Of a DNA stretch of 35,973 bases, positions 1 to 35,973 are shown one piece after another. Under the pieces are notes generated by a model. That model ran no database searches. It was given only the letters and a program-made list of their open reading frames with translations, and was not told the origin of the DNA. Numbering within the stretch: the first letter of the stretch is position 1; the number at the start of each line of letters is the position of its first letter. The position numbers and the translations under genes are program-made. The DNA is from Candidatus Kaiserbacteria bacterium RIFCSPLOWO2_01_FULL_51_21 (GTDB lineage Bacteria > Patescibacteriota > Minisyncoccia > Phycocordibacterales > 2-01-FULL-51-21). The stretch covers positions 371 through 36,343 of the forward strand of contig MFLV01000004.1 in the NCBI GenBank assembly GCA_001781435.1, read 5' to 3'.

Positions 1-356
1 TAGCTTATGAACAAACCAACTGGCGAGAGAAAGCAAAAAGGCGCCGACAAGAGCGGGTACAAAACCGGCAACATCGAACCCGTCAACGAAGGAACCGACA
101 AACCAAAAAAGGCCGGCATTTAAAACAAATGAGAAAAGCCCGAGCGTCATGAGCGTAAGCGGAAGCGTTAAAATCGCGAGTACGGGCTTCAGGGTAACAT
201 TTACGATACTTAAAATGAGTGCGGCGATAATCGCCGGATACCACCCGGAGACCGTGATTCCCGGGACAAACTTCGCGATCGCAAGGAGTGCCAGGGCGGT
301 AATGGCAAGTTTGAGGAGAAGTCGAAGCAACATACTAAATACTATTGGTGCAGTCA
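1..356 (-). CDS. YvlD/phage holin family 4-like small membrane protein (partial, runs off left edge; alternative start at 333)
   Basis: Not in the ORF track because there is no stop in the window. Minus-strand translation from 356: MTAPIVFSMLLRLLLKLAITALALLAIAKFVPGITVSGWYPAIIAALILSIVNVTLKPVLAILTLPLTLMTLGLFSFVLNAGLFWFVGSFVDGFDVAGF..., matching the YvlD-type pattern (xxxNxxLKPxLxxLxLPxxxLTLGLF). Confidence 0.8.
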
Positions 357-366
357 TTAAAGCACA

Positions 367-427
367 CCCCGTGAGATATAAGTACTCCAATTTTACCATG
401 GAATGTAGAGAGCATTATCTCACGGGG
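367..427. repeat. Inverted-repeat element (CCCCGTGAGATA ... TATCTCACGGGG) just upstream of the YvlD-like start
   Basis: Perfect 12-bp inverted repeat, 367-378 versus 416-427. Confidence 0.6.
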
Positions 428-604
428 CATAGTCCTAAGTCCGCGCAACTTTCCTCCCCTTCCTGGGAAGGAGGACCTAAGTAAAAAATGCAAAACAGTT
501 TCACCAACCAGAAACTTTCAAAAAGTCTCTTTCTTCTAAGTGTCTCGCTTAATCGAGAAGCTTTTGTATGTCTCGTTTCCCCGAGTTCTCGGCTCCATGG
601 CTTT

Positions 605-763
605 TCTAGAGCATGTCTGGAAATCCCTAACCCAGAGGCAGGTATGCGTTTCGGAGGGGGTTGCGAACGCGACGGCATGAGCATTTCAGCCATTTTTTCA
701 CCAGAAAAAACGGCGTACCCGGAGAAACGCATGCCTGCCGAGGGTCCCGGAACATGCTCTAGA
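605..763. repeat. Palindromic REP-like element, copy A
   Basis: 12-bp perfect inverted ends TCTAGAGCATGT (605-616)/ACATGCTCTAGA (752-763); inner arms GGCAGGTATGCGTTTC/GAAACGCATGCCTGCC; shares GGCAGGTAT, GAGGGGG, CGCGACGGC and GCGTACCC blocks with 27565-27673. Confidence 0.6.
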
Positions 764-1613
764 GAAGTTTGAGTGTATGAAGTGTCTTAAGGGTGTCTTG
801 CCAGTTGTTAACCTGTATCGCTTTAACGGGACAGGGATGTGTCCCCTGCCAGGTATCAATGAAGGTGAGTATTGCGGTGTCATTGCCTCCCTCAAATAAG
901 GCATCACCCAAATACCACAGGCGCTCAAAACCGCGACCAAGGACTGAACGAACAGCATAGCTCTTATCATAACCCTGTACTACCACATCAAAGGAGGTCT
1001 CTCCTCCGAGAAAAATTTGTATTTCTTCCAAAGAAAGACGGGAGCATTCTTGTCGCAGGTGCTTGAGAAAACGCCGGCGAAATCCCGTGCGCTCGTCGTA
1101 TTCTTTGAAAAAAGCGCGATTGGCATAGGTTTCATTTCCTAAAGGCTCTCGGGGTCTCCCAATAGGTATTACGTTAATCATCGAAATTCGGTCAACAATC
1201 TTGTCTCCTATGATACGCATCGGAGAGGGTAGTTGGAACTCCGGCAGCTTGAGTGCGTGCTCAATTATTTGCATAAGGTGTTGAAACCGTGCTTCTCCCA
1301 TGTGAGAGCACATCTCAAAACGTTCAACGAGCTCGGTCGACAACTTTTCAAAAAGCTTGCAGTGATACCGGGCAGTACCGTTGCATACAAATGCTTCAAA
1401 TGAGCCGCGATATCCGAAGCGGTGCAGAGGCTCAATAAATTGTTCGGCAATGAGCCGAAGATCGCTTCCGGCGCACACGAAAAACGGAACGGACAGATGC
1501 TGAAGCGCCGCCGCCATTTCGGGCTCGAGCGGCCGGCGAGGCGGCGTCAGGGTATTATCTACATCGAATACCACTGCCGACCTTGCATCAACTGTCTTTT
1601 TCTGTGCATCCAT
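759..1613 (-). CDS. HAD-superfamily phosphatase resembling eukaryotic-type phosphomannomutase (PMM)
   Basis: FDVDNTLTPPR, NVIPIGR, GGETSFDVVVQGYDKSYAV and LGDALFEGGNDTAI correspond to PMM motifs DVDGTLTxPR, NVSPIGR, GGxxSFDVFPxGWDK and GDxTxxGGNDxEI. Confidence 0.8.
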   Translation of the reverse strand: MDAQKKTVDARSAVVFDVDNTLTPPRRPLEPEMAAALQHLSVPFFVCAGSDLRLIAEQFIEPLHRFGYRGSFEAFVCNGTARYHCKLFEKLSTELVERFEMCSHMGEARFQHLMQIIEHALKLPEFQLPSPMRIIGDKIVDRISMINVIPIGRPREPLGNETYANRAFFKEYDERTGFRRRFLKHLRQECSRLSLEEIQIFLGGETSFDVVVQGYDKSYAVRSVLGRGFERLWYLGDALFEGGNDTAILTFIDTWQGTHPCPVKAIQVNNWQDTLKTLHTLKLL

Positions 1614-1623
1614 TAGTTACATG

Positions 1624-2079
1624 CTATGTCTTTTTTGCGCGCAGAGCGTATTTTGAGAGAAGCCAGGAGCTTGACTGGACTTTTCCCCCTTTTCCAAGAT
1701 TGAAAACCGTGCGGCAATTGAGTTCCTTGCACACTGACGCTTCAGGAATACTTTTTCTCGTTCGATCTCCGCCGTTGCCAAAAATATTGGGCCGCAGGGC
1801 GCGAAGCTCGGCGCAGACACTCATATCCGACGGGTTCTTTGGGTGACGGGTAAGAACAACTTCGTCAACCGCTTTGAGAGCCTTGATGATTTCTCTGCGC
1901 TCATCCTCGTGCATAAAAATGACCCCTTTCTTTTTTCGAAGCCAGCGGTCGTTATTGAGGATGACAACCAACCGATCTCCGAGTTTCCGTGCTTCTTCAA
2001 ACATTCGTACATGCCCGACATGAAGAGGATCAAAACCACCGCTCACCGCGATTACGACATCCTTTTTTCCGCTTTTCAT
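1624..2079 (-). CDS. Cytidylyltransferase-like nucleotidyltransferase (RfaE-C/TagD-like)
   Basis: SGGFDPLHVGHVRMFEEARKLGD (HxGH nucleotidyltransferase motif) and downstream GNGGDR. Confidence 0.8.
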   Translation of the reverse strand: MKSGKKDVVIAVSGGFDPLHVGHVRMFEEARKLGDRLVVILNNDRWLRKKKGVIFMHEDERREIIKALKAVDEVVLTRHPKNPSDMSVCAELRALRPNIFGNGGDRTRKSIPEASVCKELNCRTVFNLGKGGKVQSSSWLLSKYALRAKKT

Positions 2080-2114
2080 AGTTTTTACAACCTCGCGAGA
2101 ATCAAAAATGTTCC

Positions 2115-4661
2115 TTACTTCTTCGCCAAATTTTTCTGATGCTCTTCTGTATTAAGCATCCCGCATTTCTTATATTTTTTGCCGCTACCACACGGACAGG
2201 GGTCGTTACGTCCCACCTTTCCGCCGGAGGCGGACCCACCTTTGGCGGGCGCTCTTTCTTCACTTTTTGATTCCAGGCTTCCGCCGATAAAGCGCGCCTG
2301 TTGATGTACTTCCGTCAATTGCTTTTCCTCGCGCATAAATGCCTCCGCGCCGATGTTCGGCAGAAGGCGCAGTACCGTTTCGATAAAGCTCTCTTCCATT
2401 TCCTTAAAAAGCCGAAGTCCCTCCTTGCGGTACTCAACCAGCGGATCGCGCTGTCCATAGGCGCGCAGATTGACGCTGCCGCGCATATAATCCATTACTT
2501 CCAGGTGTTCTACCCAAAGCATATCAATGGTTTGAAGGAGAAGCTGTCGTGCGGAGGATAAAAATTCCGTATCGCCAAGCTGCTGCCTTCTCTCAGCAAT
2601 CGCCTTGCGCGCTTCTTCACTGTCGCCAACGAGTTCATCAAGGAGTGTTTCGAATTCCGATGGTTCTCCGAGTAGCACTTTCCGGCGGCGTTTGTAAACA
2701 GTGTGCCGTTGGTGATTAAGCACCATGTCATATTCGAGCACGAGCTTCCGAGCATCAAAATTAAATCCCTCGATTTTTGTCTGCGCGGATTCAAGCGACC
2801 GCGTGATAAGTGAATTTTCAATCGGCTCATCCTCCGGAATACCAAAGCGCCCCATCATTTTCTTTATGGTGTCAGAAGCAAAAACACGCATGAGGGTGTC
2901 TTCAAGCGACACAAAAAACTGCGTGTCACCCGGATCGCCCTGCCGCCCGGAGCGCCCTCGAAGCTGATTATCGATACGCCGCGCTTCGTGGCGCTCGGTA
3001 CCAAGCACAAAGAGCCCCCCGAGATCTTTCACCCCTTCATGTTCCTCTTTGGTCGCCGGGTTACCTCCGAGCTTGATATCAACGCCGCGGCCAGCCATGT
3101 TCGTGGCAACCGTTACTCGCCCCTTCCTTCCCGCCTGTGCAATAATCTCTCCTTCACGCTCATGGTTCTTGGCATTCAGCATCTCATGTTGGATTCCTTC
3201 CTGCGTCAGAAATTTTCCCAAGAGCTCGTTCTTCTCTATCGAAACCGTGCCGATGAGGACCGGTTGCCCCTTAGCATTGAGCTCTTTTACCTTGCGCGCA
3301 ACTGCCCTGAACTTTCCTGCTTCCGTCTGGAAAATGAGGTCATTGTGATCGTGCCGTTTAGACGGCTTATTGGTCGGAATCGCCATGACCTCGAGACCGT
3401 ATACCTTGTAAAATTCTTCTGAGGAGGTGAGCGCCGTACCAGTCATTCCGGCAAGTTTCCCATAAAGACGGAAATAGTTCTGAAAGGTAATCGAAGCAAA
3501 CGTGCGCGACTCTTTCTGTACCGCCACCCCCTCTTTCGCCTCAATCGCCTGATGCAGCCCCTCCGACCAGCGCCGGCCGGGCTGGAGACGTCCCGTAAAT
3601 TCATCTACAATGACGACTTCCCCATCCCGAACCACATAATGCCGATCCCGTTCAAAAAGCGCCTTAGCGCGCACTGCCGTTTCAAGGTGGTGTACGTATT
3701 TGATGCCTTTTTCGGTATACAGGTTGCCAATGCCGAGGATTTTTTCTGTTTTTTCAATGCCCGCGTCAGTAAGAATTATGGTTCTATGTTTTTCATCAAC
3801 GGTATAATCAATGTCATGCTGAAGCTCTCGCGCAACATTGGTAAAAAGCGCATATAAATTCTCGGATTCTGTTGTCGGAGCTGAAATAATAAGGGGGGTA
3901 CGAGCCTCGTCGATGAGAATTGAGTCTATTTCGTCGACAATAGCAAAGTGGAATCCCCGTTGGCGTAACCCTTTGGGATTGTATTCTATATTGTCACGCA
4001 GATAATCAAAGCCAAATTCATTGTTGGTACCGTAGGTAATGTCGGCTTCGTAGCTTTCCCGTCGCGACACCGGACGCAAAAATTCGTGCACCACTTTGAA
4101 TGAACCGAGTGTATCTCGTGTTTTGTCCAACTCTCCTTCCCGTGGTGAGTTGTCGGTTGTGTGTTGTGAGTCGTACACATAGGACTCCTCATGATTAATG
4201 ACGCCAACCGAAAGTCCGAGTGCCGAGTAAATTTGCCCCATCCATACGCCGTCGCGCCGCGAAAGGTAATCATTGACCGTGACCACATGTACTCCTTTGC
4301 CGGGAAGTGCGTTGAGGTATGCGGGAAGTGTCGCGACGAGCGTTTTTCCTTCGCCGGTGCGCATTTCTGTAATATTGCCGTAGTGGAGCACTATGCCGCC
4401 CATGAGTTGAACATCAAAATGCCGCTCCCCGAGAGAACGCCTTGCCGCTTCGCGCACTACGGCGAAAGCTTCAGGTAGTATGGCTTCAAGTGTTCTGCCG
4501 TGGGCAAGCTTATCCCGAAAAACTTGAGTTTTTTCCCGAAGTTCCTCGTCGGAAAGAGCTTGAGTTTTCTGCTCATACTCGTTGATATTCTTGACAACCT
4601 CTTCGTATTGTTTCGGAACTTTAGTTCCCTTCCCCTCGCTAAATAAGCTATTAAAAAACAT
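2115..4661 (-). CDS. secA: Preprotein translocase ATPase SecA
   Basis: MRTGEGKTLVATLPAYLNAL, VTVNDYLSRRD, ITYGTNNEFGFDYLRDN, TNMAGRGVDIKLGG, GRSGRQGDPG, and C-terminal zinc motif VGRNDPCPCGSGKKYKKC. Confidence 0.97.
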   Translation of the reverse strand: MFFNSLFSEGKGTKVPKQYEEVVKNINEYEQKTQALSDEELREKTQVFRDKLAHGRTLEAILPEAFAVVREAARRSLGERHFDVQLMGGIVLHYGNITEMRTGEGKTLVATLPAYLNALPGKGVHVVTVNDYLSRRDGVWMGQIYSALGLSVGVINHEESYVYDSQHTTDNSPREGELDKTRDTLGSFKVVHEFLRPVSRRESYEADITYGTNNEFGFDYLRDNIEYNPKGLRQRGFHFAIVDEIDSILIDEARTPLIISAPTTESENLYALFTNVARELQHDIDYTVDEKHRTIILTDAGIEKTEKILGIGNLYTEKGIKYVHHLETAVRAKALFERDRHYVVRDGEVVIVDEFTGRLQPGRRWSEGLHQAIEAKEGVAVQKESRTFASITFQNYFRLYGKLAGMTGTALTSSEEFYKVYGLEVMAIPTNKPSKRHDHNDLIFQTEAGKFRAVARKVKELNAKGQPVLIGTVSIEKNELLGKFLTQEGIQHEMLNAKNHEREGEIIAQAGRKGRVTVATNMAGRGVDIKLGGNPATKEEHEGVKDLGGLFVLGTERHEARRIDNQLRGRSGRQGDPGDTQFFVSLEDTLMRVFASDTIKKMMGRFGIPEDEPIENSLITRSLESAQTKIEGFNFDARKLVLEYDMVLNHQRHTVYKRRRKVLLGEPSEFETLLDELVGDSEEARKAIAERRQQLGDTEFLSSARQLLLQTIDMLWVEHLEVMDYMRGSVNLRAYGQRDPLVEYRKEGLRLFKEMEESFIETVLRLLPNIGAEAFMREEKQLTEVHQQARFIGGSLESKSEERAPAKGGSASGGKVGRNDPCPCGSGKKYKKCGMLNTEEHQKNLAKK

Positions 4662-4669
4662 GAGGACTT

Positions 4670-4675
4670 ATTGTA
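4670..4675 (-). promoter_or_regulatory. Candidate -10 (TACAAT), 8 nt upstream of the secA ATG
   Basis: Minus strand CGCTACAATAAGTCCTCATG. Confidence 0.5.
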
Positions 4676-4688
4676 GCGTAAACCGCAC

Positions 4689-4727
4689 AAAAAAGCACCG
4701 CCACATCCGTAATGGGTGTGGCGGTGC
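4689..4727 (-). terminator. Rho-independent terminator downstream of the micro-ORF
   Basis: GCACCGCCACATCC/GGGTGTGGCGGTGC stem (4695-4708/4714-4727) followed on the minus strand by TTTTTT. Confidence 0.8.
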
Positions 4728-4752
4728 CGAGACGTCTCGCTACGTAAGGAGA

Positions 4753-4794
4753 TTATCTCTTCTTTTTCTTCGCGGCCTTCTTTCTCTTTGCCAT
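4753..4794 (-). CDS. Putative 13-aa Lys/Arg-rich microprotein MAKRKKAAKKKKR
   Basis: ATG GCA AAG AGA AAG AAG GCC GCG AAG AAA AAG AAG AGA TAA on the minus strand, followed closely by a strong terminator. Confidence 0.4.
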   Translation of the reverse strand: MAKRKKAAKKKKR

Positions 4795-4829
4795 AAGTGC
4801 TACTAGGTTATGCTAAGCGTATATCGTAT

Positions 4830-4891
4830 GCAGTAATTTCCGACCATTGTCGCCGCAATATGAAGCGGCAAAATATTTAAAAAATTACTGC
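4830..4891. other. Candidate structured RNA/regulatory element
   Basis: Outer 10-bp inverted repeat GCAGTAATTT/AAATTACTGC enclosing a GCCGC-N8-GCGGC hairpin in non-coding DNA. Confidence 0.35.
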
Positions 4892-5119
4892 TCAGCCGTT
4901 TCTCTTACAGTATCGCTCATTCAAAGTACACATACAATGATTTTTATGCACGAGGTGTGGATAACCCCCATACGACACTTACGTGCCCTCGTTCTTTTGC
5001 TCTGCCAAAGTTTTGAAATCGTTTCGTACACGATACACTGTTTTGTGTACGTGCGTATGGATTTAGAAACACACTACGATATGCAAATTATTTTGAGCGC
5101 GAATCCGGTATAAAACAAG

Positions 5120-5161
5120 TCCCGTGGAATCCCCACAGCTCGCTGTGGGGATTCCACGGGA
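5120..5161. terminator. Perfect 20-bp-stem hairpin, probable murB terminator/palindromic element
   Basis: TCCCGTGGAATCCCCACAGC-TC-GCTGTGGGGATTCCACGGGA; minus-strand continuation ACTTGTTTTATA. Confidence 0.7.
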
Positions 5162-5223
5162 CACCAGGTTGTTTTTTTGGAAGATGTGTCGGCCGCCGCC
5201 GACCCAGAACACAACTCGCCTTC

Positions 5224-6276
5224 TCATCCCCGCGGCAAGTCGCCGGGTATTTGAAGTCGATCTCCAATAAACACGATCTCCGGGACAATCTCAATACCGG
5301 TCTTTTCCCGGACATCACGGATTATGTTCTCAGCAAACTCGCGCATTTCCTGCGCGGTTGAGCCGCCGTAGTTGACAAGTACCAAAGATTGTTTCTCAAA
5401 TACTCCGACTCTGCCGCGGCGTACCCCTTTCCACTGCAGCCGCTCTAACAAAGCACCAAGAGCAATTTTGCTTCCGCCGCCCCTAAGAGGAAAATGGGGC
5501 AAATCCGGGAACTCCTTGAGAAGTTTTGCAAGAGTCGTACTGTCAACCGCAGGGTTTTTGAAAAAAGAGCCGGCAGTTCCGATTACTTTGATATCAGGAA
5601 ATTTTCTGCTGCGGATCAAAAGAACTGCCTCGCGAACCTCAAGAGGAGTTGGGGGAGTTTCGCGATTAGTGAAATAATCCCGAACCTCACGATAGGAAAG
5701 ATTCGGCGCTCCATTTTTTGAAAGATGAAAAGCAACGCGAGTGATAATCCACTGCCGCCCTTCTTCGGTTTTAAAGAAGCTTGTTCGATATCCAAACTGG
5801 CAGTCGGTGTTTTGAAACAGCCGCTTCTTGTATGTTTTCATACTGTAGGCCTCAACCCATGCAATCGCAGTGCCTACTTCCACTCCATATGCCCCGACAT
5901 TTTGAACTGGAGTTCCTCCGACCGTACCGGGAATACCGGAAAGATTCTCGAGTCCAGAAAGACCACTCTCTATGGTTCTGACAACAAAAGGGTCCCAGGG
6001 TTCTCCTGCCCCCGCCACAACCTGAAACACCTCCCCCTCCTCCTTCAGTGAGACGCCACCAATCTCAATTTTTATGACAAGCCCGGGAAAGCCATCGTCA
6101 CTTATAAGAAGATTCGATCCGCCGCCCAGAACGAAAAAGGGGACCTTTTCTTTTTCTCCCCACTCAAGCGCCTCTTTCAGATCTTGAGGTGTGCGCACAC
6201 GAGCAAAAAAACGCGCCCTGCCCCCAATCTGAAATGTGGTAAACGATGCCAAGAGCACCTCCCTTTCTATCTCCAT
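5224..6276 (-). CDS. murB: UDP-N-acetylenolpyruvoylglucosamine reductase
   Basis: TTFQIGGRARFFARV, VLGGGSNLLISDDGF, GIPGTVGGTPVQNVGAYG and IGTAGSFFKNP are MurB signatures. The track ORF extends to 6336, but the Met at 6276 (MEIEREVLLAS) is the better start. Confidence 0.93.
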   Translation of the reverse strand: MEIEREVLLASFTTFQIGGRARFFARVRTPQDLKEALEWGEKEKVPFFVLGGGSNLLISDDGFPGLVIKIEIGGVSLKEEGEVFQVVAGAGEPWDPFVVRTIESGLSGLENLSGIPGTVGGTPVQNVGAYGVEVGTAIAWVEAYSMKTYKKRLFQNTDCQFGYRTSFFKTEEGRQWIITRVAFHLSKNGAPNLSYREVRDYFTNRETPPTPLEVREAVLLIRSRKFPDIKVIGTAGSFFKNPAVDSTTLAKLLKEFPDLPHFPLRGGGSKIALGALLERLQWKGVRRGRVGVFEKQSLVLVNYGGSTAQEMREFAENIIRDVREKTGIEIVPEIVFIGDRLQIPGDLPRG

Positions 6277-6464
6277 CCCGTTAGAGATAGGAAACGCCCA
6301 ACTGACGTCCTGAGCCTTCCCTACTGTAGAAATCAATAATGGTCATCGACCAGGCGTTTTTTGAAGCGTTTCCGTTTATAGCTTTAGACCGAAGTGGCAA
6401 TATCACAACCATGAAATCCTTACCATTTAGCTATAGTACCAACTGTTAGTATCTCTAACGGGAT
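6275..6464. repeat. Inverted-repeat-bounded element (ATCCCGTTAGAGATA ... TATCTCTAACGGGAT)
   Basis: Perfect 15-bp inverted repeat at 6275-6289 and 6450-6464; the left arm abuts the murB start (TCTAACGGGATG). Confidence 0.65.
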
Positions 6465-6482
6465 CCATGATGTAGTTCTATT

Positions 6483-6652
6483 GTGCCAATCGGCGGGGAG
6501 CGGGTGCGAGCTCCAAAAAATAAAAGTCTTCGTGAGTGCCGCCGCCCCCCACCGCTTGGCGCAAGAGGGTTTTCCACCACGGTAACACACAAACGAAAAT
6601 CCCGCCAAAGGCGGGATTTTCGTAGACTTTTATTCAGGTGCCCGATTGGCAC
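6483..6652. repeat. Nested palindromic element containing a terminator hairpin
   Basis: GTGCCAATCGG (6483-6493)/CCGATTGGCAC (6642-6652) and AATAAAAGTC (6519-6528)/GACTTTTATT (6625-6634) enclosing CGAAAATCCCGCC-AAA-GGCGGGATTTTCG (6594-6622). Confidence 0.65.
6594..6622. terminator. Bidirectional rho-independent terminator-like hairpin
   Basis: 13-bp perfect stem with 3-nt loop and A/T-flanked arms. Confidence 0.7.
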
Positions 6653-6783
6653 GCACTAAAGTAAGCTAGCATAGATCGACCAAAAGTGCAAGTCCCGTAG
6701 GTCCACTTCTATGTTAAGCGAGCCTCGTGCTTTGGAGGAGCTTGATGGACGCGTCTCCGGAAAAGCATGAGGCGAGCGTCTCT

Positions 6784-8967
6784 TTACGGATTCCTTCCCG
6801 CCTTGATTTCCTGTATGAAGAACACCGCTTGTTTCTGAAATTCCTCGTCGCTGTTTATTGCCGCAGCTTTTTCAATTGCAGTAACCGCATCCTGCCGCCG
6901 CCCGAGCTCCAGGTACAAAGCGGCAAGCGACACGTATACCTGCCAGTTACCCGGATTAGCCGCGGCACTCTTCTCCAAAAGAACCCGTGCCTTATCGAAT
7001 TGTCCTGTTCTACTATATGCCTGGATGAGACGCTGGTCCGGCGGAATATTGTCGCCAAAAAAATCACTGAGTATCTTATCCGCAAGCTCCTGTTGCCCTG
7101 CGTAAATCGCGCCGGCAGAGTAGAGAAATGCCGCGGTATTATACTTGGGAGCAAGCTCATATGCTTGTTTCAGCACCATAAGGGCCTCCTCGGTCTGGCC
7201 TTGATTCAATAAATTGCTGCCAACTTCAAAAAGCGTTATCTGCTTCTTCGGCGAGAGCTCGAGGGCCCTCTTAAGATAGGGGATCGCGTCCGGATATTGC
7301 TGGTAGGTGTCCAGAAGCGACGCCATAAAAAGATCAAAACGGGGATCGTTCGGCACGCGGTCAATTTGTTTTTGCATCTCAGTGCGCGCAAAAGTAAAAA
7401 ATTCACTCTTAAGCGCGGGGTCAACAGAGAGCGACGCAAGTTGGTTCGCTGCACTCACCGTCTGCTCGCGCACCTCTTGCTCCCCGAAAGAATTGCGCGA
7501 AAGTGCCTGTTTGAACTGAGCAAGATTTACCTCAATCCCGCTCTCTTGGAACGAAAGTGCCTGCACCAAATCATGGGCGGCAAGAATGCCCCGAATATTA
7601 ATCGCATAGACAACCCATATAACCGCAACGAGAATGAGCGGAGTCACGATACGGTCAATAACCCCACGGCTCGGCACAAAACGCCCGAGCAGGGGTGCCA
7701 CTTCAGCTCCCGCCCGAACAGAGAGGAATGCGAGAAGGGAGAAAAACAGGAGATAGCTTGCAATATTGTCGAACACGAAGAAATTATGCACTGCATAGGC
7801 GACAATAAGACCGGTAAGGATGGCGCGCTCAAGGATGGTATCAAAAAGCCCTCGCCGCCAGATGCTTATAAGTGCCGCGGCATAGAGCGATAGATAGGAC
7901 AAAAGACCAAGCCCTCCGGCCGCGATGAGCCAATCAAGAAATACATTGTGGACGCGGTCAAACCACGACTCCTGATCATACATCTGCGGGTCATAATATT
8001 CGCTGAAGACAAAATTAAAGCTCTCCTGTCCCCAGCCGAGAAGCGGGCGATCCCTAAACCCTTGCCACGCCATGTTCCAGATGAGAAAGCGACTTTTACC
8101 TTCCTCAAGCGAGATGGACGCCAAGCGCCCGAGCACGTGGTTTTCCCGAACGAAGTCGGTATGTCGAACTGCAAGGAAAAAACCTCCGAGAACCGCAATA
8201 CCGATAATGATGCCGAGAGCCCATTGCCGTGCATGACGATTTTCGCGTCCCCATAGAGCCGTGATAGCCGCCGCAACGAGAAGCCCCGCAAGAAGACCGA
8301 GAAAGGCGCCCCGACTTGCCGTCAGATACACGATAGCGGCATAAAACGCGCCAAGGATGCCATAGACCCATCTCAAACTCCTTTGCCGCGCGCGTATAAA
8401 AAGAAAACCAGCAAGAAATACATGGAAGAGAAGATAGCCAGCCAGGTACGTGGCGTTTCCGAGTGTCGAATCAGGACGATCCCCCTGGTGCATCGGAAAC
8501 CAGCCCAAAAGCTGGGTCAAAGCATAGGAGGATGCCACAAACGCCGCCCCGAGCGAAACGTGCCAAAAACCTCTCCAGGATCCTTCGCTCCGGAGCATGG
8601 CAGAGAGCACAAGGAAATAGAGAAAGAGGTGCGCAATCGTGACAAGTCCCTCCATCCTCTCAAAATTGCTCCAAACACTTTTGAAAGCATTCACCGAAAA
8701 AACGTCGGCAAGGGCGACGATAAATGTAAAGAGGGCAATGGCAATGAGAAGAAGTGACCGGCGCGGACGAAAGACAGTATCGCGGAGCGCCAATATAAGC
8801 CAACCTGCCGTCGTAAGTTCAACCAAGATACGGAACGTGAAATTCTTACCGGTGATATAGGGAAAGAAAAGCGAAGGCAGCGGCGAGGTTGCAACAATAA
8901 GCGGGATAAGAGGGGTGAGGAACAAGCCCCACACAAGCGCGTTTCGCAAAATGGCGTTCACTTGCAT
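6784..8967 (-). CDS. O-antigen ligase/polymerase (Wzy/WaaL-like) with C-terminal TPR repeats
   Basis: Multiple TM helices; GWGQESFNFVFSEYYDPQMYDQESWFDRVHNVFLDWLIAAGGLGLLSYL is typical of the Wzy_C/O-antigen ligase family; C-terminal TPR-like repeats. Confidence 0.85.
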   Translation of the reverse strand: MQVNAILRNALVWGLFLTPLIPLIVATSPLPSLFFPYITGKNFTFRILVELTTAGWLILALRDTVFRPRRSLLLIAIALFTFIVALADVFSVNAFKSVWSNFERMEGLVTIAHLFLYFLVLSAMLRSEGSWRGFWHVSLGAAFVASSYALTQLLGWFPMHQGDRPDSTLGNATYLAGYLLFHVFLAGFLFIRARQRSLRWVYGILGAFYAAIVYLTASRGAFLGLLAGLLVAAAITALWGRENRHARQWALGIIIGIAVLGGFFLAVRHTDFVRENHVLGRLASISLEEGKSRFLIWNMAWQGFRDRPLLGWGQESFNFVFSEYYDPQMYDQESWFDRVHNVFLDWLIAAGGLGLLSYLSLYAAALISIWRRGLFDTILERAILTGLIVAYAVHNFFVFDNIASYLLFFSLLAFLSVRAGAEVAPLLGRFVPSRGVIDRIVTPLILVAVIWVVYAINIRGILAAHDLVQALSFQESGIEVNLAQFKQALSRNSFGEQEVREQTVSAANQLASLSVDPALKSEFFTFARTEMQKQIDRVPNDPRFDLFMASLLDTYQQYPDAIPYLKRALELSPKKQITLFEVGSNLLNQGQTEEALMVLKQAYELAPKYNTAAFLYSAGAIYAGQQELADKILSDFFGDNIPPDQRLIQAYSRTGQFDKARVLLEKSAAANPGNWQVYVSLAALYLELGRRQDAVTAIEKAAAINSDEEFQKQAVFFIQEIKAGRNP

Positions 8968-8973
8968 TTGTCT

Positions 8974-8982
8974 ACCCTAACA
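8974..8982 (-). promoter_or_regulatory. Extended -10 TGTTAGGGT, 6 nt upstream of the ATG
   Basis: Minus strand ACATGTTAGGGTAGACAAATG. Confidence 0.5.
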
Positions 8983-9024
8983 TGTTTTTAAAACCTCGAC
9001 CACAGGGATAGGGGGGGTCTAGAT

Positions 9025-10215
9025 TCATTTTTTAGCGCCGTTTTCATGGAATTTTTTCTGGACATACAGGGGAGTAGTTGCCAGCGTTTTCGCGATATTT
9101 TTCCCGGTGCTTTCCGCCCTATAAAAATGTGATGGCGAATATCTCCCAACCCCAAGCTGTTTTTTAATGGCGGTGCGAAGTTTCTTCGTGTCCTCCTGCG
9201 CATCACAGACGTTTTCTCCACGAAGCCGCCCCGTCTGCCGAGTGCCAACGTTCACAACCGGAGTACCGAAGTATGCTGACTCTTTGATACCCGCCGAGGA
9301 ATTGCCAATGAGACAACTCGCGCCCTTAAGAAGCGTCAGGAACTCTTGCGGCGGCAAATAGCGCAAAAACCGGATTTGGTGATCGGCAACGGTGTCGTTG
9401 AATATGCGAAGTTCCCGTGAAATTTCTTCCGCGCCGATGTCAAAATTCGGCCAGAACCACAGCGTTGGTATCGCAAGTGCATAGACGGCGGCAAGGAGAT
9501 TCTGTGTCTTTTCCGAAAGTTCCTTCTCCTCACCTATAACCGGGTGATACATCACCATGAGATACCCCTCTCTAAGGTCAACTGACGCCCCGCTTCCGGT
9601 TCCCATGACCGCAACCGGCAACGGACGGCGGGTTACTTTTTCAGCTATTTCGATTTCGGGACTGCCAAAGTTGAAGACATAGCGCGAGGGCTCCCCCATC
9701 TGAAGCACCCGGCGTCGTGCGTCTTCATTCGTTACAAAATGCAGTTGGGCAAGTTTGGTGATGGAATGACGCACGGTCTCATCAAGCGTTCCGGTAACAT
9801 CACCCCCTTCGATATGAGCGATCGGAATGTGCATGTAGGAAGCGGCGGTCGCGGCTGAAAGCACTTCAAAGCGATCACCGCGTACCACAACAACATCGGG
9901 CTTGATGTTGTTGAAAAGGTGCGCGAATTCGATAAGCCCCAATCCGGCAGTCTGCGCCTTTACGGCCGCGCTGTCTCCTTCTAAATTGAAATACACTTCA
10001 TAGAGATTCTTAAACCCTTCCTGCTCAAGAATATTTTTGACGTACGCGTATCTCGATGAATACTTCGCAAGAAGTGCGGTTCCGCCGATCACGATATGAA
10101 GGTCGACATCAGAGCGTTTTTTGAGCTCATCAAGAATAAGAAGTGAGCGGCTGTAGTGGATGAAGCTCGTGATGATGAAACAGATGCGGCGTTTTTTCTT
10201 ATTCGTGGCAGGCAT
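9025..10215 (-). CDS. neuC: UDP-GlcNAc 2-epimerase (hydrolysing), NeuC-like, copy 1
   Basis: VVRGDRFEVLSAATAASYMHIPIAHIEGGDVTGTLDETVRHSITKLAQLHF and LIGNSSAGIKESAYFGTPVVNVGTRQTGR. Start taken at Met 10215 (track ORF extends to 10230). Confidence 0.9.
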   Translation of the reverse strand: MPATNKKKRRICFIITSFIHYSRSLLILDELKKRSDVDLHIVIGGTALLAKYSSRYAYVKNILEQEGFKNLYEVYFNLEGDSAAVKAQTAGLGLIEFAHLFNNIKPDVVVVRGDRFEVLSAATAASYMHIPIAHIEGGDVTGTLDETVRHSITKLAQLHFVTNEDARRRVLQMGEPSRYVFNFGSPEIEIAEKVTRRPLPVAVMGTGSGASVDLREGYLMVMYHPVIGEEKELSEKTQNLLAAVYALAIPTLWFWPNFDIGAEEISRELRIFNDTVADHQIRFLRYLPPQEFLTLLKGASCLIGNSSAGIKESAYFGTPVVNVGTRQTGRLRGENVCDAQEDTKKLRTAIKKQLGVGRYSPSHFYRAESTGKNIAKTLATTPLYVQKKFHENGAKK

Positions 10216-10216
10216 A

Positions 10217-11320
10217 CTAGGAAAAAACACTATCGGTAATCGGGTCGAATTTTTTCAGGGCCTTCGTGGTCTTTCGACCAAGCACCCGGGGAAACTCCTG
10301 CGCCGGAAGTCCCTTGGCGTACATTTTTGGGCGCATCGCGAAAATCATCTCTCGGGTGAGAACTGTGCCGGTGGGAATGTCTTTCCCCACCATAAGCGAT
10401 TTATTGAAGTAGGGGCGAAATTTATTTTCGGCTCCCTCAAGTTCTTTATCTTTGCGCCCATAATAGGGCTTTTCATCGACGTTCTGGTACTTTCCGCTAC
10501 GGACTTTTTCAACCATCTCCTTAAATTCCTCCGGCGTCATCGAAACCTTGTGGTCCGCCCCCCACAAATCGCGCGAAAATGAAAAATGTTTTTCGATTAC
10601 CTTTGCGCCGACCTTTACGGCGGCAAGCGCCACTTCATCCCCAAGCGAGTGGTCGGAAAAACCGATAACGACATCCGGATATTTCTCCGCGAGATACTCA
10701 ATGGTTGCGAGATTAAAATACTCCTTCGGCGCCGGATACTGACTAATACAGTAGAGCGCAACGAGCGGCACGCGGTTGCTTCGAATATAATTGATGACTT
10801 CGTCGAGCTCTGAAAGAGAGACCATACCGCTTGAAATAATGACGGGCTTCCCCGTCTGGATCATGAAATCCAACATTACATAATCCTGTACATCGCCCGA
10901 ACCAACTTTCCAAAACGGCACGCCGACCTCCTTGAGCTTTATGGCGGCCTTGCGACTCATCGGGGTTGAGAAAAAAAGAATCCCGATCTCGTCACAATAT
11001 TTTTTTAATGGCTTCCAGAAAGTGTCAACTGGGCTCGCTAACATGTTGCGGGTAATCCAGCTGTAGCGATCCGCACCTTTAAAGTGGGGTGAGACGATAT
11101 TGAGATTTAGCTGTTCGTCCTCCACTTCATGCGTTTGGAATTTCACCGCATCCGCCCCTGCTTCCTTCGCGGCTTTTACTAATTTCTTCGCGTTTTCAAG
11201 ATATTCCGCAACGGGCTGCTCCCCTTCTGTCTGTATGAAGTTCTTCCCTATCTCGGCAATAAAGAAAACGCCTTCACCGAAGGCTTTTGAGGTACCCAAA
11301 ATAGGAATGTGAGCCGCCAT
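10217..11320 (-). CDS. neuB: Nonulosonate (sialic/legionaminic acid-type) synthase, NeuB copy 1, with C-terminal SAF domain
   Basis: FIAEIGKNF..., GADAVKFQT, FSTPMS, KVGSGDVQDYVMLDFMIQTGKPVIISSGM, GFSDHSLG, VIEKHFSFSRDLWGADHKVSM; SAF-like tail KSLMVGKDIPTGTVLTREMI. Confidence 0.93.
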   Translation of the reverse strand: MAAHIPILGTSKAFGEGVFFIAEIGKNFIQTEGEQPVAEYLENAKKLVKAAKEAGADAVKFQTHEVEDEQLNLNIVSPHFKGADRYSWITRNMLASPVDTFWKPLKKYCDEIGILFFSTPMSRKAAIKLKEVGVPFWKVGSGDVQDYVMLDFMIQTGKPVIISSGMVSLSELDEVINYIRSNRVPLVALYCISQYPAPKEYFNLATIEYLAEKYPDVVIGFSDHSLGDEVALAAVKVGAKVIEKHFSFSRDLWGADHKVSMTPEEFKEMVEKVRSGKYQNVDEKPYYGRKDKELEGAENKFRPYFNKSLMVGKDIPTGTVLTREMIFAMRPKMYAKGLPAQEFPRVLGRKTTKALKKFDPITDSVFS

Positions 11321-11329
11321 GAGACACTT

Positions 11330-11335
11330 AGTATA
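11330..11335 (-). promoter_or_regulatory. Candidate -10 TATACT, 9 nt upstream of the NeuB-1 ATG
   Basis: Minus strand GGATTATACTAAGTGTCTCATG. Confidence 0.45.
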
Positions 11336-11421
11336 ATCCTAAAACCAGCCAAAAAGTAACGTGTAAAAAGACAGGGGGGGTCAGGTGACCTGCCCAAGCA
11401 AGGTGCAGCAAAAGTACTTCT

Positions 11422-12234
11422 TTATCTCGTGAGCGTAAGAAGATTTTTGAATACCATGGCAACGGTAATGGGACCGATGCCGCCAGGGGTTGGTGTAAAA
11501 AGAGACGCTTTTTCTGCGCACGCAGGGTCGACATCGCCCACTACTTTTCCCCCCTGCTCGCTCGTACCCGCATCCAAAATAATTACTCCTTCTTTGATCA
11601 TGTCGGGGGTGAGAATCCACGGCGCGCCGGCGCCAAGAATAATGATGTCTGCATCTTTCGTGAGTGCCATAAGATCAGAAGTAGTGCTGTCGGCAACCGT
11701 CGCTACGGCGCCGGCGCGCCGGAGCCATACAGCCGCCGGCGCCCCGACCAGTTTTCCCCGCCCGATGACCAGCGCTTTTTTACCCGAGAGCATAATTCTT
11801 TGTTCAGTAAGAATCGCGTCGAATGCGGCAATAACCGTAGGAAGTGCAGAGAGTGTCCCCGCCTCGAATTGCCGGACAGAATCGTTCGAAAGAACATCGA
11901 CGTCCTGCGCGGGTGATACGGCATTGAGAATGCGCTCCGCGTCGAACGAGGGTGGAAGCGGCAGCTGCACAATAACCCCTATCTGTTTTTCTTTCGAAAG
12001 TTCCGCGAGCTTCGCGATAATCTTCTCCTCGGCTGCCGAGGAGGGAAAACGAACATCGCGCACCGGAATACCAACCTCGGCGGCAAATTTCTTTTTAATG
12101 GAGAGAAACTGCTCGCTCACCGGGTTTTCTCCAATCATAATAGTGCAGAGCGTCGGCGGACTCTCTCGTCGCCTTACTTCCACCCTTATCGCACCTTTGA
12201 GTTTTTCCGCAACTGCTTTTCCGTCAATAATCAT
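11422..12234 (-). CDS. folD: Bifunctional methylene-THF dehydrogenase/methenyl-THF cyclohydrolase
   Basis: GVIVQLPLPPSFD, DVDVLS, VIGRGKLVGAPAAVWL, GAGAPWILTPDMIKEGVIILDAG and TPTPGGIGPITVAMVFKN. Confidence 0.92.
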   Translation of the reverse strand: MIIDGKAVAEKLKGAIRVEVRRRESPPTLCTIMIGENPVSEQFLSIKKKFAAEVGIPVRDVRFPSSAAEEKIIAKLAELSKEKQIGVIVQLPLPPSFDAERILNAVSPAQDVDVLSNDSVRQFEAGTLSALPTVIAAFDAILTEQRIMLSGKKALVIGRGKLVGAPAAVWLRRAGAVATVADSTTSDLMALTKDADIIILGAGAPWILTPDMIKEGVIILDAGTSEQGGKVVGDVDPACAEKASLFTPTPGGIGPITVAMVFKNLLTLTR

Positions 12235-12253
12235 TTCGGTACAGAATTACTCC

Positions 12254-13210
12254 CTAACTTCGCAAACGTGAAATACCGTCGGGAAACGAAACCTCCGGCT
12301 CCCAGGCAAGTAATGTCTTGGCGCGAGTTATATCGGCAAGCGTCTCCTGAACCTCGCCACGTCGCGGTGGCGTCATAATACACTTACCCGACGTCAGAAG
12401 CTCCTCGGAAGAAGTCCCGAGCGGAAGTCCGAGTATCAGAGCTGCAACTTCCCATATCGAGTAATTGCGCCCGGTACCGATATTAATGATTTCCCCATTC
12501 CCCACCTTAGGAGATAAAGAGGCGAGAAGATTCGCTCGAACAACATCGTCCACCGCCGTAAAATCCCGCCGTTGATTCCCATCGGGCACCACGGACAGAG
12601 GCTTGCCCTGTCGTCGTTGGTCGAGAAAAATACCAATGACTGTTGCATAAGGACCCTCTGCGGTCGTTGATTGCCGAGGCCCATACACATTGAAATACCG
12701 TAAGCATACGGTTTCCGGCCCACCGGTCGCCTTCCCCATGTCGCGCATAAGCATCTCCCCCATGCGCTTCGTCGAGCCGTAGGGATGTGCCGCTTGCGCT
12801 CCGAGTTTCATGTCTTCCGTGAGGGAAGAAGCGTCCTGCTCGCCGTAGGCAGATGAGGAAGCGGAATACACGATGCGTTTAACGCCGTATTTTTTCGCCG
12901 CGGCAAGCACGTTTTTTGTACCGACCGCGTTTACGGCAAAATAACGTTCGGGGTTTTCAAACGATGGCTGAATACGGGCAAGCGCCGCCGTATGAAAAAT
13001 GATTTCCGGTCTCTCCGCTTCAAATACCTTCTCAAGAACGATGGCATCGGAAATGTCGACACGGTGGTTTAGCGCCTTCGGATTACCATATTTCTCCTTA
13101 CCCGTCGAAAGATCGTCCACTGAAATGACGTTGTCGCCGCGGTCCACACAAGCATCGACAATAGTCGATCCGATGAACCCCAACCCCCCGGTAACTAATA
13201 CTCTCGACAT
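12254..13210 (-). CDS. NAD-dependent nucleotide-sugar epimerase/dehydratase (GalE-like)
   Basis: VTGGLGFIGSTIVDACVDRG Rossmann motif; YSASSSAYGE; YGSTKRMGE (YxxxK). Confidence 0.88.
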   Translation of the reverse strand: MSRVLVTGGLGFIGSTIVDACVDRGDNVISVDDLSTGKEKYGNPKALNHRVDISDAIVLEKVFEAERPEIIFHTAALARIQPSFENPERYFAVNAVGTKNVLAAAKKYGVKRIVYSASSSAYGEQDASSLTEDMKLGAQAAHPYGSTKRMGEMLMRDMGKATGGPETVCLRYFNVYGPRQSTTAEGPYATVIGIFLDQRRQGKPLSVVPDGNQRRDFTAVDDVVRANLLASLSPKVGNGEIINIGTGRNYSIWEVAALILGLPLGTSSEELLTSGKCIMTPPRRGEVQETLADITRAKTLLAWEPEVSFPDGISRLRS

Positions 13211-13274
13211 GGCAAGCGTCTATGCTAGTAACTGTTTCCGCTTAAGACAGGCAGTAAGAATGTTTCTTCCAGAG

Positions 13275-13655
13275 CTACCACGGCTTCCTCTTTTTCGGTT
13301 CACGGATGACAATATCAAGAAGCTCGTTTTTTGAACCAACGACGGGAAGCATCGTGATGGAGCTTTCTTTCGCGAAGATTTCTTCGTCTTTTCCCTTGTC
13401 GCGCGCCAGAGCGGTAACCGTCACCGGGTGAGTGTTGGCTATCTTTTCAATCGGTGTTTCAAGGGTAAAGCCAGAGAGCATCGCGCGGCGGATATCGCCG
13501 TCGGAGAGAATGCCATACAGATGTCCCCTTGTATCAACAAGAATGACCGCTCCACGCTGGTTATCGGTAATGGCACCCATGGCGTCTCGCATGCTCGCTC
13601 CTAGGGAAACCACAAAACTACTCTCGAGTACGTTTTTCTTTTTTGTTTTTGCCAT
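13275..13655 (-). CDS. Stand-alone tandem CBS-domain protein
   Basis: SMRDAMGAITDNQRGAVILVDTRGHLYGILSDGDIRRAML and a second degenerate CBS repeat ending SSITMLPVVGSKNELLDIV. Confidence 0.8.
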   Translation of the reverse strand: MAKTKKKNVLESSFVVSLGASMRDAMGAITDNQRGAVILVDTRGHLYGILSDGDIRRAMLSGFTLETPIEKIANTHPVTVTALARDKGKDEEIFAKESSITMLPVVGSKNELLDIVIREPKKRKPW

Positions 13656-13664
13656 AGGAGAAAA

Positions 13665-14831
13665 TTAATAGGTGATGCGTTTTATGAGAAGTGTATCATC
13701 GATCGGGACTCGCTCGAGGATATCGACAATCCGCCGCGATGAGTCCCCGTCGCCATAGGGATTTACGCACTTCTCTACGCTCTTTCGAAATGCCGGTGAG
13801 AGCGCCTTTTTGATCGCGCGCTCAATAGCCCCTGTCTCGTGCGGCGCGTGAATGACGTTTATGCCGCATAGACGTCCCCTTTCGCGGTTGCCGATGTTGA
13901 CCGCAGGAAGTTTAAAGGTCGGTGCCTCGATAATACCGCTTGAGGAATTGCCGACCAACACCTTGGCCACGCGCATGAGTCCTGCGTAATCCTGCCTCTT
14001 TACGTTCGGAAACACCTGCATGGACTCATCTTTATGTTCCATAATAATTCGCCGGAGCACCGTGCTCCCGGCGTCGGAGTTATTGAGAATGATGACTTTT
14101 TGAAATCCAGGGAAACGTTTAACTGCTTCCACGGTTTCGCGTATTTGGCGCGCGGTATCGTTGAACTCCTCGGTTACTGAGTGCTGTACCACAAGCATCA
14201 TGGGCTTACCAGGAGTCAAATTGAACTTGCGATAAATTTCTTTTTTCGGCGTCACGAATCCCCCGACAAGTTCGTCAAGCATCGGCGCCCCAACAGTAAA
14301 AATACGCTTTGATTCCTCCCCCATTCGCTCCACCCTCTTTGCCGCATCTTTATTCGCAGCAAAATGAAGATGGGCGAACTTCGTGATTGCATGCCGCGAG
14401 ACGCCGTCGATATTCCCCGATACCTCCCCCGCCTGAATGTGGGCGACTGGAAGATACAGGTGCGCTCCGACAATCGCCGCCACGAGCTGTTCCCCGCGGT
14501 CCCCCGCAAGAAGCACCATGTCCGCTCCCATCTGTTTCAAAAGCTCCGGAAGCTGTAGCATGAAAATGGAGAGTGATTTCACCATCGTAAGATGGTTATA
14601 CCCGTCGAGTGTATTAAATATAGAGGCGTGGATTTTAAGGCCATCCCGTTTGATTTCCTCTATACTCGAGCCGAAGGTCTCGAGCATATGCATATTCGAA
14701 GTGATGATGCCGTAGTCGAGATTTTTGCGCTTCTGAATTTCCTTGATAACCGGACGAAAATAGCCGTACTCGCCCCGCGAGCCGGCAATAATCGCAATTT
14801 TTCTTTTTTTCTTTTTTGGTCTAGGTGGCAT
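13665..14831 (-). CDS. neuC: UDP/GDP-GlcNAc 2-epimerase (hydrolysing), NeuC/LegG-like, copy 2
   Basis: IAIIAGSRGEYGYFRPVIKEI, VLLAGDRGEQLVAAIVGAHLYLPVAHIQAGEVSGNIDGVSRHAITKFAHLHF, LVGNSSSGIIEAPTFKLPAVNIGNRERGR. Confidence 0.9.
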   Translation of the reverse strand: MPPRPKKKKRKIAIIAGSRGEYGYFRPVIKEIQKRKNLDYGIITSNMHMLETFGSSIEEIKRDGLKIHASIFNTLDGYNHLTMVKSLSIFMLQLPELLKQMGADMVLLAGDRGEQLVAAIVGAHLYLPVAHIQAGEVSGNIDGVSRHAITKFAHLHFAANKDAAKRVERMGEESKRIFTVGAPMLDELVGGFVTPKKEIYRKFNLTPGKPMMLVVQHSVTEEFNDTARQIRETVEAVKRFPGFQKVIILNNSDAGSTVLRRIIMEHKDESMQVFPNVKRQDYAGLMRVAKVLVGNSSSGIIEAPTFKLPAVNIGNRERGRLCGINVIHAPHETGAIERAIKKALSPAFRKSVEKCVNPYGDGDSSRRIVDILERVPIDDTLLIKRITY

Positions 14832-14909
14832 TTGCCTAATACAGAAAACGGGGCTCGGTTACCCTGTTTCTAACCGCGTATTGCAGCTAAAAGTTGCTGA
14901 TCTAGCGAA

Positions 14910-14960
14910 CTGATGCTTTTTGGGTCAGCTTAACCGGCCACAGCGCTCAAAAAGCATCAG
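14910..14960. repeat. Inverted repeat in the NeuB-2/NeuC-2 intergenic region
   Basis: CTGATGCTTTTTG (14910-14922)/CAAAAAGCATCAG (14948-14960), 13-bp perfect arms. Confidence 0.6.
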
Positions 14961-14970
14961 CTCGTGGTTT

Positions 14971-16071
14971 CTAGACAACATCCTCCCACACGAGCATGGT
15001 GTCTTTGGGAATATCGCGGACCGCTTTTTTGCCGATGAGTTTGCCGGCAAAGAGCGGATCCATATATTTCGAAGGAATGCCGTCAACGACTTTGCCACCC
15101 CGCTCCATTTGCCGGGGGCGGCGCTCAATGAGATTTTCGAGTGTAAACACTTCCCCTTTTTTAATATCGCGGAAGGTGGTCGCCGTGTGAAATGCCCAGT
15201 CGCGCACCACTTGCTCTTCTTTTGAAATAACCTTTTCGCTCCCAAGCGCCACCTCAATTTTCCGGATGCCGTCCACGAGGTCTTTAAGCATCTGCGGCTC
15301 CAGTGCGATGAAGTGGTCAGGACCTTTTTGTTTTCGGGACAGCGTGAAATGCTTTTCGATGACCTTGGCACCAAGCGCTACAGAAGCATACGCCGTGTAA
15401 TTATCCATCGTGTGGTCGGATTGCCCGACAATAACGCCGAAATCATCCTGTAATTTTTTGATGAGCCCAAGATTGGCATGCGAATAATCGTTCGGCGGAT
15501 ACTCCGAGGTGCAGTTCACGAGCACAAGATTTTCTTTCGCTCCTTCTTCTTCATACACTTTCACGGTATCTGCAATTTCACTCCAGACGGACATCCCGGT
15601 TGAAACAATGACTGGCTTGCCGGTTTTTGCAGAAACCTGCGCAAGCCGGCGGTGCTGGGGAAGGTTATCAAGTTCACCGGAACCCGTTTTAAATGCTTTT
15701 ACCCCAATGTCATTCAATACATCGACAGCAGCGGTACAAAAAGGCGTACAGAGATATTCGATACCGATTTTTTCACAATATTTCATAATTTCCTTGTGCA
15801 TCTCAAAAGAGAAAAGATTGCGCTGTAAAATATCGTACAAAGGCCCATCCCACATATTAATGGAACCGGGAATCATTTCGTTCTTTCCATCCACTTCGTT
15901 TGTACCGACAAGGTGAAGCTGAAATTTCGCGACATCAGCTCCCGCTTCCTTCGCGGCATCCACCAATTTTTTTGCGGTTTCCATCGAGCCGTTGTGGGAA
16001 TCGGCTATTTCCGCGATGACAACCGTGCGTGGCCCGCCGATTGTGAGCTTCCCAAATTTCAGTGGTTTCAT
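14971..16071 (-). CDS. neuB: Nonulosonate synthase, NeuB copy 2, with SAF domain
   Basis: VVIAEIADSHNGSMETAKKLVDAAKEAGADVAKFQLH, KTGSGELDNLP, GQSDHTMDNYTAYASVALGAKVIEKHFTLSRKQKGPDHFIALEP; C-terminal SAF. The track ORF extends to 16305, but that extension overlaps the upstream gene; start set at MKPLKFG (16071). Confidence 0.92.
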   Translation of the reverse strand: MKPLKFGKLTIGGPRTVVIAEIADSHNGSMETAKKLVDAAKEAGADVAKFQLHLVGTNEVDGKNEMIPGSINMWDGPLYDILQRNLFSFEMHKEIMKYCEKIGIEYLCTPFCTAAVDVLNDIGVKAFKTGSGELDNLPQHRRLAQVSAKTGKPVIVSTGMSVWSEIADTVKVYEEEGAKENLVLVNCTSEYPPNDYSHANLGLIKKLQDDFGVIVGQSDHTMDNYTAYASVALGAKVIEKHFTLSRKQKGPDHFIALEPQMLKDLVDGIRKIEVALGSEKVISKEEQVVRDWAFHTATTFRDIKKGEVFTLENLIERRPRQMERGGKVVDGIPSKYMDPLFAGKLIGKKAVRDIPKDTMLVWEDVV

Positions 16072-16100
16072 AATCAAAGATGAGAAGTAATGGCTCAAGC

Positions 16101-16137
16101 ATAAAAGAAAGAGCGCGGCCGTCAAGCGACCGCGCTC
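16101..16137 (-). terminator. Rho-independent terminator of EamA-1
   Basis: GAGCGCGG/CCGCGCTC stem followed on the minus strand by TTTCTTTTAT. Confidence 0.75.
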
Positions 16138-16160
16138 CAGAATCTTCGCTCGACACTCCG

Positions 16161-17183
16161 TCAGGTAGTGCCGAGGACTACGAGAATGGTAGTTCCTGCA
16201 ACGATACCGAGCATCGCCCAGACGCGCCGCGGAAGTGTCTCGGCTTCGTTTCTTTTCGCCACGTACACTTTCTCGGCTTCTGCGTCGCGGCGGCGCCACC
16301 ACCACCCTTTCTTCGTACCGTGCACGAGGAGCCAGGTAACCAACGCCGCATCAACTGCGGACAGACTTTCCTTGATGGCAACCACGTAATTGACATGCCC
16401 AGTTGCTTTTAGTGCAACCATATGGCATGCCGTTGCCGAGGCATACAGAACCCCGAAGAAAACGCAAGGACGGATATTTTTCCACGACCAGCAGTGTTCG
16501 TAGACCTCCCGCCCCTTCTCAAGGTGCAAGAAGAAGAAACGACGGTCGAGCGCCCCAAGCCCAAGGCACATGAGTCCGATGACGAAGAAGATGGTGGCGA
16601 GGTAAAACGCTGGACTCGAAGCATCTACAAGAATAGCGTCGTAGTACGCCGTGATCGAGTAGAGAGCCACAACCACGAGCATCATTCCCACCCCTCGGGA
16701 TTTTGATTTTTTAGCCTCTGCAGGGGCATCAGGAAGTTTCGAGCGGACAAGCAGCAGAAGAACGAAACTCGTAACCACAACGGCAATCCCGAAGTCACCC
16801 CAGTCATTGGTCGTCTTCCATTTGACTTCTTCCCCAAGCTTCACGAGCAGTGGGCCACTCACGAACATGAGCACTATCGTGAGCGGGGTCATGGGGCGAG
16901 TAAGGGTAAGGTCGGCAACCCTCGGCGCTGCGGTCGCAAGGATGAAGGCCACCGCAAGAAGACCCGCAGTGAGAAACATTTTGAGCCAGTAGCTCGGATC
17001 GACATGAGCTGGCGTTCCCTCGAGGAGGATAAGCCACCCGAAGGCAACAACGCTTGCAACTATGTACCCTGCGCCAGCGAAGTAAGCTGCCGGTAGACGC
17101 TGAAAGATTGAGGACAGCGACCACGCTATGCCATTCGGGATGCCGGCAAGCACCGCAAGAAGGAGCCCGGTGATGGGGTCCAT
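16161..17183 (-). CDS. DMT/EamA-like multi-TM transporter, copy 1
   Basis: About 10 hydrophobic helices, internally repeated DMT architecture; SD GGGAGA (17191-17196) 7 nt upstream of ATG. Confidence 0.7.
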   Translation of the reverse strand: MDPITGLLLAVLAGIPNGIAWSLSSIFQRLPAAYFAGAGYIVASVVAFGWLILLEGTPAHVDPSYWLKMFLTAGLLAVAFILATAAPRVADLTLTRPMTPLTIVLMFVSGPLLVKLGEEVKWKTTNDWGDFGIAVVVTSFVLLLLVRSKLPDAPAEAKKSKSRGVGMMLVVVALYSITAYYDAILVDASSPAFYLATIFFVIGLMCLGLGALDRRFFFLHLEKGREVYEHCWSWKNIRPCVFFGVLYASATACHMVALKATGHVNYVVAIKESLSAVDAALVTWLLVHGTKKGWWWRRRDAEAEKVYVAKRNEAETLPRRVWAMLGIVAGTTILVVLGTT

Positions 17184-17236
17184 TTCTACATCTCCCAGAT
17201 TGGTGAAGCCGCTTTCGCGGCGAACAAGCTGGGCTA

Positions 17237-17265
17237 GTGGTAACAGAAAAAATACCCCCTGTCAA
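17237..17265 (-). promoter_or_regulatory. Sigma70-type promoter TTGACA-N17-TACCAC for EamA-1
   Basis: Minus strand TTGACAGGGGGTATTTTTTCTGTTACCAC, exact consensus -35 and an extended TG. Confidence 0.7.
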
Positions 17266-17267
17266 CA

Positions 17268-17311
17268 GAACGGCTCAACAAGCGCGTTGAGCCGTTCTTT
17301 CTTCTTTTTTT
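17268..17311 (+). terminator. Rho-independent terminator hairpin (bidirectional-looking; T tract on plus strand)
   Basis: GAACGGCTCAAC-AAGCGC-GTTGAGCCGTTC followed by TTTCTTCTTTTTTT. Confidence 0.75.
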
Positions 17312-17322
17312 ATCCGCATCCC

Positions 17323-18048
17323 CTACTTTTCCTCTTCAAGCAATTTCTTCATTTTTATTTCAGCGACAAGCCAGTCTTCGGGTGTGTCGATATCGAGCGC
17401 ATATTTTGAATCCATGATGTAGCCATACGTTGAATCTCCCCACAAAGAATTATTTCCATCAAAAAGATTTTTAGTTTTGAAGGCGTAGACCGCGGAGTTG
17501 ATGAAATATGACTTCGACACATCCTGATTGCGATGAATGAGATTACGCAGTATCGCCCCATCCCCCACCCGCGTGAGAATGCCGTTTTGGTCCGGTGTAA
17601 GCTGTTTAAGAAAACTGAAATGGCCCGGCGTTTCGGAGACGCCGACAAGTGAATCAAAATCAGTGCGTTCATCAAGAAGCTTTACAATTTCTTGCAGATG
17701 AAAGACTTGTCGCCCCGGTGAAGAGGGTTCAAGGAGAATGATCCATGGCGCCTCATACTTTTCATTGTCTCGGAGCCATTCTATCGCGTGTTTTACTACA
17801 CCGAATGAACCGGCTGTATCAGAGGCAAGTTCGGTAGGACGGGTGAAGGGCACTTCGATGCCATACTGTTTCCCAACTTCGGCAATCTCGCTATCTTCCG
17901 TTGAAAGGACAAATCGGTCAAACACGCCGCTCGCTTTTCCAACTTCAATAGTCCAGGCAAGCAAGGGCTTTCCGCAGAATTCTTTAATGTTTTTCCGCGG
18001 TACTCGTTTGCTTCCGCCACGTGCCGTGACCAATCCTAAAATTTTCAT
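17323..18048 (-). CDS. neuA: CMP-nonulosonate cytidylyltransferase, NeuA copy 1
   Basis: ILGLVTARGGSKRVPRKNIKEFCGKPLLAWTIEVGKASGVFDRFVLSTEDSEIAEVGKQYG. Confidence 0.92.
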   Translation of the reverse strand: MKILGLVTARGGSKRVPRKNIKEFCGKPLLAWTIEVGKASGVFDRFVLSTEDSEIAEVGKQYGIEVPFTRPTELASDTAGSFGVVKHAIEWLRDNEKYEAPWIILLEPSSPGRQVFHLQEIVKLLDERTDFDSLVGVSETPGHFSFLKQLTPDQNGILTRVGDGAILRNLIHRNQDVSKSYFINSAVYAFKTKNLFDGNNSLWGDSTYGYIMDSKYALDIDTPEDWLVAEIKMKKLLEEEK

Positions 18049-18147
18049 TCCGTTAGAGGTTTACGAGTAAATAATATTGCGCAGTGCGTGCACCGAATAG
18101 GTGCTTCCCATCGCTTGGTATATGTTTTGTAAACTTCTAACGGGATT
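18046..18147. repeat. Inverted-repeat-bounded element (ATTCCGTTAGAGGTTTAC ... GTAAACTTCTAACGGGAT) between NeuA-1 and NeuA-2
   Basis: Near-perfect 18-bp inverted repeat (18047-18064 versus 18129-18146) plus internal hairpin GCACC-GAATA-GGTGC; the left arm includes the NeuA-1 start codon. Confidence 0.65.
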
Positions 18148-18875
18148 CATTTTGCCTCGGTTAGTTTTTTAAGCGCATGCTCGGCCGCTTCCCAATCTTC
18201 CGGATGGTCGATGTCGGCAAGATACTTTTCCTCGACGACATACGGGAGTGTTCGTTCACCGAAAAGATTGGGGCTTTCTTTATCAAAAATGAGTTCCGTT
18301 TTGCAAAGATAGATCATACCGGCACTGCGATACTCTTTGCCGAGATCTTGACGCCGTGACACCCTCTTCCATACCGGCGAACCACCAAGAAGCGTGAGAC
18401 GGCCATCAGTTTGAAGAATCATTGCCTTCTTCGAGCTAAAGTGTTCCGGGATCGGCGCGACAGAAAGCACCGAGTCGGGCTCTTCCTTGAGCATGAGCTC
18501 GACCGCTTCCTTGATATGAAATGCCTGCCGCAAGGGCGAGGTCGGCTGCAAGATCAGAAGGTAATCTGGACTGTATTTTTCGTGCTCGCGGAGCCATTCC
18601 ACTGCATGCTGCACCACGGGGAGATGCGGAGTCGTATCTTGTGCCAACTCCGAGGGACGCATAAACGGAACTTCGCATCCGTACTCGCGAGCCACCCTTG
18701 CGATTTCTTCATCATCCGTTGAGAGAATAAGACGGTCAAAAACGCCGGATTTTTTTGCGGCTTCGATAGTGTAAGCGATCAAAGGCTTCCCGAGGAGAGG
18801 CTTGACGTTCTTGCCGGGAATCCCTTTTGAGCCGCCGCGTGCGGTTATAATGCCGAGAATTTTTTTTCCTGCCAT
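18147..18875 (-). CDS. neuA: CMP-nonulosonate cytidylyltransferase, NeuA copy 2
   Basis: ILGIITARGGSKGIPGKNVKPLLGKPLIAYTIEAAKKSGVFDRLILSTDDEEIARVAREYG; LQPTSPLRQAFHIKEAVELM. ATG at 18875 preferred over GTG at 18884. Confidence 0.93.
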   Translation of the reverse strand: MAGKKILGIITARGGSKGIPGKNVKPLLGKPLIAYTIEAAKKSGVFDRLILSTDDEEIARVAREYGCEVPFMRPSELAQDTTPHLPVVQHAVEWLREHEKYSPDYLLILQPTSPLRQAFHIKEAVELMLKEEPDSVLSVAPIPEHFSSKKAMILQTDGRLTLLGGSPVWKRVSRRQDLGKEYRSAGMIYLCKTELIFDKESPNLFGERTLPYVVEEKYLADIDHPEDWEAAEHALKKLTEAK

Positions 18876-18882
18876 AGAACTC

Positions 18883-18891
18883 ACTATAACA
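18883..18891 (-). promoter_or_regulatory. Extended -10 TGTTATAGT, 7 nt upstream of the NeuA-2 ATG
   Basis: Minus strand AATTTGTTATAGTGAGTTCTATG. Confidence 0.6.
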
Positions 18892-18954
18892 AATTGGGTT
18901 TCGTAAAGGAGACGGGAATAGAATTATTACGATACATCGTAATAATTCATATTT

Positions 18955-19422
18955 TTATTTTAACCCAGGCACATCGGAGAGCGGCACTTCGGATTGTGGA
19001 ATTTTAATGATATAGAGCCGAGCGCTCGTCAAGGTTCGATGGGTATGCGGCTGCCCTGCCGGTATCAGGAGTATGTCGCCCCTGTGCAGGGTGTACTTTT
19101 TAGTTCCTCGCGCCGCGCCCTGTTTTGCTTTGAGTTCGAGGGTATTTTCAGACCCATCGGCATTTTTCTTGGTCCACGGATCAATGAGCTCTCCCTCAAC
19201 CTCAAATTCAACTTCGCCTTCCAAACAAATCCAGAGATCCGCCTCGTGACGATGAACTTCAAATTCATTGTCTACTTCACAATCTTCAAGAACATAAATC
19301 GCGGAGCTGCCTGAGGCGGATTTGAACGGCTCGAGAAGACGCTTACCTTGCATTGGAGAAACCGCAAGCGTATCGTCAGTGACTTTTTTCGGGATATAAA
19401 CGCAGAGCGAAAGATTGCTCAT
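18955..19422 (-). CDS. Cupin-domain protein
   Basis: EFEVHRHEADLWICLEGEVEFEVEG ... YTLHRGDILLIPAGQPHTHRT. Confidence 0.85.
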   Translation of the reverse strand: MSNLSLCVYIPKKVTDDTLAVSPMQGKRLLEPFKSASGSSAIYVLEDCEVDNEFEVHRHEADLWICLEGEVEFEVEGELIDPWTKKNADGSENTLELKAKQGAARGTKKYTLHRGDILLIPAGQPHTHRTLTSARLYIIKIPQSEVPLSDVPGLK

Positions 19423-19428
19423 GAAGAG

Positions 19429-19437
19429 AGGGTAACA
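19429..19437 (-). promoter_or_regulatory. Extended -10 TGTTACCCT, 6 nt upstream of the cupin ATG
   Basis: Minus strand GATGTTACCCTCTCTTCATG. Confidence 0.5.
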
Positions 19438-20370
19438 TCACGCCCCTTGCCCCTGCAAGAAAGCCTTCCTGCGCATCCCATTAAACACGCTAGGATCAGC
19501 AAACGAGTAAGCGATAAAGAAGCCAAGTATCCCGATTATTTTCCCGAGCGTGAACGGCTCGCTGAAAAAGAGCACGCCGAAAATTACTGCGCCGACAAGA
19601 TAGGTGCCGAACATGACGACCTTGGCAAGCGCGATCGTCCCGCCGTTTTTGTACGTCAAAAGCTTGAAGGAAATCATGGTAAGAGTCACAGAGCCCATCA
19701 GAAGCGGAACGTACCAAAGAGCGCTTCGGAAAAGTTCTATCCCCTTCCACGATCCGACAAGGACAATGCCGGCAAAGGAGCACAGTACGGTCGTAGTGCC
19801 AATCCAAAAATTATTGGCAAAGGGATAGGCGACCCGAGAGAGAGCCCGCGTAATACCCTCGTTCAGTCCGCCGAGAAGCGCAACGCCAAAATACAAAAGT
19901 AGCCAAGGGGGAAGCGTTCGGAAATAGTGAAGCGGCGGAAAATTGAGCATCGCGTACCCGGCGAGAAAAAAAACGGCAATACTAACCCACTGGAGAGGAA
20001 TAAGCCGATTGCCGAAAAAAATACGGTCGATAAAAATGCCGGGGATGACAGTAAGCGTTGCAATGAAGGTCGTAATACCAACATCGGCGTCTTCAAAGGT
20101 AAAAGCGTAGAGGCTCAAGATGGTCATGCCGAATGCGGAGAGACCAAATACGAATGAGCCAAAAACAGCACGCCAGGTCGGCACCAAAGGTTCTCGGCGC
20201 TTAAGCGCCCCGAGAAGTCCACCAAGTCCTTGTACGCTGCCGATAGCAAACGAGGCCCACAAGACACTTGGGGAGCCGTGTGTGGAACTCAATAATTTAG
20301 CCAAAAGGGTATTGACAACTTTAGTGAGCCCCTCCCCGCCAGCATACCCGACCCATTTTGGCATTCCCAT
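19438..20370 (-). CDS. DMT/EamA-like multi-TM transporter, copy 2
   Basis: About 10 hydrophobic helices; SVTLTMISFKLLTYKNGGTIALAKVVMFGTYLVGAVIFGVLFFSEPFTLGKIIGILGFFIA is typical of EamA. Confidence 0.75.
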   Translation of the reverse strand: MGMPKWVGYAGGEGLTKVVNTLLAKLLSSTHGSPSVLWASFAIGSVQGLGGLLGALKRREPLVPTWRAVFGSFVFGLSAFGMTILSLYAFTFEDADVGITTFIATLTVIPGIFIDRIFFGNRLIPLQWVSIAVFFLAGYAMLNFPPLHYFRTLPPWLLLYFGVALLGGLNEGITRALSRVAYPFANNFWIGTTTVLCSFAGIVLVGSWKGIELFRSALWYVPLLMGSVTLTMISFKLLTYKNGGTIALAKVVMFGTYLVGAVIFGVLFFSEPFTLGKIIGILGFFIAYSFADPSVFNGMRRKAFLQGQGA

Positions 20371-20377
20371 ACTCTGA

Positions 20378-21805
20378 CTATATCTCGTTTATGGCGCGGA
20401 GGATATGTCCCACAATCCGCTCACTCGCTCTGCCATCGAGTTTAGAGCAGAGTTTCTTCTGAAGAGCCAGGACATTCTCGCGATTCGCATCCGGGTGTTT
20501 CAAAAATTCGCCGATAGCCGCCAGCAGCTCTTCTTTCGAATTGACGTTGCGCACACCGCCCGTCTCAAGCACGTGCTTATAGTGCGAAAGATGTTTGAAG
20601 CGCTTAATGCTTTGGCTGAAGGGCCTTTTCTGATACCCATCAAAATTAATGTTGATGATGGGCTTGAGAAAAGCGCTCGCCTCTACATTCACGCTCGAGT
20701 ACGTGCTTATGATGACATCGGCGTAGTACAGAAGATTCATAAGGTGAACCAAACCGTTAATCGAGGGGTACCAGCGATTTCCCCGATGCGGAAAGATTCT
20801 TTGCGGCTCAACCCAGTCAATATAAACATCCGGCTGTTTTTCAAACCTATCGAATTTTGCATGCTCCTCAGGTATTGCCGGATAGGGACGAATGAATAAC
20901 TGCGCTCCAGAAAACTCTCCGCCCCCCTGCATTTCCTTCAGAAGGATGTCAGCAACGTCACCATCGTCCGGCATATATGAACCACAGGAAAAAAGGGCGA
21001 CGACTTTTCGAGCAGGGTCGAGGCCGAACTCCTTGAAAAATGCTTCGCGGGTGAGAAGAAATTCCTTCTTCGCAAAAAGATCGTACTGCGGGATACCCAC
21101 AATCGCGACCTCACGCTCCGCATAGTCTTGCAGCTCAATTGCTTCGCGCTTGAAGGGCTCCGCCCATACCAGAAGTTCATCGACATGGAAAGGTTCGTAG
21201 CGTTTCGGCAGATGGTCCCAGCTCCCCGGTATGCCGATAGTCTTTATCCCTTGCCGCTTCGCCTCCCGCAAAATACTCACATCCTGAACCGAGAGCGCAT
21301 CGGGAAGAAACACGAGATCGGGACAATACTTTTCAAACAGAGCTTGATGCGGGCGCTCACGGTATACGAGAAGGCCGAGCCGCGGCATAAGCGCGCATTT
21401 AAACCATCGCCACCTGCCGAGCGTATGTGCTAAAAGAAGCTTTACCGGATAGAGCAAGCGCCCCTTTTTTCCTCCCGCGACTGGCTTATCAAGACGAATG
21501 CCGTGCCAGGCAAAAAGCCGCGCACCTTCGGTAAAAATGAGATAGGTTGCGAGGAAGTTGTACAGCTTCTTTGAAAATTTCTTGATGCGAAGTTCCACCA
21601 CTATCGGTTCGATAGTCACCCGCTCGCTCTCAAAATCTTCCCGCATCTTTGCATATGCCAATTCAGGCACCAAAAGCACCACGCGCGCCCCGGTGTCCAC
21701 CAAGCGTTTCAAAACACTTTCGGGCAACATAAGCATGCTCCGCATGATCTGCGGAGCCGAAATGCTCATAAAAATTGTTTTCGTGTCTTTTTGTGTGACC
21801 TCCAT
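20378..21805 (-). CDS. GT-B-like putative glycosyl/polyol-phosphate transferase (CDP-glycerol glycerophosphotransferase-like), copy 1
   Basis: IPGSWDHLPKRYEPFHVDELLVWAEPFKREAIELQDY..VAIVGIPQYDLF; DVIISTYSSVNVEASAFLKPIININFDGYQKRPF. Shares C-terminal motifs with 31487-32869 and 32873-34246. Confidence 0.65.
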   Translation of the reverse strand: MEVTQKDTKTIFMSISAPQIMRSMLMLPESVLKRLVDTGARVVLLVPELAYAKMREDFESERVTIEPIVVELRIKKFSKKLYNFLATYLIFTEGARLFAWHGIRLDKPVAGGKKGRLLYPVKLLLAHTLGRWRWFKCALMPRLGLLVYRERPHQALFEKYCPDLVFLPDALSVQDVSILREAKRQGIKTIGIPGSWDHLPKRYEPFHVDELLVWAEPFKREAIELQDYAEREVAIVGIPQYDLFAKKEFLLTREAFFKEFGLDPARKVVALFSCGSYMPDDGDVADILLKEMQGGGEFSGAQLFIRPYPAIPEEHAKFDRFEKQPDVYIDWVEPQRIFPHRGNRWYPSINGLVHLMNLLYYADVIISTYSSVNVEASAFLKPIININFDGYQKRPFSQSIKRFKHLSHYKHVLETGGVRNVNSKEELLAAIGEFLKHPDANRENVLALQKKLCSKLDGRASERIVGHILRAINEI

Positions 21806-21809
21806 GCCG

Positions 21810-22331
21810 TTACTTTGTCTCGCCAAAAAACGTGAGGAGCATTCGGACGCCTTCTTCGACCGAGGTACGGTCAGTTTTTATAACGCACTCCGGATTATCC
21901 GGTATCTCATAAGGACTCTCCTCATGCACGCCGATGAAATTCGCGAGCTCTCCGGCTCGGGCTTTTTTATAGAGCCCTTTGGTGTCGCGCGCCTCGCAGA
22001 CCACAAGCGGACAATCAACAAAAACTTCAACATACTTATCTCCAAGTCTTTGCCGTGTCGATGTCCTGTCTTCACGATACGGGGCGATGACCGGCACCAA
22101 TACGAAATCCGCTTCGGCGCTGTGTTTTTCTGCAAGCTCCGCAATAAGCCGGTTGTTCTCGCGGATATCTTCGCGTGAAAATCCGAGTTTCCGGCCATGC
22201 ATCTGCCGCACTTCATCGCCGTCAAGAAATGTCACACGCTTCCCCTGCGCCTCAAGCTCTTTTTGAAGCGCAAGGGCGAGCGTCGTTTTTCCTGAACCGC
22301 TCAATCCGGTAAACCATACTATCTTTCCCAT
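21810..22331 (-). CDS. cysC: Adenylylsulfate (APS) kinase
   Basis: VWFTGLSGSGKTTLALALQKELEAQGKRVTFLDGDEVRQ P-loop and substrate motifs; LGFSREDIRENNRLIAELA; YVEVFVDCPLVVCEARDTKGLYKKARAGELANFIGVHEESPYEIP. Confidence 0.95.
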   Translation of the reverse strand: MGKIVWFTGLSGSGKTTLALALQKELEAQGKRVTFLDGDEVRQMHGRKLGFSREDIRENNRLIAELAEKHSAEADFVLVPVIAPYREDRTSTRQRLGDKYVEVFVDCPLVVCEARDTKGLYKKARAGELANFIGVHEESPYEIPDNPECVIKTDRTSVEEGVRMLLTFFGETK

Positions 22332-22338
22332 GACACCT

Positions 22339-22347
22339 ATGGTAACA
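22339..22347 (-). promoter_or_regulatory. Extended -10 TGTTACCAT, 7 nt upstream of the cysC ATG
   Basis: Minus strand GTTTGTTACCATAGGTGTCATG. Confidence 0.55.
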
Positions 22348-22417
22348 AACCACCTTCACCAAGGGACACAGTTTTCTTACGGGAAAAGTATTGCATTACT
22401 ATGGGGTGAGGGTGGGC

Positions 22418-22446
22418 TTGCATTTATAAAAATAATATGATATAAT
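22418..22446 (+). promoter_or_regulatory. Sigma70-type promoter TTGCAT-N17-TATAAT
   Basis: Consensus -10 and near-consensus -35 with 17-bp spacer; followed by SD AAAGGAG (22468-22474). Confidence 0.8.
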
Positions 22447-22481
22447 GTTACTAGTAAATTGCACAGCAAAGGAGACGCGCG

Positions 22482-22985
22482 ATGGCCATAAGAAAACCCG
22501 GAATCCAGGTTGACATCCCTGGATTCCACAAAATCGACCTGCGGGTCTTGGTGACCGACTACACCGGTACCCATGCCTGCGGCGGTGTGCTCGTGCCCGG
22601 CGCCCGCGAACGCCTCGTGAGACTCTCGGAGCTTTTGGACATCCACGTCCTCACCTCTGACACCTTCGGAACGGTGAAGAAGGAACTCGCGGGTATCCCC
22701 CACACGCTTCGCCTACTCGACGGCAAGTCGCACGACAAGCAGAAGGCGAAGTTCATTTGGGAACTCATTCGCGGTAACCGCATCGCCGCGTTCGGCAACG
22801 GTCGAAACGATCGGCTCATGCTTCGGGCCGTTCGGCAAGCGGGAGGTATCGCCGTCGCCATCGATAACGGCGAGGGATGCGCCGTCGAGGCTCAACGCGA
22901 AGCGAATGTCTTCGTGCATGGGTCGATAGCGGCACTCGACCTCTTGTTCGACACGAATCGCCTCAAGGCGACACTGCGAGCATAG
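22482..22985 (+). CDS. Small HAD-family protein resembling soluble P-type ATPase (P-domain only)
   Basis: LRVLVTDYTGTHACGGVLVPGARERL (HAD motif I region); HVLTSDTFGT; KAKFIWEL; AFGNGRNDRLMLRAVRQAGGIAV (GNGxNDxxML). Confidence 0.8.
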   Translation: MAIRKPGIQVDIPGFHKIDLRVLVTDYTGTHACGGVLVPGARERLVRLSELLDIHVLTSDTFGTVKKELAGIPHTLRLLDGKSHDKQKAKFIWELIRGNRIAAFGNGRNDRLMLRAVRQAGGIAVAIDNGEGCAVEAQREANVFVHGSIAALDLLFDTNRLKATLRA

Positions 22986-23002
22986 CGGTTCGAGCCAAGT
23001 TA

Positions 23003-23032
23003 AAAGGGTGGTTGCAGATGCAACCACCCTTT
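23003..23032. terminator. Hairpin downstream of the HAD gene
   Basis: AAAGGGTGGTTGC-AGAT-GCAACCACCCTTT, 13-bp perfect stem. Confidence 0.65.
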
Positions 23033-23056
23033 CCTGCTTAATTCGCATAAGACACC

Positions 23057-25294
23057 TTATTCGACGAATACTTTTTCGCCCTTTTTGAGCATCCCGATAA
23101 TGAGCTTCGAGAGCTCGGGACGCATGAACCATTGCGGAAGCATCTTGCCACGCAAGAGCATTTTTCTCGCCTCCGTGCCGCTGATGAGAAGCATGTCCTT
23201 CTGTGCATGACTCCTCCCAGCATCTCCCTCATGCACATGGGATTTCAATTTCTTTGAATAGAATACTTTGTCAAAGCGAACTGGCGTGATACCAATATCT
23301 CCCACGCGGTCAAAAATAGCGTGCGATGCTTTTGGATGATAGAAATCCCCCACCCCAGTATGGTCACGTCCCACGATGAAATGGCTACATCCGAAATTCT
23401 TCCGGCACAGTGCCGTAAAAAGCGCTTCGCGCGGTCCAGCATAGCGCGAAAAGGTAGCATACGTTCCGAATACCACCGTTTCTTTCGGGTAACAGATGCG
23501 CATCAGTTTTTCGTAACTTTGAACGATAGCCGCCGCTTCAAAGTCCCCCGACTTCTTTTTGCCGATAACCGGATGAATGAAGAGGCCGTCCGCGCCCGTT
23601 TTTCGAAGCGCCTCGAGCTGAATGAACTCGTGCCCCCGATGCGGAACATTGCGGGTGTGGAACCCGACCACCGTCCTCCATCCGCGATCTTCAAAAAGAC
23701 GACGTGCCTGCCGCGGAGTCAGCTCATACTGTTTATGCGAAGAGGGGCGGCGCCGAAACACCTTGATACCTCCGGCAAGAAATACCGGGCCCATAGCCTC
23801 TACCGCACGGACACCGGGATGTTTTTCGTCCGTGGTTTCATACAGCGTGCGCGCATATTCCTCCTTGTTGACCGAGTATTTCTCTTTGAGAGAAAACATG
23901 CCAAATGGCACTCCTTCTTTGTCCGTGAGAAGTATTTTTTTTCCTACCTTGAGTGGAGCGGCAACCTCTTTTGAAACATCGAGCACAATTGGGAGCGGCC
24001 AAACAATGCCATCTTTGAGACGAAGGGAATTAAGCACTGACTCCACATCCCTTTTCCCCATGAAGCCCGTAAGCGGGCTGAAGGTCCCGATGGCAATCTG
24101 CTCGGCGTCCATATACTGCTCATCCGAGAGTTTAATCTTTAGGAGCCGGGAAAACTCCTTTTTTTGAGGCACTTCGATGAGCCCATTCACCAACTTGCCT
24201 CCATGCGGTTCAACGAGTGAGTCTCCTATGCTTTCCACATCGAGATAGCTTTGTGCAATAGGCATTCCCTGCGATTTTCCACGGCCGTATTTCTTCGTGT
24301 GTTCGATAATACGATTCAGCATATTGATGCAGGCAATCGGGTTTTTCCCGACGGCAGTTTCCGCCGCGAGCGTTACGCCATACGCTCCTTCAAGGAGCGT
24401 ATCCACAATGTCGTGCACCTCTGCCCGCGTCGGTTTTGACTTCTCAACCATCGTTTCCAAGAGATTGGTTGCCACAAAGACACCCTTCCCTGTTTTTGCC
24501 GCCTCCTGAAGGATAAGTTTCTGCATGAACGGAATGCGCTCAATCGGTATCTCTTTGCTCAAATCTCCGCGGTCGATTAAAAGAAAGTCCGATGCGGCAA
24601 TGATGCCTTTAAGATTTTGCAAACCATCAATACACTCAATCTTTGAAATAATCTTCATCTTGCCCTTAGTCGTCTTGCGAACTTCCCGAACCGCGGCACC
24701 CGATCGCATAAAGGAAGCGGCAATGTATTGAACCCCTTCGGCAAGCGCGATTTTAATCGCCCGTTTATCTTTGGGAGAGAGTGTCGGAAGGTCGTAGTGT
24801 TTGTCGGCAAGCGCCGATTGGACGACAACGCCCTTATTGTTGCCTAAAAGACCTCCGGCAATGACTTGCGCTACGACCTTTCCCTGACGAACCTTGTTCA
24901 CATCATGTATGCGCAATATAAGCGAGTCAAAATCGCAGTACACGATGTCGCCGACTTCAAGCTGTTTGAGAATTTCACGCGGGCGGATGGTGAGAAGCGA
25001 GCCATTACCGACGATTTCCTTGTTCGTGAGCGTCACCAGCGCTCCTTCTTCGAAATAGTGCGGTGCATTTTTGAGTACGCCGGTGCGTATTTGAGAGCCC
25101 TCGGTGTCAAGCACGAACGGAATGCCTATTTTTTTCGCCATCCGCATAAAATGCCGCTGGTCGGCAAGACTGGAGTGCGACATGTTAACCCGCACAAAAT
25201 CAACACCCTTGCTTTTTATGGTGCGCACCATCTCCTCCGTATTCGTCGACGGTCCGAGAGTTACGATGATCTTTGTTTTTTCCTGCTTCTTCAT
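23057..25294 (-). CDS. Fusion protein: N-terminal pyruvate kinase barrel (about aa 1-345) + C-terminal ATP sulfurylase/sulfate adenylyltransferase (about aa 355-745)
   Basis: PK: KTKIIVTLGPSTNTEEMV, FVRVNMSHSS, FVLDTEGSQIRTG, MKIISKIECIDGL, DRGDLSKEIPIERIPFMQK, VATNLLETMVEKSKPTRAEVHDI, AETAVGKNP. Sat: GTFSPLTGFMG, TVVGFHTRNVPHRGHEFIQLEAL, FSRYAGPREALFTALCRKNFGCSHFIVGRDHTGVGDFY. One uninterrupted frame of 745 codons. Confidence 0.92.
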   Translation of the reverse strand: MKKQEKTKIIVTLGPSTNTEEMVRTIKSKGVDFVRVNMSHSSLADQRHFMRMAKKIGIPFVLDTEGSQIRTGVLKNAPHYFEEGALVTLTNKEIVGNGSLLTIRPREILKQLEVGDIVYCDFDSLILRIHDVNKVRQGKVVAQVIAGGLLGNNKGVVVQSALADKHYDLPTLSPKDKRAIKIALAEGVQYIAASFMRSGAAVREVRKTTKGKMKIISKIECIDGLQNLKGIIAASDFLLIDRGDLSKEIPIERIPFMQKLILQEAAKTGKGVFVATNLLETMVEKSKPTRAEVHDIVDTLLEGAYGVTLAAETAVGKNPIACINMLNRIIEHTKKYGRGKSQGMPIAQSYLDVESIGDSLVEPHGGKLVNGLIEVPQKKEFSRLLKIKLSDEQYMDAEQIAIGTFSPLTGFMGKRDVESVLNSLRLKDGIVWPLPIVLDVSKEVAAPLKVGKKILLTDKEGVPFGMFSLKEKYSVNKEEYARTLYETTDEKHPGVRAVEAMGPVFLAGGIKVFRRRPSSHKQYELTPRQARRLFEDRGWRTVVGFHTRNVPHRGHEFIQLEALRKTGADGLFIHPVIGKKKSGDFEAAAIVQSYEKLMRICYPKETVVFGTYATFSRYAGPREALFTALCRKNFGCSHFIVGRDHTGVGDFYHPKASHAIFDRVGDIGITPVRFDKVFYSKKLKSHVHEGDAGRSHAQKDMLLISGTEARKMLLRGKMLPQWFMRPELSKLIIGMLKKGEKVFVE

Positions 25295-25303
25295 AGCTCG
25301 ATG

Positions 25304-26257
25304 TTACGAAGTGCGTACGTGGTATTTCTCGAGAACTCCTCGCTCAAGCGGGGCTATTGAAGCATCGATGACATTTGCCAATTCCATGCTTATATAATTT
25401 TTCCAATCGCCGACAATACCTTTTCGCATCGGGTTCACGTCGTAGAGGGTATTTCCCGGATCTTGAAGATCCTGCCGCCACGACCCTTCCTCGCCCCGTT
25501 CCCGCCCGTGCCCTCTTGAGTGCCGCTTTGTCATTTCCTTGAATGAACCCTTCGTGAGCATCTCCCTCGCGATATCAGGCGGCGCCTCAAAACCGAGATA
25601 CGAGCAGAGTCCTTCTATCGTTTTGAGCGGGCTCTCGGTCATCCCCTCATAGCTCGTGCAGTAGAGAGACCCATTGTAGCGCAGAAGCGCCTCGTATTCT
25701 TTTTTAACCCGCTCTTCAATATACTCGAGCGCAAAGGCCTCCGTAATAGGTCCTTCCTCTTTCCGCCGTTTGCTTACCAAACTGAAATGCCACGAGGTGA
25801 CGCGATCCTTCGGATCGCGAAGCACACAGATCTTCTTGATGTCCGGGTAAAGCGAATCAATGAACCCGAGGTGAAACACATAGGCGGGTGTAGATTCCCC
25901 GACTATGTTCTTGTTTCCGCGCTGCTCGTCGCACAGGTTACTGTAGCGCTCAACCATCACCTTGTAGAATTCCTGTTTCGGAAGCGTCTGCGCAAGCGGT
26001 ACGAGGTCGGCAAACACTTCGCCGTACTTCGTGAGATAATCCGAGAGCGGGCGCGCAAAATTCTCGAGGTTCCCCTGCTCAATACTGGCAAGGGTGTTGA
26101 AAAAATGGACCTCCCCCACCCTCTCTTCCCCTTTGGGTCCTTCAAACGGCAAGGTCGGGAAGCTCGCGATCTCCGGATGACCATTGAGTACGGCAGAAAC
26201 CCAGAGCGTACCGCTTCGCTGCATTCCCACTATCAAAAAATCAGGTCGTAATGTCAT
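25304..26257 (-). CDS. PAPS-dependent sulfotransferase
   Basis: DFLIVGMQRSGTLWVSAVLNGHPEI (5'-PSB loop), KICVLRDPKDRVTSWHFS (3'-PB), RKGIVGDWKNYIS (C-terminal RKGxxGDWK). Confidence 0.92.
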   Translation of the reverse strand: MTLRPDFLIVGMQRSGTLWVSAVLNGHPEIASFPTLPFEGPKGEERVGEVHFFNTLASIEQGNLENFARPLSDYLTKYGEVFADLVPLAQTLPKQEFYKVMVERYSNLCDEQRGNKNIVGESTPAYVFHLGFIDSLYPDIKKICVLRDPKDRVTSWHFSLVSKRRKEEGPITEAFALEYIEERVKKEYEALLRYNGSLYCTSYEGMTESPLKTIEGLCSYLGFEAPPDIAREMLTKGSFKEMTKRHSRGHGRERGEEGSWRQDLQDPGNTLYDVNPMRKGIVGDWKNYISMELANVIDASIAPLERGVLEKYHVRTS

Positions 26258-26326
26258 AGGATACGTCTATACATAACATATCGCTTACAAGTAAAGTTCT
26301 ACACTATCCCCTCTCTTTCCTGCCTG

Positions 26327-26371
26327 AAAATAAAATACCTCGCCAGCTTGCTCTGCGAGGTATTTTATTTT
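26327..26371. terminator. Strong 17-bp-stem hairpin in the divergent sulfotransferase/NeuB-3 intergenic region
   Basis: AAAATAAAATACCTCGC (26327-26343)/GCGAGGTATTTTATTTT (26355-26371). Confidence 0.65.
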
Positions 26372-26517
26372 GAGAACCTCTCGGTTCTCAACGCTCGCTT
26401 CGCTCACTGCTCTCCTCCACGGGGAAACTCCCGTTTCCCCGACCCCCTTCCCACTCCCCCCGCATTCATCCCCCAAGCTTGCTGTGGGGAATTCTGCGGG
26501 GAGATGAAACCACTAGG

Positions 26518-26526
26518 TGGTACAAT
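26518..26526 (+). promoter_or_regulatory. Extended -10 TGGTACAAT upstream of NeuB-3
   Basis: TGGTACAAT 14 nt before the ATG; no SD visible. Confidence 0.5.
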
Positions 26527-26540
26527 TGGTTTTATTTTAC

Positions 26541-27545
26541 ATGGAAAAACCACAAGCAGTGCGTATCGGTAACCGTCATGTTGGTCCCGGGCACCCCGTG
26601 TTTGTCATTGCGGAAGTTGGCATCAATCACAACGGTAATATCGGCATTGCCAAGGAACTCATCGACGCGGCGGTGCGCGCCGGTTGCGACGCGATAAAAT
26701 TTCAGAAGCGCACGGTCCCCGTAATATACGGTGAGCAGGAGCTTGCCGCGCCACGCGAGGTGCATCCGCAAGTGCTTAAAGAAGCAATCGAGAGGGGAGT
26801 GCTCCCCGCTGATGCAGTTGAACGGCTGACCGAAAGTAATTTTGAAAACGCGACGAATGGCGATTTGAAATATGCTCTTGAACTTACCGAGAGCGAATAC
26901 CGTGAAATCGACCGGTACTGCCGCGAACGTGGCATTATGTGGTTTGCTTCTCCGTGGGATGAAGCATCTGTCGATTTTCTTGAAAAATTCAACCTTCCTG
27001 CCTATAAAATTGCCTCACCCTCGCTCACCGATGATGCTTTGCTCCGGTATATCCGTTCTAAACGAAGACCTATTATTCTCTCAACCGGTATGGCTGACCT
27101 TCCCATGATACGTCATGCGGTTGAAGTACTTGGAACAGAGGACCTTGTACTTCTCCACTGTACCTCGGTCTATCCGACGCAGAAAACGGAGGCGGGAGAC
27201 CATGGTCTTTCACTCCTTAATCTGCGCGGCATTGAAGCGCTTCGGCAAGAATTCGGCATTCCCGTCGGTTTTTCCTCGCACGACACGGGGATTCAGCCGA
27301 GCTATGCTTCGGCGGTCCTTGGCGGCGCGGCGATTGAGAAGCATCTCACACTCTGGCGAGGTATGTGGGGATCCGACCATGCCGCTTCCGTCGAGCCAGG
27401 GGACCTTGAGCGCTTGATAAAAATGGTTCGCAGCCTCACGCTCGTGCTTGGCGATGGAGATATTAAATTTTACCCTGAAGAAGTCCCGACTGCGAAGAAA
27501 CTGCGGCGCAAGTGGGGTGCGTGGAAGCCCCCGACTGTTGCTTAG
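26541..27545 (+). CDS. neuB: Nonulosonate synthase, NeuB copy 3, apparently lacking the C-terminal SAF domain
   Basis: VFVIAEVGINHNGNIGIAKELIDAAVRAGCDAIKFQKRT, WFASPWDEASVDFL, KIASPSLTDDALLRYIRSKRRPIILSTGM, GFSSHDTGIQPSYASAVLGGAAIEKHLTLWRGMWGSDHAASVEP; ends soon after LVLGDGDIKFYPEEVPTAKKLRRK. ATG 26541 preferred over GTG 26517. Confidence 0.9.
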   Translation: MEKPQAVRIGNRHVGPGHPVFVIAEVGINHNGNIGIAKELIDAAVRAGCDAIKFQKRTVPVIYGEQELAAPREVHPQVLKEAIERGVLPADAVERLTESNFENATNGDLKYALELTESEYREIDRYCRERGIMWFASPWDEASVDFLEKFNLPAYKIASPSLTDDALLRYIRSKRRPIILSTGMADLPMIRHAVEVLGTEDLVLLHCTSVYPTQKTEAGDHGLSLLNLRGIEALRQEFGIPVGFSSHDTGIQPSYASAVLGGAAIEKHLTLWRGMWGSDHAASVEPGDLERLIKMVRSLTLVLGDGDIKFYPEEVPTAKKLRRKWGAWKPPTVA

Positions 27546-27564
27546 AATATATTATGATGTTCGA

Positions 27565-27673
27565 ACCGCAGGCAGGTATTCCGAGGGGGCTCTCGGAGCG
27601 CGACGGCGCGAGAGTGAGCGCTGCGCAATCATGCGCAGATAGCGTACCCCGAGAGATACTTGCCTGCGGGGAG
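27565..27673. repeat. Palindromic REP-like element, copy B
   Basis: CCGCAGGCAGGTATTCCGAG/CGAGAGATACTTGCCTGCGG arms enclosing two hairpins (CTCTCG..CGAGAG; TGCGCAATCATGCGCA); shares blocks with 605-763. Confidence 0.6.
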
Positions 27674-27688
27674 AATGGGTAATCTTTT

Positions 27689-28420
27689 ATGCAAGTACTT
27701 GCGCTTATTCCTGCGCGCGGTGGCTCAAAATCCATCCCAAAGAAAAACATCTATCCTCTGGCGGGGAAACCAGTCATCGCCTGGACCATCGAAGCCGCCC
27801 GCGGAGCGAAAAAAATCGACCGTATTATTGTCTCAACCGACAGCGAGGAAATCGCTGGGGTCGCCCGCTCCTTTGGCGCCGAAACTCCTTTCATCCGTCC
27901 GGCGGAGCTTGCCGGCGACACCACTCCCGACCTCCCCGTCTTCGAACATGCGCTTAAGTGGCTCAAAGAAAATGAAAATTACGTACCAGATGCTGTTATA
28001 CACCTCTGGCCTACTTCTCCCTACCGCCGCAGTGAGGATATTGACGCTGCCATCGAGCTCCTCGAAAAAAACCCCGAAGCCACCTCGGTGCGCTCGGTAA
28101 GCGCCCCCTCGCAGACCCCGTTCAAAATGTGGCGACGCGATAAGGGAATCTATCTTGTACCGATTCTCCAAAAAGAATTCCCCGAGGCGTATGAGGAAGG
28201 TAAGCGACCGTTTGAAATGCCGCGCCAAGTGCTTCCCGAAGTTGTGGTGCAGACCGGCTATCTCTGCGTCATTCGAACCTCGACCATCACCGAAGGCAAC
28301 ACAATGCACGGCGACAAAATTATTCCCTTCTGGCACGACCCGAAGCTGTATACCGAACTCGACTCCTACAAAGATCTTGCCCACGCTGAGTATGTACTGA
28401 AAAATTTCAAGCCACTATGA
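27689..28420 (+). CDS. neuA: CMP-nonulosonate cytidylyltransferase, NeuA copy 3
   Basis: VLALIPARGGSKSIPKKNIYPLAGKPVIAWTIEAARGAKKIDRIIVSTDSEEIAGVARSFGAETPFIRPAELAGDTTPDLPV. Confidence 0.93.
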   Translation: MQVLALIPARGGSKSIPKKNIYPLAGKPVIAWTIEAARGAKKIDRIIVSTDSEEIAGVARSFGAETPFIRPAELAGDTTPDLPVFEHALKWLKENENYVPDAVIHLWPTSPYRRSEDIDAAIELLEKNPEATSVRSVSAPSQTPFKMWRRDKGIYLVPILQKEFPEAYEEGKRPFEMPRQVLPEVVVQTGYLCVIRTSTITEGNTMHGDKIIPFWHDPKLYTELDSYKDLAHAEYVLKNFKPL

Positions 28421-29223
28421 AACATTTCCCTATTGGGGTTTTACAAGGGCGCCTCACGCCTTCGAACGGGCGTGGCATCCAATTTTTTCCGGACTCGCCA
28501 GGAGAATGGGAACGAGAATTCGAATTGGCACCACAAGCAAATATTGACTGCATCCAATGGGTTTGTAATAAAACCGACAATCCCCTTTTTGACGAATCTA
28601 CGCGCGCGTTGGTTCGTGATATCATAGCGCGTACAAGAATACGGGTTCGCAACATGGACGTACAGCTCCTAACGAAATTGGATATTCAAGACTGCCCAGA
28701 TACCCTCATCGAAAAAATATGCTCTAGTCTTGCGGACATTAACGGCGGGACGGTCGAGCTACCGCTTATGGAAGCCTCATCGCTCCTTGAAAAGAATTTT
28801 TATGCGGACAGGGTTTCTTCTCTTTTCCGATTCCTTGCTGTTGCAGAACGACACAAAACACCAATCGCAGTTGAAACAGATTTGCCTCCCAAAGAACTTG
28901 CCAAATTGTTGGATACTTTTCCATCTATCACGGCAGTATATGATACCGGTAATAGTGCCGGTATGGGCTATGACATGCCTGAAGAGATAGCGGCATACGG
29001 TACGCGAATATCAAATGTGCATATAAAAGACAAACCACGCGGTGGCGCCACGGTCCCTCTTGGCACTGGGTCGGTCGACTTTCCGAAGCTGTTTCAACTC
29101 CTAGGTTCACTGTCCTACACTGGGCTCGTGACTTTGCAAGCAGCGCGTGGACAAGACGGCGAGGAAATTAAGACTATTAAACAGCAAATAGAATTTGTAC
29201 AACAATATGCAAAGTACCTTTGA
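28417..29223 (+). CDS. Sugar phosphate isomerase/epimerase-like TIM barrel protein (xylose-isomerase-like fold)
   Basis: IGVLQGRLTPS..., VYDTGNSAGMGYDMPEEIAAYGTRISNVHIKDKPRGGATVPLGTGSVDFPKLFQLL; overlaps the NeuA-3 stop by 4 nt. Confidence 0.8.
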   Translation: MKHFPIGVLQGRLTPSNGRGIQFFPDSPGEWEREFELAPQANIDCIQWVCNKTDNPLFDESTRALVRDIIARTRIRVRNMDVQLLTKLDIQDCPDTLIEKICSSLADINGGTVELPLMEASSLLEKNFYADRVSSLFRFLAVAERHKTPIAVETDLPPKELAKLLDTFPSITAVYDTGNSAGMGYDMPEEIAAYGTRISNVHIKDKPRGGATVPLGTGSVDFPKLFQLLGSLSYTGLVTLQAARGQDGEEIKTIKQQIEFVQQYAKYL

Positions 29224-29947
29224 TATCGCAGGGAGAGTCATTATTATTACGGGCGGGAGCGGCTTTTTGGGTACTCAATATCGCAAAGCGCTTGAAGAGG
29301 CAGGGGCGATTGTTGAAAATTTCGACATTGATACGGGAGTGGATGTGACGAAAGAAGAATCCGTGCAAGCAGCGGTTGCGCGCGTCTTAAAAAAACACGT
29401 CAAGATTGATGGTCTTATCACTAATGCCGCAGCAAATCCGAAAGCTGATGAAGAAGTAAACGGCGGTCCGTGGGCTCCGTATAGTGAATTCTCCGCCGAT
29501 CTCTTTCGCAGGGAGCTTGATCTTAATCTCATTGGTTCTTTTCTCGCCGCAAAAACAGTTTCCAAGCCGATGATGGAGCAGCGTAGAGGTTCGATTGTCT
29601 TTGTCGGTTCAGACTTAGCACTTATCGGACCAGCGAATTTTCTTTACCCGGAAGGGCGTTTCAAGGACATCGCCTACGGAACATCCAAGGCGGGGATACT
29701 CGGTTTGATGCGATTTTTTGCCGCTTACCTCGGACCATACAGCGTGCGCGCCAACGCACTTGTCCCAGGAGGAATGCTGCGCGGCCATGACCCGGAGTTT
29801 GCAAAGAAAAACGGCGCGCTTAACATGCTCGGCCGCATGTCCAACGAAAACGAATATAACGGAGCGGTACAGTTTCTCCTTTCCGACGCATCCTCGTACA
29901 TGACGGGTGCATCCCTTATCATCGATGGCGGCCGAACGGCTTGGTAA
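29207..29947 (+). CDS. Short-chain dehydrogenase/reductase (PtmA-like)
   Basis: VIIITGGSGFLGTQYRKALEEAGA (TGxxxGxG-like), ITNAAANPK, YGTSKAGILGLMRFFAAYLGPYSVRANALVPGG (YxxxK), C-terminal MTGASLIIDGGRTAW. Confidence 0.88.
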   Translation: MQSTFDIAGRVIIITGGSGFLGTQYRKALEEAGAIVENFDIDTGVDVTKEESVQAAVARVLKKHVKIDGLITNAAANPKADEEVNGGPWAPYSEFSADLFRRELDLNLIGSFLAAKTVSKPMMEQRRGSIVFVGSDLALIGPANFLYPEGRFKDIAYGTSKAGILGLMRFFAAYLGPYSVRANALVPGGMLRGHDPEFAKKNGALNMLGRMSNENEYNGAVQFLLSDASSYMTGASLIIDGGRTAW

Positions 29948-30058
29948 ACCAGGGACTCTTAGGTATATCGACCTCCGTTTGTATCCATTGAACATAATAT
30001 AACGTTTGTATTGCATTGCTTGTTGCAGTACAAAAACACAGCTTGTACAAAATGACTT

Positions 30059-30088
30059 AGGCGGTACAGCCAAATTGCTGTACCGCCT
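30059..30088. terminator. Convergent terminator-like hairpin
   Basis: AGGCGGTACAGC-CAAATT-GCTGTACCGCCT between the SDR gene (+) and the small membrane ORF (-). Confidence 0.65.
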
Positions 30089-30102
30089 GCAGCTTAATTT
30101 TC

Positions 30103-30381
30103 CTAGAACGGAAACGCTCTACGCCAATTGGTCAGAAGTGCGAAACCGATTGGCTCACCTGTTCTGACCGACTTGAGCGCTAACTCAAGTCCCACCCACG
30201 GCCCGAGCGCGAACGCTCGAGCTAGCTCAAGTGCGGGACTGCCCTTGTACTCGAAATACTTCTCCTGTCTTTCCCATGTTCCAACGCAAACACAGCAGGA
30301 GAAGTATCCCAAGGCAACCCAAAGGACAGCCGCTGCTATGACATATCCGATGACCTCGAGCACGACAAGTGCGGTTTCCAT
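30103..30381 (-). CDS. Small membrane protein of unknown function (92 aa)
   Basis: Hydrophobic N-terminus METALVVLEVIGYVIAAAVLWVALGYFSCCVCVGTW; SD-like GAGGT upstream of ATG; TATAGT upstream; hairpin downstream. Confidence 0.55.
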   Translation of the reverse strand: METALVVLEVIGYVIAAAVLWVALGYFSCCVCVGTWERQEKYFEYKGSPALELARAFALGPWVGLELALKSVRTGEPIGFALLTNWRRAFPF

Positions 30382-30481
30382 GGCTACCTCAATCCAGTTA
30401 CTCCTAATGAACTATAACGCCGAGAAACACAGTGTGGTTTCGGGAATCTTTTTTAGCAATCTAAAAACCCCTTTGATCTAC

Positions 30482-31477
30482 TTATCGCGTCGTATCGTGC
30501 ACCTTTTTGCCGTCCTTTGCATCGGCAACCATCGTTGCCGGCCAATTCTTTGGGTCTACTTGCAAGGGATCTGAAATTGCCAGGGTACGCAATCTCATAA
30601 GGATTTCTCCCGGCAGGGACCCCTCAAGCGCAGCCTTTACCGCCGACTCAATGTGGCGAACCTTATTCGTGCCGACGAGCACCGTACCAACCGCGTTGTT
30701 TGAAAGCGCGAAGCGAACCGCAAGCGAGGGAAGATCGGTTCCGAGTTCTTTGGCGATTGCCAAAGCGGCATCTGAGCTGCTCTTCAGTGCGGCAAGTTCT
30801 GGGGCAAGATATTGCGATGCGGGCGTGAGTGCCCCTTTGAGAAGTACCGAGCGATTGATAACGCCGATGTTATTTTTTTCTGCTTCGGCAAACACACGCT
30901 TCACCATCCGCTGGTCAAGGATGCTGTGCGCAAGCTGCAGCACATCAAAAAATCCCGACTCAATGGCGGCAAGCGGTGCCTCTTCGCCGCGCGTTGAAAT
31001 ACCGACGAATTTAACTTTTCCCTGCTCTTTGAGTTTTTGCATACCGCGGATAATGCTACCGTCCCGGATACGCTCGACGGTGCCCCCATGCACCTGGACG
31101 AGCGGAATAACGTCAAGTTGTAATTTCCGCAGGCTCTCCTCCACTTCTTCTCGCATCTGCCGTGCAAGTTCCTCATCGCTTATCGCTTCGCCTCGATCAA
31201 GCACGTGGCCGCATTTGGTGCTTACGAGTACCCCGGGGAGTTTTGCAATTCCTGATTTACCAATGCGTTCCTCCGCGGCTCCATAAAAATGTCCGGTATC
31301 AATAAATGTGACGCCGAGCTCGACGACGCGCTTCAGAAAAGCAACCGCCTCGTCCTCCTCTGGAAGATCACGCGGGCCAATGCCGTAAACATAGCCGATT
31401 TCCGTCGTTCCGAGTCCTATCTCTGAGACCGAGAGCCCGGTACGGCCGAGTACACGTTTTTTAAGGGCCAATGCCAT
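30482..31477 (-). CDS. Aldo/keto reductase
   Basis: RVLGRTGLSVSEIGLGTTEIG, FIDTGHFYGAAEERIGK, VKFVGIST, ALSNNAVGTVLVGTNKVRHIESAVKAA. Confidence 0.93.
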   Translation of the reverse strand: MALALKKRVLGRTGLSVSEIGLGTTEIGYVYGIGPRDLPEEDEAVAFLKRVVELGVTFIDTGHFYGAAEERIGKSGIAKLPGVLVSTKCGHVLDRGEAISDEELARQMREEVEESLRKLQLDVIPLVQVHGGTVERIRDGSIIRGMQKLKEQGKVKFVGISTRGEEAPLAAIESGFFDVLQLAHSILDQRMVKRVFAEAEKNNIGVINRSVLLKGALTPASQYLAPELAALKSSSDAALAIAKELGTDLPSLAVRFALSNNAVGTVLVGTNKVRHIESAVKAALEGSLPGEILMRLRTLAISDPLQVDPKNWPATMVADAKDGKKVHDTTR

Positions 31478-31486
31478 AGAGATATA

Positions 31487-32869
31487 CTACCGCGCCTCCA
31501 TGAAATTAAGGAGTGACCCTGCGATCCGCTTGCCCGACTGGCCATCGTGTTTGTAGCATTGCTCAGAAACAATCCGCGCTCTTCCCTCGCGGTCAAGCTC
31601 GGGGTGCTCGAGATAGCGATTGATAGCGGCAACAAGCTCATCGAAGGTCCAGGCGATCGAGACGCCACCGCTTTTGACGATGTACTGATAGTGCGCGTGG
31701 TACTTGCTAAATTTTCTTCGGACACTTTTCCAAAACGGCCGCTTCTCCCATCCGTCGAATGCAATATTGATGGTCGGCTTGTCGAAGAGAGCGGCATCGA
31801 TGCTTATTGACGAAGTCGTCGTGATAATCACGGCGGCATGAAATATCGTGTCAGCCAAGTGTTCCATGTCTTTCTCTAAAATCTCCGAGAAGCTGCCCGC
31901 ACCGGTCGAAAGAGTGGTTTTTGAGTCATCAACCATAATCTGTTTGTGGACGGGAATATTCTTTAATTCAGTTTTTTCGGTGGGATGCTGGCGGAAGATA
32001 ACCATGAGGTCGGAGGGCAGTCGCCCCTCATCGAAAGCGCGGGCAAGCAGGGTGAGTGTCTGCCATTCGGTTTGATTTGCCGTGCTCCCCTGCGAAGTGA
32101 AAAGGACAATGCGTTTCTTCAGGTCTACGGAGAGACGCTTGTAAAGCTCCTCTCGGGTTGCGCGCGGATTAGTCACATAGAAATCGTGCTGGGGTATCCC
32201 GGAGATAAAAATATTTTGCTTCCGTACGTCAAGATACTTGACTGCCTCACCGGCAATTATCTTATTGTGGCAGATAAGCAATTCCGGAAGAATTCTAAAC
32301 GGATATTTCGCATAGGTAATGTTATCCCATGAATTAACCATGCCCGTCGTCTTTACACCGCTTCGCTTCGCATGGCGCAGGAGCGAACGATCAAGGGATG
32401 CAGCGACATTCGACGCAAAAACCATGTCCGGTCGGTACCGGTCAAAATAGCGCAGAAGTCGAGTGTCCGACACCAAGCGGTAATCCAGTGCCCGCGCAAG
32501 CGAACGAAGTGCCTGTGTGTGGCCGAAAAGAGCAAGCGCGGTTCGCGACAGAATATAGCGCACCGGCTGCCGACGTTCGTACCAGTACCCAAGTTTCTTG
32601 AGAAATCGCCCCGTCGTACTGTCAACGTAGTAGAGCGAAAGGCTGTTGAAGAAGGAATCCAATCGAGATACGAATTCTTGCTTAAACTCAACTCCTTCAA
32701 AGATGAGGTTCGGCAATTGAAATTCTTCGCGGTAATAGGCAAGCTTTAAGGCGGGTACCAACACCACCACGCGAACGTCTTTTGTCGCAAGAAGCGTTTT
32801 CAAAACATCGGTGCGAAGGATATTGCGCGCCTGCTGGCGCCCTGAAATGGCAACGAGGACCGTTCTCAT
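31487..32869 (-). CDS. GT-B-like putative transferase, copy 2
   Basis: GVKTTGMVNSWDNITYAKYPFRILPELLICHNKIIAGEAVKYLDVRKQNIFISGIPQHDFY; IITTTSSISIDAALFDKPTINIAFDGWEKRPF. Confidence 0.65.
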   Translation of the reverse strand: MRTVLVAISGRQQARNILRTDVLKTLLATKDVRVVVLVPALKLAYYREEFQLPNLIFEGVEFKQEFVSRLDSFFNSLSLYYVDSTTGRFLKKLGYWYERRQPVRYILSRTALALFGHTQALRSLARALDYRLVSDTRLLRYFDRYRPDMVFASNVAASLDRSLLRHAKRSGVKTTGMVNSWDNITYAKYPFRILPELLICHNKIIAGEAVKYLDVRKQNIFISGIPQHDFYVTNPRATREELYKRLSVDLKKRIVLFTSQGSTANQTEWQTLTLLARAFDEGRLPSDLMVIFRQHPTEKTELKNIPVHKQIMVDDSKTTLSTGAGSFSEILEKDMEHLADTIFHAAVIITTTSSISIDAALFDKPTINIAFDGWEKRPFWKSVRRKFSKYHAHYQYIVKSGGVSIAWTFDELVAAINRYLEHPELDREGRARIVSEQCYKHDGQSGKRIAGSLLNFMEAR

Positions 32870-32872
32870 ATT

Positions 32873-34246
32873 TTACACAACCTTCCCTTCCCGTTTCAAT
32901 ATTTCTCCGATAAAGCCGATGTTGCGCTTGTAGGAATAGCCATCTGCGGGCGCGACGAATTTCTTGACCATTGCCGTTCTTGCTGCCCTATCGCGCGCCG
33001 GGTCCTTGAGATAGTCATTGATGAAAAGGAGAACATCCTCCATGCGCATAGCAACTCGCGATGCTCCGGTTTCAACGATCGGCGCGTAGTGCGGAAACAT
33101 GAGGATGTCGCTTGAAATGCCCGCAAAACCAATGTTGATAACCGGTTTATCGAAGATAAACGCCTCAAGAGAAAAGGTGGAGGCGAAGTTAATGCAAATG
33201 TCGGTGTGTCGAATGGAGTCCTTTTTTATCACCCAGTCAGCTTCTTCCGTTTCTACGTTGTTCTTACTGCTCACGGTGTTTGCTTTCACTGTACCAGCAA
33301 GCCCCAGATAAAGGTTCGGCACTCCCATAAATTCCGCGTAGTCCTCTGGTTTATCAAGCGGATGCATCCGGATAAAAAAATTGAGCGGTTCAGCAAAGAC
33401 ACCCTCTTTTTGCCAATGTATGAACGAACGAATGATATCTCGGTGGAAATTCAGATGAGCGCGGGAAGCAAAGAGCAGAGTCTTTCGGTTCGGGTCAAGG
33501 CCCTTCGAGGAAAGAAAGGTGGAGCGCTCCTCTTCGCCCTTAAGCGGGCGGAAGTATGAATCAAAACGAAGCGTCCCGGAGACAAACAGCCGATCGTCCG
33601 GATAATTGTGAAGTTCTCGAGCCGCTTCCCGTTGAAATTCGTTCCAACAGATAAGATATTTCGTTTTCCGAACATGCCGTGGATAGGTCGTCAGGTTATC
33701 CCACGAAAAATCGAAAGCGACCGTCGGCAGTTTCAAACGATGAGCGCAGGCAATAACATATGGCTCAACCGGCTTTACCCCCGGGGAGGCCACCATGATG
33801 AGGGCCGGATGATGCCGTTCCACTTGCTTTTTGAACCAGGAAAAGTTCGGCATCGTATAACGCTCAATAAACGAGAAAAAATCGGTGGAGAAGAGATTTT
33901 TCGATACAAACTGCATAACAACGCGTAAGAGCCGACGACGTTTATCCGCTTTTCGTGCAATGGCATTGCGCCAACGAACTGCCGGATTATCTTCATACCG
34001 CCGTATCAGCTCGGGACGAAGCAGCCAGTCGATGAGCGTCCAGTACTTTCCGCTCGGATCAAATATTCCCTGGTAGATGACATTCGGGTGTTTGTAGTAG
34101 CTTGACGCGTCAATCTCAAGCGAGGAATTCTTGGTCGGCAGAAATACGACCACTCTATATTTTCCCGCGAGTTCCTTGATGTACTCAGTATGGAGCACAT
34201 CGGAGATATGGAGTCGCGTGGGAAGCACCAGAAAAAGTGTTTTCAT
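32873..34246 (-). CDS. GT-B-like putative transferase, copy 3
   Basis: LPTVAFDFSWDNLTTYPRHVRKTKYLICWNEFQREAARELHNYPDDRLFVSGTLRFDSYF; ICINFASTFSLEAFIFDKPVINIGFAG. Start MKTLFLVLPTRLH at 34246 preferred. Confidence 0.65.
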   Translation of the reverse strand: MKTLFLVLPTRLHISDVLHTEYIKELAGKYRVVVFLPTKNSSLEIDASSYYKHPNVIYQGIFDPSGKYWTLIDWLLRPELIRRYEDNPAVRWRNAIARKADKRRRLLRVVMQFVSKNLFSTDFFSFIERYTMPNFSWFKKQVERHHPALIMVASPGVKPVEPYVIACAHRLKLPTVAFDFSWDNLTTYPRHVRKTKYLICWNEFQREAARELHNYPDDRLFVSGTLRFDSYFRPLKGEEERSTFLSSKGLDPNRKTLLFASRAHLNFHRDIIRSFIHWQKEGVFAEPLNFFIRMHPLDKPEDYAEFMGVPNLYLGLAGTVKANTVSSKNNVETEEADWVIKKDSIRHTDICINFASTFSLEAFIFDKPVINIGFAGISSDILMFPHYAPIVETGASRVAMRMEDVLLFINDYLKDPARDRAARTAMVKKFVAPADGYSYKRNIGFIGEILKREGKVV

Positions 34247-34256
34247 AATGGTCATT

Positions 34257-34265
34257 ACTATAACA
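34257..34265 (-). promoter_or_regulatory. Extended -10 TGTTATAGT, 10 nt upstream of the ATG
   Basis: Minus strand GTTTGTTATAGTAATGACCATTATG. Confidence 0.55.
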
Positions 34266-34348
34266 AACAATATCTCTAATGGTTCGTTACTCTAAATGAA
34301 AGAAAGGCGCCCAGCGTGAAAGCTAGGCATCTAGTACTTGCACCGGTG

Positions 34349-34789
34349 TTAGCGAGTCTCTACGTCTTCAAGTTTTGTTGATGGAAGGCCGCCGGGAGGA
34401 ATTTCCTGCCCGTACTGCGGCTCCATACGCACGCGGTCGTTGAAATGCGGGGTAGAAATTTCAATCACCACCAGGTCATCGGTAAGCGCCTCCTCTTGGT
34501 GTACCGCGCCGGGTGGAATGTGAATCGCGTCCCCGGCTTTAAGAACCTTCTCGGTTATTTTTCCATTCCCCGCATCATAGCGAAGCATCATCTCTCCTGA
34601 ATACACATACCCACACTCATTCTTGAGGTGATGCTTCTGGAGTCCCCCTTTGGCTCCTTTGTTGTAAAGCAGTAATTTCCCCGTATAAAGTCCTGGGACG
34701 TGCGCGATCAAAATTTCTCTGCCCCATAGTCGTGGTCCTACATCTTTAGGAGTAAAAAATTCTACCGTTACATGTTTTTTTTCTGTCAT
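34349..34789 (-). CDS. Cupin-domain protein, copy 2
   Basis: KGAKGGLQKHHLKNECGYVYSGEMMLRYDAGNGKITEKVLKAGDAIHIPPGAVHQEEAL; start MTEKKHVTVEFF at 34789 preferred over the track start. Confidence 0.85.
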   Translation of the reverse strand: MTEKKHVTVEFFTPKDVGPRLWGREILIAHVPGLYTGKLLLYNKGAKGGLQKHHLKNECGYVYSGEMMLRYDAGNGKITEKVLKAGDAIHIPPGAVHQEEALTDDLVVIEISTPHFNDRVRMEPQYGQEIPPGGLPSTKLEDVETR

Positions 34790-34859
34790 GGCATTGTATG
34801 TAAACTGATAACGATTTTCTATTATAACCGATATCTGTGAGTGTAGTCTCATCCGAAGC

Positions 34860-34887
34860 TTGACTAACAATTGTGATGTGCTATAAT
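34860..34887 (+). promoter_or_regulatory. Sigma70-type promoter TTGACT-N16-TATAAT for EamA-3
   Basis: TTGACTAACAATTGTGATGTGCTATAAT. Confidence 0.75.
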
Positions 34888-34941
34888 TAATTTAGACGAT
34901 ACCGAAGCCCCGCCTAGGCGGAAAACAAGGGAATCTTGGCA

Positions 34942-35952
34942 ATGGACACGCGAACGGCGCTCATCATCGCGCTCATGCTTCTCACCGCGGTGACCATCGC
35001 TGGTCACAGCATCTTACAACGACTGATTCGGAGGGAAGAATACTTCTCGAAACGGGAAGTGCTCATCAGTCAGAACTTCGTCGGCGTTCTCATCTTCGCA
35101 CCACTGGCGCTCATCTTCGAACCGAGCATTCGGGTGCCGACCCCGAACCTTACTGTCTTCTGGGTAGGCGTCGCAATTACGACGTGTGCTAACGTCATAA
35201 TCCAGTGGGCGAACATACAGGCAATTTCCCTCACTGAAGCGTCGCGCGTAGCTCCGATACAAGCCATGACACCGGGAATCGTGGTGTTTGTCGCGATGGC
35301 GCTTGGCGAATATCCAAGCATTCTCGGCTATGCTGGCATCTTCCTCATCATGTCCGGCAACTACGCCCACTTACGAGAGGGAGCGGGGTGGCGCAGTTAT
35401 TTCGAACCACTTTTCTTCTGGAAGCTTGGGCGGAGAATTCTACTCGCGTTCTTTCGCTCGGATGTTGTTCTCACCGATGACGAAAAAGGGCTCGGGTGGG
35501 CCTATCTCTCTGCGATCTGCGGAACCATCGGTCTTGTGGGCGACAGTTTAACCGCACGTTCAGGCAGTGTCACGCTCGGCTTCACGATCCACCTGGTAGT
35601 GTTGGGACTTGTGTTTGCTGTGATAGTACCGCGAGATACCATCAAAGAGACGGGAGCGTTTTTGTCACGCCTCAAGTCGCACGGATTACTCCTCGTGGGC
35701 ATGGGACTTATCTTCGGCACTCACGTGCTTTTACCGCTCCTCGCCTTCCGACTTGCGCCTGTTGCGTACATTGGGTCCCTTAAGCGTCTCTGGATCATAG
35801 TCGCCGTTCTCCTTGCCTGGATGATTCTCGGTGAAAAGAAAGCCCTGCGACGGCTCATTCCTGCAACAATCGTAACGATAGGTGCCGTGATCCTTGTCTT
35901 CGATCCGGCGCAGGAGAAAATCATTCAGCACGCGTTTCAGCTCTTCAAATAA
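34942..35952 (+). CDS. DMT/EamA-like multi-TM transporter, copy 3
   Basis: TM-rich with duplicated DMT architecture; VAYIGSLKRLWIIVAVLLAWMILGEKKALRRLIPATIVTIGAVILV is typical of EamA. ATG 34942 preferred over the TTG at 34936. Confidence 0.75.
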   Translation: MDTRTALIIALMLLTAVTIAGHSILQRLIRREEYFSKREVLISQNFVGVLIFAPLALIFEPSIRVPTPNLTVFWVGVAITTCANVIIQWANIQAISLTEASRVAPIQAMTPGIVVFVAMALGEYPSILGYAGIFLIMSGNYAHLREGAGWRSYFEPLFFWKLGRRILLAFFRSDVVLTDDEKGLGWAYLSAICGTIGLVGDSLTARSGSVTLGFTIHLVVLGLVFAVIVPRDTIKETGAFLSRLKSHGLLLVGMGLIFGTHVLLPLLAFRLAPVAYIGSLKRLWIIVAVLLAWMILGEKKALRRLIPATIVTIGAVILVFDPAQEKIIQHAFQLFK

Positions 35953-35973
35953 GTATTCTCGCGGGCGCGCTCT

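Follow-up and report, generated by a model that had tools for sequence, protein, structure and literature searches.

A widespread and apparently undescribed fusion of pyruvate kinase and ATP sulfurylase with a probable role in PAPS synthesis

The stretch of DNA analysed (35,973 nucleotides of contig MFLV01000004.1 of Candidatus Kaiserbacteria bacterium RIFCSPLOWO2_01_FULL_51_21; further referred to as the window) contains a genuine fusion of pyruvate kinase (PK) and ATP sulfurylase (Sat), and this PK-Sat architecture is real, widespread and apparently undescribed. Most likely, with a probability of about 0.7, it forms the part of a PAPS synthase that activates sulfate and carries its own module for recycling ATP at the expense of PEP.

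Architecture and distribution of the fusion

The fusion gene and its domains are located in the window as follows.

23057..25294, minus strand, start codon at 25294: PK-Sat fusion gene, 745 aa (open reading frame, Pfam, NCBIfam, AlphaFold2, same architecture in 80 loci)
24329..25282, minus strand: pyruvate kinase barrel and B domain, aa 5-322 (PF00224, E. coli PykF residue mapping, conservation across 81 fusions)
23753..24211, minus strand: PUA-like N-terminal domain of ATP sulfurylase, aa 362-514 (PF14306, PUA_2)
23099..23731, minus strand: ATP sulfurylase catalytic domain, aa 522-732, with the motifs HTRNVPHRGHE and GRDHTG (PF01747, TIGR00339, comparison with unfused Sats)

A preliminary description of this DNA, made from the sequence alone, had claimed one unbroken frame of 745 codons at positions 23057-25294. 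This frame was present, its strand, left unstated at the time, being the minus strand, and all motifs listed there were found in the protein. The claimed order of domains, namely a PK region followed by a full Sat that replaces the PK C-terminal domain, was borne out by Pfam: PF00224 matched over the barrel (227 bits; curated cut-off 30), no match with the C-terminal allosteric domain of PK (PF02887) was found in the window protein, and Sat occupied its place (PF01747, 245 bits; PUA_2, PF14306, 157 bits). Among the NCBIfam models, TIGR00339 (342.6 versus a cut-off of 322.95) and PRK04149 (425 versus 387) recognised the protein, and the whole-protein model pyruv_kin scored below its cut-off (283.4 versus 306.4) because the PK C-terminal domain is missing. 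Structure prediction, which had been proposed as a check, yielded an AlphaFold2 model (mean pLDDT 93.3, pTM 0.87) that was confident throughout except for a linker at about residues 340-360. Its halves separately matched solved structures of the two families, namely ATP sulfurylase 8a8d and pyruvate kinases such as 4yng, and no chain combining both was present among the best 50 PDB matches listed.

Genome searches revealed the fusion of PK and ATP sulfurylase to be widespread, with at least 80 genomes of bacteria and archaea possessing it. When each GTDB species was scanned through a single genome, 164 relatives were confirmed, from which 80 loci were kept, all of them PK-Sat fusions in a single frame. 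These span 27 named NCBI phyla, several of which are subdivisions of the Patescibacteria, and the hosts include DPANN archaea (Woesearchaeota and Micrarchaeota-type archaea) as well as Omnitrophota, Elusimicrobiota, Nitrospinota, Myxococcota and Pseudomonadota. The fusion also occurs in the isolates Flavobacterium sp. Leaf82 and Flexibacter sp. ATCC 35103 and on megaplasmids of Sinorhizobium chiapasense and Ensifer adhaerens; binning errors are possible in single metagenome-assembled genomes, although isolates carry the fusion too. Fourteen of the 80 kept open reading frames have the length of a PK-Sat-CysC protein, which a family match confirmed for Flavobacterium Leaf82. Furthermore, searches of 98, 397 and 384 genomes retrieved six additional PK fusions, five of them PK-Sat (G021, G028, G099, G162 and G726, with G028 and G726 being PK-Sat-CysC) and one in which PK is joined directly to APS kinase (PK-CysC; genome G200, locus L036). 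Family searches of the G200 genome found neither Sat nor a PF01507 protein. A full-length PK-Sat fusion was not found in phages.

A misassembly or frameshift joining two genes had been named as a condition that would overturn the fusion, and the draft status of the window's genome (28 contigs) could speak for it. The same single-frame fusion, however, occurs in 80 independent loci, among them isolate genomes and two completely sequenced Sinorhizobium/Ensifer plasmids. With a single open reading frame in all 80 kept loci, neither chance nor a frameshift nor a chimeric join in the assembly can account for the fusion, and an assembly artefact was therefore rejected, its residual likelihood being negligible.

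Two side observations concern related genes. Other Patescibacteria (L005, L037-L039 and L041-L044) possess Sat-CysC fusions of the ordinary kind, in which PK is missing; PAPS supply is thus solved in more than one way within this group. In addition, a PK-barrel-like gene that matches the second half of the query only (about 171-339; open frames of 271-486 aa) was retrieved at G017:C38, G039:C9, G082:C4, G086:C2, G087:C27, G089:C11 and G090:C13. In several relatives its neighbour is a divergent enolase gene, and it is possibly a minimal pyruvate kinase.

Active sites and evolutionary history

E. coli PykF (PF00224) has the barrel, the B domain and the catalytic residues in common with the fused PK, about a third of the residues being identical; the latter differs in the lack of a C-terminal regulatory domain, in Q68, D241 and N277, and in its junction to Sat. 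The catalytic residues of the window PK are R35, N37, S39, D63, R70, K218, E220, D244 and T276, and the protein is identical to PykF at R32, N34, S36, H37, D66, T67, R73, K156, D174, K220, E222, R244, G245, D246 and T278. That the PK active site is kept, earlier judged by eye, thus held in the alignment. Indeed, of the residues that serve Mg, PEP and phosphoryl transfer, nearly all are invariant where covered in 81 fusions, with T276 being Ser in five of these.

Some positions depart from the standard in the whole family. Q68 is found in 78 of 78 fusions, where other PKs have E or K, a position tied to K+ dependence. D241 replaces the Ala before RGD in 81 of 81 fusions, and N277 replaces Gln family-wide. 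The claim that the Sat motifs are kept stood in part: HTRNVPHRGHE is present, and inspection for QxRNxxHxxH and GRDHxG showed RN, both His residues and GRDH to be retained in the fusions, but H546 replaces the standard Gln of QTRN in 82 of 82 fusions, as opposed to Gln in 15 correctly read unfused Sats. Moreover, GRDHA has become GRDHT in most fusions; both this position and that of H546 touch sulfate in known Sat structures. Judged by these residues, neither active site is fully standard, and the substitutions Q68, D241 and H546 could change the cofactor or substrate.

This raises the question of whether the PK domain acts as a phosphotransferase with an altered substrate or cation need, or as a PEP/ADP sensor gating Sat. 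The family-wide departures next to retained catalytic residues, the H546 substitution and the failure to find known PEP-making enzymes in the window's genome would all suit such a role. In contrast, every residue needed for Mg, the PEP phosphate and ADP phosphoryl transfer is retained, the PK domain is fused to or located beside an ADP-making APS kinase, and glycolysis is usual in the phyla of many fusion members, which makes this alternative improbable, albeit the strongest one. Still less likely, indeed very unlikely, is a PK part without activity that serves structure or oligomerisation in the place of a different partner of Sat. Such a module would agree with the missing PK C-terminal domain, and it has a parallel in fungal Sat, in which an inactive APS-kinase-like domain acts as a regulator; yet the catalytic residues are nearly all invariant over 38-66% identity and dozens of lineages, unlike those of a decayed domain.

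In phylogenetic analysis, the fused PKs, including PK-CysC, formed one group versus the sampled canonical PKs (100 SH-aLRT; misread control open reading frame L029 excluded), as did the fused Sats versus unfused Sats (support of 99; control L145, a wrong-frame reading, discounted). The canonical PK set consisted mostly of one order plus E. coli PykF, and because of this narrow sampling the trees point to a single origin but do not prove it. The PK tree shows the lineages intermixed, as expected from gene transfer. The PK-CysC protein of G200 grouped beside the window protein and its closest relative (support of 83), a placement suggestive of a loss of the Sat part.

Gene neighbourhood and PEP supply

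The genes next to the fusion in the window are the following.

21810..22331, minus strand: separate APS kinase (CysC), downstream of the fusion (PF01583, 176 bits; TIGR00455)
22482..22985, plus strand: weakly HAD-hydrolase-like open reading frame between PK-Sat and CysC (below the Pfam cut-off)
25304..26257, minus strand: sulfotransferase directly upstream of the fusion, with a gap of 10 bp (PF00685, 82 bits; PF13469, 70 bits)

The window thereby displays the arrangement of a PAPS synthase operon, with an APS kinase fused or adjacent and a sulfotransferase nearby. The tie of the fusion to these two functions extends across the family, as 74 of the 80 loci have CysC, either fused or nearby, or a sulfotransferase at a distance of up to 10 kb. 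CysC is fused or at most 10 kb away in 59 loci, a sulfotransferase lies within 10 kb in 50, and 37 CysC genes begin no more than 60 bp from the fusion. Among the genes immediately next to the fusion, the most frequent Pfam family is sulfotransferase, and a CysQ-type phosphatase occurs in 11 of the 80 loci. PAPS_reduct (PF01507) was absent from all seven PK-fusion genomes searched (six PK-Sat, one PK-CysC), indicating that in these genomes the product serves sulfation and not cysteine synthesis; a role in sulfate reduction was rejected for them. Similarly, no match with a CysD subunit (PF01507 superfamily) was found in the window's genome, which hence does not fit the CysDN type.

Near the fusion, the window further contains three NeuB genes, two UDP-GlcNAc 2-epimerases and three cytidylyltransferases, a combination indicating that this cluster makes nonulosonic acids. 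Two adjacent proteins at 31487-34270 (minus strand), one of them below the cut-off, resemble the CDP-glycerol glycerophosphotransferase family.

A different context was encountered in Flavobacterium Leaf82 (PK-Sat-CysC) and Flexibacter ATCC 35103 (L087 and L088), where the trifunctional gene follows NRPS modules and is also preceded by an SbnA-like diaminopropionate gene. One report names Flexibacter ATCC 35103 as the producer for a monobactam cluster (PMC9248904), and another describes, for the related sulfazecin pathway, monobactam N-sulfonation by PAPS and an APS kinase built into the NRPS (PMC11298585). The small gene directly before the fusion in this monobactam-type cluster had no Pfam match; its position and N-terminal motif allow the guess that it encodes a sulfotransferase.

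The window's genome (629 kb, 92% complete) belongs to an order whose sampled members have small Patescibacteria-type genomes. The fusion is the sole PK and the sole Sat found in it; a second stand-alone pyk, the search for which had been advised, was not encountered. Neither were enolase, PPDK/PEP synthase or PEP carboxykinase found by family searches of this genome, and about half of the sampled order is without enolase. A host, or an enzyme that escaped recognition, may supply the PEP, which the three NeuB enzymes need as well. The earlier suggestion that sulfate activation and NeuB share PEP does not apply in general, as NeuB lies within 10 kb in 19 of the 80 loci, and that none of these PEP-making enzymes was found in the window's genome counts against it too.

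Six of seven searched genomes have no PK other than the fusion, which could also mean that the glycolytic PK of the cell was merely joined to Sat without functional coupling. The genomes in which the fusion is the only PK are, however, without enolase, and therefore offer no lower glycolysis for the fused PK to serve, while G099 possesses separate strong PKs in addition to the fusion. Moreover, the fused PKs form a clade distinct from the sampled canonical ones and accompany sulfation genes, not glycolysis genes. Such an uncoupled glycolytic enzyme is accordingly considered unlikely.

Proposed function and comparison with known systems

The mechanism that we infer from the observed architecture, clade, conservation of catalytic residues and neighbourhood concerns PAPS synthesis with ATP recycling. 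Sat would convert ATP and sulfate into APS and PPi, after which APS kinase, separate in the window but joined to PK-Sat in one polypeptide in at least 14 relatives, would convert APS and ATP into PAPS and ADP. The PK domain, devoid of its regulatory C-terminal domain, would use PEP to turn this ADP into ATP, thereby removing ADP that would otherwise accumulate and inhibit APS kinase, and adding the energy of PEP to the unfavourable sulfate-activation pathway. PAPS would be consumed by the neighbouring sulfotransferase, the acceptor most likely being a surface glycan containing nonulosonic acid. As Sat gives AMP-sulfate and PPi, not ADP, the PK would act directly only on ADP from APS kinase, and any pull on Sat would be indirect. 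Hence, of the earlier proposal, ATP recycling at the site of sulfate activation stands as the most likely role, and the pull on Sat needs to be read as indirect. The PK-CysC protein of G200 unites exactly the pair where ADP is made. According to PMC9885120, human PAPSS1 without a PK/PEP system makes almost no PAPS, which is attributed there to an enzyme-APS-ADP dead-end complex. The fusion is therefore in keeping with a role in clearing ADP and regenerating ATP where PAPS is made. On the other hand, a stand-alone PK would recycle ADP too, and the unsuccessful search for PEP-making enzymes in the window's genome, the substitutions in both active sites and the failure to find Sat in G200 also speak against this reading.

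Several known systems resemble PK-Sat in part. The Aquifex 2gks-type Sat/APS kinase (PRK05537) and animal PAPS synthase make PAPS with the same Sat and APS kinase families, which sometimes share one chain in the fusion family as well, like in the bifunctional PRK05537 type. They are, however, without PK, whereas PK-Sat carries PK at its N-terminus and has a Sat of a separate clade, with HTRN instead of QTRN. A second parallel is the APS kinase-Sat-pyrophosphatase of diatoms, haptophytes and Phytophthora, in which, according to PMC4220642, a helper domain on Sat is thought to pull the reaction; this helper removes PPi, whereas that of PK-Sat would turn ADP into ATP at the cost of PEP. Thirdly, the GTPase-coupled ATP sulfurylase CysD-CysN (PMC4373884) likewise spends a second high-energy phosphate compound on sulfate activation, but this is GTP instead of PEP, and its Sat belongs to an unrelated fold family, no PF01507 domain being present in PK-Sat. 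Lastly, coupled PAPS synthesis in vitro with added PK and PEP (PMC9885120, PMC2834601) employs the same enzyme set of Sat, APS kinase and PK, there as a mixture of separate purified enzymes, as opposed to one chain in PK-Sat. In line with the preliminary description, which knew of no characterised PK-Sat fusion, no published description was recognised among the open-access papers searched, which were judged mainly from titles and abstracts.

Sulfate activation is among the least favourable steps of metabolism, and it has long been asked how its cost is met. Sulfate activation tied to PEP by a naturally occurring enzyme would, if true, be a new answer to this question and a natural counterpart of the PAPS recipe of chemists; a single protein of this kind could supply PAPS for the production of sulfated sugars and drugs. 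It is rather likely that PEP, through the fused PK, constitutes a third payment for sulfate activation, in addition to the hydrolysis of PPi and to GTP (CysDN), and that in bacteria and DPANN archaea a widely transferred family drives the synthesis of PAPS used on surface glycans and for sulfonated natural products. The fusion may also serve to trace sulfated glycans of the cell surface in Patescibacteria, DPANN archaea and further poorly known microbes, in which sulfation has hardly been considered.
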